Below are positions 1 to 64,000 of a DNA stretch of 64,000 bases, one piece after another; within the stretch, counting starts at the first letter, position 1; every line of letters begins with the position of its first letter. A model generated the notes under the pieces. That model had not been told where the DNA came from, did not search any database, and saw only the letters and a list, made by a program, of their open reading frames with translations. The stretch lies in the NCBI RefSeq assembly GCF_033845285.1, contig NZ_JAWXCX010000001.1, positions 1,193,495 to 1,257,494 on the forward strand. The letters run 5' to 3'. This DNA comes from Marinococcus sp. PL1-022. Lineage in GTDB: Bacteria > Bacillota > Bacilli > Bacillales > Marinococcaceae. A program made the translations under genes and the position numbers.

Positions 1-1
1 C

Positions 2-1966
2 ACCGGCGCCCTTGAGAACGGCACGCTCCGGGAAGGGGCGGCGCTTCTTTTGAGCTACGTGGAGCGCACCCAGCAGCGCTCGCTCGGTCACCTGCAGCCG
101 TTTACGGTGTATGAGCCGAACCGGACGATGCAGCTGGACATGCATTCACGGCGCAACCTGGAGCTGACCGAGACGATGATGGGCAAAACGAAGGACGGCT
201 CGCTTCTCGGCGTGCTCGACCGTACCGTGACCGCGATGGGCTGCCGCAAGCTGCGACGCTGGATCGAGGAGCCGCTTCTTTCCCGCCCGGCCATCGAAGA
301 ACGCTACGGCATGGTGGCTTCGTTTGCGGAAAACTTCTTTGCCCGTGAGGACCTGCGCGAGCATCTGCGCGACGTGTACGACATTGAACGGCTCGCCGGC
401 AAAGCCGTCTACGGCAACATTAACGCCCGTGAGCTCGTGCAGCTGCGGCGGACGCTGCAGGCGGTGCCGGCGATTGCCGACCTGCTCGGGGGCATGAACA
501 ACCCGGCCATCAACGAGCGCCTTGTGGACGTGTCCGCCTTTCAGGAGCTTGAGGAGCTGCTCGACCGGAGCCTGGTGGACGACCCGCCGTTTGGCGTCCA
601 GGAGGGCGGCATGTTCCGCTCCGGCTTTCATGAGGAGCTCGACCAGTACCGCGAAGCGGGCCAGAACGGCAAGCAGTGGATCGCGGAGCTTGAACAGAAG
701 GAACGGGCCGAAACCGGCATCAAGTCGCTCAAGGTCGGCTACAACCGGGTGTTTGGCTACTACATTGAAATTACACGGGCCAACACGCATCTGATTCCGG
801 ACGGCCGCTACGAGCGCAAGCAGACGCTCACGAACGCCGAGCGCTACATTACGCCGGAGCTGAAGGAAAAGGAGGACCTGATTCTCGGCTCGGCGGACCG
901 CGCTGTCCATCTCGAGTACGAGCTGTTTCTTGACCTGCGTGAACGTGTCGCGGGCTACGTGCGTCCGCTCCAGGAGCTCGCGGATCTTTTGAGTGAAATG
1001 GATGTGCTGCAGAACTTTGCCCATGTGAGCGAGCGGCTCGGCTACGTGCGCCCGGCCTTCAGCACGGACAAGACTTTGGCCGTCCGCGGCGGCCGTCACC
1101 CGGTCGTGGAGACGATGCTGACTGCCGGCGAATTTGTGGCAAACGACACCCATATGGATGAGCACGGCATGCTGTTGATTACGGGCCCGAACATGGCCGG
1201 GAAAAGCACGGTGATGCGCCAGGTGGCGCTGATTGCGATCATGGCGCAGATCGGGTGCTTTGTGCCGGCCGAGGAGGCGGAGCTGCCGCTGTTTGACCGG
1301 ATTTTTACCCGCATCGGGGCGGCCGACGACTTAACAAGCGGCCAGAGCACGTTCATGGTGGAAATGAAGGAAACCCAGCAGGCGCTGTTGAATGCGAGTG
1401 CCGACAGCCTGATTCTGCTCGACGAAATCGGGCGCGGCACGTCCACGTACGACGGCATGGCGCTTGCGCAGGCGATCATGGAATACATTCATGCCAATAT
1501 CGGGGCCAAAACGCTTTTCTCCACGCACTACCACGAGCTGACCGTGATGGAGGATCACCTGCCGGCGCTTCGGAACGTGCACGTGCGGGCGGTGGAGGAG
1601 GACGGGGAAATCATCTTCCTGCACAGGGTGGAGCCGGGCAAGGCCGACCGCAGCTACGGCATTTACGTGGCCAAGCTCGCCGGGCTGCCGCCGCAGGTGA
1701 TTGAGCGCTCCGAGACGATTCTGAAAAGCTTTGAGCAGCAGAAAACCGCCGCCTACGCTGTGCCTGAGGAGCCCGCACCGGAAACGACGGTCCGGGAGAC
1801 GGAGGAGCCCGAACAGCTCGCGCTCTTTTCGATCGATGACGGCAGCGCCCGGGCCAAGGAAATCATGAGCGAGCTGAAGCGGACCGACGTGCTCCGCATG
1901 AGCCCGATGGACGCGATTGAAAAGCTGTACCAGCTGCAGCAGTACGCGAACCAGGAGGAGGAATAA
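2..1966 (+). CDS. mutS: DNA mismatch repair protein MutS (5' end outside the window)
   Basis: MutS recognises mismatches and small loops in DNA and uses ATP binding to recruit MutL. The reading frame is open to the first complete codon of the window (TGALENGTLREGAALL precedes the first in-frame TTG at 50), so the gene is cut by the left edge; about 650 of the usual 850-870 residues are present. Visible parts are the core and clamp helices, the C-terminal ABC-type ATPase with Walker A GPNMAGKST, the Walker B and signature region DEIGRGTSTYDG, the switch histidine in FSTHYHEL, and the C-terminal helix-turn-helix dimerisation region. Between ATPase and C-terminus lies a short acidic linker. It ends 3 bases before mutL and supplies mutL's ribosome binding site, so the two are surely co-transcribed. 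Identity is certain. Confidence 0.98.
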   Translation, partial: TGALENGTLREGAALLLSYVERTQQRSLGHLQPFTVYEPNRTMQLDMHSRRNLELTETMMGKTKDGSLLGVLDRTVTAMGCRKLRRWIEEPLLSRPAIEERYGMVASFAENFFAREDLREHLRDVYDIERLAGKAVYGNINARELVQLRRTLQAVPAIADLLGGMNNPAINERLVDVSAFQELEELLDRSLVDDPPFGVQEGGMFRSGFHEELDQYREAGQNGKQWIAELEQKERAETGIKSLKVGYNRVFGYYIEITRANTHLIPDGRYERKQTLTNAERYITPELKEKEDLILGSADRAVHLEYELFLDLRERVAGYVRPLQELADLLSEMDVLQNFAHVSERLGYVRPAFSTDKTLAVRGGRHPVVETMLTAGEFVANDTHMDEHGMLLITGPNMAGKSTVMRQVALIAIMAQIGCFVPAEEAELPLFDRIFTRIGAADDLTSGQSTFMVEMKETQQALLNASADSLILLDEIGRGTSTYDGMALAQAIMEYIHANIGAKTLFSTHYHELTVMEDHLPALRNVHVRAVEEDGEIIFLHRVEPGKADRSYGIYVAKLAGLPPQVIERSETILKSFEQQKTAAYAVPEEPAPETTVRETEEPEQLALFSIDDGSARAKEIMSELKRTDVLRMSPMDAIEKLYQLQQYANQEEE

Positions 1967-1969
1967 GCG

Positions 1970-3844
1970 GTGACGTATGTAAAAAAACTCCCGGACGGCC
2001 TCGCCAACAAAATCGCGGCCGGGGAAGTGGTCGAACGCCCCGCCTCGGTCGTAAAGGAACTGGTGGAAAACGCGATTGACGCCGGCGCCACGACCATTCA
2101 GGTGGACGTGGAGGAGGGCGGACTGTCGCTCATCCGGGTGACCGACAACGGCCGCGGCATGGACCAGGAGGACGCGGAGCTTGCCTTTGAGCGCCACGCC
2201 ACCAGCAAGCTGTCCCGGGAAAAGGACCTGTTCCAGATTGAGACACTCGGCTTCCGGGGCGAGGCGCTCCCGAGCATTGCGGCCGTCTCGAACGTCACGA
2301 TGGAAACCGGGGACGGACGCGAAGCCGGAGTGCTCATCCGCTACCAGGGCGGCAAACGCATCGCCTGCACGCCGTCCAAAAGCCGGCAGGGCACCCAGGT
2401 GGAGGTGCGTGACCTGTTTTTTAACACGCCCGCACGGCTTAAATACGTGCGCACGATGAACACCGAGGTGGCAAACGTCGCGGACGTGATGAACCGGCAG
2501 GCACTCGCGCACCCGGACGTCAGCTTCCGGCTGTATCACCAAGGCAAGCAGCTGCTGCTCACGAACGGAAACGGGAGCCTGCAGCCGGTGCTCGCGGCTA
2601 TTTACGGCCGGCAGACGGCGCGCGACATGCTGTATATCGAGGCGGAGACCGATGACTACCGGGTGAGTGGCTGGATCGCAAAGCCTGAGACGTACCGCGC
2701 CTCGCGCCAGTACATGTCGACGTTTGTGAACCACCGCTACATCCGGCACTACCCGCTCACAAAAGCGATTGAAGCGGGCTACCATACGCTGCTTCCGATC
2801 GGCAAGCACCCGATCGCGGCGCTCCATATTGAAATGAACGTCGGGCTGATTGACGTGAACGTGCACCCGTCCAAGCTCGACGTGCGTGTAAGCAAGGAGC
2901 AGGAGCTGCTGCAGCTCGTCGAACAGGCGGTGCGGGAGCGGCTCCAGCATGAGCGCCTCATTCCGGCCGGCGACCAGAAGCGGGCCAAATCGGCGCCCGC
3001 GTCCGAGCAGATGAACCTCACCTTTGCCGAGCCTGCACCCAAGCCGGCGGCAGAGCCCCGGCGGGAGGAATCGCCTGCCCCGAGTGAGCCGGAACCGTCC
3101 CCAACCTCGCACGCCTCTGCCCACGAGGCGTCGTTCAGCGACGACGCCCCGGCCAGGGAGCCGGAAGCAGAAACGGTGTTTGAGCGTACGGATGCGTGGC
3201 CCGAGGAGCAGGAGGCGCCGCAGCCGGAGCCCGAAGCCCCGGCACCGGAAAGCAGCGGCCCGGAGCTTCCGGAGCTGCGCCCGATCGGCCAGTTTCACGG
3301 CACGTATATTCTGGCGGAAAATGAGGACGCGCTCTACATGATCGACCAGCACGCCGCGCAGGAGCGTATTTTTTACGAATACTTCCGCGTGAAAATCGGC
3401 GACGTGGACAAGGACGTGCAGCAGCTGCTCGTGCCGATTCTGCTGGAAGTGACCAAAGAGGAAGAAATCCTCATCAACGACCGCCAGAGCGATTTTGAAA
3501 ACATCGGGATTTTTCTCGAGCCGTTCGGCGGCCAGACGTTCCGGGTGCACGCGCATCCGACCTGGTTTCCGGCCGGCGACGAAGAAAGCGTCATCCGCGA
3601 ATGCATCGAAGAAGTGAAAAACAACAAACGGATCAGCGTGCATGAGCTCCGCGAGGAAGCGGCCATTCTGATGTCGTGCAAGGCGGCAATCAAGGCGAAC
3701 CGCTACCTGACGAAGGTCGAAATCCAGGCGCTCGTCGACCGGCTGAGGACGTGCGAGAGCCCGTATACGTGTCCGCACGGCCGCCCGATCATCATTCACT
3801 TTTCCGACTACGACATGGAAAAAATGTTTAAGCGCATCATGTAG
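1970..3844 (+). CDS. mutL: DNA mismatch repair protein MutL
   Basis: MutL couples mismatch recognition to strand removal. The N-terminal GHKL ATPase shows ELVENAIDAGAT, DNGRGM and GFRGEALPSI. Residues of about 340-425 form a Pro/Glu/Ala-rich flexible linker. The C-terminal domain carries the metal-dependent nicking motif DQHAAQERIFYE, typical of bacteria that lack MutH, a clamp-binding-like QQLLVP stretch, and the late motifs SCKAAIKAN and CPHGRP. The start is GTG at 1970, with GGAGGAGG inside the end of mutS as ribosome binding site. Length (624 aa) fits the family. The linker is rich in acidic residues, as in salt-adapted proteins (inference). Confidence 0.98.
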   Translation: MTYVKKLPDGLANKIAAGEVVERPASVVKELVENAIDAGATTIQVDVEEGGLSLIRVTDNGRGMDQEDAELAFERHATSKLSREKDLFQIETLGFRGEALPSIAAVSNVTMETGDGREAGVLIRYQGGKRIACTPSKSRQGTQVEVRDLFFNTPARLKYVRTMNTEVANVADVMNRQALAHPDVSFRLYHQGKQLLLTNGNGSLQPVLAAIYGRQTARDMLYIEAETDDYRVSGWIAKPETYRASRQYMSTFVNHRYIRHYPLTKAIEAGYHTLLPIGKHPIAALHIEMNVGLIDVNVHPSKLDVRVSKEQELLQLVEQAVRERLQHERLIPAGDQKRAKSAPASEQMNLTFAEPAPKPAAEPRREESPAPSEPEPSPTSHASAHEASFSDDAPAREPEAETVFERTDAWPEEQEAPQPEPEAPAPESSGPELPELRPIGQFHGTYILAENEDALYMIDQHAAQERIFYEYFRVKIGDVDKDVQQLLVPILLEVTKEEEILINDRQSDFENIGIFLEPFGGQTFRVHAHPTWFPAGDEESVIRECIEEVKNNKRISVHELREEAAILMSCKAAIKANRYLTKVEIQALVDRLRTCESPYTCPHGRPIIIHFSDYDMEKMFKRIM

Positions 3845-3866
3845 CTGCAGAGAAGGGGAGAGCGTC

Positions 3867-4649
3867 GTGATTATTACTACCGCCAAAAAGCCGGACCCGG
3901 ATGTGCGCGCGGAAGCCGAGTTAAAAGCGCGGGCGTGGAATGCGCCATGTGTGCCGCGGGAGAAGCGCTCAATCCAGCGCTGGCAGCGGGAAACGCAGGA
4001 GGACATCTACATTGTGGCCGCAGGCGGCGACACGTACCATCCGGCGACGGAAGCCGCCGAGCCGCTCGCGTTTCACCCGTCGATGGCGTGGCTGCGCGGC
4101 CTGCAGGTTCACCGCGGGGGAAGTGATCCGCTGCTGGAGGCGGCCGATGTACGCGAAGGCGACTCGGTGCTCGACGCGACGCTCGGCTTCGGTGCCGACA
4201 GCATCATGCTTGCCCACGGCGTGGGAGAGACCGGTACGGTGCTTGGTATCGAAAAACAGCCGGTCGTGGCGTCGCTCGTCCGCAAAGGGCTCCGGCTTCC
4301 GGGGGACTATCCCGGCTGGTTTACGGACGCGATGCAGCGGATCACGGTCGTCCAGGGCGACAGCTTTCGCCTTCTGCGGCTGCTTCCCGACAGCTGCATG
4401 GATGTCGTGTACCTGGATCCGATGTTTGCCGAAGCGGTGGACACAAGCCCGGCGATTGACCGGCTGCGCCCGGTGGCGGCGACCGACCCGCTGACAGACG
4501 ATTGGATCGAAGAAGCGATGCGGGTAGCCAGGCGCCGGATTGTCGTCAAAGACTATGCGGAGAGCCCGCATTTTAAGCAGTATCAGTTAACCCCGGCCGG
4601 GCGGCGGAACGCCGTGGTCCGGTACGGATGGAAGGAGGCATACACGTGA
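3867..4649 (+). CDS. Class I SAM-dependent methyltransferase, RsmJ/DUF548-like
   Basis: Predicted S-adenosylmethionine-dependent methyltransferase. The SAM-binding motif is VLDATLGFGADS, an acidic residue closes strand 2 (GIEKQP), and the catalytic-region motif is VVYLDPMF, followed by RRIVVKDYAES. The order and wording of these motifs resemble RsmJ, the 16S rRNA guanine-1516 N2-methyltransferase of Proteobacteria. The actual substrate in Bacillota is not known, so an RNA target is inference. GTG start at 3867 has AAGGGGAG upstream. Its stop codon overlaps the GTG start of miaA (GTGA), so the two are translationally coupled, which supports a shared role in RNA modification. Confidence 0.85.
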   Translation: MIITTAKKPDPDVRAEAELKARAWNAPCVPREKRSIQRWQRETQEDIYIVAAGGDTYHPATEAAEPLAFHPSMAWLRGLQVHRGGSDPLLEAADVREGDSVLDATLGFGADSIMLAHGVGETGTVLGIEKQPVVASLVRKGLRLPGDYPGWFTDAMQRITVVQGDSFRLLRLLPDSCMDVVYLDPMFAEAVDTSPAIDRLRPVAATDPLTDDWIEEAMRVARRRIVVKDYAESPHFKQYQLTPAGRRNAVVRYGWKEAYT

Positions 4650-5584
4650 AGCAACCGGTACTCGCTGTTGTCGGCCCGACGGCGGTCGGCAAAACGCGGC
4701 TCGGCATTGAGCTGGCCCGTAAATACAACGGCGAAATCATCAGCGGCGACTCGATGCAGGTGTACGAAGGGCTCACAATCGGGACGGCCAAGCCGACGCT
4801 CGAAGAACGCCGCGAGGCCCCGCACCATCTCGTGGACATGCTGTCGCCGGACACACCGTATTCGGCGGCCGACTTTAAAGCAAAGGCCGAGCCGATCATC
4901 GAGCGGCTGCACGGGGAAGGCAAGCTTCCGATTATCGTCGGCGGCACCGGCATGTACATCCGGGCACTCCTGCACGACTATTCGTTTTATGATGCGAAGA
5001 AGCAGGAGGGGGTGCGCGAGAAGTGGGAGCTGTACGCGCACCAGTACGGAAGCGACGCGCTTCACGCGAACCTTGCGCGCCGCGACCCGGAGCGCGCGGC
5101 CGCGATGCACCCGAATAACGTGCGCAAGGTCGTGCGGGCACTCGAAATTCTTGAAACAGCGGAAGAAGGTCCAACTTTATCCAAAAAAATGCAAAAAAAG
5201 CATTCGCCCTACGCCTCATTCATGATAGGATTAACAATGAACCGTCCGTATTTGTATGAGCGGATCGAGCGCCGGGTCGACCGCATGATGGCCGACGGCC
5301 TCGAACACGAAGCGCGCTGGCTGTACGAACGCTTCGGCGAGGAAGTACAGGCCGCCCAGGCGATCGGCTACAAGGAATGGTTCCCGTATTTCCGCGGGGA
5401 CGAAAGCGCCGACTGGGTCGCCGAGCGGATGAAGCGCAATTCCAGGAGATACGCCAAGCGGCAGCTCACCTGGTTCCGCAACAAAGAGGACGCACACTGG
5501 TATGATATTACCGATCGCTCCCGGCCGTTTGCCGACGAAGCATTTGCTTCAATTCTGCGGCAGTTCGAGCGTGAGCATCGCTAA
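4646..5584 (+). CDS. miaA: tRNA dimethylallyltransferase MiaA
   Basis: MiaA transfers a dimethylallyl group to N6 of adenosine-37 in tRNAs that read UNN codons. The P-loop is GPTAVGKT near the N-terminus, followed by the substrate-binding stretch [18 protein letters not shown], the GGTGMY loop and a C-terminal QAIGYKE motif. I chose GTG at 4646 rather than the in-frame ATG at 4628: GAAGGAGG lies at 4631-4638, and the resulting start [17 protein letters not shown] matches the family. The start overlaps the stop of the upstream methyltransferase gene by 2 bases. 312 aa is the usual length. Confidence 0.97.
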
Positions 5585-5628
5585 TACATAAATCACTTAC
5601 TAAGCCCGCAGTGGAAGGAGATTCAATC

Positions 5629-5868
5629 ATGAAACAATCAGTCAATATCCAGGATCAGTTTTTGAATGTCGTACGCAAGGAAAAAATTCAGGTGACCGTC
5701 TTTCTGACGAACGGCTTTCAGCTGCGCGGCCTGATCAAAGCCTTTGACAACTTCACCGTCGTCCTCGACAGCGACGGCAAGCAGCAGCTCGTCTACAAGC
5801 ACGCCATCAGCACCTTCGTCCCGCAGCGGACCGTCTCCCTGCAGACCGAAAGCGAGAGCGAAGAATAA
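5629..5868 (+). CDS. hfq: RNA chaperone Hfq
   Basis: Hfq is the hexameric Sm-like RNA-binding protein that follows miaA in many bacteria. The 79-aa product contains the Sm1 segment ([21 protein letters not shown]) and the Sm2 motif YKHAIST. The start is ATG at 5629 behind GGAAGGAG; an in-frame GTG at 5611 sits inside that ribosome binding site and is unlikely. The C-terminal tail is short and acidic, as in other Bacillaceae. A terminator follows directly, so hfq is the last gene of the mutS-hfq block. Confidence 0.98.
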
Positions 5869-5871
5869 AAA

Positions 5872-5936
5872 GAAGCTTCCCGAAAAGGAAGCTCACGAGA
5901 CCGCCCGTTCCTGTGGAAGCAGGGGCGGGGGTTTTT
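5872..5936 (+). terminator. Double hairpin terminator after hfq
   Basis: Two consecutive hairpins follow the hfq stop. The first pairs AGCTTCC with GGAAGCT. The second pairs CCGCCC...CCTG (from 5901) with CAGG...GGCGGG and runs into a T tract at 5931-5936. Together they form a strong intrinsic terminator. Confidence 0.85.
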
Positions 5937-5971
5937 ATATTAATTAACAAAAAAAGAAGTGAACGCCGATT

Positions 5972-7019
5972 GTAAAATTAAGCTAGACAACGAAAAAGAT
6001 CACTCGTGATACACTCAAGATGAATTTCCGACCAAAGAAATCATAGGAGTGATCACGAATGACCTACACCCATCTTAGCACGAATGAAGTTGTCCTCATA
6101 GAAGCATATAACCAGAATGAGTTCCCGGTTTTCCGGATTGCCAGGCAGCTCGGGCGTGCCCGTCAAACGATCCACAACGTCGTGAGCTACTTACGGGAAG
6201 GGCATCGGGCCCTTGATTATGTTCAGCGGTATCAAGCCAATAAACAGCGGTGTGGTCGAAGACCGACGGTCTTAACGCCCGCCGACCAGGTCTATGTCAC
6301 CGAGAAAATCAAGGAAGGATGGACCCCTGATGTCATCGCCGGACGCCGGGAGCGTCCGCTTCCCTGTTCCGGACGCCCCCTGTACCGGATGTTTGAGCGA
6401 TGGATGCTGGATCGAAGCACCCTGCCAATGAAAGGGAAGCGGAAACCAAACGGGCATCAGGAACGCCGGGGAAAGCAGGCGTTTCGGCGGACTCTTGCGG
6501 ACAGGGACCGGGAGTACCCGGCCTTTCGGCAGGAATTCGGGCACCTGGAAGGAGACACCATTGTTGGTCGTCACCATCAAAGTGCTGTGATCACTCTGGT
6601 TGAGCGTTTATCGAAAGTGATCGTTACCCTTCAACCAGCCGGCCGTAAGGCCAGAGATATTGAAACCACGCTGCACCGGTGGTGCAGCCGTTTCCCGAAA
6701 CACTTATTCAAATCCATCACCTTTGACTGCGGCAAGGAGTTTTCCAACTGGCAGTCGATCAGCAACAGGCACGACCTTGCCATTTATTTTGCGGATCCAG
6801 GAACGCCTTCCCAACGCGGATTAAATGAACATTCAAATGGCCTCCTCCGAAAGGATGGCCTGCCTAAGCACATGGATTTTCAGGATGTGGACCAGTCGTA
6901 TGTTTCCGCTGTGGCCTCCGGAAGAAATCACATCCCAAGAAAGTCGTTAGACTATTGCACCCCGTTGGAAGTATTCATGAGGTATATGGAGAATGATATG
7001 GTGTCTAACTTAATTTGAC
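5972..7019 (+). mobile_element. IS30-family insertion sequence
   Basis: Imperfect terminal inverted repeats bound one transposase gene. The left end at about 5969-5991 (TGTAAAATTAAGCTAGACAA) matches the reverse complement of 7000-7022 at about 19 of 23 positions. GATT is found directly outside both ends (5968-5971 and 7020-7023), a possible target duplication; the exact ends may shift by 1-3 bases because GAT can also be read as part of the repeat. The transposase stop codon lies inside the right repeat. The element sits downstream of the hfq terminator and appears complete. Confidence 0.85.
6059..7018 (+). CDS. IS30-family transposase
   Basis: The 319-aa protein has an N-terminal helix-turn-helix (RIARQLGRARQTIHNVVSYL) and a C-terminal DDE integrase-type core: first Asp in HLEGDTIVGR, second in TFDCGKEF, and Glu in LNEHSNGLLRK. 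This is the IS30-family layout. Length and frame are intact, so it may be active. ATG at 6059 follows AGGAGTGATCACGA. The base composition lies between that of the GC-rich genes before it and the AT-rich DNA after it. Confidence 0.95.
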   Translation: MTYTHLSTNEVVLIEAYNQNEFPVFRIARQLGRARQTIHNVVSYLREGHRALDYVQRYQANKQRCGRRPTVLTPADQVYVTEKIKEGWTPDVIAGRRERPLPCSGRPLYRMFERWMLDRSTLPMKGKRKPNGHQERRGKQAFRRTLADRDREYPAFRQEFGHLEGDTIVGRHHQSAVITLVERLSKVIVTLQPAGRKARDIETTLHRWCSRFPKHLFKSITFDCGKEFSNWQSISNRHDLAIYFADPGTPSQRGLNEHSNGLLRKDGLPKHMDFQDVDQSYVSAVASGRNHIPRKSLDYCTPLEVFMRYMENDMVSNLI

Positions 7020-7023
7020 GATT

Positions 7024-7372
7024 TAAAATGATTAAAAGAGTTATTAATATAATACTTTGAAATTGTTAATCGATTTAAAGCAACTCGCTCTTAATTAAAG
7101 AGCAGGGTTGCTTTTTTATTTGATCTATTGAATGTTATACATATGCATGAACTGATTCAATAAATATATTTAATTTTGAATTACTCAATTATATAAGAAA
7201 TTAAAATTTTGCAGTGAAAATATAAGTACCATCTTGCAAATTCCTATTCTACAAATTTGAAACATGGAAAGCCCTTACATAGTTGCGGTGGTTGTATTAT
7301 AGTAACGGTATTCACTAGTGATGAGCAAATACATTTTGCAATTTGAAACAAAGAGGCGGGAGGTGAATCATC
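7024..7372. other. AT-rich non-coding stretch after the IS
   Basis: There is no convincing gene here. The stretch is AT-rich, contains one terminator hairpin (7080-7117), and ends with a good ribosome binding site (GGGAGG, 7358-7363) for the broken regulator that follows. A short frame from 7318 runs through the regulator's start in another phase and has no recognisable content. Confidence 0.6.
7080..7117 (+). terminator. Intrinsic terminator
   Basis: GCAAC...GCTCTT pairs with AAGAGC...GTTGC around an AATTA loop, followed by TTTTTT. It closely resembles the hairpin at 7771-7811 and lies downstream of the IS30 element. The gene it originally served is no longer visible. Confidence 0.8.
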
Positions 7373-7720
7373 ATCGTCCTGGATCAGCGCCGGACGGCGA
7401 TCTTAAATTATGTACTGCAGGCGGACACGGTCGTGGAAGTGGATCGGTTAACGAAGCAGTTCGGCATCTCACAGCGCACCATCTATTACGACCTTCAGCA
7501 GATTGACGACTGGCTCGAGGAAAATAAGCTGACGCGCACCCAGCGGATCTACGGCAAGGGCATCTACCTGGACTCGGAGACGAGGCGGAAGCTGCAGGAT
7601 GTTACCCACATCGACAACGACTGGGATTACCGGTTCGACCAGTGGGAGCGTATCTACCTGATTGTGCTGCATCTCTTGGTGGCGAAAGCAAACGTTCAGA
7701 CGAACACGCTGCTTGACTGA
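7373..7720 (+). pseudogene. Truncated BglG/PRD-family transcriptional regulator
   Basis: The frame encodes the first ~115 residues of a PTS-linked PRD regulator: an HTH_11 domain (VDRLTKQFGISQRTIYYDLQQIDDWLEENKL) followed by the beginning of the Mga-type region, then a stop at 7718-7720. Intact relatives such as the neighbour at 8762 are about 700 aa, so the HTH-Mga-PRD-PRD-EIIB-EIIA chain is lost. The expected start, eight to nine bases after GGGAGG, reads ATC (ATC GTC CTG GAT CAG) instead of ATG; the first normal in-frame start is GTG at 7433, inside the HTH. Both ends therefore look damaged. It is probably a remnant of a PTS regulator left by rearrangement near the IS. Confidence 0.75.
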
Positions 7721-7770
7721 GTTAAAATAGCTGTGAAATGAATAAAGTCTAAATAAATACCAACTCAAAT

Positions 7771-7811
7771 AGCAGCCCGCTCTTAATTACAGAGTGGGCT
7801 GCTATTTTTTT
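7771..7811 (+). terminator. Intrinsic terminator, probably bidirectional
   Basis: AGCAGCCC...GCTCT pairs with AGAGT...GGGCTGCT and is followed by TTTTTT. It shares the central GCTCTTAATTA and AGAG sequence with the hairpin at 7080-7117. It can end transcription from the pseudogene and, read on the other strand, help end the converging aldolase gene. Confidence 0.8.
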
Positions 7812-7878
7812 ATTTTAGTAACCTATTATATATTTACTGCTTTTCTTCAATTAATATATTAAGTATTAACGTAGATAC

Positions 7879-8514
7879 TCAAAGTTGCACTTCTCCGGCC
7901 AACCGCTGAAATTCGCCCGCAAGCCGGGTGACTTCCTCATAATCACCGATTTTGGCCGGCCCGGTGATCGCCCCGCCGGCACCGAGCATCACGGCACCAG
8001 CCTGCAGCCATTCCTGCACGTTATTCAGGTCCACACCGCCGGTTGGCATCAACTGCAGGTGCGGCAGCGGGCCGCGAAGCGTTTTGATAAAGGAAGGGGC
8101 GTACATCTCCCCGGGGAACAGTTTGACCACCTGGGCGCCGTAGGCGAGCGCTTCGGTCGCTTCCCGGACGGTCATGATACCCGGAAGATACGGCACCGCA
8201 TAGCGGTTGCACAGCTTCGCGACCTCCGGGTCAAAGGACGGGCTCACAATAAAGGATGCGCCCCGGACAATCGCCAGCCGGGCCGTTTCGCTGTCGAGCA
8301 CGGTACCGGCCCCGATAACGGCATCCGGATACTTTTGTACCAGCGTGCGCAGCACATCGTCGGCATCCGGCACGGTAAAAGTGACTTCGAGTGTTTTAGA
8401 GCCGCCTTTCACGCAGGCATCTGCCGTCTTTATAGCCTGGTCCGGGCTGTCGCCCCGGATCACAACCGCCACCTTGTTTTCCATCATTTGATTCAGAATA
8501 TGAAATACTCTCAT
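7879..8514 (-). CDS. eda: KDPG/KHG aldolase family protein
   Basis: Class I aldolase that splits 2-keto-3-deoxy-6-phosphogluconate (or a related 2-keto-3-deoxy acid phosphate) into pyruvate and an aldehyde phosphate. The 211-aa product has the Schiff-base lysine in VVKLFPGE (K131), the catalytic glutamate in LEVTFT (E43), GAGTV, SPSFD and the phosphate loop PTGGVD. The start is ATG at 8514 with AAAGGAG upstream; an in-frame GTG one codon earlier is less well spaced. It is divergent from the PTS regulator at 8762. That places an acid-sugar-phosphate aldolase next to a lactone-type PTS locus and suggests shared catabolism (inference). Confidence 0.92.
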   Translation of the reverse strand: MRVFHILNQMMENKVAVVIRGDSPDQAIKTADACVKGGSKTLEVTFTVPDADDVLRTLVQKYPDAVIGAGTVLDSETARLAIVRGASFIVSPSFDPEVAKLCNRYAVPYLPGIMTVREATEALAYGAQVVKLFPGEMYAPSFIKTLRGPLPHLQLMPTGGVDLNNVQEWLQAGAVMLGAGGAITGPAKIGDYEEVTRLAGEFQRLAGEVQL

Positions 8515-8761
8515 CACGCATCTCCTTTAATATTATTAGCAGTACCAATGTTTTCGCTGTAATTCCTGCCATCCGTAGAAAGAAACTTTATCAGCAGTAA
8601 TAAAATAATACGTAAAACCTGAACCTCTTTGCAAGTTTATCTGCGAAACAATTCTTTTCACGAAACTATTGAAAGCATTTGGTCTTAAGCTTTATGAAGA
8701 AAAAAGCTAAGATTATTATTAACAACCAACTGAAATGTCGCGACGAAAGGAAGGTTGTCTT

Positions 8762-10876
8762 ATGGCGTTGGATCAAAGGAGTTTGGAAATTTTAAGCAAT
8801 TTGCTGGAAACGGAGGAGCCATTATCCGTTTCTTACCTGGCAGGGACTTTTCAGGTCTCGGAACGAAGCATTTATCTGGACCTGGATAAAATCAGTCACT
8901 GGATGAAGGAAAACCATTTTTCCGGCCTGGGCCATCAAAGATCCAGGGGATACTTTATCGAGCCGTTCATGAAAAGGGCTATTGCAGAGAGCGGGATACT
9001 GTATCAGCAGGAATACATTTATTCACGCGAGGAAAGAAAATCGGTTATTTACCTTATTTTAATCAGCAGCGTAAAGGATAAATGGATGGTAGCTGATTTT
9101 CAGGAGCTGTTCCGTGTGAGCCGCAACACGGTTTTAGATGATGTCCGCCTGCTTCGGGAAGAGCTGAAAGCGTGGTCGTTGTCGATATCCTTTGATTTGA
9201 CGGAGGGCTATCGCATCAAGGGATTGGAAAAGGATAAACGCCGTAAGATCAGTCATTTGCTGCATTATCATTTTACAGAGGAAGGACGTTTTTCCTTTTC
9301 TTTTTTCTCCAGGCTCGGGGAATCGATGAATTTTTTGCAATATTCTGCTGTAAAGCATATTGAAACAGTTATTCATCAGATTGAAGAGGCTGCAGGGATA
9401 GAATACACTGATGACATTATTGAACAGCTGAGTGTACGTTTTGCTTTCTTCCTGCGTCGTTCTAAGCATGGAAAGCATATACAGCTTGACCCGGCAGAAC
9501 GGGAAGTTATTGTGAATACGCATCTCTACGAAATATCAAAACAGCATTTACATGTGCTTCCTTTATCAGAAGGAATATCGGCTGCTGAAGAGATCATCTA
9601 CTTTACGGCGCATCTTCTGAGTGCACGTACGAACCGTATTTCTGAATCGATGTGGGGAGAGCTTGGAAGATCAGAGCTGTTGGCAGCGATTTATTCTTTC
9701 ATTCGAGAATTCGAAAAATTCGCACTCGTGGAAATCGAGGATAAAAGAGGCCTGGCCAACAATCTTTCGATTCACCTGCAGCCGGCCATCTTCCGGATGC
9801 GCTACGGAATACAAATGAAGGATAAATCCCTGGAAAAAGTTAGAGAAAATTTAAATGATGTATATATTTTAACGAAACAATCCAAGCACGTTTTAGAAAC
9901 CTTCCTCGGCCAGGTGATCCCGGACGAGGAGACAGCTTATCTGGCCATGCATTTTGGAAGCTGGCTGCAGCAGGAAGGTCTCGCACCGGTAAAGAAATGG
10001 AAAATGCTGATTGTCTGCCATAGCGGTATCGGCACTTCCAGGCTGCTCGAGAGTCAGCTGCGTGATCTGCTTTCGGATATCGAAATTATAGATACGGTAT
10101 CACTGCGTCAGTACCATGATATGGATATCAGCGACGTCGACTACATTGTTTCCACAATATCGATTCCGGAGCGGGAAATTCCAGTCATTCACGTACCTAT
10201 AGTTTTTAGCGAAACGGATAAAGAAATACTGCTCAATCAAATTAACGGACGCTGGAAGCAGAAAAGCTTCAGCCGGGAGCAGCAGATGAAGCAGCTGATG
10301 AAAATCATTGGCAGGTATGCAAAGATTCAGGATGCCAAAGGGTTGTCGGGTGAATTACAGGGATGGATGCAGCCTGAATTACTGCGGGCAGCAAACACAA
10401 ACAAACAGACCTCTTCATTAGAGCATGTTTTGCCGGCGGAACATATACGTATGCTTCCTTCAGCAGGTTCATGGCAGGAGGCTGTCGAAGAAGCGTCCGT
10501 TCCGCTTATAGAAAATAATGTTATCAGCAGAGAGTACGTCACAGCCATGCGCCAGAATTTACTGGAGCAGGGGCCCTATGTAGTCATCGCACCCGAAATT
10601 GCCATGCCGCATGCAAGTTCAGATGCAGGTGTCCATCAGCTGGGCTTCAGCCTCTTATTGCTTGAAAATCCGGTAGACATGATTGGCAAATCAGTAAAAC
10701 TTCTTATTGTGGTAGCTTCTCCGGATGACCATAGCCATTTAAGAGCACTGGCAGAGCTGAATCAATTACTCTATGATGCCGGGAAACGCGAAGCGTTACT
10801 CCATGTCAGGGACCAGGAATCGTTAGTCAGTATAATTCATCCTGTAGAGCAGGACTCAGCCTCTTCCATATATTAA
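8762..10876 (+). CDS. PRD-containing PTS transcriptional activator (BglG/MtlR type)
   Basis: Regulator whose activity is set by PTS phosphorylation. Domain order in 704 aa: HTH_11 (LAGTFQVSERSIYLDLDKI), Mga-type second HTH (FQELFRVSRNTVLDDVRLL), PRD1 (around HIETVIHQIEEA), PRD2 (around HLQPAIFRMRYGI), an EIIB-like domain with Cys in LIVCHSGIGTSRLL, and a C-terminal EIIA-like domain with the phospho-histidine in IAMPHASS. The start is ATG at 8762 with AAGGAAGG upstream; an in-frame ATG 27 bases earlier has no ribosome binding site. It leads directly into the EIIA, EIIB and EIIC genes and very likely activates them and perhaps the divergent aldolase. The DNA-binding, non-antiterminator class is inferred from the domain order. 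Confidence 0.93.
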   Translation: MALDQRSLEILSNLLETEEPLSVSYLAGTFQVSERSIYLDLDKISHWMKENHFSGLGHQRSRGYFIEPFMKRAIAESGILYQQEYIYSREERKSVIYLILISSVKDKWMVADFQELFRVSRNTVLDDVRLLREELKAWSLSISFDLTEGYRIKGLEKDKRRKISHLLHYHFTEEGRFSFSFFSRLGESMNFLQYSAVKHIETVIHQIEEAAGIEYTDDIIEQLSVRFAFFLRRSKHGKHIQLDPAEREVIVNTHLYEISKQHLHVLPLSEGISAAEEIIYFTAHLLSARTNRISESMWGELGRSELLAAIYSFIREFEKFALVEIEDKRGLANNLSIHLQPAIFRMRYGIQMKDKSLEKVRENLNDVYILTKQSKHVLETFLGQVIPDEETAYLAMHFGSWLQQEGLAPVKKWKMLIVCHSGIGTSRLLESQLRDLLSDIEIIDTVSLRQYHDMDISDVDYIVSTISIPEREIPVIHVPIVFSETDKEILLNQINGRWKQKSFSREQQMKQLMKIIGRYAKIQDAKGLSGELQGWMQPELLRAANTNKQTSSLEHVLPAEHIRMLPSAGSWQEAVEEASVPLIENNVISREYVTAMRQNLLEQGPYVVIAPEIAMPHASSDAGVHQLGFSLLLLENPVDMIGKSVKLLIVVASPDDHSHLRALAELNQLLYDAGKREALLHVRDQESLVSIIHPVEQDSASSIY

Positions 10877-10892
10877 TAAATTAGGTGATAGA

Positions 10893-11342
10893 ATGAAATT
10901 TTTACCAGAAGAAATGATAAATGTACAGCATCCTGTGTCTTCACCAGAAGAGGCCATTAGGGCAGCTGGGGATTTGTTGGAAAAGGAAAAAACAATAAGT
11001 TCTTCATATATTCAGGCAATGGTGGAGGCCTATATTTCCCAGGGGGCATATTTTGTATTGGCGCCTGGCGTTGCTGTCCCTCATGCAAGGCCGCAGGACG
11101 GGGCTTTAGAGTCCGCTATCTCCTTTGTACAGCTGGAAGAGCCTGTTGTATTTGGTCATTCGACAAATGATCCTGTCACATTGGTATTTGGGCTAAGTGC
11201 AGCATCGAATGACGAACATCTTCACATTTTGCAGAAACTAACGATGCTGTTAAACGATCCATCAACGATAGAACATATGAAGAAAGCGCAGAACGTAGAA
11301 GATATTAAAAAAATTATTCAAAGGAGCGGGATGAAGAAATGA
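10893..11342 (+). CDS. PTS sugar transporter subunit IIA (ascorbate/mannitol-fructose fold)
   Basis: 149-aa free-standing EIIA that passes phosphate from HPr to EIIB. The phosphorylated histidine is H64 in GVAVPHARP, typical of the PTS_EIIA_2 family. It follows the regulator by 16 bases, and its end overlaps the start of the EIIB gene (ATGA), so production of the two is coupled. With the UlaA-like EIIC downstream, the ascorbate-type complex is the best assignment; the substrate itself is not shown by the sequence. Confidence 0.92.
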   Translation: MKFLPEEMINVQHPVSSPEEAIRAAGDLLEKEKTISSSYIQAMVEAYISQGAYFVLAPGVAVPHARPQDGALESAISFVQLEEPVVFGHSTNDPVTLVFGLSAASNDEHLHILQKLTMLLNDPSTIEHMKKAQNVEDIKKIIQRSGMKK

Positions 11343-11608
11343 AAATTTTAACGGTATGTGGTTTGGGACAAGGAACGAGCCTGATTTTGAAAATGAATGT
11401 TGAAACCGCCCTGGAACAGAAAAATATCGAAGCGGATGTTGAGCATATGGACGTTTCGTCCGCATCCGGCGTGCAGGCAGATTATATTATTACCAACCAG
11501 GAATTAGCCCCCAACCTAGAAGGACATAAAGCAAAGCTGATAATTGTGCAGAACTATTTTGATCCTAACGAAATCAGCCAGGCGATTGATGAGCAGATGC
11601 AAGACTAA
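11339..11608 (+). CDS. PTS sugar transporter subunit IIB, ascorbate type
   Basis: 89-aa EIIB with the phospho-cysteine at C7 in the loop VCGLGQGTSL, as in SgaB/UlaB proteins. It receives phosphate from EIIA and passes it to the sugar bound by EIIC. It overlaps the EIIA gene by 4 bases and is followed after about 30 bases by EIIC. It is complete for its family. Confidence 0.92.
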   Translation: MKILTVCGLGQGTSLILKMNVETALEQKNIEADVEHMDVSSASGVQADYIITNQELAPNLEGHKAKLIIVQNYFDPNEISQAIDEQMQD

Positions 11609-11637
11609 TTAAGAGTGCACACATAGGGGGATTAAGC

Positions 11638-12939
11638 ATGGAATTTGTGTTTTGGCTAGCAGATAATTTCTTTGGTACACCAGCTATACTTATTGGGTTA
11701 ATTGTATTAATCGGACTGCTTCTGCAAAAAAAGAGAGCCAATCAGGTTATCACCGGGACGTTCAAAGCGATCATCGGCTTTCTGATCATCACAGCCGGTG
11801 CGGGTATTATTACAGGCTCACTCGAAGTTTTCGAGCCGTTATGGGCAGAAGTGTTTGGTTTGGATTACGCTTCCATCTCCAACTATATGGGGCAGGAAAC
11901 GTTTAATGCAGAGTTTGGCAGCGTAGTTACACTTTCGATGACGTTCGGCTTTTTGATCAACGTATTGCTCGCACGATTTACACCGTTAAAATATATTTAT
12001 TTAACCGGACATATGATGTTTTGGACCTCGACGATATTTGCCGGAATCATTGTTCATGCATCTGGCGGAAATGCGAATATGCTCGGCATGGTGGCATTTT
12101 TATCTATCGTTCTTGGGATTTATTGGACAGTGCAGCCGGCTATTGTTCAGCCTTTCATGAGAAAGATTATGGGTAATAATGAAGTAGCTCTTGGGCATAC
12201 AAGCGCTTCTGTTGGGCTATTATCTGCCCTTGCTGGAAAGCTGGTCGGTAAGAATTCACAAAATACGGAAGACGTTAAATTGCCGAAAGGGCTTGAGTTT
12301 TTAAGGGATTCCAACGTTATTACAGCGCTTACCATGGCCCTTCTGTTTGTATCTGGTGCTATTATCATTACTCTCCGGAACAGCCCGGGTTCGGAAGAGC
12401 TGGAGGCGATGGCTGGAAGTCAGAGCTTTATCGTTTACGCCCTTATTCAGTCATTTACGTTCGCAGCCGGTATTGCCGTCGTTCTGACGGGTGTGAGAAT
12501 GTTTATCGGGGAAATCGTACCCGCGTTCCGTGGTATAGCGACTAAAATCGTACCTGGAGCAAAGCCGGCCCTGGACAACCCGATTGTCTTTCCTTCCGCA
12601 CCAAACGCAGTGATCGTAGGATTTATTGGAGCCTTTTTGGGAGCCCTCGTCTGGCTGGCGGTTCTCGGTAACACCGTGAGTTATATATTTGTTCCAACAA
12701 TGATCGTTTTATTTTTCCACGGCGCGACAGCAGGGGTATTTGGCAACATTACCGGAGGCATCAGAGGAGCATTTATGGGCGGACTTATAACGGCTACGGT
12801 TGTGGCCTGGGGCCAGTTCGTTATGGTGCGTATGCTGCTGCCGACTACCGTTCCGGATACAGCAATGTGGGCTGCAGATTCTGATATGTTCATCCTTGGA
12901 CCGATCGTGTACTGGCTTGCCCATTTATTCTTTGGATAA
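11638..12939 (+). CDS. PTS sugar transporter subunit IIC, ascorbate (UlaA/SgaT) type
   Basis: Integral membrane permease of 433 aa with about ten hydrophobic segments; it begins with an N-terminal membrane segment followed by LLQKKRANQVITGTFKAIIG, characteristic of the UlaA/SgaT family. It carries the substrate across the membrane while EIIB phosphorylates it. ATG at 11638 has AGGGGG upstream. The downstream genes differ from the classical ascorbate (ula) set: there is no UlaG, UlaD, UlaE or UlaF. The substrate is therefore probably a related sugar acid or lactone rather than ascorbate (inference). Confidence 0.9.
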   Translation: MEFVFWLADNFFGTPAILIGLIVLIGLLLQKKRANQVITGTFKAIIGFLIITAGAGIITGSLEVFEPLWAEVFGLDYASISNYMGQETFNAEFGSVVTLSMTFGFLINVLLARFTPLKYIYLTGHMMFWTSTIFAGIIVHASGGNANMLGMVAFLSIVLGIYWTVQPAIVQPFMRKIMGNNEVALGHTSASVGLLSALAGKLVGKNSQNTEDVKLPKGLEFLRDSNVITALTMALLFVSGAIIITLRNSPGSEELEAMAGSQSFIVYALIQSFTFAAGIAVVLTGVRMFIGEIVPAFRGIATKIVPGAKPALDNPIVFPSAPNAVIVGFIGAFLGALVWLAVLGNTVSYIFVPTMIVLFFHGATAGVFGNITGGIRGAFMGGLITATVVAWGQFVMVRMLLPTTVPDTAMWAADSDMFILGPIVYWLAHLFFG

Positions 12940-12980
12940 TAATGCTGGTATAGTCTACTAAACAGGAAGGTGAAAGAATA

Positions 12981-13973
12981 ATGCCGTTCGTTCGAACGCT
13001 CCACGGAGATATATCTCCAGAGGAAATGAAAATTACTTATGCACACGAGCATATTGTCTGCCGGCCGCCCTATTGGGTGGAGAAAAAGGAATCAGATTTG
13101 TTGTTGGATGATAAAGAAAAATCACTGTTGGATGTACAGGATTTCGTAGACCTTGGCGGCAAAACCATTGTTGATGCTACTGCTGTGGACTATGGCAGAG
13201 ACGTTGCGGCTGTTGCAGACATTGCTGAACGTCTTTCCATGCATATCATAGGCACCGCCGGGTTTAATAAAAGCTTTCTATGGGATGCGGCTATTCCCGT
13301 CCATCTTCAGAAGAAGCTGGGCGAATTTAGAAGCTACGGTGATTGGATCGAGCATACCTCTGTCCAGGGGCTCACAAACCATGTAACAGCAGAGGTGGAA
13401 CAGGGGCTGGAAGATACCAGCCACCGGGCAGGGCAGGTGAAATTCGGTACCGGCTACAACCGTATTACGCCGCTGGAGGAGAAAACGATCCGTGCAGTAG
13501 CGAGGGCTCATCATGAAACGGGGGCGCCTGTACATTCCCATACTGAAGTAGGCACGATGGCTTTAGAGCAAATTGAGCTGCTGAAAAAAGAAGACGTTCC
13601 TTTGGACAGAGTGAGCTTTGGCCATATGGATCGGAACCCTGATCCTTATTACCATGAGCAGGTAGCGAAGACAGGCGCTTTCCTGAGCTTTGATGGCATT
13701 GGGAAAATCAAATATGCGCCAGAGAGCACGCGGCTGCATTGTATTTTTAAGCTGGTGGAAAAAGGATATGCTTCTCAAATTCTGATTAGCGGGGATACAG
13801 CGAGGAAGTCCTATTACAGACACTACGATTACGGCCCGGGCCTGGCCTATATTTTAGAAAGCTGGGTGCCCCGTTTTATCGATGAGGCAGACCAGCTCGG
13901 TCTGGATGGCAAAAATTTAATTCATCAGTTTTTCGTCGAAAATCCAGCCAGATGCATGACTTTTCACCGGTAA
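12981..13973 (+). CDS. Phosphotriesterase-family hydrolase, probable phosphorylated sugar lactonase
   Basis: Binuclear metal amidohydrolase of the phosphotriesterase fold, 330 aa. Metal ligands are visible as H22 and H24 (AHEH), bridging lysine K154 (VKFGTGYN), H187 (HSHTE), H215 (FGHMDRN) and D272 (ISGDTARK). Members of this subgroup in Listeria (Lmo2620) and Bacillus halodurans (Bh0225) were reported to hydrolyse 5-phosphorylated sugar lactones. Placed right after an ascorbate-type PTS, it most likely opens the lactone phosphate produced on import. AGGAAGGTG precedes the ATG. The exact lactone is unknown. Confidence 0.88.
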   Translation: MPFVRTLHGDISPEEMKITYAHEHIVCRPPYWVEKKESDLLLDDKEKSLLDVQDFVDLGGKTIVDATAVDYGRDVAAVADIAERLSMHIIGTAGFNKSFLWDAAIPVHLQKKLGEFRSYGDWIEHTSVQGLTNHVTAEVEQGLEDTSHRAGQVKFGTGYNRITPLEEKTIRAVARAHHETGAPVHSHTEVGTMALEQIELLKKEDVPLDRVSFGHMDRNPDPYYHEQVAKTGAFLSFDGIGKIKYAPESTRLHCIFKLVEKGYASQILISGDTARKSYYRHYDYGPGLAYILESWVPRFIDEADQLGLDGKNLIHQFFVENPARCMTFHR

Positions 13974-13990
13974 ATAGGAGGAAATCAACT

Positions 13991-14743
13991 ATGGAAATTG
14001 CATTTGCACGGTCTACAGAAATAAAGGAAAAGATTGAAGAACGCCCGGCAGCTGTATTACCGGTAGGGGCAGTAGAAGCCCACGGGGCCCATCTGCCGCT
14101 TGGCACAGATAATATATTGGCGGAACGGCTGGCCAAACGGCTCGCTGAGGAAACACAAAGCTTTCAGCTGCCGCTTTTACCGTACGGCCAGGTGTGGAGC
14201 CTGAAGCAGTTCCCCGGATCCATTAGTATCACAAATGATGTGCTGATAAATACGATTGTCTCGATTGGTGAAAGTCTTTACCAGCAAGGGTTCTGTATTT
14301 TTGCCATCGTAAACGGGCACCTGGGAAATCAGACAGCTTTAAAAGAAGCGGCGAGAGTGTTATATGAACGTTTTCCGGATCTTCGGGTTTTTTACTTCTT
14401 TTATCCAGGACTCAATCAGAAGCGAAAGGAAGTAGAAGAATCGGCGGTGCATCACTCCTATTTTCACGCCTGTGAAATTGAAACATCCATGATGCGGTAC
14501 GTGGCGCCTGGGCACGTTGATATGAGCCGGGCCATTGACGATCCTCCCCATATTCCGATCGAAGCAGATTTTACACCGACCCCCTGGGAGGTATTCACCG
14601 AAACGGCAGTTCTGGGTGAAGCGACAAAAGCAACGGCTGAAAAAGGAGAAATCATTATTGAACACGCTTTGCAGCAAATGAAGATGATGATGGACCGTGC
14701 CTATGAGGAATGCAAAAAAACAAGAAAGGAGAATAAAAAATGA
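13991..14743 (+). CDS. Creatininase-family amidohydrolase
   Basis: Metal-dependent hydrolase of the creatinine amidohydrolase family, 250 aa. The family motif GAVEAHGAHLPLGTD supplies metal ligands E29, H31 and D40, and NGHLGNQ supplies H110. Known members hydrolyse cyclic amides or formamides, so its place in a sugar-lactone operon is unexplained. The start is ATG at 13991 behind TAGGAGGAAA; an in-frame ATG at 13952 lies inside the preceding gene and has no ribosome binding site. It overlaps the next gene by 4 bases (ATGA). No signal peptide, so the product is cytoplasmic. Confidence 0.88.
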   Translation: MEIAFARSTEIKEKIEERPAAVLPVGAVEAHGAHLPLGTDNILAERLAKRLAEETQSFQLPLLPYGQVWSLKQFPGSISITNDVLINTIVSIGESLYQQGFCIFAIVNGHLGNQTALKEAARVLYERFPDLRVFYFFYPGLNQKRKEVEESAVHHSYFHACEIETSMMRYVAPGHVDMSRAIDDPPHIPIEADFTPTPWEVFTETAVLGEATKATAEKGEIIIEHALQQMKMMMDRAYEECKKTRKENKK

Positions 14744-15468
14744 TTGAAACGTATTTTAATCGTATCCATCAACAGCTCGAGCAGGTACAAAAGTCGCAAA
14801 CCGAGCCGATGACTCAGGCAGCTGCCCATATGGCTAAATCACTCCAGCAAGGGGGGATTATTCAATTATTTGGATGCGGACACTCCCATTTACTGACGCT
14901 CGATGTGTATTACCGTGCAGGAGGAATGGTGCCTGTTCAGCCTATTCTCCATGAACCATTAATGCTTCATGAAGGTGCTCTGCGTTCATCCGAACTGGAA
15001 AGAAAAAATCACTATGCAGAAACGTTTTTGAAGGAACAAACGATCAAACCGGAAGATACAGTGATTGTCATTTCTACTTCTGGAAGAAATCCTGTGCCAG
15101 TGGACGTTGCTTTGGAAGCAAAAAAAGCTGAAGCCACAGTAGTCGTAATTACATCAATCGCCTATTCAAGCAGTCAACCATCCCGGCATGAACAGGGATA
15201 TAGGCTGGCTGATGTGGCAGATGTTGTGATCGACAACGCCGCTCCCCCGGGAGACGCTCTGCTGGAACTGGAGGAGGTGGAGGTGCCGTTTGGTCCCAGC
15301 TCCACTGCGGTAGGAGCTACTATTCTCCAAGCTGTGATGGCTCAGACGGTCCAGGAGCTTACCAGCTTAGGCATTGATCCACCTGTATTTCTTAGTGGGA
15401 ATATTGACGGGGCAGATGAGCGAAACAAACGGTTGATTGAATCCTATAAGGATCGTATAAAATTATAA
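14740..15468 (+). CDS. SIS-domain protein, UPF0309 family
   Basis: 242-aa protein with a sugar isomerase (SIS) fold: the phosphosugar loop LFGCGHSHL, VIVISTSGRNPVPVDVA, and the terminal motif GPSSTAVGATILQAV. SIS domains isomerise or sense phosphosugars; the UPF0309 group has no settled reaction. It is the last gene of the PTS operon, overlaps the creatininase gene, and has AAAGGAG upstream. It could be an isomerase for the acid-sugar phosphate or a sensor. A terminator follows at 15500. Confidence 0.88.
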   Translation: MIETYFNRIHQQLEQVQKSQTEPMTQAAAHMAKSLQQGGIIQLFGCGHSHLLTLDVYYRAGGMVPVQPILHEPLMLHEGALRSSELERKNHYAETFLKEQTIKPEDTVIVISTSGRNPVPVDVALEAKKAEATVVVITSIAYSSSQPSRHEQGYRLADVADVVIDNAAPPGDALLELEEVEVPFGPSSTAVGATILQAVMAQTVQELTSLGIDPPVFLSGNIDGADERNKRLIESYKDRIKL

Positions 15469-15499
15469 GCTCGTATGAAAAACAAGATTTTTATACGGG

Positions 15500-15530
15500 A
15501 GCCCTGATGCGAAACAGCATCAGGGCTTTT
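15500..15530 (+). terminator. Intrinsic terminator of the PTS-lactonase operon
   Basis: A perfect 11-bp stem AGCCCTGATGC / GCATCAGGGCT with a GAAACA loop, followed by a short T run. It ends the 8.8-15.5 kb operon just before the converging gene that ends at 15542. Confidence 0.9.
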
Positions 15531-15541
15531 CAATGTAGAGA

Positions 15542-16513
15542 TTAATAAAATACTGACTTTAATGCCTTCAAAATATCACGACCGAGTTGCTGGGTTGTTT
15601 TCTTTTTCCCAGAAGATCTGTACAGATCGACGTTCAGGTTAAACTCTTGATTTATCTGGCGCAGCACAGGTTTCGCGATTTCCTTTTCCTGCAGATCGGA
15701 ATTGTATACGATAATTGTTCCACTGTCGTACTGTTGGATAAGGTATTTGGTGCTTCCTGAAGTGACCGTTACCTCCTGTCGCAGACTTCCAGGTTCAGCG
15801 GGATTTCTGGAGCGTTTGGCTGCAGCCTTCTGGCTGTCCAGGATATGACGGATAAACGCTTTTAACGTATGGCGGACGTATTCTGAAATAGGTTCGATTT
15901 CGCCCCGCGCCTCTTTTTCCAGCATTAACCGGATGAGGGAAACAATCGAGAAACCGTCGTTTCCCGTCCAGGTGCACCAGGCTTTGCGGTGGGGAGCGAT
16001 GTCTTCTTCCCGTAATTCCGCGTAAGCTTCCTGGAGCGGACCTCGAGAAGCTTCCGGAGTTAAATAGATCATTGTCACCGCTGTTTCGTTTTGATCTTCA
16101 AGATCTTCGCGAACCGCAAAGTATTCGCGCCGGAACTGATCCTTCGTCGCTGCCTGCGGCCGGATTTTATTTTCGATTAATACCCGGTGTATTTCTGTTG
16201 ATTCGGACTGATAACCTGCAGCGGAATTAGCTAAATAAAATCGCAGATCCAAATCGATGAATAATTTTCGTTCGTCCAGCTGATAGGGACTTTCAAAAAT
16301 AACTTCTGTTTCAGATAGAGAATGCTGCTGCAGTATATATGTAAACCGTCCGTTTAAAGCCTCTGTCTCGTTTAAAGCTTCGAGGAAGCTCTGAAGAAAA
16401 ACATTACCTAAACCGTGGGGCTCTTTTGTTGACAATAAGTATCCAAGCATAGCACTCATGTTCTCTTCATTTAATTTTCCGTTGCCCATGCTCAGGGCTT
16501 GAAAGATATTCAT
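15542..16513 (-). CDS. PD-(D/E)XK nuclease superfamily protein of unknown role
   Basis: 323-aa protein. Residues 85-130 show a PD-(D/E)XK-like core: acidic residues in FIDLDLRF (D87, D89), then VLIENKIRPQ with E114 and K116, followed by a Gln/Arg-rich helix (DQFRREY). The N-terminal part (NEENMSAMLGYLLS) resembles the helical lead-in of PD-(D/E)XK proteins found in defence or phage contexts. The last ~75 residues form a separate basic domain after a Ser/Arg-rich linker. The gene stands alone on the minus strand with AAAAGAGGTG before its ATG. Function is not known; nuclease activity is inferred from the motif only. Confidence 0.7.
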   Translation of the reverse strand: MNIFQALSMGNGKLNEENMSAMLGYLLSTKEPHGLGNVFLQSFLEALNETEALNGRFTYILQQHSLSETEVIFESPYQLDERKLFIDLDLRFYLANSAAGYQSESTEIHRVLIENKIRPQAATKDQFRREYFAVREDLEDQNETAVTMIYLTPEASRGPLQEAYAELREEDIAPHRKAWCTWTGNDGFSIVSLIRLMLEKEARGEIEPISEYVRHTLKAFIRHILDSQKAAAKRSRNPAEPGSLRQEVTVTSGSTKYLIQQYDSGTIIVYNSDLQEKEIAKPVLRQINQEFNLNVDLYRSSGKKKTTQQLGRDILKALKSVFY

Positions 16514-16661
16514 AATGACACCTCTTTTCGTAACTATTCAAATATATATAAATATGAAAAATACTCCCTTCCAAGCAAAACAGATGAAGTATTACATCAG
16601 CTTGCTTAAAAGGAAGTATATCAGCATGCGTGTATTTTTTTGAAGTTAGATTCCCGGTTGT

Positions 16662-17792
16662 TCACGACCGCCTGCGAATCATCGGCACCCATTTCATGTG
16701 CGTCCCGATGCGCCAAATCCACTCCAGCGGGCCGTAGTAAAAGTATTTCAACCACAGCGGGCTGGCGAGCAGCTGTGCGGCAAACACCACCAGACCGATA
16801 AATAGCGCGAACACGTAGCCCGGGGGATCCCAGATGCCCATGCCGTTAAAAAACGTCCGTCCGCTTTCCTGAAACAAGCTCACGAAAATGACCGACTGTA
16901 GCAGGTAATGGGTAAAGGTCAATTTCCCGACGGCGGTAAATGAGGTGAGAAAGAGGCTGATGCTTTTGCGGCTCGTACCAGCCAAAAGCAGCCCGAGGCC
17001 TAGCCCTAAGCTCACCAGAAATGCATACACGTCGTCGAGATGAGCGACCAGCGGGCTGGCGGCTCCGGTATACAGAGCGGCTTTTCCAAGAAGTCCGACA
17101 AGGAGAAAAAGGACGGCGAGCCGCCATTTGCGGTCGCGATCGTCCAGGGCTCTTGAAAAGATGCCGCTGCGATAGGCGTACATCCCAAAAAAGAAATAAC
17201 CAAAATGATCGATCATCGTCGACCATTCAATCAGCAGGTATTCCACGCCGGTCGGATATGTTTGATTTGTCGGCAGAGCATCCTTCATCCACCGCTCCGG
17301 GTTCATCTGAAAAGAGGTATAGCCATCCAGCAGGTCGATACCGGTGGAATAGCCGAGCCAGAACAGGAAGGCAAGCCCGAGCAGCCAGTTGGCTGGAAGC
17401 CGTAGGCACGTGAGCAGCACGAGTCCCGCGGAGGCATACATAAGTAAAATGTCGCCCGCCCATACAAAGAAGCCGTGAAGGCCCCCGACGAAAAACAGGA
17501 TCACAAGCCGCCGGATGAGGGTCGGATAGGGATTTGTGCCCTTTGTATGCAGCCGGCTGTAAATAAGCACGAGACTGATGCCAAACATCATCGCAAACAG
17601 CGGCCGGGCGCTGTCCTCGAATACGATGGCGACGGTTGTTTCAATAGCGGTGCCGAGCCAGGTTGGATTGGCCGGGTTCACTAACGCGAGGCCGAAGATA
17701 TTAACGATAAATATCGCAAACAAGGCGAAGCCGCGTATTTGATCAAGTATGTCGATGCGCGGGCCCTGAGCGCCGCCCTGGGGAATTGCCAT
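16662..17792 (-). CDS. DUF418 domain-containing membrane protein
   Basis: 376-aa polytopic membrane protein. The N-terminal motif RIDILDQIRGFALFAIFIVNIFGL and the C-terminal block GKLTFTHYLLQSVIF...GPLEWIWR are typical of the YeiB/DUF418 family, whose function is poorly known. About ten membrane segments are visible. I chose ATG at 17792; an upstream in-frame TTG (17813) has no ribosome binding site, but that of the ATG is also weak. It lies downstream of the PhoD-type phosphatase on the same strand with about 180 bases between, so it may be a separate unit. Confidence 0.85.
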   Translation of the reverse strand: MAIPQGGAQGPRIDILDQIRGFALFAIFIVNIFGLALVNPANPTWLGTAIETTVAIVFEDSARPLFAMMFGISLVLIYSRLHTKGTNPYPTLIRRLVILFFVGGLHGFFVWAGDILLMYASAGLVLLTCLRLPANWLLGLAFLFWLGYSTGIDLLDGYTSFQMNPERWMKDALPTNQTYPTGVEYLLIEWSTMIDHFGYFFFGMYAYRSGIFSRALDDRDRKWRLAVLFLLVGLLGKAALYTGAASPLVAHLDDVYAFLVSLGLGLGLLLAGTSRKSISLFLTSFTAVGKLTFTHYLLQSVIFVSLFQESGRTFFNGMGIWDPPGYVFALFIGLVVFAAQLLASPLWLKYFYYGPLEWIWRIGTHMKWVPMIRRRS

Positions 17793-17891
17793 ACGAAAAC
17801 CTACTTTCTGCAAGGGAACTTGTTCTGGGGTGTTGATCTAGGATGGGGCAAAGAACCCTCATAGAGGATATACGAAACTCAGGCAGAAAAT

Positions 17892-17926
17892 AAAGGGCCG
17901 GAAGTCGGGCAGGCTTTATTCACTCC
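17892..17926. repeat. 35-bp repeat, copy 1 (after the phosphatase gene)
   Basis: This stretch matches 19899-19933 at 29 of 35 positions, and all differences are transitions. Both copies begin AAAG(G/A)GCCGGAAG and lie just downstream of minus-strand genes. The shared sequence has only short stems, so it is not a classical terminator by eye. Confidence 0.6.
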
Positions 17927-17969
17927 AGGCGGCCTTGGACTATCTCATCCGCAGAACCGGGCCCTTTGC

Positions 17970-19751
17970 TTAACCGAAAAGGCTGTTTTTCTCCTTCACG
18001 TTAATGGCTGCTTCTCCGTTTGGAATCTCGCATTGGAGCAGTACGGATTTAGGCGCCTGCTTTTCTTCGATGCTGTCCACCGCGCAGGCTGTCCAGACTG
18101 CCTTGGATTTTGAGAGATCCAAAAGGGCGTAGCCGTGCGAGGTGCTGTCAAATAGCTCAATCCAGGGATTTTCAATTTTGATGGCATTCTGCAGTTCTTT
18201 AAACAAAAACTCTGTGGGAATGATGCGTTCACTTAACGCGTCCGGCAGAAAGGTGCGAAAGATTTCGAGCGTCGCGTTTTGAGGCAGGGGGCTCGTGTGA
18301 TCGAACAGGTTATTCAGGTTTTTCTGCACCATTTCATTCAGATTGCTCGACGTCACAGACCCCACCATCAGCTCCACTCCGTATTTATGACCATCCCGGC
18401 TGTAATCCTCTTGAAGATAAGAGGCTTCAAAGCTATGAAAATCGCCCGTTAGCGCAAGGAAATTCTGGATGTCTTCGTTTATGACTGTCTGGGCGATGGC
18501 CTGCCGTTCATGTGCAAACCCGTCCCAGGCATCAAGATTAATGTACCTGCCCAAAAATTTCAGCTGGGTGATTTGCACCTGGTTGGCCCAAATGTTCCAT
18601 AAGCTGCTGGAATTTTTCAATTCACCGAGAAACCAATCCTTCTGATCCCTGCCGAGCATGGACCGGTCGGGGCTGTGGATGTTTTCGCAGCCATCGGTGA
18701 AATAACGCTCCAGCTCCTGTTCGCCGCAGGGATGAGCATCCCGGTAGGCACGTTCATCTGTAATGTACAGCGTGGCAAGGTCGCCAATAGTCATCGACCG
18801 GTACAGCTTCAGGGCGTTACTGGATGACGATGGGGAAGGGACATACACCCTCGAGGGCATGTATTCCAGCCAGGCGCTGTTTGCCGAATGGCGCCGCTCA
18901 GGATTGGGCTCCAGGCTGTCGTCCGGAGCGACCGCCGGCGCGTAGGAGTCGTTAGCAAATTCATGGTCGTCCCAGGTGGCCACCATGGCATGATTTTCGT
19001 GCAGCTTTTGCAGATCGGGGTCTGTGCGGTACACACTGTACAGATGGCGGTAATCCTTCAGGGTAAAGGCTTTGTCTTCACCGCTTGGAAGGGTAATCTG
19101 TCTTGCTTCCATGCCGGTTTGGTACGAAGCGTCCCCGGCGGCTTCATACACGTAATCTCCGAGATGCAAAAAGAAATCCAGCTGCTCGTCCGCCAGGTGG
19201 GAGAGCGCATTGAAATAGCCACTCGTGTAATCCTGGCAGGACACGTAGCCGATGGTGGCGGTGGAGCAATCACTTCCCTCCGGCGGAAGTGTGCGGCATC
19301 TGCCGGCTCTGCTCACCAGACCGCTCCTTGTGATGAAACGGTAATAGTACGTTTCATTAGGGTGCAGCAGTCCATCCAGGTCCAGGCGGACCACGTTGTC
19401 ATGGTCCTTCCATAGCGGACAAAAACCGCTCAATTCCACGAAAGAAAAATCTGGACTAGTGCTCACCTGAAACATAACAGTCTGGGGCTGGTTTTCTCCA
19501 ACGATTTCGGCATCAGAGGCACCCACCTCTAACGAAGGATCCACTCTGGTCCAAAGCATCATTCCTGACGACGTGGGGTCGCCGGAAGCGACCGATTGGG
19601 GAAATCCTTTTCCCGCCGGCTGAGTCGCAGAATACTCTTCGGTATCCATATCGGTTGAACCATCAACCAACTTAAAGGCCGAGCCGGTAAGAAAGCACTC
19701 GGGGAAAGAAGCCCTGTTTTCATCGCCCATGACTGAATCATTAAAATACAC
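17970..19751 (-). CDS. PhoD-like alkaline phosphatase/phosphodiesterase without a visible signal peptide
   Basis: Metallophosphatase of the PhoD family, 593 aa. Family motifs are GFPQSVASGDPTSSGMMLWTRV, IGYVSCQDY, HLGDYVYE, TWDDHEFANDSY and TGDFHSFEASYL, which carry the metal ligands. I chose GTG at 19751: AAGGAGG lies 7 bases upstream, whereas the longer in-frame ATG at 19844 has none and runs across that site. With this start there is no twin-arginine or other signal peptide, unlike classical PhoD, so the product may stay inside the cell or be exported by another route. The substrate is unknown. Confidence 0.88.
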   Translation of the reverse strand: MYFNDSVMGDENRASFPECFLTGSAFKLVDGSTDMDTEEYSATQPAGKGFPQSVASGDPTSSGMMLWTRVDPSLEVGASDAEIVGENQPQTVMFQVSTSPDFSFVELSGFCPLWKDHDNVVRLDLDGLLHPNETYYYRFITRSGLVSRAGRCRTLPPEGSDCSTATIGYVSCQDYTSGYFNALSHLADEQLDFFLHLGDYVYEAAGDASYQTGMEARQITLPSGEDKAFTLKDYRHLYSVYRTDPDLQKLHENHAMVATWDDHEFANDSYAPAVAPDDSLEPNPERRHSANSAWLEYMPSRVYVPSPSSSSNALKLYRSMTIGDLATLYITDERAYRDAHPCGEQELERYFTDGCENIHSPDRSMLGRDQKDWFLGELKNSSSLWNIWANQVQITQLKFLGRYINLDAWDGFAHERQAIAQTVINEDIQNFLALTGDFHSFEASYLQEDYSRDGHKYGVELMVGSVTSSNLNEMVQKNLNNLFDHTSPLPQNATLEIFRTFLPDALSERIIPTEFLFKELQNAIKIENPWIELFDSTSHGYALLDLSKSKAVWTACAVDSIEEKQAPKSVLLQCEIPNGEAAINVKEKNSLFG

Positions 19752-19898
19752 TATCGTGCCTCCTTGATTAGTTTGTTTCTGCTGGTGGCTTTGGATTGAT
19801 GAAAATCTTCTGCTTTTGAACAAATACACATCTCTTTTTATCATTAACAGAAATCAGTGTGGTAAAACCTGAGGAGGCGGTGAAATCTGGCATAAATG

Positions 19899-19933
19899 AA
19901 AGAGCCGGAAGCCAGGCAGGCCTTATTTACTCT
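19899..19933. repeat. 35-bp repeat, copy 2 (overlapping the end of ggt)
   Basis: Second copy of the 17892-17926 repeat. It includes the stop codon of the gamma-glutamyltransferase gene (19927-19929). It may be a diverged 3'-end signal, or a duplicated segment that once preceded the phosphatase gene. Confidence 0.6.
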
Positions 19934-21645
19934 GAAGCACTGCTCTGCCAATCTGCTTCCCGCCTCGGGTCTCGGGCCCCGGACAGCTCCCCGGTCTCCT
20001 GGTCCAGGGCTAATGCCTGAATCGACCCAAAGTAGAGCGGCGTCGGCTGTTCACTTATATCCTCGTACCCAATCGCAAGCAGCTCCTCGCGCTGCTGCGC
20101 CTCAGGCATTTCTTCCATCACCAGCTCGTCCCCATCCAGGTGAAAGCGCGGGGTTTCGACGGCTTCCTCGAGACTGGCATCATTTACCGTCCAGTCGGAA
20201 ATCACCTGCGTGAGCATAATCGGGATCCGTTCGCCGCCCGGGCTGCCGATGCCAAGCACCGGTCCGTCGTCATTGGCCACAAGCATCGGAGACGACCAGG
20301 TCACCGAACGCCGTCCCGGCTCCGGTTCATTGACGCTGCCTTCGCCAATATCAAACCGATCCATCTGGTTGTTCAGAAAATAGCCCTCGGCATATTCTCC
20401 GGAGCCCCAGAAGTTGGTGAGCGTATTGGTCATCGACACAAACGTCCCGTCCTCGTCAACGACCGTAATGTGGGTCGTATTGGGATCTCCCGTGTAGGAG
20501 GAGGCTTCCTCCTCGGAAATAAGGCTGGCGTCGGGTATTTCCGCAGCCAGCTCCGCGTTACGTTCCGGATCCGTCAGCCGGTCTACTGGCACATCGACAA
20601 AATTCGGATCGCCGTAGTCCGTTTCAATAAACTGGGAGGCGAGTCTCCAGGACATGGCGGTGTCGTGGATAAAGTCCGTGCTGTCCCTTCCTGCTTCCAT
20701 GCTGTCACGCTCCTCCAGCATCTGCAGCATTTGAATAACGCTGATGCCAGGAAGAGGGGGAGCGGCACCGATAATGTCATATCCTTCATATGTTCCGACG
20801 GACGGGTCGTTCTGGCTCACTTCAAAGGCTTCAAGCGAAGCGGTGTCTATCCCTTCGATTTGAGACGCAAGCGACTGCCCGGCCTCTCCTTCATACAAAG
20901 TATCGCTTCCGTTGTCACGGATGTCGCGCAGGGTATCGGCGAGCTCGTCCTGTTCCACGGTAGAGCCCGCTTCGAGTGGCTCGCCGTCGGGATAGAAATG
21001 GCTCAGTTCACTGACGGGAAGCCTGTCTTCTCCCGATTCGAGCTGATCTGCAAACAGTCCGGAGACCTCCGAGCTGTCGGCGAGCGTGACCGCAGGATCA
21101 AGCAGCTCCTCCCACTCCGCCGTACCATGGTCGGCGTGGAATTTGTTCATTCCGGCGGTAAAGCCGGGCACGCCGATGTCAGAGGAGGGGATGCCGCCCT
21201 CGGGCACGACTTCGCGGTAATCATACGCCTGCGGGGCTTCGCCTTGCTTTTGGATCAACACGGATCCGCCTCCGCCGATACCGGAAGCAAATGGCTCAAC
21301 AACCGAGACTGCGTAAGCAGCAGCGACAGCGGCATCGGCTGCGTTTCCTCCATTATCAAGCACCTCCATGCCGGCTGCGACCGCATCCGGGTGCCCGGCG
21401 CTCACTCCGTAATCGGTCGCAGGTTCACTGGACGGCGCGGATTCTTGTTCCGATGCTTCCTCGTTTTCATTGGTCTCGGTTTCCTCCTCCGTGGTCACGC
21501 TTTCATTTTCACTTTCATCTTCTGACGAGCATCCGCCGATCAGTATTACGGACAGAACGGCTGCGGCCGGGACGAAGCGGCGGACGTGATCGAACGAGGG
21601 GGAGGGAGCTTTTTTCCGGACTGGTATCACCTTTTTGTTAGCCAT
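19927..21645 (-). CDS. ggt: Gamma-glutamyltransferase, lipoprotein form
   Basis: Cleaves gamma-glutamyl bonds (glutathione, poly-gamma-glutamate) as an autoprocessed Ntn-hydrolase. The new N-terminal threonine of the small subunit is in the motif NTTHITVVDEDG (T391); the C-terminal GSPGGERIP block is also present. Residues 20-39 are a lipoprotein signal ending in the lipobox LIGGC, so the enzyme is anchored outside the membrane. A ~40-residue linker of Glu, Ser and Thr follows, very acidic as in salt-adapted exported proteins. ATG at 21645 has AAAGGAG upstream. It is a single-gene unit by appearance. Length (572 aa) is normal. Confidence 0.95.
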   Translation of the reverse strand: MANKKVIPVRKKAPSPSFDHVRRFVPAAAVLSVILIGGCSSEDESENESVTTEEETETNENEEASEQESAPSSEPATDYGVSAGHPDAVAAGMEVLDNGGNAADAAVAAAYAVSVVEPFASGIGGGGSVLIQKQGEAPQAYDYREVVPEGGIPSSDIGVPGFTAGMNKFHADHGTAEWEELLDPAVTLADSSEVSGLFADQLESGEDRLPVSELSHFYPDGEPLEAGSTVEQDELADTLRDIRDNGSDTLYEGEAGQSLASQIEGIDTASLEAFEVSQNDPSVGTYEGYDIIGAAPPLPGISVIQMLQMLEERDSMEAGRDSTDFIHDTAMSWRLASQFIETDYGDPNFVDVPVDRLTDPERNAELAAEIPDASLISEEEASSYTGDPNTTHITVVDEDGTFVSMTNTLTNFWGSGEYAEGYFLNNQMDRFDIGEGSVNEPEPGRRSVTWSSPMLVANDDGPVLGIGSPGGERIPIMLTQVISDWTVNDASLEEAVETPRFHLDGDELVMEEMPEAQQREELLAIGYEDISEQPTPLYFGSIQALALDQETGELSGARDPRREADWQSSASE

Positions 21646-22064
21646 GCTTCATTCTCCTTTCCCGGTTCTTACTTGCTTCTGCTTTGGTTCGGCAACCTCC
21701 TGCTGGGCAGGAACGAAATAAGTAAAAATAAACCTTGAGTCTGGACAATTGCTGTCGATGGTTATAAGGAGTGAAAGAGAGCAGGTTCAGAGGGGAGATG
21801 AAATATGTATATAGCCAGCCAAGGGTTAAAAATAGTTCTCCCCCTATAATAACATGCTTATTCTTCGAAAGTGCCTGCGTAAGAAGCTTGCGAATCCAGT
21901 TTAATGAAGCCTCACAGCATAACAATACTAGCGTTGGTTTAAGAAAAGTGGAAAGATTATTACTTAATGCTGTGATAAGATTCAGGAAAGTTTAAAAAGC
22001 ATTGTAGAGTTTTGAATAAAAGATGAAGACCATTATTATATTAAGAATAAAGGGAGAGAATGAG
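21646..22064. other. Divergent intergenic region between ggt and the DapA-family gene
   Basis: About 420 bases with no supported gene. A minus-strand frame (21638-21925) overlaps the ggt start and has no recognisable content. The region must hold the promoters of both flanking genes; it is AT-rich on the right, with a ribosome binding site at 22051. A small hairpin (TCCTGC/GCAGGA, near 21701-21715) lies in the ggt leader. I see no riboswitch. Confidence 0.5.
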
Positions 22065-22892
22065 ATGCTGACAGAAATATTTCATGTCGCTGTGCCTACC
22101 GCTTTTCATGAAGATGAATCCTTAAATATTCAAGGCACAATAAACCACATAAAAGACTTACATGAACAAGGAGTGAAATCTGTTCTCGTCTCGGGGACTA
22201 CTGGAGAGCAGCATAGTTTGAGCCTCCAGGAAAAATTTGAACTGGTCCATGCTTTAGCGCTGGAAGAAGAACTGATTAGAACTATGGAGATTATCTTCGG
22301 TGTGGCCTCGATCAGACAAAAAGAAGCAGAAATGCTGGCGGAGAAGATCAGTCATACAGAGTTATCAGGCATTATGCTTGGGTACCCGCCTTACGTTGTA
22401 CCCACGCAGGAAGAAGCAATCATTTACACAAAAAGGATCGTCCATCTTAGTAATAAACCTGCGATCCTATATAATAATCCAAATAGAACGGGATTTGATT
22501 TATCAGAAAATAGTATTATTCAATTAAGTGAGATTGGTTTAATAGCAGGTATAAAGGAAGCCGGGAATAAAGAAAAGGTCGGGCGATTAAAAAAAGATAT
22601 AAACCGAAAGGGTTTTTACTTTTATGCAGGAGGAGAAGTGGATTTAGAAGATAAATTGCTATTGGGATACGATCGTCTTTCTTCCATTGCCGGGAATGTC
22701 AGCCCTGTAGAAATTAAGCGATGGTTCGAAAAAATGCTTATAAAACAAACAGTAAGTAAACAAGAAAACGACTCAATAGAAAAAATCATGAACCAGGTTT
22801 ATCAAGGCCATGCCGTAGTGAACCTGAAGAAGATCATAAACGACAAGGGCACTCCTGTGGGCATTTGTAGAAGTCCAATTGGAAATGTCTAA
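22065..22892 (+). CDS. DapA/NanA-family aldolase (dihydrodipicolinate synthase-like)
   Basis: Class I aldolase of the N-acetylneuraminate lyase/dihydrodipicolinate synthase superfamily, 275 aa from ATG at 22065 (AGGGAGAG upstream; the earlier in-frame ATG at 22023 lacks one). Motifs: SGTTGEQ (substrate carboxylate loop), catalytic Tyr in LYNNPNRTG (Y136) and the Schiff-base lysine in IAGIKEAGN (K164). It is unlikely to be the housekeeping lysine enzyme because it stands alone beside a transport/catabolic region. The family also contains sugar-acid aldolases and dehydratases, so the substrate cannot be fixed. Confidence 0.85.
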   Translation: MLTEIFHVAVPTAFHEDESLNIQGTINHIKDLHEQGVKSVLVSGTTGEQHSLSLQEKFELVHALALEEELIRTMEIIFGVASIRQKEAEMLAEKISHTELSGIMLGYPPYVVPTQEEAIIYTKRIVHLSNKPAILYNNPNRTGFDLSENSIIQLSEIGLIAGIKEAGNKEKVGRLKKDINRKGFYFYAGGEVDLEDKLLLGYDRLSSIAGNVSPVEIKRWFEKMLIKQTVSKQENDSIEKIMNQVYQGHAVVNLKKIINDKGTPVGICRSPIGNV

Positions 22893-22953
22893 GCAAGAAC
22901 AAAAGATGTGCATAAAATATAAGAGCATACATGCATTAAAGGGCATGCATTAT

Positions 22954-24369
22954 TTATGAAAAAACAGAAGCTAGACGCTTAACCGCCTTGCGTATGTGAT
23001 CATCCTCTAAGTTAGCGAATCCGATAATGATTTTTTTCTGGTTATTAAGAAGCAGTCCATCCTCCGAAAGGATAAAACGGCGAAGCGTATATAGTTCTAT
23101 CTTTTTTTCTTTTGCCCGCTCCTCGATCTCCTGATAGGAGAGGCTGGTCTCAATGTCCATAAGAAAATGAAGGCCGGCTGGAATATCATAAATGGCTATT
23201 TTTCCGTTAAAAGTGTGCTGCAGCTCGCGAACGAGGAGTGACCGTTTTGTTTTATAATAAGTATTCATCCGCTTGACATGTCTCCCGTATTCACCCTCAT
23301 CGATAAAATACTTTAGAGTCCACAGGTTGAGCCCCGAAGGACCGTCGATCCAATCGCTGTACGCTTGGCGGTAATCCTTCAGTAATGCCGGGGGAAGCAC
23401 CATATAACTGATCCGCAGGCTTGGCAGCAGGGTTTTGGAAAACGTTCCGGTATAAACGACCTGGCGGTTCCGGTCCAGACTCTGAAGGGAAGGGATGTGA
23501 TCTGTCCCGTATTTGAATTCACTATCATAATCATCTTCTACAATATAACGACCCGGGGAGGCGGCTGCCCAGTTCAGCAGTTCGATTCTGCGGTTGATGG
23601 GCATAATCGTTCCGGTGGGAAATTGATGGGAGGGGGTGACGAAAGCCCACTGGGCGCCGCTTTTTTGGAGACCGTGAATGGAAAGACCGTGTTCATCAAC
23701 GTTTACGGGTGATACTGGAAATCCCATGTAATTTAACAAATGATAAAAACGCTGATAGCCGGGGTTTTCTACTGCGATAGGCGTATCTGCTGGCTGCAGA
23801 GACATAAGCTTGTGAATCAGCGGCTGCGTGCCGGAGCCAATAATGATTTGCTCCGGGCGGCAGCGCACCCCGCGTGTCAGAGCGATCAGGGTGGCAATTG
23901 ATTCGCGAACCTCATACGGACCCTGGAAGTCCGGAAGTAGCGAGAGCTGCTCCCGGCGGTCTTCCACGACTTTTTGCTGATATTTTCTCCATTTCTTGAA
24001 CGGAAAATGGTTCGCGTCTGTTGTAATGTGCGAAAAAGTAATTTCCGATGTGAAGCTTTCCTGATTATTTTTTTCTTTAAGCTCTTCCGGGAATGGATCC
24101 GTTTCTTCTCCTTTTTTGATATAACGTCCGATATCCTCTACGATATATCCCTTTCTTTCTACACTGTATATGTAACCTTCCGCTAACAACTGTTCGTAGG
24201 CATGCGCCACCGAATTTACGCTTACTTCCAGATCCTGCGCGAGCTTTCGTTTAGAAGGCAATTTCTCGTGCTTCGAAAGCGTATCTTCAAGAATAAGGTG
24301 TTTAAGACGTGTGTAAATTTGTTTGTAGACAGCAGAATAACCGCTCCCTTTATTGATTTGAAAAAACAA
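22954..24369 (-). CDS. gabR: MocR/GabR-type regulator (GntR HTH fused to aminotransferase-like domain)
   Basis: N-terminal winged helix (KLPSKRKLAQDLEVSVNSVAHAYEQLLAEGYI) joined to a fold-type I aminotransferase domain with the PLP lysine in YTGTFSKTLLPS. Such proteins bind PLP and an amino acid such as GABA and switch on the neighbouring aminotransferase and dehydrogenase genes. It is divergent from gabT with about 110 bases between, as in the gabR-gabTD arrangement. I place the start at TTG 24369, 7 bases after AGGAGG; the in-frame ATG at 24402 has no ribosome binding site and would put that AGGAGG inside the gene. MocR relatives also control ectoine and taurine use, so the effector is uncertain. 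Confidence 0.88.
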   Translation of the reverse strand: MFFQINKGSGYSAVYKQIYTRLKHLILEDTLSKHEKLPSKRKLAQDLEVSVNSVAHAYEQLLAEGYIYSVERKGYIVEDIGRYIKKGEETDPFPEELKEKNNQESFTSEITFSHITTDANHFPFKKWRKYQQKVVEDRREQLSLLPDFQGPYEVRESIATLIALTRGVRCRPEQIIIGSGTQPLIHKLMSLQPADTPIAVENPGYQRFYHLLNYMGFPVSPVNVDEHGLSIHGLQKSGAQWAFVTPSHQFPTGTIMPINRRIELLNWAAASPGRYIVEDDYDSEFKYGTDHIPSLQSLDRNRQVVYTGTFSKTLLPSLRISYMVLPPALLKDYRQAYSDWIDGPSGLNLWTLKYFIDEGEYGRHVKRMNTYYKTKRSLLVRELQHTFNGKIAIYDIPAGLHFLMDIETSLSYQEIEERAKEKKIELYTLRRFILSEDGLLLNNQKKIIIGFANLEDDHIRKAVKRLASVFS

Positions 24370-24480
24370 ATACAACTCCTCCTGAAATTTATCTGGTCCC
24401 ATACTTTTTTAAAAACTGGTTCTTTTAATTGTATCAGAAAATTATCATAATTATCTATAAATTCGAAGGAGGGTGTTTTA

Positions 24481-25788
24481 ATGAATGGTAGAGCGGTTAC
24501 AAAAGATGATTTACAGGAAAAAAGAAAAAAATATGTACCTAAAGGAATTGGAAATGGAAATACCAATATAGCCGATTACGCAAAAGGGGCAGAGCTCGTA
24601 GATAGCGAAGGCCGGAAATGGATTGATTTTGCTGGAGCTATTGGGACGTTAAATGTCGGTCACAGCCATCCTAAGGTGACAGAAGCCGTTAAAAATCAGG
24701 TTGATCGTTATATACACCCCGGATTTAATGTCATTATGTATGACAGCTACATCAACCTGGCGGAAAAATTATGTAAGATAACGCCTGGTTCTTTCGATAA
24801 AATGGCCATGCTTTTTAACTCCGGAGCAGAAGCCGTGGAGAACGCGGTGAAGGTAGCAAGGAAATATACAAAGCGTCAGGCTGTCGTTTCCTTCGAACGC
24901 GGCTTCCATGGACGGACGAATTTGACTATGGGGATGACGAGCAAGGTGAAGCCTTATAAATTTAACTTTGGCCCATTCACTCCGGAAGTGTACCAGGCCC
25001 CTATGCCGTACATGTCGAATAAGCCGCCACAAATGACGGATGAGGAGTACATCGATTTCAGCATTACCCGCTTTAAAGAATTTTTCGTCACTACGATTGA
25101 TCCGGAAATGGTGGCATGCATAATTATGGAACCAGTACAGGGTGAAGGCGGATTTTTAATTCCACCCAAACGCTTTGTCTCAGAAGTGCGTCAATTCTGT
25201 AATGCTCATGGGATTGTCTTCATTGCTGATGAAATTCAAACCGGTTTCTGCCGGACAGGAAAACTTTTTGCGAGCGAACATTTCGATATTGAACCAGACG
25301 TTATGACCTTGTCGAAATCTTTGGCTGCAGGATTTCCACTTAGTGCGGTGGTAGGGAAAGCCGGAATTATGGATGTTTCGTCTCCGGGAGAGCTTGGGGG
25401 CACGTTTGCAGGCAATCCGGTGGCATGTGAAGCAGCCCTGGCAGTAATTGATATTTTAGAAGAAGAAAACCTGAATGAAAAAGCTGAATATATCGGGGCC
25501 TTGCTGGAGGATAAATTAAAAGATCTAAAAGACCGTCACAGCTTCCTCGGAGATATCCGCCGGCTTGGGGCGATGGTCGCTGTAGAAATTGTTGATGCAG
25601 AGAACCAACCAGATAAAGCAAGGACAGGAGCCATCACCTCCTACGCAAATAACAATGGATTGCTGCTGCTTTCTGCAGGTATAAAAGGAAATGTGGTCCG
25701 TTTTCTCACCCCGCTTGTTATTACAGATGAAGAATTGAAGGAAGGCTTGGCCATTCTCGAGCAGGCGTTTGAGGCAGCGGCAGAATAA
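24481..25788 (+). CDS. gabT: Class III omega-aminotransferase, GabT-like
   Basis: PLP enzyme that moves the terminal amino group of an omega-amino acid (GABA or similar) to 2-oxoglutarate or pyruvate, giving a semialdehyde. 435 aa; the PLP lysine is K279 in [12 protein letters not shown], the pyridine-binding aspartate is D250 in IADEIQTGF, and [13 protein letters not shown] and GTFAGNPVA are standard. ATG at 24481 follows AAGGAGGGTG. The next gene is the matching semialdehyde dehydrogenase. Beta-alanine or diaminobutyrate specificity cannot be excluded. Confidence 0.92.
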
Positions 25789-25808
25789 TTCAGAGGGGAG
25801 CGGAGCAC

Positions 25809-27203
25809 ATGAAAGAGACTATTAAAGTAAAAAATCCGGCTACTGGAGAAATGGTGGAGGAAATCGCCGTGACCCCAGAGGCTGACGTAGAAAAAATACT
25901 CAGTCAGGGAAACGAAGCATTTAAAACCTGGGCGGGAGTGAATGCCCATGAACGTGCTGCTCTATTAAAAGAGTGGGCCGAAAAGGTGAAAAACGAGACG
26001 GAAAACCTGGCGGAAATAATGACGCTCGAAAGCGGCAAACCTTTAAAAGAATCACTCGGGGAGGTGGCTTACGCGGTAAGCTATATCGAGTGGTATGCAG
26101 AGGAAGCAAAGCGGGTGTATGGACGCATTGTTCCTTCTCATACAGAAACGAAAAGGCTTGTGGTCACAAAAGAACCTATCGGTCTTGTAGCAGCGATCAC
26201 TCCGTGGAATTTTCCGGCGGCGATGATGACCAGAAAAGCTGGCCCGGCTCTTGCAGCAGGCTGCACATTTGTAGTGAAGCCGTCTGAAGAAACGCCGCTT
26301 ACTACAATGAGGCTCGTGGAGCTCGCGCATGAAGCGGGAATTCCAAAAGAAGCAGTGCAATACGTGAACGGCTACGGTGAAGACATCGGCCCCGTTTTCA
26401 CCAGAAGCGGACTCGTTCGCAAAATCACTTTTACAGGTTCGACGCCAGTAGGTAAGAGCTTGATGAAAGATAGTGCTGACACCATGAAACATATTTCCAT
26501 GGAGCTCGGCGGTCATGCTCCGCTAATCGTGGCAGAAGATGCCGACATTGAATTTGCTGTAGAACAAACCCTTGCTTCAAAGTTCCGGAACGCTGGACAA
26601 ACGTGTATCTGCGCGAACCGGGTGATCGTTCATGAAGCAGTTGTCGATAAATTTTCTGAACAACTGGTCTCCCGGGTAAAGCAATTGAAGGTCGGGAATG
26701 GGCTTGATAAAACTGTAGACATTGGCCCCGTCATCAACGTGGATGGGTATACAAAGATCCAGAACCAGATCGAAGATGCCTTAAAAAAAGGCGCCCGTCT
26801 GCTCTCTGGTCATCAGTATGACAAAAACGACGAAAAGGGTTATTATTTTGTACAACCAACCGTCCTCGATAACGTAGAAGAAAAAATGAATATTATGCAG
26901 GAAGAAACGTTCGGCCCGATTATTCCAATTACCACCTTCCGCGAGAACAAAGAAGCAGTGGAAATGGCTAACAATACTCCATTCGGTTTAGCCGCTTACT
27001 TTTTCACCAATGATTATCGTACGGGTATCTATTTTCAGGAACATCTGAAGTTTGGCATACTCGGATGGAACGATGGAGCGCCGTCTGCGGCTCACGTGCC
27101 GTTTGGGGGAATGAAAGAGAGCGGAATGGGACGCGAAGGCGGCTTAGAAGGTATAGAGCCTTACGTGGAAACGAAATACATGTCTATTGGAGGAATTCAA
27201 TAG
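25809..27203 (+). CDS. gabD: Succinate-semialdehyde dehydrogenase family protein
   Basis: NAD(P)-dependent aldehyde dehydrogenase, 464 aa, oxidising the semialdehyde made by the upstream aminotransferase. Motifs: [11 protein letters not shown] and KPSEETP (cofactor), FTGSTPVGK, general base E232 in MELGGHAP and catalytic cysteine C266 in [11 protein letters not shown]. This wording (TCICANR) is typical of GabD. ATG at 25809 follows AGAGGGGAG. It is the second gene of the operon. Confidence 0.93.
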
Positions 27204-27234
27204 ACATGGAAGTCCTTTATAAGGAGGTGGAACA

Positions 27235-27411
27235 ATGAATGTTGAGGTTTTAATATTATTTATAAACGCTACACTAGTAACTGTTGTTTCTTCGATTGTG
27301 GTAATCGCTATTTTAAGAAAGCAGTATCTTCCTGTGATCAAAGAAATGGAAAAGAAAGAAGAAGAAAAAAGCATGGATTCTGAAAAGAAAGAAAATAATT
27401 ACAAATATTAG
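27235..27411 (+). CDS. 58-aa single-span membrane protein ahead of the sodium symporter
   Basis: Short gene with an excellent ribosome binding site (AAGGAGGTGG, 27220-27229) and ATG at 27235. The product has one hydrophobic segment, about residues 4-27 (ending SSIVVIAILRK), followed by a strongly charged Lys/Glu tail. It ends 14 bases before the symporter's ATG, whose own ribosome binding site (CAGGGGGA) overlaps the end of this gene. Position, size and topology suggest a small accessory subunit of the symporter, as small partners are known for some SSS transporters. I recognise no family. Confidence 0.75.
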   Translation: MNVEVLILFINATLVTVVSSIVVIAILRKQYLPVIKEMEKKEEEKSMDSEKKENNYKY

Positions 27412-27425
27412 CAGGGGGATTACAT

Positions 27426-29018
27426 ATGGCAGTAACTATATTTGTATTGGTGTTATTACTTTACGTGGTTGTTGGAGCACTGATTTCCCGTCGCGTTAAA
27501 AACAGCGATGATTTTTACACGATGGGGGGAAGAGGATCAACGGTATTAATTGTTGGCACTCTGGCCGCCACGTATCTTAGTGCTGCGACCCTGTTGGGCA
27601 TAGCTGGGCAATCGTATGCAGAAGGGCCACTGGTTATTGCGGCACTCGGATCTTTTGGCGCATGGATTGGTACCTTGCTGGCAGTGGTTTATGTTGGAAG
27701 GAAGATGAAAGCGTTAAAATGTAAGACAATGCCAGATTTTTTTGATAAACGGTTCAACAGTAAGTGGGTTAGTGTTATTGCTATTATTATTATGATCGTT
27801 GGTCTAATTGGGTACGGAGTAATCCAGTTCATTGGGGCAGGCCTGGTGCTCAGTGAGATTACCGGCATCAACTTTCAGGTGCTTATCATGCTTTTTACAG
27901 TAGCATTGATTGCTTTCACCGCTTTTGGAGGCATGTACGGAGTGGTAGTGACTGATACGCTCATGTTTTTCACGATGCTTGCCATTTCTGTCATTATTGC
28001 ACCATTAATTATCGGTCAGGCCGGGTTTGAGCAGATGAGAGGCCTAGCAGAAACCTTGCCGAACTACTGGACGATCGGTGGTACAGAAGAACGGTCTATA
28101 GGGTGGTCTATTTCCCAGTTCCTTGTCTGGATTCTGTTTTTTACATGCATGCCAGCGCTGGTGTCCCGGGTATTTCCGGCTAAAAATGATTTTGTCATTT
28201 TGAAAGCTGCCATTATCGGCGTATTTTTTGCTCCTTTCATGCAGCTGACAGTCTTCATTGCTGCAGGCGGTATGCAAGTGCTTGAACCAAACATTACTCC
28301 TACAGACAACGCGATGATCGTCGGGTTCATGGAGTATACTCCGCCAGCAATTGCTGGAATAGGGCTCGCGGCTCTCATGGCTTCCATTATGTCCACGGCG
28401 TCCACACTGTTTGTACTGGTGGGTTTTGCTTTATCCAGAGATTTGTATGAAAGACTTTTTGAGAAAAAACTTAATGAAAAGCAGAGTCTTAATGCGGCGA
28501 GAATCGGCCAGCTCATTGTAGCAGTAGTTATTTGTGCCATTGCTATTGCCCAGCCATCTGCTATTTACTGGATTTCTATCTACGCTGGTTCCATCTTTGC
28601 GGTTGGTTGGCTGCCAACTATAGTAGCTTCCTTCGAATGGAAAAAAATGAACAGTAAGGCTGCTTCTATTAGTATGGTCTCGGGGACAGCATCGTTTATT
28701 GTATTTGGGGAACTTATAAGAGCGGGGGTAATGACCCTGCCGACCGGAATAGATGAACTGATGTTGGCACTTGTAGTCTCGGTGGTTTCCCTTATTATTA
28801 CAGCTCTGTTAACGAAACCGAATACGCATGAATTGAATTATTATACGGAAATGAAAAATACAAGCATGGCCAAGCAAACAATCCAGGAGCTGTTGGCACA
28901 GCCAGGTGGGCTTCAAAAAATAAAAAAACAGTATAAACAGGTGATTCAAATTTCAGTCCTGTTTACTGTGATATCTATTGTCGTGTGGGGATATTTCTTC
29001 ATTAAACTTGGTCTGTAG
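27426..29018 (+). CDS. Sodium:solute symporter (SSS family)
   Basis: Polytopic membrane protein of 530 aa with about 13 hydrophobic segments, SSS/LeuT-like. The N-terminal FYTMGGRGSTVLIVGTLAATYLSAATLLG and the middle ASIMSTASTLFVLVGFALSRDLYERL match the sodium-site regions of PutP/PanF-type carriers. The last ~60 residues are a cytoplasmic segment plus a final membrane span. Set in the gabTD operon, it most likely imports the amino acid, or an N-carbamoyl or N-acyl derivative, that the neighbouring hydrolases and aminotransferase degrade (inference). Confidence 0.92.
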   Translation: MAVTIFVLVLLLYVVVGALISRRVKNSDDFYTMGGRGSTVLIVGTLAATYLSAATLLGIAGQSYAEGPLVIAALGSFGAWIGTLLAVVYVGRKMKALKCKTMPDFFDKRFNSKWVSVIAIIIMIVGLIGYGVIQFIGAGLVLSEITGINFQVLIMLFTVALIAFTAFGGMYGVVVTDTLMFFTMLAISVIIAPLIIGQAGFEQMRGLAETLPNYWTIGGTEERSIGWSISQFLVWILFFTCMPALVSRVFPAKNDFVILKAAIIGVFFAPFMQLTVFIAAGGMQVLEPNITPTDNAMIVGFMEYTPPAIAGIGLAALMASIMSTASTLFVLVGFALSRDLYERLFEKKLNEKQSLNAARIGQLIVAVVICAIAIAQPSAIYWISIYAGSIFAVGWLPTIVASFEWKKMNSKAASISMVSGTASFIVFGELIRAGVMTLPTGIDELMLALVVSVVSLIITALLTKPNTHELNYYTEMKNTSMAKQTIQELLAQPGGLQKIKKQYKQVIQISVLFTVISIVVWGYFFIKLGL

Positions 29019-29040
29019 AATCTAAGAGGTGATATAGGAG

Positions 29041-30267
29041 ATGGAGACGCTGAATAAAATTAATGAAGCAAGATTGTTTCGAATGCTGGCCAAAAGTTCA
29101 GAAACGGGAGCGATACCCGGACAAGGACTGCGAAGATTAGCTCTTTCTGCTGAAGATAAAGAGATGAGAAATATATTCAAAGCTTGGTGTGAAGATGCCG
29201 GGCTAAAAGTAAGAATTGACGACTTTGGGAATATGTATGGACGTAGAGAAGGAAAGAAAGAGCTCCCTCCAGTCGTACTCGGCTCTCACTTGGATTCCCA
29301 GCCGGAAGGAGGGCGGTTTGACGGTGTTCTTGGTGTACTGCTTGCTCTAGAAGTTATCCATACCTTAAATGACAATGGCATAGAGACGGAAAGACCTGTC
29401 GAAATAGTCAATTTCACTAACGAAGAAGGGGCCAGGTTTGAACCTCCCATGCTTGGGTCCGGCGGAATAGCAGGTGTATTTGATCAGGATTATGTCCACA
29501 GCAGGCAGGATCATGACGGCTTCAGCTTTTTGGATGAACTAAAGAAGATCGGCTATCACGGCACAAAGGAGAACAGGATAAAGGAATTTTACTCTTTTGT
29601 GGAACTTCATATTGAACAGGGACCGATTCTTGAAGATGAAAACAAACAGATTGGAATCGTAGAAGGCGTACAGGGAATTAGTTGGCTCGAAGCCGCTCTT
29701 TCCGGAGAAGCGGACCACGCAGGGCCTACGCCAATGCATTTACGAAAAGATGCGTTAATGGCCGCTGCCGAAATTATGACCCAGTTGGAGTCGAAAGCCA
29801 TTCAAGCAGGGGTAACAGTTACTGTGGGGAAAATTTCTGTCTCCCCGGACACGGTCAATTGTATTCCGGGTAAAGCTGTTTTCACAATTGATCTCCGGAG
29901 TGCTGACGATCAAAAGCGAAGCGAAGCAGTAAAGGAAGCAAAAAGCTCCATCCATGAAGTTTGCCAACAAAGAGGCGTGGAAGTAGATATAAAGGAACTG
30001 TGGGACACGGGCAAAACTGATTTTGATAAACACATTACCAACATCATTGAAAAAAACGCAGAAAATCTCCATTATTCTTCAAAAAGACTGCTGAGTGGCG
30101 CCGGTCATGATGCCAAATATGTAAACAATCTCGGGCCGACAGCTATGATCTTTCTTCCGAGTGTTAATGGTAAGAGCCACGTACCATCGGAATTGACAGA
30201 GGATGACGATATTGTAAAGGGCGCCAATGTGTTATATCAAACGGCCCTTGAATTAGCTAATGAGTAG
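29041..30267 (+). CDS. M20-family carbamoylase / beta-ureidopropionase-type hydrolase
   Basis: Zinc-dependent amidohydrolase of the hydantoinase/carbamoylase group (HyuC, AllC, beta-ureidopropionase), 408 aa. Metal and active-site motifs: LGSHLDSQPEGGRFDG, NFTNEEGARF and LHIEQGPILE, with GAGHDAKY near the end. Such enzymes remove an N-carbamoyl group to free an amino acid. In this operon the product could be beta-alanine or GABA, which then goes to GabT and GabD. ATG at 29041 follows GAGGTGATATAGGAG. The substrate is inferred from context. Confidence 0.9.
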   Translation: METLNKINEARLFRMLAKSSETGAIPGQGLRRLALSAEDKEMRNIFKAWCEDAGLKVRIDDFGNMYGRREGKKELPPVVLGSHLDSQPEGGRFDGVLGVLLALEVIHTLNDNGIETERPVEIVNFTNEEGARFEPPMLGSGGIAGVFDQDYVHSRQDHDGFSFLDELKKIGYHGTKENRIKEFYSFVELHIEQGPILEDENKQIGIVEGVQGISWLEAALSGEADHAGPTPMHLRKDALMAAAEIMTQLESKAIQAGVTVTVGKISVSPDTVNCIPGKAVFTIDLRSADDQKRSEAVKEAKSSIHEVCQQRGVEVDIKELWDTGKTDFDKHITNIIEKNAENLHYSSKRLLSGAGHDAKYVNNLGPTAMIFLPSVNGKSHVPSELTEDDDIVKGANVLYQTALELANE

Positions 30268-30282
30268 TGGGGTGAACAAGAA

Positions 30283-31551
30283 ATGAGTATTAATAGAGAA
30301 CTGATTGAAGAGAAACTAGAAGAATTATGGGACGAAGAAAAACTATTTTTGCAGACTATTGGAAGCTTCCCCAGTACCTTGGGAAATGAAAAAGAAGTAC
30401 AGGCCTTCATCTATAATTATTTGCAGGAGATGGGTCTTGAAACAGAAGCAGTGAAAGTCGAGCCAGAGCGGCTGAAAAAATATGAAAACTTTGGCGAGCC
30501 CGAATGGTCATACGAAAACAGGCCAGTAGTCGCGGGAGTATGGAAAAGTCCAGGGCCGAAAAAAGGAAAAAGTCTGATACTGCAAAGCCATTTGGATGTG
30601 GTCAGTGCCGGGCCGGAAGACCAGTGGGCCAACGATCCTTATTCTCCTGTTATAAAAGGGAACAGTATGTATGGTAGAGGTCTGCTTGATATGAAAGGCG
30701 GCTTTGCAGCGATCGTATTTGCGGTTAAAGCCCTGAGGAAGGCAGGAGTGGAGCTTGGAGCAGATCTGCAGATTCATAGCGTCATCGAAGAGGAATGCAC
30801 TGGGAACGGAGCGCTCGCATTATTGGATAGAGGCTATACGGCGGACGGGGCCTTGATACCCGAACCTACCCATTTACGGCTTATTAATTCCCAACTGGGT
30901 GTCTTGTGGCTGCGAGTAACAGTAAAAGGCGCCGGAGCTCACGTAGAGCGTGCAGAAAGTGCGCAAAATGCGATCATGAAGGCGTCCAGGCTCATGGAAT
31001 CACTTATGGAATACCGCGAGCACATTAATAGTCGTCCCAAGCACCCAGACTTTGAAAATCACCCTCACCCGCTTAACGTAAATGTCGGTGCAGTCAAGGG
31101 CGGAGATTGGGCTTCCAGCGTACCAACGGAATGCACGTTTGAAGCGAGAGTAGGATTTTATCCAGGTACTGCGCCGGAAACGGTACAAAAAGAGGTGGAG
31201 CAGTGGCTGTTAGAGGCAGCCAATGAAGATGAATGGCTAAAAACAACACCTCCGGAAATTACGTTTTTCGGTTTTGCTGCTCCAGGCTATTCTATTTCAA
31301 AAGACGAAGAGATTATGCAGGAAATGGCTGCTTCACATGCTTCTGTTACTAACGAAAAAGTAGAGCATCTTCCTTTTACGGCTACGACGGATTTGCGGGC
31401 ATTTGGGGAGTTTAATATTCCCGCTACTTGCTATGGACCGGTTGGCGGCGATATGCACGCCCCGAATGAATACATTGATCTTGCGAGTTTAAAGACCGTG
31501 ACACACACGATAGCTGAATTCATCACTAGATGGTGTGAAGAAAATAAGTAG
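30283..31551 (+). CDS. M20-family deacylase/peptidase (ArgE/DapE type)
   Basis: Second M20 metallohydrolase of the operon, 422 aa. Motifs: LQSHLDVVSAG (first metal ligand), GRGLLDMKGG, catalytic glutamate in VIEEECTGNGA and PEPTHLR. This group removes acyl groups from amino acids or cleaves dipeptides. Having a carbamoylase and a deacylase side by side suggests the pathway takes N-substituted amino acids of two kinds, or acts in two steps. Start ATG 30283 after GGGGTGAACAAG. A strong terminator at 31597 closes the operon. Confidence 0.88.
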   Translation: MSINRELIEEKLEELWDEEKLFLQTIGSFPSTLGNEKEVQAFIYNYLQEMGLETEAVKVEPERLKKYENFGEPEWSYENRPVVAGVWKSPGPKKGKSLILQSHLDVVSAGPEDQWANDPYSPVIKGNSMYGRGLLDMKGGFAAIVFAVKALRKAGVELGADLQIHSVIEEECTGNGALALLDRGYTADGALIPEPTHLRLINSQLGVLWLRVTVKGAGAHVERAESAQNAIMKASRLMESLMEYREHINSRPKHPDFENHPHPLNVNVGAVKGGDWASSVPTECTFEARVGFYPGTAPETVQKEVEQWLLEAANEDEWLKTTPPEITFFGFAAPGYSISKDEEIMQEMAASHASVTNEKVEHLPFTATTDLRAFGEFNIPATCYGPVGGDMHAPNEYIDLASLKTVTHTIAEFITRWCEENK

Positions 31552-31596
31552 GTATGAAATGCTTACTGTTTTCCAACCTGAAAATAGGACAGAATA

Positions 31597-31649
31597 AAAA
31601 ACAGAAGCCCCGGCATAAATGTAATATGCTTAGGGGCTTCTGTTTTTTA
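31597..31649. terminator. Bidirectional terminator between the gab-type operon and the MBL gene
   Basis: AAAAACAGAAGCCCC pairs with GGGGCTTCTGTTTTTT. With A-rich and T-rich flanks it can act on both strands, ending the plus-strand operon (stop at 31551) and the minus-strand gene (stop at 31690). Confidence 0.92.
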
Positions 31650-31689
31650 TAGTATAGTAGGGTTACAATCGCTTGTTTTTGCATTTACT

Positions 31690-32463
31690 TTAAAAACGAT
31701 AAATTTCCCCGTCGTCCGGTACCCAAAGGTTTGCCGAAATGCCTTTTTCGTCAGCGAAGGTCTTTAATTCATTTTTCGATATCGTCCAGTGGTTCACTGC
31801 TTCCATGTGCACGGCAATAATCTTTGCGTTGGGGGCGGCCTGCCGCAATTCGTACACGTCCTCCTTGCCCATGACGAGCGAACCGCCCTCGGCGAACTGG
31901 TTGTCGCCGGCATTGACTACGATGATATCCGGCTGGTGAAGGTTTACCGCCTCCTGGACGCCCTCGTACCAGACGGTGTCACCGGCCACATACAGCGTCT
32001 GCTCCGATTCGTGGCTGAACACAACGCCGCATACCGGGCCGGTCATTTCAATGATGTCGCCGCGGCCGTGCTCGCCCTTCGTTTTGCTTAAGCTGATCCC
32101 TTCGAAGACGGTGTCTTCATGCAGCACCTCGACGTTTTGAAAGCCCTCGTTCCGGATATTCTCCGCCTCGTCGGCATTCTGGGTAAACAAAGGAAGATCC
32201 TTGGCCAAAGCTTCTTTTGCGGCCTCGTCCCAGTGATCCTGGTGGGTATGCGTGACGATCACCGCATCAATGCCTGCGGTAATTTCCTGCAGTGCAACCG
32301 GCAGCTCGGCGACGGGGTTGTTCTGATCCCCGTCCGGGGCGTGGGGAGCCGGGTTCGGCAGCGGTGGGTAGGCGCCTTTTTCACCTAAATACGGATCGAT
32401 CAAGAACTTTTTGCCGGCGTATTCGACAATGAGCGTAGCGTTTCGGATCTGATGGATATTCAT
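31690..32463 (-). CDS. MBL-fold metallohydrolase, UlaG/YtkL-like
   Basis: Metallo-beta-lactamase fold hydrolase, 257 aa. Metal ligands are in VTHTHQDHWDE (HxHxDH), GEHGRGD, VAGDTVWYEG and the C-terminal AVHMEAVNHW. Proteins of this shape (an N-terminal IRNATLIVEYAGKKFLIDPYLG followed by a short HxHxDH domain) include ascorbate-6-phosphate lactonase-like and other uncharacterised hydrolases. ATG at 32463 has AAAGGGAG upstream. It is divergent from the SDR gene. The substrate is unknown. Confidence 0.88.
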   Translation of the reverse strand: MNIHQIRNATLIVEYAGKKFLIDPYLGEKGAYPPLPNPAPHAPDGDQNNPVAELPVALQEITAGIDAVIVTHTHQDHWDEAAKEALAKDLPLFTQNADEAENIRNEGFQNVEVLHEDTVFEGISLSKTKGEHGRGDIIEMTGPVCGVVFSHESEQTLYVAGDTVWYEGVQEAVNLHQPDIIVVNAGDNQFAEGGSLVMGKEDVYELRQAAPNAKIIAVHMEAVNHWTISKNELKTFADEKGISANLWVPDDGEIYRF

Positions 32464-32654
32464 CTGACAAAACTCCCTTTACGTGAAAAATTTAATCGCC
32501 TCCTGTTTATTGTAACCGAAACATGCCGGGGAAACACATACTACGATGTTTCGAATACCACTGTCTGGGAATGGGAATTACGTCAATGGATAGTTAATGG
32601 TTATGGGAAAACGAAACAGCAGGCTGCCCGCCGGGTAGTATAGGAGGAATAAAG

Positions 32655-33428
32655 ATGAAGATTTTGATAACAGGAGCGACAGACGGCATCGGCATGGAAA
32701 CGGCGAGGATGCTGACCAAAGAGGGCCATGAGGTGCTGCTGCACGGACGCAGCGAAGAAAAGCTTGCGGATGTGGCCAAAGAAACGGGAAACGAAAACGC
32801 CGAGCAGTATGTGGCGGATTTGTCCCAGATGGCGAACGTGAGAAGCTTCGCCCGGGCGGTCAGGGAGAAGCACAGTCACCTGGACGTGCTCATCAATAAC
32901 GCGGGCGTATATACGGCCCCGGGGGAGAAGACCGAAGACGGACTCGACATCCGGTTTGCGGTGAATACGGTGGCGCCGTACATTTTAACGAATGAGCTGC
33001 TTCCGCTGATGGACGACTCGGGGCGCATTGTGAACCTGTCCTCTGCGGCGCAGAAGCCGGTGGATGCGAAGGCGCTTGCGGGTAACGTGGACCTGCAGGA
33101 CGGAGAGGCGTATGCGCAAAGCAAGCTCGCGCTCACGATGTGGACGGTAGAGCTGGCAAATAGTGCCGATCCGGTCATCGTGGCCGTGAATCCGGGGTCC
33201 CTGCTCGGAAGTAAAATGGTAAAGACCGCGTTCGGCGTCGAAGGCAGCGATATTACCATCGGGGCGAATATTCTGTATCAGGCGGCTCTGTCGGATACGT
33301 TTGCCGATGCGTCCGGGAAGTATTTTGACAACGACAGCGGCGACTTCGGCGATCCGCATCCGGATGCCATGGACCAGGATAAGCGTACCGCGCTCATCGA
33401 GCAGATAGAGGGCATTATCGGTAACTAA
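32655..33428 (+). CDS. Short-chain dehydrogenase/reductase (SDR)
   Basis: 257-aa NAD(P)-dependent oxidoreductase with a Rossmann fold. The cofactor loop is TGATDGIG, the arginine of LLHGRSEEKL suggests NADP preference, INNAG is present, and the active site has Ser (LSSAAQ) and Tyr-x-x-x-Lys in AYAQSKLAL. The start is ATG at 32655 behind TAGGAGGAATAAAG. No partner genes are adjacent, so the substrate is unknown. Confidence 0.92.
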   Translation: MKILITGATDGIGMETARMLTKEGHEVLLHGRSEEKLADVAKETGNENAEQYVADLSQMANVRSFARAVREKHSHLDVLINNAGVYTAPGEKTEDGLDIRFAVNTVAPYILTNELLPLMDDSGRIVNLSSAAQKPVDAKALAGNVDLQDGEAYAQSKLALTMWTVELANSADPVIVAVNPGSLLGSKMVKTAFGVEGSDITIGANILYQAALSDTFADASGKYFDNDSGDFGDPHPDAMDQDKRTALIEQIEGIIGN

Positions 33429-33450
33429 AGCCATAACAATACGGATATAG

Positions 33451-33491
33451 AAAAAAGCTGAGCCTCTGCCGGACATTACTGGCAGAGGCTC
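33451..33491 (-). terminator. Terminator of the sulfatase operon (minus strand)
   Basis: A perfect 11-bp stem GAGCCTCTGCC / GGCAGAGGCTC. Read on the minus strand it is followed by AGCTTTTTTC, so it ends transcription from the sulfatase side; for the plus-strand SDR gene the T run is absent. Confidence 0.85.
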
Positions 33492-33512
33492 AAGCTTCGT
33501 ATGAAGAATTTT

Positions 33513-34901
33513 TTATGACTGTTCGTTGTATTGACGCCGTAAGGCCTGCAGTTCAGCTTTAAGCTCCTCGATGACAGAGGCATAGAGAGGGTTGTCGTAT
33601 TCGTTTTTCATCTCCTTAGGATCCCGTTCGAGATCAAAAAGCTCCCATTCAGGCTCCATCGGCTTGTTGACGGCCCCAATCACATCAAGCGGTTCGCCGT
33701 AATAGTAAATCAGCTTGTACCGTCCGGTTCGTACGCCGTAGTGGGCGGCCACGTTATGAATCGTCAGGTGCTCCCAGTACCGGTAATAAAACGAGCTCCG
33801 CCAGCTGTCGGGGGTACGGCCTTCGGCGACCGGACGGAAGCTTTCCCCCTGCATCGGAGTACGCGGCTGGACGCCGGCATAGTCAAGCAGGGTGGGGGCA
33901 AAGTCATTGTTGATAATGATGCTGCTGGAGGTGCTCCGGGCGGGGATGCTTTTTGGATAGCGCATCAAAAATGGCATCTGCAGCGACTCTTCGTACATAA
34001 AGCGTTTGTCGTACCAGCCGTGCTCGCCGAGAAAAAATCCCTGATCCGAGGTATAAATGACAATAGTGTTCTCTGCCAGCTGCTCCTCATCCAGATAGCG
34101 GAGCAGGCGGCCAATGTTTTCATCAATGGACAGTACGCAGCGCAGATAATCCTTTATGTAGCGCTGGTATTTCCATTCCTTCACCTCCTGGTGCGTCAAG
34201 CCTTCAGGAGGCGTGCCCTTCACATCCTCCTCCGTTAAATCCTCTATCCGCATTTCCGCGATGCGCGCGGCTGTTGCCCGGTTTTCGTACGTATCGTTAA
34301 AGGTGGTGGGCAGCTGAAACTCCATGTCGTTAAAGGCGTCTTTATGCTTTTCCGCTGGCAGCCACGGCCGGTGCGGGGCTTTATGGTTTACCATCAGCAT
34401 GAACGGTTCGTCGGTCCGGCGTGCCTGCATCCAGTCGAGCGCGTAATCGGTAACCACGTCCGTGGCATAGCCGGGCACCTGCTTCCGGCCGCCGGCTTCA
34501 ATCATCGTGGGAGTGTAATATTCCCCCTGGTCGTTAAAAATGCTCCAGTAGTCAAACCCGGCCGGATGATGAGCCTCCCCGTGGCCGAGATGCCATTTAC
34601 CCACCAGGCCGGTTTGATAGCCATTTTCCTGAAGCAGCCCTGGAAAGGTCTGCTGGGTGTTGTCAAAATGCTCGGACAGGCCGCGCACCCCGTTTTCGTG
34701 GCTGTACTGGCCGGTAAGAATCGTCGCGCGGCTCGGGGCACAAAGCGAGTTGGTACAGTAGACATTATCCATGCGAATGCCTTCGTCGGCAAGACGGTCA
34801 ATGTGCGGGGTGTGGATGAGCTGGTCATTGTAGGCGCTGATGGACTGGGCGCCGTGGTCGTCACTCATGATAAACAGAATATTCGGGCGGGATGAATGCA
34901 T
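33513..34901 (-). CDS. Sulfatase (arylsulfatase/choline-sulfatase superfamily), cytoplasmic
   Basis: 462-aa sulfatase. The formylglycine-forming signature CAPSR starts at C54 (NSLCAPSRATILTGQYSHENG), with metal-binding IMSDDHGAQS at the N-terminus and SDQGFFLGEHGWYDKR later. It removes sulfate esters, probably from an imported sugar. ATG at 34901 has CAGGAGG six bases upstream; the longer frame (to 34967) runs into the lacI gene and is unlikely. There is no signal peptide, so the substrate must be imported first, which fits the ABC importer of the same operon. No sulfatase-maturing enzyme lies in the window. Phosphonate or phosphodiester activity is a possible alternative within the superfamily. 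Confidence 0.9.
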   Translation of the reverse strand: MHSSRPNILFIMSDDHGAQSISAYNDQLIHTPHIDRLADEGIRMDNVYCTNSLCAPSRATILTGQYSHENGVRGLSEHFDNTQQTFPGLLQENGYQTGLVGKWHLGHGEAHHPAGFDYWSIFNDQGEYYTPTMIEAGGRKQVPGYATDVVTDYALDWMQARRTDEPFMLMVNHKAPHRPWLPAEKHKDAFNDMEFQLPTTFNDTYENRATAARIAEMRIEDLTEEDVKGTPPEGLTHQEVKEWKYQRYIKDYLRCVLSIDENIGRLLRYLDEEQLAENTIVIYTSDQGFFLGEHGWYDKRFMYEESLQMPFLMRYPKSIPARSTSSSIIINNDFAPTLLDYAGVQPRTPMQGESFRPVAEGRTPDSWRSSFYYRYWEHLTIHNVAAHYGVRTGRYKLIYYYGEPLDVIGAVNKPMEPEWELFDLERDPKEMKNEYDNPLYASVIEELKAELQALRRQYNEQS

Positions 34902-34929
34902 AGGAGCCTCCTGAATCATATTATTATAG

Positions 34930-35925
34930 TCAAACCCGGCTGGTGCGCACCGACTTTCTTTCGACAATATCGGTCATCAGTTTATAGTGATGGTCCACCT
35001 GTTCGCCGTCGAGCAGGCGAAAGATCAGATGGGAAGCGAGGGAGCCTGCTTCGTATTTTGGCTGGCGGACGGTGGTCAGCGGTGGTGACAGGTATTCGGA
35101 CAGCTGGATGTCATCAAACCCGATAATTGAAATGTCTTCGGGCACCTGAATCTGATTTTCACGGAATGCCTGCAGGCCGCCGATAGCCATCTCGTCGTTG
35201 GCGAAAAAGACGGCCTGCGGAAGATCACGCTGGGCGATCAGCAGCTTGACGGCACGGTAGCCGCCTTCCCGGGTAAAATCGCTGGCGATTTCCCACTTCG
35301 GGTAGGGGGAAAGGTGGTAGTCCTCGAGTGCCTGCCGAAAGCCCTGATAGCGGAGCTTATTGTCGCGGGCATTTGGTGGCCCGCTGATATAGGCAATCTG
35401 GCGATGGCCCCTGGTAATTAAAAATTCGGTCGCCTGTTTCGCTCCTGCGGTGTTGTCGACCTCCACCTGGAAAATATATTCGTGGTCGATCCTCCGGTCG
35501 AGAACGACGAGCGGAAAGGACTGCTTTGCGGCTTCGAGAGCGATCGCGTCGCTGATGTTATGGGCGAGGATGATCGCGCCGTCCACACGTTTTTCTGTGA
35601 GAAACTTAACCGCCGTTGACTGCGGACCGCCGACAGAGCTGCAGGCAATCAGATCAAAGCCGTGCGCGGATGTTACATCCTGCACGCCCTTGATCAGCTC
35701 GGAATAATAAGGACCGGAGAGGTCGCTCAGCAGCAGAGCGATCGTATTCGTTTTTGTTTTTTTCAGGTCGGAGGCGAAGCCGTTTTTCTGATAGTTGAGC
35801 GACCTTGCCGCCTCTTCGACTCTTCTTTTGGTGGCCGGGCTTATTTTCGGGCTGTCGTTTAACGCATAGGATGCGGTCGACAGCGCGACCCCGGCTAGTT
35901 TAGCAACATCTTTAATATTTGCCAT
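34930..35925 (-). CDS. LacI-family transcriptional regulator
   Basis: 331-aa repressor: N-terminal LacI HTH (NIKDVAKLAGVALSTASYALND with KISPATKRRVEEAA hinge) and a periplasmic-binding-protein-like sensor domain (MAIGGLQAF, IIGFDDIQLSEYLSPPLTTV). It lies inside the operon between the esterase and sulfatase genes, so it is probably autoregulated. The likely operators are the GAAACGTTTC palindromes at 39812 and 39932 between the solute-binding protein and the GH3 gene. The inducer is presumably a sugar from the imported oligosaccharide. Confidence 0.95.
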   Translation of the reverse strand: MANIKDVAKLAGVALSTASYALNDSPKISPATKRRVEEAARSLNYQKNGFASDLKKTKTNTIALLLSDLSGPYYSELIKGVQDVTSAHGFDLIACSSVGGPQSTAVKFLTEKRVDGAIILAHNISDAIALEAAKQSFPLVVLDRRIDHEYIFQVEVDNTAGAKQATEFLITRGHRQIAYISGPPNARDNKLRYQGFRQALEDYHLSPYPKWEIASDFTREGGYRAVKLLIAQRDLPQAVFFANDEMAIGGLQAFRENQIQVPEDISIIGFDDIQLSEYLSPPLTTVRQPKYEAGSLASHLIFRLLDGEQVDHHYKLMTDIVERKSVRTSRV

Positions 35926-35956
35926 GGTTTCCCCCTGATTTTTACTGTTGATAAAG

Positions 35957-36742
35957 TTATGTCTCCCGGGAATTATCTGCTTCTATCGGAAGCCAGTGCA
36001 GAACCCGCTGGATGGCTTCGTCCCAAAAATTCCACGTGTGGCCGCCGGGACGGAAATCTCCGTCCACAGGGATGCTCAGCTTGGCACATTTTTGGTGAAA
36101 CCGCCGGTTGTGTTCGTATAAAAAATCCTCCGTGCCGCACGTCTGATACAGGCGGGGCATCTGCCCGCCCGCGTGCTGAAGGGTGTCAAGCAGGCCTAAA
36201 ATATCATTGGGCGTGGAGGCAATGTCTGCGTCCCCAAAAATCAATTTAAACTGCCGCCGTTTGTCGTCGGCCATTTGAGCATTGTGCTGTACATGGTAAA
36301 CCATATCCGTCACACCGGAAAGGCTCGCGACTGCGGCGAACTGTCCGGGATGGTTCAATCCCCATTTTAATGCCCCGAATCCTCCCATTGAATGGCCGGC
36401 GACAAATCGCCTGGAGGGGGAGGAGGCGATCGGCAGGAGCCGTTCGGCCACCGCCGGCAGTTCGTCGGTTAAAAATGTCCAGTACCTGCCGCCAAATGCC
36501 ATATCGGTGTAGAAGCTGTTGTCTGCGGAGGGCATCACGACGGCCAGACCCGCTTCCGACGCATAGCGGACGATGGAGGTGTTATGAAGCCAGGCGGTAT
36601 GGTTGTCGCTGAAGCCGTGCAGAAGGTATAACACGGGCGCAGGCACGCGGCTGTCCTGATACACGGACGGGGGAATAATAACGGAGGCCGCAACCGTTTT
36701 GGACAGCACCCGGGACGGAAAATCGATATGCATTACAGCCAT
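35957..36742 (-). CDS. Alpha/beta-hydrolase esterase (EstA/FrmB-like)
   Basis: 261-aa esterase of the tributyrin esterase/esterase D group. The nucleophile elbow is GHSMGGFGALKW, the oxyanion region YLLHGFSDNHTAWL, and a late histidine lies in FRPGGHTWNFWDEAI. In this locus it may remove acetyl or other acyl groups from an imported oligosaccharide (inference). ATG at 36742 follows AAGGAGTG. No signal peptide. It follows the ABC permease by about 20 bases, so it is part of the same operon. Confidence 0.88.
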   Translation of the reverse strand: MAVMHIDFPSRVLSKTVAASVIIPPSVYQDSRVPAPVLYLLHGFSDNHTAWLHNTSIVRYASEAGLAVVMPSADNSFYTDMAFGGRYWTFLTDELPAVAERLLPIASSPSRRFVAGHSMGGFGALKWGLNHPGQFAAVASLSGVTDMVYHVQHNAQMADDKRRQFKLIFGDADIASTPNDILGLLDTLQHAGGQMPRLYQTCGTEDFLYEHNRRFHQKCAKLSIPVDGDFRPGGHTWNFWDEAIQRVLHWLPIEADNSRET

Positions 36743-36763
36743 GCTGTTTCACTCCTTAGCGTT

Positions 36764-37585
36764 TTATTTAATGCCGGAAACGTTAAAGCCTTCCACGATG
36801 TATTTCTGGAACACCACGAAAACAATAATGATCGGAAGCACCATAAAGGTGGACCCGGCCATCTGAAGCCCGTAGTTGGTCACGTTCTGATCCTGCAAAA
36901 GAGCAAGTCCGACCGACAGGGTATAGAGCGATTCATCGTTTGCGACAATCAGCGGCCAGAGGAAGCTGTTCCAGGAGCCGATGAAGGTCAAAATAACCTG
37001 TACTGCAAGAATCGGCTTGGCCAGCGGAATGATCAGCTTAAAAAAGATATAGAATTCACCCGCGCCGTCCAGCCGGGCGGCCTCGATCAAATCGTCAGGG
37101 ATGGTGACCATAAACTGCCGGATCAAAAATATGTTGAACGCGGCAATCAGTCCCGGGAGCACAATGCCGGCCATTGTGTTGGTCAGCCCGGCCTGATTTA
37201 AAATCAGGTAGGTCGGAATCATCGTTACCTGCCCGGGAATCATCATCGTGACGAGCACGACAGCAAACCACATTTCCTTGCGCTTGAATTCAAATTTCCC
37301 GAAGCCATAGCCGGCCATCGTGTTAAACAGCAGGCCGATCATGGAAAAGGCGACAATAATCAGTGTATTAATTAAGTACACATCAAAGTTCAGGTTCGTA
37401 AACAGCTCGATGTAGTTGGTGAAGGTCGGTTCGAGTGGAAAGAGCGTTGGCGGAATGCTCAGCACTTCGTTTTCATTTTTAAACGAGCTGAGCACCATCC
37501 AAAAAAACGGCAGTGCGACAAGGAAGCCGCCGACAACGAGCACCGTGTTGATCAGCGCTCTCTCCCATCTGTTATTTAGTTCCAT
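36764..37585 (-). CDS. Carbohydrate ABC transporter permease (MalG type)
   Basis: 273-aa inner-membrane permease with six predicted spans. The EAA loop that contacts the ATPase is EAARLDGAGEFYIFFKLIIPLAKP. It works with the partner permease at 37598 and the binding protein at 38550. No ATPase gene is present here, as usual for Bacillaceae importers that share an MsmX-type ATPase. AAGGAGGA precedes the ATG. Confidence 0.93.
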   Translation of the reverse strand: MELNNRWERALINTVLVVGGFLVALPFFWMVLSSFKNENEVLSIPPTLFPLEPTFTNYIELFTNLNFDVYLINTLIIVAFSMIGLLFNTMAGYGFGKFEFKRKEMWFAVVLVTMMIPGQVTMIPTYLILNQAGLTNTMAGIVLPGLIAAFNIFLIRQFMVTIPDDLIEAARLDGAGEFYIFFKLIIPLAKPILAVQVILTFIGSWNSFLWPLIVANDESLYTLSVGLALLQDQNVTNYGLQMAGSTFMVLPIIIVFVVFQKYIVEGFNVSGIK

Positions 37586-37597
37586 GCGGAGTCCTCC

Positions 37598-38479
37598 TTA
37601 TTGATCGGCTTTTCGGAATTTAAACTGGACCAGGGTAGCAACGATAATGATCGCAAACAGCACAAAGGAAGCCGAGGCGCCGTAGCCGAATTCGCTGGAC
37701 TGAAACCCTTCCTGGTAAATAAACAGCGCAATGGAATTTGTGCCGTTCAGCGGGCCGCCGTCGGTCATGACAAACGGCTCCTCGAAAAACTGCAGCCAGG
37801 CGATCAGCGTTGTCACAGTCACAAAGAAGGTGGCAAACCGCATCGAGGGAAGCGTAATGTTCCACAGCTTCTGCCAGCGGTTGGCGCCGTCTATGTCGGC
37901 AGCTTCATAATAGATTCGCGGGATGGACTGCAGGGCGGCTAAAAAGATCAGCATGCTGACCCCGTTGCTTTTCCAGACCGCCATAATAATTAAGGATATT
38001 TTCGCCACGAAGGGATGCTCGAGCCACGGAACCGCCTGCAGATCGACCATCGACAGCAGGTAATTGAACAGCCCGTACTGCTGGTTGTACAAAAAGCCCC
38101 ATACAACGGCGATTGCGACAATATTTGTAATCGAGGGCATATAATAAATCACCCGGAAGGTCGAAGACATCCGGTCGGTGACGAGCTTCAAGAACAATGC
38201 GATGACAAACGAACTGATAATCGCAAGCGGCACCCCGATCACGACGTACAGCAGCGTGTTCCACATGGACTGAAGAAACACCGGGTCCTGGAACAGGCGG
38301 ATAAAATTGCTGATACCGACAAAGCTGATCTGGGACCAGTTTGCAAGCCCGCCGATGTTCATATCAGTAAAGCTGATCACAAGGGCGATAATAATGGGCA
38401 GAAACGAAAACGCCACCAGAAGAAGGAGCGCCGGCCCGATAAATAAATAAGGGGTCATGGATGCTTTTACACGATTCAC
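37598..38479 (-). CDS. Carbohydrate ABC transporter permease (MalF type)
   Basis: 293-aa permease. The EAA loop is YEAADIDGANRWQKLWNITLPSMR. The start is GTG at 38479, 8 bases after GGAGAGG; the longer frame to 38527 includes the ribosome binding site and the upstream hairpin and is unlikely. It forms the heterodimer with the next permease. A hairpin separates it from the binding-protein gene. Confidence 0.92.
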   Translation of the reverse strand: MNRVKASMTPYLFIGPALLLLVAFSFLPIIIALVISFTDMNIGGLANWSQISFVGISNFIRLFQDPVFLQSMWNTLLYVVIGVPLAIISSFVIALFLKLVTDRMSSTFRVIYYMPSITNIVAIAVVWGFLYNQQYGLFNYLLSMVDLQAVPWLEHPFVAKISLIIMAVWKSNGVSMLIFLAALQSIPRIYYEAADIDGANRWQKLWNITLPSMRFATFFVTVTTLIAWLQFFEEPFVMTDGGPLNGTNSIALFIYQEGFQSSEFGYGASASFVLFAIIIVATLVQFKFRKADQ

Positions 38480-38510
38480 TACATTCACCTCTCCACATGC
38501 TGCAAAAATG

Positions 38511-38541
38511 AAATTAGGTGCAGACAAGGTGCACCTAATTT
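38511..38541 (-). terminator. Hairpin between binding-protein and permease genes
   Basis: AAATTAGGTGC pairs perfectly with GCACCTAATTT. On the minus strand it lies right after the binding-protein gene and is followed by an imperfect T run, so it is likely a partial terminator or 3' stabiliser that keeps binding-protein mRNA more abundant than that of the permeases. Confidence 0.7.
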
Positions 38542-38549
38542 GTTTTTAT

Positions 38550-39785
38550 CTATTCACCAAGAATTCGTGAAACCTCCTGCTGATACTCGTCGAGAGACTT
38601 GTCAATATCGGCGTCGTTGCGGTTGATCTGCTCAAGGGTGCTGAGAAGCTCCTGTCCCATCTGCTCATATTCCGGCACGAGCGGCAGCGGCTTGGTGTGC
38701 TCGAGCTGCTCGCCGAAGGTGCTGATTTTGTCATCGTCCTTTAGCACTGGATCTTCCCAGGCTTCCAGATTCGCCGGCAGTTCACTGTGGTCCTCATACC
38801 ATTTCACCTGGGTTTCCGGGGCGGACATCCAGTTAATGAAATCAAGCGCTTCTTCAGTTTTTTCACTATTGTTGAAAACGGTCCAGTGCGCACCGCCCAT
38901 CATGGAATCGTTGGTTTCTGCTTCCGGCATCAGGGTGACGTCCCAGTCGCCTTCAATTTCCGGGGCGCGCTCCTCAATTGTTTGTATATCCCACGGGCCG
39001 CTGATAAACATTGGCTTGGAGCCATCCGCAAATGCCTGGAAAAACTCCTTGCCTTCCCCTAATTGGGAATATCCTTCGCCATAAAACGTATGGTGAAGCT
39101 CGATAGCCTCCTGGAAGGCCGGATCGTCAAAGTTTTCAGCGCCTTTATCCAGGTCGTAATCCCATCCCTGCTCCCAGGCCATCACGAAGGGAAACTGGGG
39201 ATCATCAGCCAAAAGGTCGATAGCATACTGATCATCACCGCGGGCGGTAAGCTGCTCGGAGGCATCGACCATGTCATCCCATGTTTTTGGACCATCCGGA
39301 TAGCCTGCGTCCTCCAATATGTCGGTACGGTAAAAAAGAGCTCGTGTATCCACGTACCAGGGGACGCCGATGGTCTGATCCTCGTATTTGGTCGTTTCCA
39401 CGGCTGTATCATAGAAATTATCACTGCTGAGGTTGTCGTATTCATCTGTGTAGTCGGAAAGGTCTTGAAACGTCCCTGCATCGGCGAATTCTGCCACCCA
39501 GGTGGTGCCGACCTGCAGAACATCCGGGCCGTCCCCGGAGGCAACGGCAGTGACAATTTTGTCATGGGCATTTTCCCACGGAATAGCCTGGACCTCTACT
39601 GTCGTTCCGGACTCATCCTCGTATTCCTGGACAAATTCATCGAGGCCGTCGGTCATGGTCCAGACAGTAATGGTATCATCGCTGCTTTCGTTTCCCCCGG
39701 AGCCTCCACCGGAGGAGCAGGCAGCCAATACGAAGGACGAAGCAGCCAGCACAGAAACAGTTTTAAACACTTGATGTTTTTTCAC
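38550..39785 (-). CDS. Sugar ABC transporter substrate-binding lipoprotein
   Basis: 411-aa extracytoplasmic binding protein, MalE-like. The N-terminal signal ends with the lipobox LAAC (C23), so it is lipid-anchored. Typical segments are DGPDVLQVGTTWVAEF, IGVPWYVDTRALFYRTDIL and MFISGPWDI. The mature protein is strongly acidic. The start is GTG at 39785 with AAGGGAG upstream. It is the first gene of the minus-strand operon and carries the operators in its promoter region. Confidence 0.94.
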   Translation of the reverse strand: MKKHQVFKTVSVLAASSFVLAACSSGGGSGGNESSDDTITVWTMTDGLDEFVQEYEDESGTTVEVQAIPWENAHDKIVTAVASGDGPDVLQVGTTWVAEFADAGTFQDLSDYTDEYDNLSSDNFYDTAVETTKYEDQTIGVPWYVDTRALFYRTDILEDAGYPDGPKTWDDMVDASEQLTARGDDQYAIDLLADDPQFPFVMAWEQGWDYDLDKGAENFDDPAFQEAIELHHTFYGEGYSQLGEGKEFFQAFADGSKPMFISGPWDIQTIEERAPEIEGDWDVTLMPEAETNDSMMGGAHWTVFNNSEKTEEALDFINWMSAPETQVKWYEDHSELPANLEAWEDPVLKDDDKISTFGEQLEHTKPLPLVPEYEQMGQELLSTLEQINRNDADIDKSLDEYQQEVSRILGE

Positions 39786-39811
39786 TCTAAAAACTCCCTT
39801 ATGATTTTTAG

Positions 39812-39824
39812 TGAAACGTTTCTA
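39812..39824. promoter_or_regulatory. LacI-type operator, site 1
   Basis: TGAAACGTTTCTA, containing the perfect palindrome GAAACGTTTC. The same 13 bases occur again at 39932. It is close to the start of the binding-protein gene and fits the half-site pattern of LacI-family regulators. Confidence 0.7.
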
Positions 39825-39931
39825 TAAAAAACAAATAAAAATTGAAGCGGTGAAAAGCTGATTAATAAGTAATTTAACGATTATACTCGTGAAATACATA
39901 AAGCTAAATAAAGAAATAATCGATAATCTAT

Positions 39932-39944
39932 TGAAACGTTTCTA
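39932..39944. promoter_or_regulatory. LacI-type operator, site 2
   Basis: Second identical TGAAACGTTTCTA, 120 bases from site 1 and flanked on both sides by ATCGAT (39919-39924 and 39948-39953). The two sites could allow looped repression of both divergent units. Confidence 0.7.
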
Positions 39945-39965
39945 TAAATCGATTATAGTATCAAC

Positions 39966-39979
39966 TGAAAGCGATTTCA
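39966..39979. promoter_or_regulatory. cre-like site upstream of the GH3 gene
   Basis: TGAAAGCGATTTCA fits the CcpA cre pattern (TGWNANCGNTNWCA) and differs from the two GAAACGTTTC sites. It could give glucose repression of the GH3 gene; binding by the local LacI protein is an alternative. Confidence 0.65.
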
Positions 39980-40034
39980 ATATATTTTTTCAAAAATTGT
40001 ATATTGAGAATTTATCACCTACAGGAGGATACTT

Positions 40035-42206
40035 ATGCAAACACAGGATGTGCGTACATTAATAGAACAAATGTCTATCGAAGAAAAGGCAGCCCAGCTT
40101 CAGCAGCTGGCTACCCCGTTTTTCAAAGGAGCCTCCGACCGGGGCGCCGTTACAGGACCTCTTATAGGAATGGATGTTTCAGACGATGCTATTGCAAATA
40201 CCGGCTCGGTGCTCGGCGCCTGTGGAGCGGCCGAAACCAACCGTATTCAGCAGAAGCATCTTGAAGAGAACCGCCTGGGCATTCCGCTGCTGTTTATGGC
40301 AGATATTGTGCACGGCTATCAGACCATTTTTCCGGTGCCGCTTGCGATGGGGTGCACGTGGGATCTGGAGCTTGCTGGGCAAAGCGCTGCGGTAGCCGCT
40401 AAAGAGGCTTCTGTTTCAGGTGTTCACGTTACATTTGCGCCGATGGTCGATCTGGTGAGGGACCCAAGGTGGGGCAGGGTGATGGAATCCACGGGAGAGG
40501 ATACTTATTTAAACGGAGTCTTCGCTGCTGCCCAGGTGAAAGGCTTTCAGGGAGATTCGGGAGGGACGGAAGTGGGCAAGCTCATCTCCTGCGTGAAGCA
40601 TTTTGCGGCATACGGTGCACCGGAGGGAGGACGGGATTACAATACGGTGGATGTGTCCGAATTAACTCTGCGGGAGCAGTATCTGCCGGCGTACCGGGCC
40701 GCGCTGGATGCAGGGAGTGAAATGATGATGACGGCATTTAATACCGTCTTTGGGGTTCCGGCAACTGGCAACGCATGGCTGATGCGCGATCTTCTGCGCA
40801 AGGAATGGGGGTTCCAGGGCCCGGTCATCTCCGACTGGGGCGCCGTTAAAGAACTGATTCCGCACGGAGTGGCTGAGGACAGCGCAGAAGCTGCGGAGAA
40901 ATCATTGAAGGCTGGAGTGGATATCGAAATGATGACCACCACCTATATCGAATCCATACCCGAGCTTGTGCGCAACGGAATTCTGGAGGAAGAGGTAATC
41001 GATGAAGCTGTGGAGCGCATTTTACGGCTGAAGCAGAAGCTCAACCTGTTTGAACGCCCGTACCGTCATGCCGATGAAGCGTTGGAGCAGGAGGTTATCC
41101 GGTCTCAGGAGCATCTGGAGGCCGCCAGGAAGACAGCCGCGGATTCATGCGTGCTGCTGAAAAATGAAAACGAAGTGCTGCCGCTGCAAAAAGAGCAGAC
41201 GGTCGCCGTTATCGGGCCGTTTGCTGATCACACCGATATTTTAGGGCAGTGGTCGTGGCGGGGCAAACCGGAGGAAACGGTCACACTCGTCCAGGGGCTG
41301 AAAACAACCGCCGGGGCGGGCAATATTCTGTCTGCCGAGGGCAGCCGCGTGGAAGAGACCGATGAAACGCTGCTTAAAGAAGCGCTGCAGGCGGCGGAAA
41401 AAGCCGACGTCATTATAGCGGCGCTTGGAGAGCCTTCAGAGTGGAGCGGGGAAGCCGGGTCCCGGACGGATATTACCATTCCCCGGGCGCAGCGGGAGCT
41501 GCTGGCCCGTTTACGAAAAACTAATAAACCACTCGTATCGGTGCTGTTTAACGGAAGGCCGCTCGATCTGCAGGAGATTACAGAGCATACCGATGCCCTG
41601 GTGGAAGCATGGTTCCCGGGATCTGAAGGCGGATCGGCGCTGGCGGATCTTCTGCTTGGCAGTGTTAATCCATCAGCGAAGCTTACGATGTCGTTTCCAC
41701 AGTCAGTCGGGCAGGTACCAGTGTACTACAATCATTTTAATACCGGCCGTCCGAAAAGTGAGGGAAGGGACGGGGACCGCTATCTGTCGAAATATCTGGA
41801 CAGCCCGAATGAGCCGCTGTTCCCCTTTGGCTACGGGATGAGCTATACAACGTTCCAGTACAGCGGCTTTCACCTGGACAAAACAGAAATAACCCGAAAG
41901 GATACGTTAAACGCGAAGGTAACCATTACCAACACCGGCACAAGAGACGGCAAAGAGGTGGTGCAGCTGTATGTCAGGGATCATGCCGGTGAAGCTGTAC
42001 GACCACTGAAGGAGCTGAAGGGATTCCAAAAAATACATTTAGCGGCCGGCGAATCTAGAGAAGTGGCATTCAGCATTAAGGAAGAGGATCTGCGGTACTG
42101 GCATCCGGATATGACGTATCGAAGCGACAGAGGCACATTCTCAGTTATGGCCGGTCCGAACAGCCGGGATTTAGAGACAGGTGTTTTTAAACTCTCTGAT
42201 AACTAA
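40035..42206 (+). CDS. Glycoside hydrolase family 3 (beta-glucosidase/beta-xylosidase)
   Basis: 723-aa GH3 enzyme with N-terminal TIM barrel, alpha/beta sandwich and C-terminal fibronectin-III-like domain. Motifs: FAPMVDLVRDPRWGRVMESTGED, CVKHFAAYG, and the nucleophile aspartate in VISDWGAVKEL; the C-terminal part has FPFGYGMSYTTF. No signal peptide, so it acts in the cytoplasm on oligosaccharides brought in by the divergent ABC importer. ATG at 40035 follows ACAGGAGGATACTT. Beta-glucosidase versus beta-xylosidase specificity is not decided by these motifs. Confidence 0.95.
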   Translation: MQTQDVRTLIEQMSIEEKAAQLQQLATPFFKGASDRGAVTGPLIGMDVSDDAIANTGSVLGACGAAETNRIQQKHLEENRLGIPLLFMADIVHGYQTIFPVPLAMGCTWDLELAGQSAAVAAKEASVSGVHVTFAPMVDLVRDPRWGRVMESTGEDTYLNGVFAAAQVKGFQGDSGGTEVGKLISCVKHFAAYGAPEGGRDYNTVDVSELTLREQYLPAYRAALDAGSEMMMTAFNTVFGVPATGNAWLMRDLLRKEWGFQGPVISDWGAVKELIPHGVAEDSAEAAEKSLKAGVDIEMMTTTYIESIPELVRNGILEEEVIDEAVERILRLKQKLNLFERPYRHADEALEQEVIRSQEHLEAARKTAADSCVLLKNENEVLPLQKEQTVAVIGPFADHTDILGQWSWRGKPEETVTLVQGLKTTAGAGNILSAEGSRVEETDETLLKEALQAAEKADVIIAALGEPSEWSGEAGSRTDITIPRAQRELLARLRKTNKPLVSVLFNGRPLDLQEITEHTDALVEAWFPGSEGGSALADLLLGSVNPSAKLTMSFPQSVGQVPVYYNHFNTGRPKSEGRDGDRYLSKYLDSPNEPLFPFGYGMSYTTFQYSGFHLDKTEITRKDTLNAKVTITNTGTRDGKEVVQLYVRDHAGEAVRPLKELKGFQKIHLAAGESREVAFSIKEEDLRYWHPDMTYRSDRGTFSVMAGPNSRDLETGVFKLSDN

Positions 42207-42224
42207 AAAAGGATATCGTATTTG

Positions 42225-42267
42225 AAAAGCTCCCGCTTAAGCAAAGCACTTAAGCGGGAGCTTTTTT
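42225..42267 (+). terminator. Intrinsic terminator after the GH3 gene
   Basis: AAAAGCTCCCGCTTAA pairs perfectly with TTAAGCGGGAGCTTTT and is followed by further T residues; strong terminator. Confidence 0.95.
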
Positions 42268-42364
42268 AGGTCTTTTCAGCAGGAAGCGTTCGTATTTTAC
42301 GGTGGGCGACAGAAGAGAAGTATGGTGAATTCAGCAGTCACCGGCTGCGGCTGGAGGAATTAAC

Positions 42365-42589
42365 TTATTCATAAAGAAAATAAGTCCTGGCCCCAAGCGT
42401 CAGGGTGCTTTGACTACCGGGAATATAAAAACGATTGTGAAGGTAAGAATGTGATGCGCGCTGCCAGTGCCACACGGATACAATAGTGCCGGCTGTGGTT
42501 TTCTGGGCTAAACAATGAATAGTGGTCCCTTCTGTTTCTGCAAAAGTCTGAATGCTCCGGGACTGTCTATTAATATAAACGACCTTCAT
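42365..42589 (-). CDS. Small hypothetical protein (74 aa)
   Basis: Unrecognised 74-aa protein. Support for a real gene is a good ribosome binding site (AAAGGAG, then seven bases, ATG at 42589) and a plausible composition beginning MKVVYINRQSRSIQTFAETEG. No membrane segment or signal. It lies alone on the minus strand downstream of another small minus-strand gene. It could still be a chance frame. Confidence 0.5.
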   Translation of the reverse strand: MKVVYINRQSRSIQTFAETEGTTIHCLAQKTTAGTIVSVWHWQRASHSYLHNRFYIPGSQSTLTLGARTYFLYE

Positions 42590-42735
42590 AGCAATACTCC
42601 TTTTTGCACAAAAGCTCGTGCAAATAAGTTTTGAAAGTTAATTGGAGAAATGCAGGGTACGTTTTTTAACTGGTATGAAAGGAAGGAATTGGAGAAGTTT
42701 CATTGATTTTGACTAACCAACCGTCTGGCTGCCCG

Positions 42736-43149
42736 TTACTTCGATACGGTGGTCGACACACGGGCCCGTTCGCAAATCTGATGATATTTTCGGAACAAAT
42801 AATAGGTCCAGTTCGCCACAGACATCGCTGTCTGATAGTCTCCGGGAATAGAAGTAATGGAAGCCGCCCTGTAGAAATATCGTTTGATTTGTTTGCCGGC
42901 ATGAAGAGTGGGAGCATCGAGGGCGATATGGGCAGCATGATTCAGGGTGGAAGGGAGAGGGTCGTCGGTAAAAAGCGTGTATTCCTTCCACTCATTGGGG
43001 TGAAAATAATACATATAAAAAGGAAGAACTACAGCCAATTCCCAGCTTTGATGGGCAAGTCTGGTAAACGCTTCCGGGTCTTGCGGAATGCGCCCGCCGG
43101 CTGCTTGAAACATCTCTTCAAAAACAACATGCTTCATTTCGTCATTCAT
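42736..43149 (-). CDS. Hypothetical protein (137 aa)
   Basis: Unrecognised soluble protein, mostly helical by appearance, rich in aromatic residues and histidine (WELAVVLPFYMYYFHPNEW, NHAAHIAL, WTYYLFRKYHQICERAR). AAAGGAGACTAATA precedes its ATG at 43149, better than the ribosome binding site of the overlapping plus-strand frame at 42703-43155, so the minus strand is the likelier coding strand. No signal peptide. Function unknown. Confidence 0.65.
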   Translation of the reverse strand: MNDEMKHVVFEEMFQAAGGRIPQDPEAFTRLAHQSWELAVVLPFYMYYFHPNEWKEYTLFTDDPLPSTLNHAAHIALDAPTLHAGKQIKRYFYRAASITSIPGDYQTAMSVANWTYYLFRKYHQICERARVSTTVSK

Positions 43150-43683
43150 TATTAGTCTCCTTTGCTCGTCCGAGTATTAGCATTAAGGGGAAATCTCCAT
43201 TTTGGCTAAACGTCGATACAGGCAGAAGCACAAGAAAAAATTATTTTTTGTGTGTGAATCATGATAATGGGAGCGGGTCTTATATCCCTTATATCTCCAA
43301 TTATACGTATAAAGTAAGTTATTACATGAATACAAAGTCTCTGTATAAAAATTCACGACTAATTATGCACAGCAAAGAAATATTAAAATTTTACTCCTTT
43401 AAAGTATTCAGGTGAATAAAGGGGAACCAAGAAGGATGAAGGAAAAAGATGGTAGTTAAAAAATTAGGCTGGCTAAAGGTGATTTAATTTCGTGTAATAA
43501 TCCTTCGCTTACATAAAACAGTATTCTATTTTCTAAATATGCAGCCTGGTTATTTACGTATTTCCAGGGTAATAAAATACGGGTCTCTGAAAAACCAAAC
43601 ACAGCACCACTACCACTATATGGGTTATTTTAGGTATACTGAACAAAAAGAGGGGGCGGAAACCTTCGAAAGGAGAACGTGAA
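43150..43683. other. 534-bp non-coding region upstream of the LytTR regulator
   Basis: AT-rich and without a supported gene. A TATACT -10-like hexamer lies at 43634-43639 with no good -35 element, which would fit an activator-dependent promoter for the regulator/ABC operon. The rest shows nothing I can name. Confidence 0.5.
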
Positions 43684-44712
43684 TTGGCTACACTATCACT
43701 TCATCAATGGGAAAAACAAAACGAAGGGATCACGCTGTTTCCCGCTTTTACAATGGAGGTGACTGAGCCCTCGGTGCTTGCGGTCTATACACATACCCAT
43801 ATCCGGGAGGTGCTGCTTCAGGCATTTCTTGGCAGATCAGTGCTTTCAGACGGAGCGACGATCGTAAACGGCGATCCGCTGAAAAAGCGCCGGTCGTTTA
43901 CCCGGGAGGTCGGGGTGTGCCGGCTGGAGGACGGATTGTACGAGCGTATCCGGGTCCGGGACCAGGTGCGTTTGTTTCAGCAGCTGTATGCCTCCTCCTG
44001 GTCGGTCACTGAACTGCTTTCGGCAGTGAAGATGCAGGAGCGGGCACACCTGGCGGTAAAGCAGCTGACGTATTCGGAAAAGCAGCGGTTAAAGCTAGTG
44101 CGCCTGTGCGCCCAGCTTGCACCGCTCTGTGTGTTCGAAGAGCCGGACCAGAACGTGGACCTGGAAACGAGGCGCATTATCGCCCGTCTGTTTCAACGCC
44201 TGCAGGAGGAAGGCTGCACGGTGCTTGTGCTGACGGGAAATATGGAAAGTGCGGTTCTTTTGGCAGAGAATGTGTACCGCCTGGAATCCTCCGGGCTGCA
44301 TTTGGTGCCGACGCAGACGGAAAACGAGGAGGAGGAAGAACCTGCTGTCGTGGAGGAAAAAGAGCCGGGGCTGCCGTTTGATAAAATTCCAAGCCGCGTG
44401 AATGAGAAATTAATTTTGTTTCATCCCACCGAGATCGAATTTATTGAAAGCGTGCAGGGCGAGGTGCATCTGCACGTCCAGGGAGAAACCTTCCCGGCGG
44501 TGTTCACGCTCACCGAGCTGGAGGAGCGGCTGCAGCCGTTCGGCTTTTTTCGCTGCCACCGGTCGTATATCGTAAATCTGCAGAATGTGCGTGAAATTAT
44601 GACCTGGACCCGCAACAGCTATACGCTTGTGTTAAATGATGCTTCCCAGGCGGAAATTCCGCTGTCCAAAACGAAAATGGCCGCACTGAAGGCGATGATC
44701 GGCATCAAATAA
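43684..44712 (+). CDS. LytTR DNA-binding regulator fused to a degenerate ABC ATPase-like domain
   Basis: 342 aa. Residues 1-210 resemble an ABC ATPase that has lost Walker A: a signature-like LTYSEKQRLKLVR (128-140) and a Walker B-like LCVFEEPDQNVD (148-159) remain, followed by a TVLVLTGNM switch segment. Residues ~235-340 are a LytTR DNA-binding domain (EIEFIESVQGEVHLHVQG, FFRCHRSYIVNLQNV). It sits just upstream of an ABC ATPase and an ABC-2 permease and probably controls them, perhaps by pairing its ATPase-like part with the real ATPase (inference). The start is TTG at 43684 behind AAAGGAGAACGTGAA. Confidence 0.85.
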   Translation: MATLSLHQWEKQNEGITLFPAFTMEVTEPSVLAVYTHTHIREVLLQAFLGRSVLSDGATIVNGDPLKKRRSFTREVGVCRLEDGLYERIRVRDQVRLFQQLYASSWSVTELLSAVKMQERAHLAVKQLTYSEKQRLKLVRLCAQLAPLCVFEEPDQNVDLETRRIIARLFQRLQEEGCTVLVLTGNMESAVLLAENVYRLESSGLHLVPTQTENEEEEEPAVVEEKEPGLPFDKIPSRVNEKLILFHPTEIEFIESVQGEVHLHVQGETFPAVFTLTELEERLQPFGFFRCHRSYIVNLQNVREIMTWTRNSYTLVLNDASQAEIPLSKTKMAALKAMIGIK

Positions 44713-44836
44713 GTGTTCCATTGAGGGCGAAATACGCATCATTGGGGAGCGGATATGCTCCGTTGACCCGGAATATAATGCGCCTAACCGCGTTTCTTCG
44801 TATGCTGAGAGCAATCACATAGGAGGAGGCACAACA

Positions 44837-45685
44837 ATGGAACCGACTCTTCATCTTCAAGGAGTATCCAAGATGTACGGCAATCAGGTAGCCGTCGCCG
44901 ACCTGGATATCGACGTGCAGCCGGGCGAAATTTTCGGCTTTTTAGGCCCGAGCGGCTCCGGAAAAACAACCACTATTAAAATGATCACCAATCAGCTCGA
45001 GGCAACCGACGGCGAGGTGCGCGTCTTCGGACGGTCTCTGCCGGTGCGGGCGACGAGCGAATTTTACCGGCGGTTTGGGGTGCTGACGGATAACAGCGGC
45101 CTGTACCAGCGGCTGAGCATCGAGGAAAATCTCGCGCTTTATGCCAAGCTGTATGACGTGCCCAGGCAGCGCATCCAGGACGTGCTGGAGCTTGTGAACC
45201 TGCAGGACGCACGCCGCAGGTCTGTGGCCAAGCTGTCCAAGGGCATGAGGCAGCGGACGGTTCTCGCCCGGACGCTGCTCCATGAACCGGAGCTTCTCGT
45301 GCTCGACGAACCGACGTCGGCGCTTGATCCGGGCAACGTGCAGCATATTCACCAGGGGCTGCGGGCATTAAACGAACACGGAACAACGATTTTTCTTTCG
45401 ACCCACGACATGCAGGAGGCGGAAACGCTCTGCGACCGGGTGGCCTTTATCTATGACGGGCGTCTGCAGCAGGTAGATACCCCGAAAAACCTGCGGCGCC
45501 GGTATTCGGAGGGCATGATCCAGGTAGAGCTGACGAATGGGGATGTGCATACGCTTGCGAACACCCCGGCGTATGCCAAACAGCTGTACGAATATATGGC
45601 TGACGAACGGGTGGCCGCGATCCATTCCCAGGAACCGACCCTGGGTGACATTTTCGTCCGTTTAACGGGAAGGGAGCTGGTGTAA
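44837..45685 (+). CDS. ABC transporter ATP-binding protein
   Basis: 282-aa ATPase. Walker A GPSGSGKTT, signature LSKGMRQRTVLAR, Walker B LLVLDEPTSALDP, switch histidine in FLSTHDMQEAE. The C-terminal extension of ~70 residues is typical of ATPases paired with ABC-2 permeases. AGGAGGAGG precedes ATG 44837. It works with the permease that starts 2 bases after its stop. The likely role is export of a lipid, peptide or drug; the substrate is not known. Confidence 0.95.
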   Translation: MEPTLHLQGVSKMYGNQVAVADLDIDVQPGEIFGFLGPSGSGKTTTIKMITNQLEATDGEVRVFGRSLPVRATSEFYRRFGVLTDNSGLYQRLSIEENLALYAKLYDVPRQRIQDVLELVNLQDARRRSVAKLSKGMRQRTVLARTLLHEPELLVLDEPTSALDPGNVQHIHQGLRALNEHGTTIFLSTHDMQEAETLCDRVAFIYDGRLQQVDTPKNLRRRYSEGMIQVELTNGDVHTLANTPAYAKQLYEYMADERVAAIHSQEPTLGDIFVRLTGRELV

Positions 45686-45687
45686 CG

Positions 45688-46395
45688 ATGATGGCCGTGC
45701 AGCGCATGTATGCAATTTTTATGAAGGATGTTAAAGATTTATCGAAAAACCTGTTTGTGACGACCACTGTAATAACGCCGGTCCTCCTGGCTCTGTTTTA
45801 CGGACAGCAGGACCAGCTGCCGATAGAAATTCATTACTTAACGTTCAACATTGCGCTGGTGCTTGTGGCGACATTTGTCCAGGCCGCACTAATTGCCGAG
45901 GAAAAGGAAAAGCATACCCTGCGGGGGCTGATGCTCTCTCCGGCATCCCCGTGGGAAATTCTGGCCGGCAAAAATGTGTTAACCTTTCTGTTCACGGCAT
46001 TGACGCTGCTTGTATGTATTCTCCTCGCCGGGTACGAGCCGGCTCACGCAGGCATTGTCGGAGCGGGGATGGTGCTGTCGATCGGTTTCTACCTGGCGCT
46101 CGGTACGTTACTGGGTCTCCTGGCGACGTCGGTCGTTCAGGCATCTGTCGCTCTGCTGCCGATCATGTTTGTTTTCGGGTTTTCGCAGATTATCGAAGAG
46201 ATGGCCAACCGATACCAGGCAGCAGGCGTACTGGAATACCTGCCGAACGTCCAGCTGGTGGAGATTGCCCGCCAGGTGGAGCAGGGAGCGGCATGGGGCG
46301 ACGTGACAGCTCCGCTCCTATGGATTGTCGGATGGACAGCGGTCATGTGGGGCGTCGTTTTCATCACCTATCAGCGTCGTCAACTGGAGGACTGA
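45688..46395 (+). CDS. ABC-2 type transporter permease
   Basis: 235-aa membrane protein with six predicted spans, starting with the cytoplasmic segment MYAIFMKDVKDLSKNLF. The conserved ABC-2 block AEEKEKHTLRGLMLSPASPWEILAGK contacts the ATPase. The start is ATG 45688 or 45691. Last gene of the LytTR-ABC operon, followed by a terminator. Confidence 0.92.
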   Translation: MMAVQRMYAIFMKDVKDLSKNLFVTTTVITPVLLALFYGQQDQLPIEIHYLTFNIALVLVATFVQAALIAEEKEKHTLRGLMLSPASPWEILAGKNVLTFLFTALTLLVCILLAGYEPAHAGIVGAGMVLSIGFYLALGTLLGLLATSVVQASVALLPIMFVFGFSQIIEEMANRYQAAGVLEYLPNVQLVEIARQVEQGAAWGDVTAPLLWIVGWTAVMWGVVFITYQRRQLED

Positions 46396-46418
46396 GAAGA
46401 AGTTCTTCGCATAAATAA

Positions 46419-46460
46419 GGGAAGCATCAAGCGCCGTCGGGCGCACTGATGCTTCCTTTC
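46419..46460. terminator. Bidirectional terminator between the ABC operon and mqo
   Basis: GGAAGCATCA pairs with TGATGCTTCC, with an inner GCGCC/GGCGC stem, and T-rich sequence on both outer sides. It serves the converging ABC operon and mqo. Confidence 0.9.
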
Positions 46461-46486
46461 TGTCTTGATTCTATTGATGGTCTTCT

Positions 46487-47983
46487 TTAAGCTTTAAGTG
46501 CCGTTAACTTAAGGGTGCGCGAGGTGGAGTCGTGTACCATGTCAAGCAGCTCAGGGTTATCCTCCAGGGATTTGCCGTAGGATGGAATGATTTCCTTCAG
46601 CTTCGGCTCCCACGCCTCCAGGTGCTCGGGGAAGCATTTATTCAGGACTTCAAGCATAATCGACACAGACACGGAAGCGCCCGGTGATTCACCGAGAAGC
46701 GCCGCCATCGTGCGGTCTTCGGCATGAATCAGCTTGGTCCCAAACTGCAGGGCCCCGCGGCCGCCCTCCTCGGTATCCTCAATCAGCTGGACGCGCTGGC
46801 CGGCGACTAGAAGCTCCCAGTCCTCACTGGACGCATCCGGGACGAAATTGCGCAGCTCCTCCATCCGGTTCTCCTTGGTCATGCTCAGCTGCTGGGCGAG
46901 GTACTTGAGCAGCGACGTATTCTTTGCGCCGGCTGCAAGCATCGTCAGCACGTTTGTCGGCTTGACCGAGCCAAACAGGTCCATCGGCGAGCCCTGCTTC
47001 AAAAACTTGGGCGTAAATCCGGCGAACGGGCCGTACAATAGTGTGTCCCTGCCTTCGATATGACGCCGGTCCAGGTGCGGCACCGTCATCGGTGGAGTGC
47101 CCTCCGGTTCTTTGCCGTACACCTTGGAATGATGCTTTTGGACGACCTCGGGATTATCACAGACAAGGAATTCACCGCTGATCGGAAAACCGCCGATATG
47201 CCTGCTTTCGGGAATGCCGGTTTTTTGCAGCAGCGGCAGGGCGCCGCCGCCGGCACCGATAAAAGCGAAGGAGGTCGTATGCTCTTCGAGCGTTTCCTGT
47301 TGGTGGTTTCGGACCTTTACTTCCCACGTGCCGTCTGGTCGCTGGGCAATATCGTCGACGGAGTGATTGTAGCGGATCTCGACGTTATTTTGTTTCTCCA
47401 GGCTGGCAAGCATCTGGCGCGTGAGTTCCCCGAAATTGATATCGGTGCCGTGGTCGACCTTCGTGGCCGCGATCGGCTCGTCGGAATCACGCCCCTCCAT
47501 CATCAACGGAATCCACTGCCTGATTTGCTCGGGATCGTCGGAAAACTCCATGCCCTGAAACTGGGGATGGCCGTCGAGGGCCTCGAACCGTTTCTTCAGA
47601 AAGTTTACGTGATCCTGTCCGTACACAAAGCTGATGTGGGGCAGGGGACGGATAAACTCCTCCGGGTTTTTAAGGTGGCCCTGGTCCACCAGATGCGCCC
47701 AGAGCTGTCTTGAAATCTGAAACTGTTCATTAATTTCGACCGCCCGGCTGGTCTTAAGAGAGCCGTCCGGCTGCTCGGGAGTATAGTTCAGTTCGCAGAG
47801 AGCCGCATGCCCGGTACCGGCGTTGTTCCATTCATTCGAGCTCTCCTGTCCCGCAGAATCGAGCTTTTCAAAAATGGTGATGCGCCATTCCGGCTCCAGT
47901 TTTTTTAGAAGCGTGGCGAGCGTCGCACTGACGATGCCGGCGCCAATCAAAATTACATCGCTCGTGGTATTATTGTGTTGCAT
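46487..47983 (-). CDS. mqo: Malate:quinone oxidoreductase
   Basis: FAD-dependent membrane-associated enzyme that oxidises malate to oxaloacetate and passes electrons to quinone. 498 aa. The FAD-binding loop is [17 protein letters not shown], followed by the family motif [19 protein letters not shown]; the C-terminal [17 protein letters not shown] is also typical. The start is ATG 47983 behind AAGGAGGAAGACACG; the longer frame to 48022 begins upstream of this site. It is a single gene by context. Confidence 0.96.
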
Positions 47984-48104
47984 CGTGTCTTCCTCCTTTG
48001 AAATATAGAGTGGAGTCACCATTGAAAGCGGTTACGTTAAGTGATATGGTCATCTGATGACTATATATTTATTATAACATAATCAGCTGTTAAATAGAAA
48101 AATA

Positions 48105-48142
48105 AATAAAGGGAGCCTTTCCTCATTTCGTGAAAGGCTCCC
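48105..48142 (-). terminator. Terminator of the MMPL gene (minus strand)
   Basis: GGGAGCCTTTC / GAAAGGCTCCC perfect stem just after the stop of the MMPL transporter; on the minus strand it runs into TTTATTTATTTTTC. Confidence 0.9.
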
Positions 48143-48147
48143 ATGTA

Positions 48148-50319
48148 CTATTTATCCTGATTTTTGCGGTGGCTCAGTTTTTCCCCTTCCACGTCGATAT
48201 CCGGAAGCAGGCGGTCGAGCCAGCGGGGCATGTACCAGGCGGCTCTGCCCATCAGCTTCATAACTGCCGGCACAATCGTCAGACGGACAACAAATGCATC
48301 GAATAATACCCCGAAGGTTAAGGAGAGACCGATGGATTTGACCATTGCGTCCGGCGTTGCGATAAAGCCGATGAACACAGCCATCATAATGAGCCCGGCG
48401 GCGACAACGACTTTGCCGTTATCACGCATGCCGGCGAGAATGGCTTCCTGGGGATCGCCGGTCTGAGTGTACACTTCGCGCATGCGGCTGACCAGAAATA
48501 CCTCATAGTCCATGGCGAGACCGAATAAAATGCCAATGGAAATGATAGGAAGAAATGCCAGAACGGCGCTTTCCCCGGGGAAGCCGAATAAATCAAGCAG
48601 ATGGCCATCCTGAATAACAAAAACCACAAAGCCGAGCGTGGCTGCAAGCGACAGTAAAAAGCCCAGCACAGCCTTTAACGGCAGCAGAACCGAACGGAAG
48701 ACCAGCACAAGTAATACATAAGCAAATCCGACAACAAACAGGGCAAAAATCGGCAGGGCATCCTGCAGCTTATCCGAAATGTCAATGTTAACCGCGGTCG
48801 TTCCTGTTACAAACAGCTCTGTATTCTCATAGGAAAAGGAGCGGATGTTCTCCACCAGGTTTTTCGTCTGCGGGTCATTCGGCCCGGAGGTCGGGGTGAC
48901 GCTGACAATATATGTGTCCCCCGCTTCATTTGGAATCGGCTGGGCCACCCGGTCGACGGCATCGAGCTCCTCGAGGTCGGTGCTCATTTCCTGCAGCGTC
49001 TGCTGAACAGTCTGCTGATTCATTGAGTCATCCACCTGGAGCGCTGTGGTTAACGTCGCATGAACTCCTTCCCCGTAGGCTTCCGTTTGAAGATCGTAGG
49101 CCTTGTGCTCCGTAGTGTCTTCCTGCTTCGCCGTGCCGTCGGTTGGCAGTCCCAGATTCACATGCGTAAAAGGAAGGGCAATGGTAACAAGAAGGGCCGT
49201 GCTTATAATTGTCACGAGCCACGGGCGTTTGGTGACAAAGCCGCCCCATTTGTTTTGGGGCCGGTCGCCTTTGGAGGTCCGGGTAAACGCGTTTAAAAAC
49301 CGGTTGCTTTTAAACGGGGTAATGCGGTGGCCCAGAGCTCCAAGAAGCGCCGGCAGGACAATAATCGCAACGAACACAGCCATCAGGATGCTGATGGAGG
49401 CGCCGATGCCCATCATGGTAAGAAACGGAATGCCGGTAATGGAGAGGCCGAGTAGCCCGATCATCACTGTGATCCCAGCGAACACGACGGCTGAGCCGGC
49501 GGTCCCGTTTGCAATGGCCGCGGCTTCCCGCACGGAGTGTCCTTCCGCCAGCTGTTTACGAAAGCGTGTCATGATGAACAGGGAGTAATCGATTCCTACA
49601 GCAATGCCGAGCATGGCTGCCAGACTCAGCGATACGCCCTGAATATTTACGAAATTTGATCCGATGACAATCAGTAATAGGCTGATGCCGAGGCCAAGCA
49701 TCGCTGAAAAAATTGGCATACCGGCTGCCAAAAACGAAGCAAACGTCACCGCTAGCACGAGAAACGCAACAACAATGCCGAGGATTTCCCCGGAGCCGAT
49801 GCCGTGACCGGAAAACTCAATATCGCCGGTCAGCTCAGTCTGGATCCCCTGGTCGCGCGTTTGGTCGACAGAGTCCTCCAGGTTTTCGATGGAGGAGGCC
49901 GGCACCTCCTCGGCCGGTTCATCAAACGTTACCGTCGCATACCCAACGGTTTCGGAGTCATTAAAATTCTGGAGCTGAGACGGGGGAGCGATTGTTTCCA
50001 CATGGTCATCGCTGTCCTGAATGGTGGTCAGCAAATCGTTAATCGCCTGCTGGTTATCAGCATCGGTCAGGGCTTCGCCTTCCGGTGCCTGGAATACGAT
50101 GTCAGCCTGAGCGCCGGTAGCGGCCCCGGAAAAGGCGTCTTCGAGCACGTCATTGGCTTCTTCGGCCGGTGTTCCCGGAATGGTTAATGCATCGTCAAAC
50201 GAAGGCCCCCATTTAACGGTGCCAAGAGCCAGCACGAGCAGAATCAGAAAAGCCCCGCTGATCACTGATTTCTTGTGGCGCACGGCCCAATCTCCTAATT
50301 TGTATAAAAGCGTTGCGAT
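48148..50319 (-). CDS. MMPL/RND-family transporter with a probable ATC start
   Basis: About 723-aa exporter with two copies of the RND six-span unit and large extracellular loops. Motifs: GIDYSLFIMTRFRKQL and GLAMDYEVFLVSRMREV, the paired GxxxDY-type segments of MMPL proteins. After GGAGGG and seven bases the reading is ATC GCA ACG CTT TTA TAC, where relatives have M-A-T-L-L-Y, so I place the start at ATC 50319. The only upstream normal start, ATG at 50412, has no good ribosome binding site and adds 31 residues of unlikely sequence. It is divergent from a TetR regulator with a palindrome between them, so it is likely a TetR-controlled drug or lipid exporter. Confidence 0.9.
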   Translation of the reverse strand: MATLLYKLGDWAVRHKKSVISGAFLILLVLALGTVKWGPSFDDALTIPGTPAEEANDVLEDAFSGAATGAQADIVFQAPEGEALTDADNQQAINDLLTTIQDSDDHVETIAPPSQLQNFNDSETVGYATVTFDEPAEEVPASSIENLEDSVDQTRDQGIQTELTGDIEFSGHGIGSGEILGIVVAFLVLAVTFASFLAAGMPIFSAMLGLGISLLLIVIGSNFVNIQGVSLSLAAMLGIAVGIDYSLFIMTRFRKQLAEGHSVREAAAIANGTAGSAVVFAGITVMIGLLGLSITGIPFLTMMGIGASISILMAVFVAIIVLPALLGALGHRITPFKSNRFLNAFTRTSKGDRPQNKWGGFVTKRPWLVTIISTALLVTIALPFTHVNLGLPTDGTAKQEDTTEHKAYDLQTEAYGEGVHATLTTALQVDDSMNQQTVQQTLQEMSTDLEELDAVDRVAQPIPNEAGDTYIVSVTPTSGPNDPQTKNLVENIRSFSYENTELFVTGTTAVNIDISDKLQDALPIFALFVVGFAYVLLVLVFRSVLLPLKAVLGFLLSLAATLGFVVFVIQDGHLLDLFGFPGESAVLAFLPIISIGILFGLAMDYEVFLVSRMREVYTQTGDPQEAILAGMRDNGKVVVAAGLIMMAVFIGFIATPDAMVKSIGLSLTFGVLFDAFVVRLTIVPAVMKLMGRAAWYMPRWLDRLLPDIDVEGEKLSHRKNQDK

Positions 50320-50442
50320 AGTTATTCCCTCCAGTAAATGTGATTGGCGGCTATGTACAAACAATGAAAAAGCACGGGCATCCGCCGTTGAAATTGACAG
50401 GCTGACGATCATTCACTAGCCTGAAAAAAAAGGAAACATTTG

Positions 50443-50460
50443 TACTAACAAATGTTAGTA
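50443..50460. promoter_or_regulatory. TetR operator between the MMPL and TetR genes
   Basis: Perfect palindrome TACTAACA-AA-TGTTAGTA with 8-bp arms, placed between the divergent exporter and regulator genes; the expected binding site of the TetR protein encoded at 50541. Confidence 0.85.
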
Positions 50461-50540
50461 TAAAGACGGGAATGTTCATAATGCAATTTATTTTGACGGG
50501 TTAGAGGATAAAACAAACACTCAGGGAGGATGTGTTCGTG

Positions 50541-51101
50541 ATGAGAAAAGCACGGCAGGACAGCATCAATTCAAAGCAGTACATTATGGAGGCAGTCACG
50601 CTCCTGATTGAAAAACAGGATATTGAAGATATTACTGTCACCGATATCTGCAAAAAAGCCGGAGTGGCCCGGGTCACGTTTTACAAGTACTATACGTCGA
50701 TTTATGACGTCATGAATGCCTCGGTGGAAAAAGAATTGAACTCCTTCATCCGCCACCTGTCCGGCAAGGATCAGCGCGAGCATCTTACCCTTGAATTGTT
50801 TACGCAGCTAATGACCTATAAATTGAGCGAGCGCCGTCTTCCGCTGGAACGGCTGGTGAACTCGAATGCCCTTTCCATTCTGTTGGATTATTTTACGTAC
50901 GCGGTGCAATCGTTATCCGCCTCCAACATGCTGTTTCATAACCAGCTGGACCGGGGGTCGGTGCTGTTTGCCTCCGGCGGCATGTTTAATATGGTGGTCG
51001 AATGGATCCGAGACGGCTTTCAGGAGCCGGTAGAAACGTTGGCTGAACGGATGGCCCGGGTCATCCCGAAGGATATGCTCCGTGCCGATGAAGAGACGTA
51101 A
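50541..51101 (+). CDS. TetR/AcrR-family transcriptional regulator
   Basis: 186-aa repressor. The N-terminal HTH is ITVTDICKKAGVARVTFYKYYTSIYDVM, and the C-terminal half is the variable ligand domain. I take ATG at 50541; GTG at 50538 is equally possible, 8 bases after AGGGAGG. It is divergent from the MMPL exporter, which it most likely represses together with itself through the palindrome at 50443. Confidence 0.93.
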   Translation: MRKARQDSINSKQYIMEAVTLLIEKQDIEDITVTDICKKAGVARVTFYKYYTSIYDVMNASVEKELNSFIRHLSGKDQREHLTLELFTQLMTYKLSERRLPLERLVNSNALSILLDYFTYAVQSLSASNMLFHNQLDRGSVLFASGGMFNMVVEWIRDGFQEPVETLAERMARVIPKDMLRADEET

Positions 51102-51183
51102 ATAGCTTGTTTATCCAGTGGTCCAGTTAAAAATCATTTATTCTTAATAGTAATAAAACTATGAATTATATGTATTTTTATTA

Positions 51184-51197
51184 TGAAAGCGCTTTTA
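51184..51197 (+). promoter_or_regulatory. cre site upstream of the CitMHS gene
   Basis: TGAAAGCGCTTTTA contains the perfect palindrome AAAGCGCTTT and matches the CcpA site pattern except for one terminal position. It lies in the leader just before the ribosome binding site of the transporter and suggests repression by glucose. Confidence 0.75.
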
Positions 51198-51238
51198 ATA
51201 TACTTAGACAAAGATACTATAAGAAGGGGAGAGATACT

Positions 51239-52537
51239 ATTCTTGCTATAGACGGGTTTTTAATTATCGGAATATTATTATTTTTAGTCCTCACCAAGAA
51301 AACATCCATTCACTTTGCGCTCGTTGTTGTCCCTATTGCTGTAGCCCTGCTTACAGGCTTTGGCCCGGGAGAATTAAGCGGCTTTATGGAAACAGGCTTA
51401 AGTAATATTGCCCAAACGGGTATTATGATTACTTTTGCTATTCTTTTTTTCGGTATCATGTTTGATGCTGGTTTGTTTGATCCCATCATTAAAGGCGTCA
51501 TAAAAATTGCGGGTGGCGATCCGGTGAAAATTACTATCGGAACGGCCATTATCGCCATGGTTTCGCATTTAGATGGTTCGGGGTCGAGTACTTTTCTGAT
51601 TACAGTTTCATCGATGCTTCCGATTTACAAATCGCTTGGCATGAGTCCATTAACACTAGCTGTCACCGCTGCTTTGAGCGCAGGAACAATGAATATGGTT
51701 CCATGGGGCGGATCGACCCTCCGGGCTGCATCAGTATTAAATGTTAACGTGATGGATTTATTTACTCCTATGCTTCCGGTGCTTGCTGTAGGCCTGTTAT
51801 GGGTTCTGGCATGCAGCTATTGGCTTGGGAAACAAGAGCGTAAAAAGCTTGGTATTATTCATGAGCTTCCGGAAGAAGTACGGGAAAGAGAAATGAAGCA
51901 GCCGGAGGGCAGTGATCTTAAACGTCCAAATTTATTTTATGTAAATATTCTGCTGACACTTCTGGTATTAACCTGTTTGATCACAGAATTCTTCCCACTG
52001 GCTGTTACCTTTATCATCGCTGTTCCTCTTGCACTGCTGATTAATTATCGTGATCTGGATATTCAGCAAAGGCTTATCGAAAATCATGCGAAGGGAGCAA
52101 TCTACACGGCTTCCATTATTTTTTCAGCAGGGATTTTCACAGGAATTTTGCAGGAGACGGGCATGATCGAAGCTATGGCTGATTCCATGGTAGGGCTCGT
52201 CCCTAACAGCTGGGGTGGAGCGCTGCCTGTAATTCTTGCTTTTATCGCGATGCCGCTAAGTTTATTATTTGACCCGGATTCCTTTTATTTTGGCGTATTA
52301 CCAGTGCTTTCAGAAGTAGGAGAAAATTTTGGAATTGAGCCTGTGACTATGGGCCGGGCAGCCATTATCGGCCAGATGACTACAGGTTTCCCGGTTAGTC
52401 CATTAACGGGTTCCACTTGGCTGCTTGTGGGATTGGCAGGGGTTCATATTGGGGACCTTCAAAAAAAAGCAATTCCGCTGGCGTTCGGAACAAGCGTAGT
52501 GATGGCTATTATGGCTTTGATGATCGGTGTTATTTAA
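51239..52537 (+). CDS. CitMHS-family citrate/carboxylate:cation symporter with a probable ATT start
   Basis: About 432-aa polytopic carrier of the CitMHS family, which imports citrate or metal-citrate. Segments such as HLDGSGSSTFLITVSSMLPIYK, MNMVPWGGSTLRAA and LSLLFDPDSFYFGVLPVL are typical. Relatives begin M-L-A-I-x-G-F-L; here that is ATT CTT GCT ATA GAC GGG, seven bases after GGGGAG. The only in-frame ATG codons upstream (51161, 51170) have no ribosome binding site and would make the cre site coding. I therefore place the start at ATT 51239. It is the first gene of an operon with the AtuA pair. Confidence 0.9.
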   Translation: MLAIDGFLIIGILLFLVLTKKTSIHFALVVVPIAVALLTGFGPGELSGFMETGLSNIAQTGIMITFAILFFGIMFDAGLFDPIIKGVIKIAGGDPVKITIGTAIIAMVSHLDGSGSSTFLITVSSMLPIYKSLGMSPLTLAVTAALSAGTMNMVPWGGSTLRAASVLNVNVMDLFTPMLPVLAVGLLWVLACSYWLGKQERKKLGIIHELPEEVREREMKQPEGSDLKRPNLFYVNILLTLLVLTCLITEFFPLAVTFIIAVPLALLINYRDLDIQQRLIENHAKGAIYTASIIFSAGIFTGILQETGMIEAMADSMVGLVPNSWGGALPVILAFIAMPLSLLFDPDSFYFGVLPVLSEVGENFGIEPVTMGRAAIIGQMTTGFPVSPLTGSTWLLVGLAGVHIGDLQKKAIPLAFGTSVVMAIMALMIGVI

Positions 52538-52562
52538 TCTAACCAGGAACGGGGTTTTTGCA

Positions 52563-53903
52563 TTGCGTGCTATTAGAATTGGAACCGGAGCCGGTTATGC
52601 CGGGGACCGTATTGATTCCGCAAAAGAATTAGTAGAAAAATCATCTCTGGATTATCTTGTACTAGAGGGACTGGCGGAGCGAACTACAGCCATAGCTCAA
52701 ATTGAAAAGAGCGAGGATCCAACTAAAGGTTATGGGGCTTTTTTGGAGGAGCGCATGGAGGAATTGCTGCCCGTATGCCTTCAAAACGGAACTACCCTTA
52801 TTACGAATTTAGGAGCTGCAAATCCTTCCGCGGCGCTGGAATGTGTGAAAACCATCAAGGAAAAATTAAACCTCGATACGTTGAAGGCAGTAGCCGTATC
52901 GGGTTCCGATGTACTTTCAAAGATGCAGCGTTCATCCAATAGAATATGGGAAACCGAGGAAACGTTGGCAGATACCCAGCTCGATATAGTTTCAGCAGAT
53001 GCCTATCTGGGAGTCGAACAAATCCTTCCGGCTCTAGAGGCAGAGGCTGATGTAATCATCACAGGGCGTGTAGCTGATCCATCACTCTTTCTGGCCCCCA
53101 TGGTTTATGAATTTGACTGGTCGTTAGATGACTGGCACAAGCTAGGGGCAGGTACTGTATTTGCCCACCTTCTAGAGTGTGGTGCCCAAGTGACTGGAGG
53201 ATATTTTGCAGACGATGCATATAAGCAGGTTCCAGATCTGGCGGAAGTTGGTATGCCCTATGCAGAAGTGGATAGCGAAGGCCAGGGATATATTTCGAAA
53301 GCGCCGGGCTCCGGAGGGAAGGTAACAATATCAACCTGTACAGAACAATTGCTGTATGAAGTAATGAATCCGGCTGCTTACATTACACCAGATGTGGTCG
53401 CCGATTTTTCAGGAGTAAGGTTTGAACAGACGGGTTCAGATAAGGTTACTGTTGAAGGAGGGACCGGGCGGAGGCGTACGGATACCCTAAAGGTCACGCT
53501 CGGAGTGAATCGTGGCTATTTAGGGGAAGGAATGATCGGTTATGCCGGCCACCATGCGCTCGAACGTGGAAGAATGGCAGAGGAGATCATTAAATATCGG
53601 TTGGATAAACGACAGTTGGAATATGCGGATATAAAATACGAAATGATTGGGCTGAACGCTTTACACGGACAGGAAAGCGATAGGGAGTCACACACTCCTT
53701 ATGAAGTAATGCTTCGTGTGGCAGGTCTGGCGAGTGATAAATATACCGCAGAGCAGATCGGAAATGAGATTGAAGCCCTCTGGCTGAATGGCCCCGGGGG
53801 TCCAGGAGGCGTAAGGAAAAACAGTAAGAAAGTGATCGCTGCTTATTCGTCTTTGATTGCCAGGGAAGAAATAAATAGTGCACTCATTGGGGAGGGAGAT
53901 TAA
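52563..53903 (+). CDS. AtuA family protein (DUF1446)
   Basis: 446-aa protein of the acyclic terpene utilisation AtuA family: IRIGTGAGYAGDRIDSAKELVEKSSLDYLVLEGLAERT, then ITGRVADPSLFLAPMVYEF and NGPGGPGGVRKN. In Pseudomonas AtuA belongs to terpenoid degradation, but family members with a small partner occur widely in carboxylic-acid catabolic clusters; the reaction is not established. The start is TTG at 52563, placed after the end of the transporter gene; an in-frame start at 52527 would overlap that gene. Here it is coupled to a CitMHS transporter, so its substrate may be a tricarboxylate or related acid (inference). Confidence 0.88.
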   Translation: MRAIRIGTGAGYAGDRIDSAKELVEKSSLDYLVLEGLAERTTAIAQIEKSEDPTKGYGAFLEERMEELLPVCLQNGTTLITNLGAANPSAALECVKTIKEKLNLDTLKAVAVSGSDVLSKMQRSSNRIWETEETLADTQLDIVSADAYLGVEQILPALEAEADVIITGRVADPSLFLAPMVYEFDWSLDDWHKLGAGTVFAHLLECGAQVTGGYFADDAYKQVPDLAEVGMPYAEVDSEGQGYISKAPGSGGKVTISTCTEQLLYEVMNPAAYITPDVVADFSGVRFEQTGSDKVTVEGGTGRRRTDTLKVTLGVNRGYLGEGMIGYAGHHALERGRMAEEIIKYRLDKRQLEYADIKYEMIGLNALHGQESDRESHTPYEVMLRVAGLASDKYTAEQIGNEIEALWLNGPGGPGGVRKNSKKVIAAYSSLIAREEINSALIGEGD

Positions 53904-53906
53904 GCG

Positions 53907-54221
53907 ATGGAAAGAAAAAAACTAAAAGAAATCGCCCATTCAAGGGCTGGAGATAAAGGGAAGCTCACAACTATCAGTGTCATAGCATATGAAGATGCTT
54001 TATACGAAGCAATGAAAGAAGCACTTACTGCCGAGCGGGTTGAACAACACTTTAAGGATATAGCGGATGGAGGTGTATACAGATACGAACTGCCACAATT
54101 AAAAGCATTGAACTTCGTTATCGAAGGTACAAAGCCGGAGGGAGTAGCAGCATCACTCGACTTTGATACACATGGAAAATCTTTGTCCTGGTTCATGCTG
54201 GAAATGGAAATTTTGGTTTAG
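53907..54221 (+). CDS. Small AtuA-like ferredoxin-fold protein
   Basis: 104-aa partner of AtuA. The conserved segments KEIAHSRAGDKGKLTTISVIAYED, VYRYELPQLKALNFVIEG and LDFDTHGKSL match the C-terminal module that is fused to AtuA in many bacteria and separate in others. It starts 3 bases after the AtuA stop (GGGGAGG upstream), so the two proteins probably form one complex. A terminator follows at 54264. Confidence 0.88.
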   Translation: MERKKLKEIAHSRAGDKGKLTTISVIAYEDALYEAMKEALTAERVEQHFKDIADGGVYRYELPQLKALNFVIEGTKPEGVAASLDFDTHGKSLSWFMLEMEILV

Positions 54222-54263
54222 TTAAAAATTTAGATATAAATTTAAAATAGAATAAAATTTCAA

Positions 54264-54297
54264 AGGCCTAAGCGTACTATGCTTCAGGCTTTTTTTT
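54264..54297 (+). terminator. Intrinsic terminator after the AtuA module
   Basis: GCCT-AAGC pairs with GCTT-AGGC around GTACTAT and is followed by eight T residues. Confidence 0.85.
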
Positions 54298-54351
54298 GGC
54301 CGTTTTAAAATGAACCGGCAGCAGTATTGCAAAAATAATTCAAAAACTTTT

Positions 54352-54365
54352 TGACAACGCTTTCA
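54352..54365 (+). promoter_or_regulatory. cre site overlapping the -35 region of the ROK operon
   Basis: TGACAACGCTTTCA matches the CcpA cre consensus at every fixed position and overlaps a TTGACA -35 hexamer (54351-54356), with TAAGTT at 54374 as weak -10. Binding would block RNA polymerase, so the amino-sugar locus is probably glucose-repressed. Confidence 0.75.
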
Positions 54366-54376
54366 GATAGTGTTAA

Positions 54377-54399
54377 GTTTGTTTTAACATCGAACAAAC
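54377..54399 (+). promoter_or_regulatory. Operator for the ROK-family regulator
   Basis: GTTTGTT - 9 bases - AACAAAC, an inverted repeat resembling XylR operators, directly downstream of the promoter and upstream of the ROK gene. The second AACAAAC half is extended by a further AAAC. Confidence 0.7.
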
Positions 54400-54420
54400 A
54401 AACGTAATGAGGGATGAAAA

Positions 54421-55578
54421 ATGAAAGGATCTGCGACTGGCAATCTTGATATGATAAAAAAATTAAATCGTTCGCTGGTTTTAGAAATGATCAGGGAACA
54501 CGAGGAGGTGACCCGTGCTCAAATCGCCAATACGCTGAATATCAGCAGGTCTACTGTCTCAACAATTGTTGATGAGTTGATTCAAAAGAAATTAGTTACA
54601 GAACACGGCCCGGGGACGTCCACTAAGCTTGGTGGCAGAAAAGGTATAGTGCTGCGTTTTAATCCTAAGTCAGCGTTTGGAATTGGAGTGGACATAGGAG
54701 GCACAAAGGTACTGGTATTAATAACTACTTTAGATGGTGAAGTAGTTTATAAGAAAAAATTTAAAACATCTGCAAGCGTTGAAGAGATTTTGAGCATTAT
54801 TGAGACTTCAATAGAGGAAGCAGCCATTATAAAAAACGACATTGTGGCTATGGGGGTAGGCGTCCCGAGTATTGTAGAGGAGCAGAGTGGGGTGGTGCTT
54901 GATGCTTATGCGTTAGGGTGGACCAATCTGCCTCTGAAGCAAATACTTGAGGAACGTTTTTCATTTCCGATTTTTATCAATAATGATGTTAACTTTGCAG
55001 CGGTTGGTGAAGCCTGGATGGGTTCTGGAGAGCAATCGGAGGACGTACTTTTTATTGCGATTGGAACGGGCGTAGGGAGCGCAATTATTTCAAACGGAAA
55101 GTTGCTGAGGGGAGCACATAATCAAGCTGGTGAAATAGCATATTCTGTCAGCGAAGAAGATGTAAAAAGCCATAACTATAATGAAAAAGGCAAATTTGGA
55201 ACATTTGAACGGAAAACCTCCGGTAAGTTTTTGTCGCATAATGAACTTTCCGCCGCGGAAGTATTTTCAAAATACCTGGAGGGAGACGAAGACGCACAGG
55301 AAACGGTAGAAACATTCATTAGGCATTTATCCATCCAGATTGCAAATTCAGTAAGTTTATTAAATCCGGAATATGTAGTGCTGGGAGGTGGAGTATCTGA
55401 GTCGTTAAAAGAAATTATTCCCCGCATTCAGGAGGCTGTAGAGCTTTACACCCCAATACCGACCACAATAAAATTAGCTACTTTAGGAGGAGAGGCGGGA
55501 AGCTACGGAGCCATTGCATATGCTTTCAAAGAAATAGAGATGGCGGACATTAAAGATAAAATATTAACTGATTTGTAA
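54421..55578 (+). CDS. ROK-family transcriptional regulator (NagC/XylR type)
   Basis: 385-aa repressor: winged HTH (VTRAQIANTLNISRSTVSTIVDEL) plus a ROK sugar-kinase-like domain with GVDIGGTKVLVLI, the sugar-binding NNDVNFAAVGEAW and HNQAGEIAY. The CxCGxxGCxE zinc motif of most ROK proteins is missing; the protein has no cysteine. It is the first gene of the amino-sugar locus and probably senses the imported sugar. Its operator (54377) and a cre site (54352) lie just upstream. GAGGGATG precedes the ATG. Confidence 0.93.
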   Translation: MKGSATGNLDMIKKLNRSLVLEMIREHEEVTRAQIANTLNISRSTVSTIVDELIQKKLVTEHGPGTSTKLGGRKGIVLRFNPKSAFGIGVDIGGTKVLVLITTLDGEVVYKKKFKTSASVEEILSIIETSIEEAAIIKNDIVAMGVGVPSIVEEQSGVVLDAYALGWTNLPLKQILEERFSFPIFINNDVNFAAVGEAWMGSGEQSEDVLFIAIGTGVGSAIISNGKLLRGAHNQAGEIAYSVSEEDVKSHNYNEKGKFGTFERKTSGKFLSHNELSAAEVFSKYLEGDEDAQETVETFIRHLSIQIANSVSLLNPEYVVLGGGVSESLKEIIPRIQEAVELYTPIPTTIKLATLGGEAGSYGAIAYAFKEIEMADIKDKILTDL

Positions 55579-55621
55579 ATTGTTTTTTTTATATTCCAAA
55601 TTTTATTAGGAGGTTTTAACG

Positions 55622-56875
55622 ATGAAAAATAAAACAAAATTGCTGTCTTTGGGCCTTGTGGCTCCTATGATTCTTGCCGGCTGTGGTGGAGGTGACCAAT
55701 CAGGTGACGATAATGACCAGGTCACTCTGGACGTACTTTGGTTTAGTGATGGAGTAGAAGGCGAAGTTTTTAAGGAAATTACAGAGGATTACCAGGAAGA
55801 ACATCCAAACGTGGAATTTAATATTATCGATACTCCTTATGATGATCTATACGATCGTATTCGAACCAGGGTTTCCGGCGGAGACGCCCCGGATTTAGCC
55901 CGGATTTCCAATCCGGGAGAAGTAGCAAACTCGTTGGAACCTTTAGATTCTTATTTCAATAAGGAAGATTTTTATGATCAATTAACACCGGCTGCACAGC
56001 CATGGGCGGAAGTAGAAGGAGAGTTCGTGGCAGTACCTACCGATTTAACAGCTCACGGATTATTTTATAATAAAGATTATTTTGAACAGGCCGGTGTAGA
56101 AGTGCCAACCTCTTCGGAAGATATATGGAATTGGGAAGAATTTGCTGATGCGATGAAAAAAGTAAAAGAAAATAGTGATGCCCGCATGGGACTGGCATAT
56201 GACTTGTCTCCTTCCAGATATTCCACTCTTATCTATCAAAACGGTGGAAGAATATTCTCTGAAGACGGTCAGTCGTTAAACATAAATAATGAAAAGGGAA
56301 TTGAAGCTTTAGAATATTTTAAAGAATTGCATGAAGAGGAAATTATTCCTGAATCAATCTGGCTGGGTGGAGAAAATCCTAATTCGCTTTTCCGTTCTGG
56401 ACAGGCTGCGGCTCACCTTTCAGGCAACTGGAATTTGCAAACGTATTCATCAGAAGAAGGTTTAAATTGGGGCGTTACTTATCTTCCCCAAGAAGAAAGA
56501 CGATCCTCAGTGGCAGGCGGGAAACAAATGGTAACTTTTAAAGATTCTGAAAATAAAGAGGAAGCAGCAGAGTTTATGGAATATTTTATTTCTGAGGAAG
56601 TTAACGAAAAGTATGTTACAGAATCATTGTTTCTTAGCCCATTAAAAGCAGGGGAGGATATTGAATACGAAGAAGAGCCTGAAGCTATGAATATTTTTAA
56701 TGAAGAATTAGCTGTTACGCCAGCAGCGACATCAGAGGATTGGAGTAATTTTGAATATATGCCTGAAGTAGAGCAGCTTATAACAGAAAACGTTCAAAGA
56801 GCGCTAAATGGTGAAATGACTCCTGAAGAAGCCATGAATAGCGTAGCTGATAATTCAGAAGTAGGATCTGAGTAA
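55622..56875 (+). CDS. Sugar ABC transporter substrate-binding lipoprotein
   Basis: 417-aa binding protein with a signal peptide ending in the lipobox ILAGC (C21). MalE-like segments are APDLARISNPGEVAN, AVPTDLTAHGLFYNKDYF and AAAHLSGNWNLQTY. The mature part is highly acidic. AGGAGGTTTTAACG precedes its ATG. It captures the oligosaccharide for the permeases that follow; the hairpin at 56892 separates it from them. Confidence 0.94.
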   Translation: MKNKTKLLSLGLVAPMILAGCGGGDQSGDDNDQVTLDVLWFSDGVEGEVFKEITEDYQEEHPNVEFNIIDTPYDDLYDRIRTRVSGGDAPDLARISNPGEVANSLEPLDSYFNKEDFYDQLTPAAQPWAEVEGEFVAVPTDLTAHGLFYNKDYFEQAGVEVPTSSEDIWNWEEFADAMKKVKENSDARMGLAYDLSPSRYSTLIYQNGGRIFSEDGQSLNINNEKGIEALEYFKELHEEEIIPESIWLGGENPNSLFRSGQAAAHLSGNWNLQTYSSEEGLNWGVTYLPQEERRSSVAGGKQMVTFKDSENKEEAAEFMEYFISEEVNEKYVTESLFLSPLKAGEDIEYEEEPEAMNIFNEELAVTPAATSEDWSNFEYMPEVEQLITENVQRALNGEMTPEEAMNSVADNSEVGSE

Positions 56876-56891
56876 TAATTTTAGAATGAAG

Positions 56892-56934
56892 CAGTCTGTC
56901 AGGGCAATCGAATTCAAGTTAAACTGGCAGACTG
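56892..56934 (+). terminator. Hairpin between binding-protein and permease genes
   Basis: CAGTCTGTCAG pairs with CTGGCAGACTG (one G-U pair). There is no T run after it, so it probably stabilises the binding-protein mRNA rather than ending transcription fully. The other ABC locus has the same kind of element at 38511. Confidence 0.65.
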
Positions 56935-56971
56935 ACTTACAAAGACAGCATCTATGGATGAAGGTGAAAAT

Positions 56972-57835
56972 ATGAAAAGTGATCGAGCATGGATACCCTA
57001 TGCGTTTTTACTGCCTAATATGCTCATTTTTGGGATATTTGTTGGACTTCCGGCAATCTATGGCATTTTTTATGCTTTTACAGAGTGGGATGGAATATCA
57101 ACCCCTATATTTGTAGGCATTGAAAATTTCCGTACTATTCTTTCCGACAGCGAATTTTGGACTATGCTGTTAAGGACTTCTGTATATGTAGCAATTGTAG
57201 TTCCGCTAACCGTTGTATGTGCTCTAGGGTTAGCCTGGCTACTAACAAGAGAAATAAAAGGTTCCAATATTTTTAGGGCGATATTTTTCCTGCCAGTTAT
57301 GATTTCTTTCATTGTGGCAGGATTAATGTGGAACTGGATCCTTCAAACGGATACAGGTTTAATCAATTACCTTTTGACTGTTATTGGAATAGAGCCAGTG
57401 GGATGGCTGTCTAATCCAATTTTTGCAAATATTTCAGTCATAGTCGTAACTGTGTGGAACAGAGTAGGCTTTTTCATGCTTATATTTATTGCCGGCCTCC
57501 AGAGTATTTCCAAAAGCTACTACGAAGCTGCAGAAATTGATGGAGCAAATAATTGGAATAAATTTCGTTTAGTCACGATTCCATTATTAAGACCTATTAC
57601 TCTGTTAGTAGTTATTTTGTGCTTTATTGAGTTTTTCAAAACGTTTGCTTTAGTAGTTTCATTAACTGGCGGCGGACCTATTAATGCCACCAGGTATTTT
57701 GTTCAATACACTTATGACACCGGGTTTGGGCTGGGAGAGTTTGGTATGGGAAGCGCATTGTCGTTGATCCTTTTTGTAATAATGGCAGTTATTACTCTTA
57801 TCCAATGGAAAGTAAGTAATGGGGGCAGGGTATAA
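56972..57835 (+). CDS. Carbohydrate ABC transporter permease (MalF type)
   Basis: 287-aa permease with six spans and the EAA loop YEAAEIDGANNWNKFRLVTIPLLRP. The start is ATG 56972 with AAGGTG upstream; the in-frame ATG at 56954 has none. Its stop overlaps the ATG of the second permease by one base. The ATPase is not encoded nearby and is presumably shared. Confidence 0.93.
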   Translation: MKSDRAWIPYAFLLPNMLIFGIFVGLPAIYGIFYAFTEWDGISTPIFVGIENFRTILSDSEFWTMLLRTSVYVAIVVPLTVVCALGLAWLLTREIKGSNIFRAIFFLPVMISFIVAGLMWNWILQTDTGLINYLLTVIGIEPVGWLSNPIFANISVIVVTVWNRVGFFMLIFIAGLQSISKSYYEAAEIDGANNWNKFRLVTIPLLRPITLLVVILCFIEFFKTFALVVSLTGGGPINATRYFVQYTYDTGFGLGEFGMGSALSLILFVIMAVITLIQWKVSNGGRV

Positions 57836-58659
57836 TGAATGGCAAACTGATAAAAAAAATATGGATGTATTGTCTATTAGGTATAATTGCTATCGTTATG
57901 CTATTTCCAGTGCTCTGGGTGATAAGTTCTTCATTAAAACCGAGTAGTGAGTTGTTTACATGGCCGCCATCTATTCTTCCAGATAATATCACTTTCGAAA
58001 ATTATGTAAATGCTTTCACAAATGCGAATTTTGGAAGGTACTTATTTAATACGGTGCTGGTAACTATAACGGCGACCATCATAACGCTGGTTATCAATAC
58101 AATGGCAGGATATGCTCTGGCAAAGTACCGATTCAGAGGGAATGCGATAATTTTAGTGCTTTTTTTATCTACCCTCATGATCCCCCTGGAAGCTTTAATG
58201 ATCCCGATGTTTCTGGTTTTGCGGACGTTAGGCCTGTACAACACACTATGGGGAATCATTATTCCTCCAGCAGCAACGCCTACAGGTGTATTCCTTATTC
58301 GACAGTATATGATGTCACTGCCTAATGAGATGATTGAAGCGGCTAAAATTGATGGCGCCGGGGAGTGGAGAATCTTTACTAAGTTAATTATTCCGCTTTC
58401 GATGCCTATTATAGCTACTTTGACAATTTTTTCAGTCATGTGGCGCTGGCAGGACTATATTTGGCCGCTAATAGCTATATCAGATGAAAAGCTATACACA
58501 TTGGAGCTTGCTCTAGCTAATTTTGTAGGGGAATACTCTGTGGATTGGGGACCATTACTTGCTATGGCTGTATTGACAATGGTGCCACTAATTATCGTGT
58601 TTTTGATTTTCCAGCGGTTTTTCATCCAGGGAATTATGATGTCTGGCATGAAGGACTAA
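57835..58659 (+). CDS. Carbohydrate ABC transporter permease (MalG type)
   Basis: 274-aa permease, six spans; EAA loop IEAAKIDGAGEWRIFTKLIIPLSMP. Pairs with the preceding permease to import an oligosaccharide. It directly precedes the large unknown enzyme gene in the operon. Confidence 0.93.
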   Translation: MNGKLIKKIWMYCLLGIIAIVMLFPVLWVISSSLKPSSELFTWPPSILPDNITFENYVNAFTNANFGRYLFNTVLVTITATIITLVINTMAGYALAKYRFRGNAIILVLFLSTLMIPLEALMIPMFLVLRTLGLYNTLWGIIIPPAATPTGVFLIRQYMMSLPNEMIEAAKIDGAGEWRIFTKLIIPLSMPIIATLTIFSVMWRWQDYIWPLIAISDEKLYTLELALANFVGEYSVDWGPLLAMAVLTMVPLIIVFLIFQRFFIQGIMMSGMKD

Positions 58660-58679
58660 ACACGTACTGAAGGATGATC

Positions 58680-61157
58680 ATGATGAACTATATAAAAAAA
58701 TCATTAAGGCAGATGAGTTACGTCAGCCGGTGGTTGGTTACTGAGCTTTTTGAGGAGCATCGGGAATTCACACTTAAAGCTGACCACAGCAAAGGACAGG
58801 TGAATGACTGGCTTACGTATGGCCCTGAAATACATCAATTTCCCGGGCGGAAAGAATACATCAAAAATAGAAAGCCCGTTAGTCAAATACCCGCGAATGT
58901 ACTGAACGCATATGCTGGAAAAAGAATAGAACCAGAAAACCTCAAATGGTCCCTATACACACCTTTTGAAGAAAAAGAGGTAATGTTTGAGGGTTTCTGG
59001 TCAGAGCCTACAGTTTTAAGCGCATGGGCATACAATGAAATAGAGGCTTCTGAAGAAATGACAGCCTTATTTGAGATCGCAACAAGTGGTGGGCTGGAAA
59101 TTTGGATAAATAATAAGAAAATACACGAAACAGTTCCATTTACCCGAAACGAACTGTCCTTTGAAAAAATCCGTATACCTTTAAATAAAGGTACAAATAA
59201 ATGTTATATATACTTCGATGATTTAGCGGAGAGAGACACTCAAATGGCCTTTCAAATGCGTTATTTAGATGAACCGGAGCTGGGTGTTCAAGTGCCTATA
59301 GGTGCTGTTCGTAAAGAAAAGGTGGAACATGCTGAATATTTATTAAAATATGCTTATTTTCCTTATGATTGTTATAAGAGAGGGCCATTAACTTTAAATT
59401 TCGAAATGCCTGCACAACACCATTTTAAAATAGATACGATTTTTAAAGTTGAAAGATGTGAGCCAGTATATTCTTCGTTTAACCTGGATCCAGGAAATGA
59501 AAATATCCCTTTTGGTATGGTAAAACATTTTCATATGGGATTTCAGAAAGTTACAGTTACTATTTACGCAGATAGCATAAAAATGAGCAGGGACTTTACA
59601 GTACAGATTTTTCCGGATAAATACTTACACACTGCAGCAGTATTAAGTGATTTAAAAGAAAGAAAAAAACGATCCCTGGAAATGGTGGCAGCCCACGGTG
59701 AGCCCAATGTTCACAGGGCCTTAGCCATGTTCTCCGAAGGAAACAGTGATTTTACCACCCTGCAGATGCTTGAAAATGATATTGATACAGTAGTTAATAA
59801 AACAGATTGCAGTGATTTCAGTATCGTAATGTATTATCAACTAATCAAAATGAACAGAGAAAAAAATTTTTTGCCCCAAGGAATAAAGGAAAAACTGAAA
59901 TCTGCCATTTTGAACTATAGATACTGGTACGATGAACCAGGAAACGATGTTATGTGGTTTTACAGCGAAAATCATGCTTTAATGTTTCACACCAGCGAAT
60001 TGTTAATGGGACAGCTCTACCCAGAAGAAACGTTCCAAAATGCGAATATTACTGGTGAAGAGCATTACCAGAGAGGTTACAGCCGGCTTATCGAATGGTT
60101 CAAACGCTTTTTCAGGGAAGGTCTCTCAGAGTGGCATTCAAGTGCTTATATTCCCATAAATGTGATAGGTCTTTTACAAATATATGAGCACAGCAAAGAT
60201 AGCACACTAAAGGCTTTAGCCAAAAAAGCATTAAACCTTATTTTTTACTGGCTGAACAAAAATAGTTATAAAGGATATTTAACCTGCTCGCAGGGGAGAG
60301 TATACGAAAAAGAATTAAAAGGGCATTATAATACTCAAACCACTCATTTAATGTGGATAGTGAATAAAGAAGGAAATATAAATTACTCAGGTCTTGGCTC
60401 CGTAGCATTAGCATTGTCCGCCTACACTCCTGAAAATTTAGATGTAAAAGAGAATGAAAATTTCACCTTTGAAAACAACCAGGGCACTGGACTGGAGGCT
60501 CACGTTTATACCCACAAAACAAATGATGGGATGCTTAGTTCTGTTTTGAACTACAGACCGGATCGTTCTGGTTATCAGGAACATGTTATTCAGGCAAGCT
60601 TTGGGGCTGAAGAAAACGTTTGGATTAATCACCCGGGAGAAGAAGTTAAGCGGGGGAATAAACGGCCAAGCTATTGGGCTGGTAACGGCACCCTCCCGAA
60701 TGTAGTACAGTATCAAGGCTTGGCAATTATTGATTTTAATATCAAAGAAAGCTCTGAAATTTCCTATACCCATGCCTATACTCCTCTATACTTGTTTGAT
60801 GAGCATGAAGTTACTTCGCATGGATTATTCCTAAAAAAAGACACAGGCTGGCTGGCACTGTTTGCGAAAAATGGTGTAAGTTTAACGAAGCGTGGCATGG
60901 ACGCTTATCGCGAGGTAATTTCCGAAGGAAAAGATAATATATGGATAATGAGACTCGGGAATGAACAGGAATATGAAAGCTTTGAAGAATTTAAAATATT
61001 AATGAAACAGGCAATGGGTGAATTTAATTGGGAAAAGCTGAAGTTTCAGGATCCGATATACAAAGATATCACGTATCACCAAAATATTTTGACTGTGCAA
61101 GGAAAGCCTCAATTATATCCCACAAAAGGAATTGAAGGCACAACTCGTTGTGAATAG
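58680..61157 (+). CDS. Large unrecognised protein (825 aa) with glycoside-hydrolase/lyase-like architecture
   Basis: I cannot name a family. By inspection (numbering from 58674): residues ~100-200 look like a jelly-roll domain of the kind found in glycoside hydrolases (ATSGGLEIWINNKKIHE, PLNKGTN, FDDLAERDTQMAF); ~320-600 are helical and could form an alpha/alpha toroid, with conserved-looking FYSENHALMFHTSELL (about 429-444) and EWHSSAYIP (about 486-494); ~610-825 look like beta-sandwich. No signal peptide, so it would act on an imported substrate. It sits between an ABC sugar importer and a NagB-type deaminase, suggesting it cleaves an amino-sugar oligosaccharide. The start is ATG 58680, 6 bases after AAGGA; ATG at 58674 is possible. 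Confidence 0.85.
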   Translation: MMNYIKKSLRQMSYVSRWLVTELFEEHREFTLKADHSKGQVNDWLTYGPEIHQFPGRKEYIKNRKPVSQIPANVLNAYAGKRIEPENLKWSLYTPFEEKEVMFEGFWSEPTVLSAWAYNEIEASEEMTALFEIATSGGLEIWINNKKIHETVPFTRNELSFEKIRIPLNKGTNKCYIYFDDLAERDTQMAFQMRYLDEPELGVQVPIGAVRKEKVEHAEYLLKYAYFPYDCYKRGPLTLNFEMPAQHHFKIDTIFKVERCEPVYSSFNLDPGNENIPFGMVKHFHMGFQKVTVTIYADSIKMSRDFTVQIFPDKYLHTAAVLSDLKERKKRSLEMVAAHGEPNVHRALAMFSEGNSDFTTLQMLENDIDTVVNKTDCSDFSIVMYYQLIKMNREKNFLPQGIKEKLKSAILNYRYWYDEPGNDVMWFYSENHALMFHTSELLMGQLYPEETFQNANITGEEHYQRGYSRLIEWFKRFFREGLSEWHSSAYIPINVIGLLQIYEHSKDSTLKALAKKALNLIFYWLNKNSYKGYLTCSQGRVYEKELKGHYNTQTTHLMWIVNKEGNINYSGLGSVALALSAYTPENLDVKENENFTFENNQGTGLEAHVYTHKTNDGMLSSVLNYRPDRSGYQEHVIQASFGAEENVWINHPGEEVKRGNKRPSYWAGNGTLPNVVQYQGLAIIDFNIKESSEISYTHAYTPLYLFDEHEVTSHGLFLKKDTGWLALFAKNGVSLTKRGMDAYREVISEGKDNIWIMRLGNEQEYESFEEFKILMKQAMGEFNWEKLKFQDPIYKDITYHQNILTVQGKPQLYPTKGIEGTTRCE

Positions 61158-61174
61158 AAAGCAGGTGGGCAATA

Positions 61175-61834
61175 GTGGGAAAGAAACTGATGGAAACTAT
61201 TTACATTTTTTCAGAATGGTTCTACAGAATTTTTTATCTGAATGTGCTGTGGATGTTAGGCACAGCTGCAGGCTTTGGTTTCTTAGGCTTTTTCCCTTCT
61301 ATTGCTGCAACCATCTGCACACTTCAAATATTGTGGGAAGAGGGTGACATGAAAGAAATTAGCGTTTTATCAGTTTTTAAAGCAAATTATAAAAAACATT
61401 TTAAGCTTTCCAATCAAATAGGTTACTCATTAAGTATTGCTGTAGCGGTACTTGTGACAGACCTGGCAGTATTAGCTTCTTGGGAGAGTTTGTTATTTCA
61501 ATTGCTTTCGGCAGTACTATTTATTATTTTAGTGATCGCTTTTGTTTTCAGCAGTTTAATTTTCTTCATAATCTCCAAATTTGAATTAGGTTTTTTCAAT
61601 ACGTTGAAACAGGGAGTGTTTATTGTTTTTTCCTATCCCGCTCACGTATTTTTAAATGGAATCGTACTGGCTGTTTTTTTACTAACCTTTTATCTAATAC
61701 CGTTTATTAGCGTATTAGGCGGTATTGTTGTTTTGTTTTTAATAAATACGTGGATCATCCAAAGCATTTTTAAGAGAATAAGAAAAGATCAGTCAACTTT
61801 GTTAAAAACAGGTTCTTTAAATAAAGGAGGGTAA
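61175..61834 (+). CDS. DUF624 (YesL-family) membrane protein
   Basis: 219-aa protein with about five membrane spans: YIFSEWFYRIFYLNVLWMLGTAAGFGFLGFFPSIAAT is the family signature. DUF624 proteins accompany sugar ABC importers in Bacillaceae polysaccharide-use clusters; their role is unknown. The start is GTG 61175 with AGGTGG six bases upstream. It lies between the 825-aa protein and the deaminase gene. Confidence 0.88.
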   Translation: MGKKLMETIYIFSEWFYRIFYLNVLWMLGTAAGFGFLGFFPSIAATICTLQILWEEGDMKEISVLSVFKANYKKHFKLSNQIGYSLSIAVAVLVTDLAVLASWESLLFQLLSAVLFIILVIAFVFSSLIFFIISKFELGFFNTLKQGVFIVFSYPAHVFLNGIVLAVFLLTFYLIPFISVLGGIVVLFLINTWIIQSIFKRIRKDQSTLLKTGSLNKGG

Positions 61835-61836
61835 CG

Positions 61837-62595
61837 TTGAAAACTATAGAATTAAGCATGAATGTAGAGAACGATTACGAAGAATTGTCACAGGCTGTTG
61901 CAAACCAAGTGATACAAACGGTAAAACAGAACCCTGAGGCATGGATCTGCATAGCCGGTGGGGACACGCCGGTCAGAGCTATGGAAATAATTGTGGAGGC
62001 TAGCGCGAAGCAAGAATTGTCCTTTAGTAAATGCAGCTTTGTAGAATTGGACGAGTGGAAGGGTCTTGGGAAAAATGATGAAGGCTCCTGCTATTATATA
62101 TTAAACAATCATTTATTCAGTCCATTGGGACTAAGAACAGACCAAATTCATGTGTTTAATGCTGTAGCCCCGTCTTTAACTGAAGAATGCGGACAAATGA
62201 TTAAGGTTTTGGAAAAAGCAGGCGGTTTAGACCTTATCGTATTAGGTATAGGAAGAAACGGACATTTAGGCTTCAATGAACCAGGAAGTAATTTTAACAG
62301 CAGTATACGTGTTGTAGAATTAGATAATACCACAACCGAAGTAGGGGAAAAATATTTTAACAACAGTAAAGTTGTACCTCCTTCAAGAGGAATAACATTG
62401 GGAGTAAAACAAATTTTAGAAGCAGATAAAGCTATTCTAATGGCGAGTGGCAGTAAAAAAGCTGAAATTGTGAAACAATTTTGGGCTGGTCCTATCAGCC
62501 GAAGTACACCGGCCAGTGTACTGAAGCTGCATAAAAACTGTATGGTATTTTTAGATGAAGAAGCATCAGAATACTTAAATGAACTAGAAATTTAG
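61837..62595 (+). CDS. nagB: Glucosamine-6-phosphate deaminase family protein
   Basis: 252-aa NagB-type enzyme, converting glucosamine-6-phosphate to fructose-6-phosphate and ammonia. Active-site residues align with E. coli NagB: D72 in VELDEWKG, H143 and E148 in GIGRNGHLGFNEPG. The start is TTG 61837 behind AAAGGAGGGTAACG, 2 bases after the DUF624 stop. Its presence at the end of the operon is the main clue that the substrate contains an amino sugar. A galactosamine or sulfated variant is possible. Confidence 0.88.
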   Translation: MKTIELSMNVENDYEELSQAVANQVIQTVKQNPEAWICIAGGDTPVRAMEIIVEASAKQELSFSKCSFVELDEWKGLGKNDEGSCYYILNNHLFSPLGLRTDQIHVFNAVAPSLTEECGQMIKVLEKAGGLDLIVLGIGRNGHLGFNEPGSNFNSSIRVVELDNTTTEVGEKYFNNSKVVPPSRGITLGVKQILEADKAILMASGSKKAEIVKQFWAGPISRSTPASVLKLHKNCMVFLDEEASEYLNELEI

Positions 62596-62634
62596 GATAA
62601 TCAAATTACTTTCGAAGAAACTTTGTTCTGGTTT

Positions 62635-62678
62635 AATAAGCAGGAAATTATCCTTAAAATAATTTCCTGCTTATTTTC
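62635..62678 (+). terminator. Intrinsic terminator of the amino-sugar operon
   Basis: AATAAGCAGGAAATTAT pairs with ATAATTTCCTGCTTATT, 17-bp perfect stem, followed by TT and CTC; strong terminator. Confidence 0.92.
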
Positions 62679-62709
62679 TCTGGCAAAGCATCAAGATTCG
62701 TGTTAAATT

Positions 62710-62725
62710 TACCTAACGTTAGGTA
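62710..62725 (+). promoter_or_regulatory. TetR operator
   Basis: Perfect 16-bp palindrome TACCTAACGTTAGGTA about 30 bases upstream of the TetR start; the expected autoregulatory site. Confidence 0.85.
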
Positions 62726-62755
62726 GGGAAAGAATGTAGAAAAGGTGATAATTTG

Positions 62756-63349
62756 ATGGAAACGCGTGAGCGGATTATTCATACAAGTCTGGAGCTGTTC
62801 ACCGAGCGGGGCTACGAAGGAACAACGCTTGCGGCAATTGCCGGGCAAATAGGCATTCAAAAGCCGTCGCTGTATGCTCATTTTGCGAATAAGGAAGCTT
62901 TATTCCTCGCTACGGTTAAAAAAGCAGTGCTTGAATATAACCAGATCGTGAGCAGTGAGTTAAAAGCACTTGGGGCAGAAAGTGCCGAGATTCAGTTGAA
63001 AACGTTATTATACCGGCTTGCTGAAGTATATTACGACGAATACACGATCAGCCAGTTTTATTACCGGTTTTTATTTTTTCCACCGCCGGGCCTGGGCCCG
63101 CAAATGCAGGAGCTGGTGGAGTATCACGGCAGTGCTGCGGACCAGCACATCGAAGCTGTCGTTCAGCAGGGCAAGAATGATGGGAAGATAGAGCCATCGA
63201 TTGCCAGTGATCTTATTACGGAAACCTATTTAACCCTGCTGAGCGGCATCGACTTTGACACGCGTTATTACGATTTTAATAAAGAACAAATCCGAACCCA
63301 CGTCGACCGGATATGGCAGGTGTTCTGGCGTGGGATTCGGGCTTTTTGA
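62756..63349 (+). CDS. TetR/AcrR-family transcriptional regulator
   Basis: 197-aa repressor with HTH TTLAAIAGQIGIQKPSLYAHFANKEALF and a C-terminal ligand domain. ATG at 62756 follows AAAGGTGATAATTTG. It is followed by an MFS exporter with 46 bases between, so it probably represses an efflux operon that includes itself through the 62710 palindrome. Confidence 0.94.
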   Translation: METRERIIHTSLELFTERGYEGTTLAAIAGQIGIQKPSLYAHFANKEALFLATVKKAVLEYNQIVSSELKALGAESAEIQLKTLLYRLAEVYYDEYTISQFYYRFLFFPPPGLGPQMQELVEYHGSAADQHIEAVVQQGKNDGKIEPSIASDLITETYLTLLSGIDFDTRYYDFNKEQIRTHVDRIWQVFWRGIRAF

Positions 63350-63395
63350 CTATACATGAAAGACGGAAGCAGCACAGATTTACAGGAGGGCACTA

Positions 63396-64000
63396 ATGGC
63401 TGATTCATGGACTTCGTTACTAAAAAATAAAACGTTTGTGCTCGTATGGCTGTCGGGCATGACGGTGATGCTCGGCTTTTCCTTTTTCTTTTTGTCCGTT
63501 TCCTGGTTTGTCGTCGATGAAATGCAGCAGCCGGCGATTCTCGGGGTCGTGATGATGACGATCGCCATTCCGCGTGTGGCGATGATGATTTACGGCGGGG
63601 TGCTTGCAGATAAAATTCAGAAGTCGCGTATTATGTTTACGACAAATGCAATGCAGGTGGTCGTCATGATCGTCCTGGTGGTGCTCGTGCAGCAGGACGC
63701 CCTGCAGACGACCTCGTTGATCATTCTGGCGTTCATCTTTGGGTTTCTGGATGCGTTCTTTTTCCCGGCTGCTTCGGCAATGATTCCGAGTATTGTTCCG
63801 GTGAACCAGCTGCAGCAGGCGAACTCCTGGTACCAGGGGTCCACGGAGCTGATGTTTATCCTCGGCCCGGTGGGGGCGGGGCTGCTGTTAACCTTTGGCG
63901 GCTTTAGCTTTGCGTTTTCTGCGGCGGCTGGTTTGATTGCGCTGTCGACGATTTTGATTTATCCGCCGCTGTTGAAGGATCCGGTGCCTGAAGTGAGAAC
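63396..64000 (+). CDS. MFS transporter (3' end outside the window)
   Basis: Open frame from ATG 63396 (ACAGGAGGGCACTA upstream) to the right edge, about 201 codons, with no stop. The first five to six membrane segments are visible, with MFS motif A as GGVLADKIQKSRIM between spans 2 and 3 and FGFLDAFFFPAASAMIPSIV typical of the DHA3/enterobactin-exporter-like group. Likely a drug or metabolite exporter controlled by the upstream TetR. Incomplete. Confidence 0.92.
   Translation, partial: MADSWTSLLKNKTFVLVWLSGMTVMLGFSFFFLSVSWFVVDEMQQPAILGVVMMTIAIPRVAMMIYGGVLADKIQKSRIMFTTNAMQVVVMIVLVVLVQQDALQTTSLIILAFIFGFLDAFFFPAASAMIPSIVPVNQLQQANSWYQGSTELMFILGPVGAGLLLTFGGFSFAFSAAAGLIALSTILIYPPLLKDPVPEVR

Follow-up and report, generated by a model that had tools for sequence, protein, structure and literature searches.

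Within the window (the whole 64-kb stretch of Marinococcus DNA that we analysed), the genes listed by an earlier sequence-only reading, namely PTS, lactonase, creatininase and SIS genes and a divergent KDPG-type aldolase gene, were all found between positions 7879 and 15468. These genes and two features to their left are as follows.

6059..7018, + strand: IS30 transposase, left of the operon (NF033563, 243.7 bits against a cut-off of 80)
7369..7720, + strand: remnant of another PTS regulator gene, of which a congener has an intact copy at the same site
7879..8517, − strand: KDPG/KHG aldolase of the Eda type, proposed to act in the last step (PF01081, 160 bits; NF005119, 280.7 bits against a cut-off of 238)
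8735..10876, + strand: transcription regulator with HTH_11, a Mga-type HTH, two PRD domains, an EIIB-like domain (under cut-off) and EIIA (Pfam)
10893..11342, + strand: PTS IIA (PF00359, 110 bits)
11339..11608, + strand: PTS IIB (PF02302, 53 bits; the NCBIfam ascorbate IIBC and IIB models matched, both under cut-off)
11638..12939, + strand: PTS IIC of the ascorbate (GAT) family (PF03611, 387 bits; NF006919, 502.5 bits against a cut-off of 380)
12981..13973, + strand: putative phospho-lactonase of the phosphotriesterase family (relative of 3PNZ, E = 3.7e-155)
13952..14743, + strand: creatininase-family hydrolase, proposed N-deacylase (PF02633, 217.5 bits; predicted fold; residue comparison)
14740..15468, + strand: UPF0309 SIS protein (PRK02947), proposed C2–C3 dehydratase of a 2-acetamido sugar-acid phosphate (NF002805, 328.5 bits against a cut-off of 135)

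The aldolase gene diverges from the PTS–lactonase–creatininase–SIS genes, and the genome as a whole carries four PF01081 genes. Overlaps of 4 bases join the IIA gene to the IIB gene and the creatininase gene to the SIS gene. The annotated lactonase and creatininase genes overlap by 22 bases, which is probably an annotation artefact, with the true start of the creatininase relative near 13994 (second ATG), because the consensus of its relatives seems to begin at about that ATG and the first ten residues form the poorest block of the predicted model (pLDDT 55). Left of the operon, positions 7222–7719 gave a 94% DNA match to a congener locus (L109), which at the site of the remnant carries an intact gene for a 687-aa PRD/EIIA regulator followed by an EIIC-GAT gene. 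Promoter and terminator scans of positions 7700–15700 returned 13 and 7 sites, compared with 12.4 and 8.0 in shuffled sequences, and Rfam and tRNA scans of the 64-kb window were empty.

Conservation of the gene set

Our close set consists of 36 loci whose lactonase shares at least 63% identity with that of the window (35 sampled genomes plus our own). Loci with a lactonase score under 470 bits were kept out, as was a locus nearly identical to the window (L001); a genome present in two samples (G175) was counted once. The IIC, creatininase and SIS genes each lay near the lactonase gene in 35/36 loci, so the gene set is far beyond chance, and the predicted operon is real and conserved. The single locus without the creatininase and SIS genes (L060) combined the lactonase with a DgaF-type aldolase. 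The word 'unusual' in the sequence-only reading goes too far, as the cluster is found repeatedly in Bacillota and Listeria genomes have a similar one annotated. A DgaF-type gene (PF07071) was present in 12 of the 36 operons, in 11 of them between the creatininase and SIS genes, and an Eda gene in three, the two never occurring together. CutC genes belong to L047, L050, L062 and L092. No DgaF, Eda or CutC gene was adjacent in 17 of the 36, a count that speaks against the N-acetylglucosaminate model set out below.

Loci under 470 bits were more varied. Both creatininase and SIS genes occurred at L002/L064 (one contig, for which L064 was omitted from the tree), L065, L066 and L067; a SIS gene without creatininase at L073, L074, L099 and L100; and neither close by at L068, L069 and L098. 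Two copies in one genome (L093 and L094) had creatininase and DgaF and no SIS gene. Stops were seen inside the lactonase match at two places (G609 and G967). Six further loci (L070–L072 and L095–L097) form a sister clade, whose lactonases are 43–45% identical, with PTS, lactonase and creatininase genes and no SIS gene beside them; L072 also has no adjacent aldolase gene. A SIS search at 1e-10 in the six genomes found none in five, in a run with no control, although the same query matched 65/388 genomes elsewhere; in the sixth (G054), the SIS gene lies in its other operon (L053). Lactonase and creatininase thus do not depend on the dehydratase to work, a point against the N-acetylglucosaminate model. 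Operons lacking both creatininase and SIS, which the sequence-only reading had named as evidence that would count against it, are for the most part missing from the close clade, and the sister clade goes halfway, retaining creatininase and lacking SIS.

The Listeria genes lmo1968–lmo1974, annotated as creatinine amidohydrolase, KDPG aldolase, phosphotriesterase and ascorbate-type PTS in the available excerpts of PMC2996996 and PMC3692452, place the same four functions side by side as the window operon does. Unlike the window operon, however, they include no SIS gene among those listed in these excerpts, which also assign them no substrate, and they resemble the sister clade.

Properties of the encoded proteins

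Although IIC passes the ascorbate (Ula) PTS model, the pathway does not look like ascorbate utilisation, in which UlaG lactonase, UlaD decarboxylase and UlaE/F genes accompany the PTS: none of these was found among the operon genes. The lactonase aligned without gaps over 329 residues with 3PNZ, which we take to be the Listeria lactonase Lmo2620, and has K242, K244, R275 and Y278, presumably the distal-phosphate-binding residues of Lmo2620-type phospho-lactonases. Across 57 aligned lactonases, K242 was found in 53, K244 in 56, R275 in 54 and Y278 in all 57. It scored 178 bits against a cut-off of 630 for phospho-furanose lactonases (NF045706). The substrates of 3PNZ are reportedly D-lyxono- and L-ribono-1,4-lactone-5-phosphates, that is, 5-phospho pentonolactones, as against the amino-sugar lactone proposed here. 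The earlier suggestion that the PTS operon is catabolic and includes a lactone step is supported.

The creatininase relative clearly belongs to its superfamily (217.5 bits against a PF02633 gathering threshold of 31.3). Its predicted model has the creatininase fold (pLDDT 93; TM about 0.8 to creatininase), and since all 26 matches at E ≤ 0.001 in a fold search were creatininase-family entries, the search names no other function. By contrast, it fell short of the NCBIfam cut-offs for true creatininase (130.4 vs 235 bits), MftE (105.2 vs 172) and IolN (74.6 vs 245). The creatininase residues E122, W154 and W174, positions taken from the PDB titles of mutants, are absent, the aligned residues being G125, P152 and H168 in an alignment read by hand; the name of the protein therefore says little about a cyclic amide. 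It had been proposed that a sugar lactam or amide would explain the creatininase gene. An amide is probably involved and, judging by the neighbouring genes, would be the N-acetyl amide of an amino sugar. A lactam or aldonamide is not supported, and the evidence overall points to an N-acetyl amino sugar rather than a lactam.

For the SIS protein, which like the creatininase had been left without a role, there is now a lead: NagS, a UPF0309 relative in Streptomyces, is a GlcNAc-6P dehydratase that removes water across C2–C3, according to the available excerpts of PMC12680351. The window protein keeps all nine NagS active-site residues compared (H53, S54, R64, S91, E94, S119, S121, D179 and N228, NagS numbering), and 40 operon SIS sequences depart from them just twice, by one S54 and one S91 substitution. 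In favour of the route proposed below, the same excerpts report that the aldonate-6-P 6-phosphogluconate inhibits NagS competitively and with high affinity; against it, three distant SIS homologues of NagS, from Clostridium amylolyticum, Paenibacillus selenitireducens and Acidothermus, did not act on GlcNAc-6P. NagS acts on GlcNAc-6P in a toxicity checkpoint and is linked to dmdR1 (PMC12680351). The window protein differs in this respect, its neighbours being a PTS operon and its host Marinococcus, not dmdR1 and a member of the Streptomycetaceae.

To relate the family to amino-sugar genes, we considered 80 UPF0309 places, 19 in the operon and 61 outside it, of which we read 40, the best-scoring save one partial match; the 21 places left out of the count include G961 (L100) and G1040 (L099). 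A nagA-like gene lay within 6.5 kb in 27 of these 40 (14/20 and 13/20, two of the latter 13 being weak matches), frequently in the orders NagA-NagB-GntR-SIS or NagA-SIS-NagB, and was not found in the surroundings of the other 13; one place (L188), whose NagB-like gene did not reach 1e-60, was not counted as nag-linked. In the close set, nagA or nagB lay within 7.5 kb in 7/36 operons from five taxonomic families (binomial probability about 6e-8 if chance is taken as 1%, kinship ignored), and NagB of all seven passes the curated TIGR00502 cut-off. In a Thermoanaerobacteraceae MAG, the operon comes after murQ. At the thresholds applied, no alignment position told operon SIS and nag SIS apart. In a quick tree, weakly supported (23/61 inner branches open, several long branches), neither group formed one clade as drawn; the labels clustered more than in shuffles, and a single origin of operon SIS is compatible with it.

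A candidate route for an N-acylated amino-sugar acid

The sequences show which families the enzymes belong to, that catalytic residues are conserved, that the genes are linked and that amino-sugar and KDGP-aldolase genes lie nearby; from these we infer a substrate, reactions and their order. We tentatively propose, with a probability of roughly 0.4, that the operon serves catabolism of an N-acylated 2-amino-2-deoxy-hexonic acid, most likely 2-acetamido-2-deoxy-gluconate (N-acetylglucosaminate) or its lactone. The ascorbate-family PTS would import and 6-phosphorylate the acid or lactone, and the phosphotriesterase relative would open the phospho-lactone. The SIS protein would then eliminate water across C2–C3, as NagS does on GlcNAc-6P, and the creatininase relative would cut the N-acyl amide, releasing acetyl, whereupon the enamine would yield 2-keto-3-deoxy-6-phosphogluconate (KDPG) and ammonia. 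Finally, KDPG aldolase would form pyruvate and glyceraldehyde-3-phosphate. The three middle steps may follow another order, and deacylation first would give glucosaminate-6-P.

In Salmonella, D-glucosaminate is used through a PTS (DgaABCD), DgaE and DgaF; the proposed route shares with it PTS import of a 2-amino sugar acid, a KDGP aldolase and the end products pyruvate and glyceraldehyde-3-P, and DgaF-type aldolases are common to Salmonella and 12/36 relatives of the window operon. Unlike the Salmonella system, the window operon has an ascorbate-type rather than a mannose-type PTS, with lactonase, creatininase and SIS added. The PLP lyase DgaE is absent among its genes, and Eda stands in place of DgaF, a PF07071 search of the genome, run without a positive control, being empty. 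The oxidative chitin (Ong) pathway of Pseudoalteromonas, in the available excerpts of PMC9537276, likewise converts N-acetylglucosaminate to KDG-6-P, acetate and ammonia, but by other enzymes, with unphosphorylated early intermediates, an SSS transporter, a D-aminoacylase-like OngB and a D-amino acid deaminase-like OngC; these excerpts do not mention a phospho-lactonase, a SIS protein or a creatininase relative. We found no description of the proposed pathway in the open-licence literature searched.

The wider generalisation, that a phosphorylated N-acetylglucosaminate or lactone route in Bacillota uses a SIS dehydratase and a creatininase-family N-deacylase in place of the PLP ammonia-lyase, and that UPF0309 proteins in general act as C2–C3 lyases on 2-acetamido-sugar phosphates, alongside an amidohydrolase that is either NagA or the creatininase relative, is a somewhat more speculative possibility. 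If the proposed route is right, a widespread orphan PTS cluster, commonly annotated as uptake of vitamin-C-type sugars, would gain a substrate class. A conserved bacterial gene set would break down an oxidised form of N-acetylglucosamine, the sugar of chitin and cell walls, and oxidised chitin or cell-wall sugars could be used in a second way, with enzymes other than those of the route known from marine Gammaproteobacteria. UPF0309 SIS proteins would gain a role beyond Streptomyces, and amino-sugar N-deacylation would be a new activity for the creatininase superfamily. The claim is testable in one coupled assay, since all three enzymes (lactonase, creatininase relative and SIS protein) are of small size and probably soluble. 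A host-made chitin LPMO as substrate source found no support, as LPMO genes do not co-occur with the lactonase: PF03067 was carried by 24/397 genomes of the order and by 0/21 lactonase carriers (about 1 expected by chance), and our own genome was negative.

A nitrogen-free route, in which the PTS would import a pentono- or hexono-lactone or an ascorbate-like compound, the lactonase would open a 5-phospho-lactone, and creatininase and SIS would perform C–C hydrolysis or isomerisation before KDPG-type aldol cleavage, accords with the ascorbate-type IIC, with the pentonolactone substrates reported for 3PNZ, with the presence of the presumed phosphate-binding residues in the window lactonase, and with the NCBIfam name, 3-dehydro-scyllo-inosose hydrolase, of another member of the creatininase superfamily, IolN. 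We consider it unlikely: it leaves unexplained the nagA/nagB linkage of the operon and the SIS family and the NagS-type residues, no ascorbate-6-P decarboxylase or epimerase is among the operon genes, and the IolN score is far below cut-off.

Still less likely is salvage of muramic-acid derivatives of the cell wall or spore cortex, which comes nearest to a realistic version of the lactam idea and in which the lactonase would open a MurNAc lactone, the creatininase relative the muramic delta-lactam, and the SIS protein would cleave the lactyl ether like MurQ. In its favour, a cyclic amide is what creatininase itself opens, the SIS protein matches the MurQ model weakly, and immediately before the L002/L064 operon lie genes that we read as encoding a mannose-type PTS, a beta-lactamase-family protein and MurQ. 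But murQ lies within 7.5 kb of 0/36 close operons, where it adjoins MurQ is already encoded, and KDPG/KDGP aldolases require an oxidised C1, which muramic lactam does not have. The reading that we hold least likely is damage control, with the enzymes disposing of dehydrated or oxidised side products that arise from GlcNAc-6P (6P-chromogen and its lactone) and with no dedicated food substrate. SIS genes do occur in nag clusters without the other operon genes, and Streptomyces NagA deacetylates 6P-chromogen I, according to the excerpts of PMC12680351; against this, the dedicated PTS in 35/36 operons argues for an external substrate.

Composition and conservation of the lactonase operon

Profile searches of the window, which comes from a 3.2-Mb host genome, recovered in the claimed order all of the genes listed by the sequence-only reading, namely a PRD regulator, IIA, IIB, an ascorbate-type IIC, a phosphotriesterase-family lactonase, a creatininase-family hydrolase and a UPF0309 SIS protein, with a divergent KDPG aldolase gene (eda), so its gene description was right. 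Of the gene overlaps, IIA/IIB and creatininase/SIS share 4 bases each, but that between lactonase and creatininase is doubtful, because the consensus of the relatives seems to start near the second ATG and the first ten residues are poorly modelled. The same gene set occurs in an uncultured Marinococcus (locus L001), whose creatininase is 95% identical to the window copy, and the host is assigned to Marinococcus on this basis.

Using a match threshold of E 1e-50 and counting the host genome in each sample, we found the lactonase in 21/397 genomes of the order, 26/398 of the class and 9/398 of the phylum. We annotated the neighbours of 36 distinct loci (lactonase at least 63% identical, own locus included) by phmmer with reference proteins. 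IIC was near the lactonase in 35/36 loci (the exception, L063, is a short contig), as were creatininase (35/36) and SIS (35/36), both of which were absent at L060. The operon is real, conserved and catabolic. The co-occurrence of lactonase, creatininase and SIS thus holds in 35 of the 36 close loci, but not in six loci with more distant lactonases (43–45% identical), which have no adjacent SIS gene.

An aldolase-like gene was near the lactonase at 19/36 loci (12 DgaF-type KDGP aldolases, 3 Eda and 4 CutC, the last named by Pfam), never two kinds at one locus, and no adjacent aldolase was found at the other 17. The one DgaF checked scored 210 bits against PF07071, above the cut-off, and 182 bits against NF047796, under the cut-off of 300. 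The CutC-family genes, each in an operon without DgaF and Eda, are:

L047, 7032-7715, CutC-family gene
L050, 6828-7511, CutC-family gene
L062, 7216-7914, CutC-family gene
L092, between IIC and lactonase, CutC-family gene

CutC might be a stand-in aldolase in these four operons, because it occurs where DgaF and Eda are missing and belongs to a TIM-barrel family of unclear function.

Genomic association with amino-sugar catabolism

Either nagA or nagB lay within 7.5 kb of 7/36 operons (L054, L055, L076, L077, L082, L086 and L089), spread over five taxonomic families (f2, f49, f199, f210 and f208), and also of the more distant operon L067. NagB of all seven scored above the curated cut-off, and at L077 and L082 NagA-NagB-GntR lead directly into IIA-IIB-IIC-lactonase-creatininase-SIS. 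In a Thermoanaerobacteraceae MAG (L002), murQ precedes the operon. On the basis of gene linkage, assignment of the operon to amino-sugar metabolism is well supported. Adjoining the operon of one relative is a convergent gene for a PIG-L type de-N-acetylase with NPCBM-associated domains (L048, 4157-6712).

A scan of the class found UPF0309 proteins in 65/388 genomes, with 80 places in total, of which 19 belong to the operon. Among 40 of the other 61 places (20 closer and 20 more distant), a nagA-like gene lay within 6.5 kb of SIS at 27 (14/20 closer, 13/20 more distant, the latter including weak matches of 144 bits at L182 and 125 bits at L189) and was absent within that distance at 13. L188 was left out of the 27, as its only match was NagB-like and failed a follow-up check. 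The gene orders seen included NagA-NagB-GntR-SIS, NagA-SIS-NagB and SIS-NagA; L166 groups a PTS IICB gene, NagA, SIS and NagB, while an ascorbate-type IIB-IIC pair precedes SIS at L179 and L185 and lies around it at L171. L164, whose genome lacks the lactonase operon, has a gene of glycoside hydrolase family 3 (7902-9539) between SIS and NagB-NagA. One of the 14 closer places is in the host genome itself:

L149, 9325-10065 (contig C1, about 2.72 Mb), second UPF0309 SIS gene, product 60% identical to the operon copy

A PTS EIIC-EIIB gene immediately precedes it, and nagB and nagA lie on the opposite strand three to four genes (about 4 kb) away. UPF0309 SIS proteins thus turn up repeatedly beside genes of amino-sugar catabolism, paired with NagA or with the creatininase relative.

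At the thresholds used, no alignment position was found that separates operon from nag SIS proteins. A quick tree, taken as drawn, made neither group monophyletic, with 9 and 7 label changes, whereas the well-supported branches alone force just 1 and 4 changes and the labels were more clustered than in shuffles, so that the operon-type SIS may still have had a single origin.

Putative functions and a candidate pathway

The profile search placed the window SIS protein in PRK02947/UPF0309, which has two solved relatives, 3CVJ and SCO4393. According to PMC12680351, SCO4393 is the GlcNAc-6P dehydratase NagS, in which H53, R64, E94, D179, S91 and N228 are essential or important. By alignment, the window protein keeps all six residues and the three phosphate serines of NagS, and 40 operon relatives depart from the NagS residues only by one S54 and one S91 substitution. 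PMC12680351 also describes three distant NagS homologues as inactive on GlcNAc-6P, and identifies 6-phosphogluconate as a high-affinity competitive inhibitor of NagS; both observations fit our inference that the family normally acts on an aldonate or lactone form of GlcNAc-6P.

The creatininase relative has the creatininase-family fold (predicted structure, fold search) and falls under the cut-offs of the creatininase, MftE and IolN models. E42, H44, D53, H123 and E177 are invariant in 51 relatives, and E175 is kept in 50. The lactam substrate previously proposed to explain this gene is unlikely. Residues E122, W154 and W174 of the solved creatininase align, read by hand, with G125, P152 and H168; judged from sequence, the name "creatininase" alone should not be taken to indicate a cyclic-amide enzyme. 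The pairing of SIS with either NagA or this protein is the main reason to read it as a putative N-acetyl amide hydrolase. The host genome has one more gene of the creatininase family, a distant one at 34% identity (L101, 9932-10741; C1, about 2.13 Mb). The window lactonase aligns without gaps to 3PNZ, a Listeria protein, and has the residues that presumably bind the distal phosphate; the published substrates of 3PNZ are reportedly 5-phospho pentonolactones.

As to the exact substrate and steps, we hypothesize that the substrate would be imported as a 6-phosphate, after which the lactone would be opened, C2-C3 dehydrated and the acetyl group removed, the product collapsing to KDPG and ammonia, with aldol cleavage of KDPG as the last step. 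The middle steps may run in another order: dehydration may precede ring opening, because on chemical reasoning C2-H is more acidic in a lactone than in an aldonate. Pseudoalteromonas achieves the same net conversion via other enzymes (PMC9537276).

Several results stand against this pathway. The six SIS-less loci keep PTS, lactonase and creatininase, and five keep Eda. No SIS match at 1e-10 was found in five of the six whole genomes; in the separate scan of the class, the same query matched 65/388 genomes. In the remaining genome, G054, SIS belongs to its second operon (L053). Going by the table passages of PMC2996996 and PMC3692452, Listeria lmo1968-lmo1974 resembles the SIS-less type. Two copies in one genome (L093, L094) combine lactonase, creatininase and DgaF, with neither SIS nor PTS nearby, and at L068, L069 and L098 neither creatininase nor SIS is close to the lactonase. 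Four loci (L073, L074, L099 and L100) carry a cassette of distant lactonase, SDR and SIS without creatininase or PTS; three of the loci also encode a ROK kinase and two a Gfo/Idh-type oxidoreductase. The SIS proteins of this cassette do not match NagS at positions S91 and N228. Chitin LPMO genes did not co-occur with the lactonase (21 lactonase carriers among 397 order genomes), about one overlap being expected by chance.

A variable site next to hfq

L001 carries the lactonase. The three further genus genomes in the sample lacked it, as did the 12 further genomes listed for the family. The hfq-side flank was common to all 5 genus genomes searched. Beyond it, the comparison was readable in two genomes, the contig ending soon after the flank in the other two: G380 (L109) has a different PRD regulator and an EIIC-GAT gene, and G361 (L107) a long stretch with DNA methyltransferase-like and other genes. 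The stretch after hfq is therefore a variable site in the genus. The stretch left of the operon contains:

Window 6059-7720, IS30 transposase and truncated copy of the G380 regulator

Given the patchy lactonase, the shared flank, the differing DNA that follows, and the IS30 transposase and regulator remnant alongside, the operon is probably a late arrival at the site. In L001 a Gabija defence pair follows directly after the operon (10706-14463; GajA 933 bits, GajB 638 bits, PADLOC), where the window has other genes.
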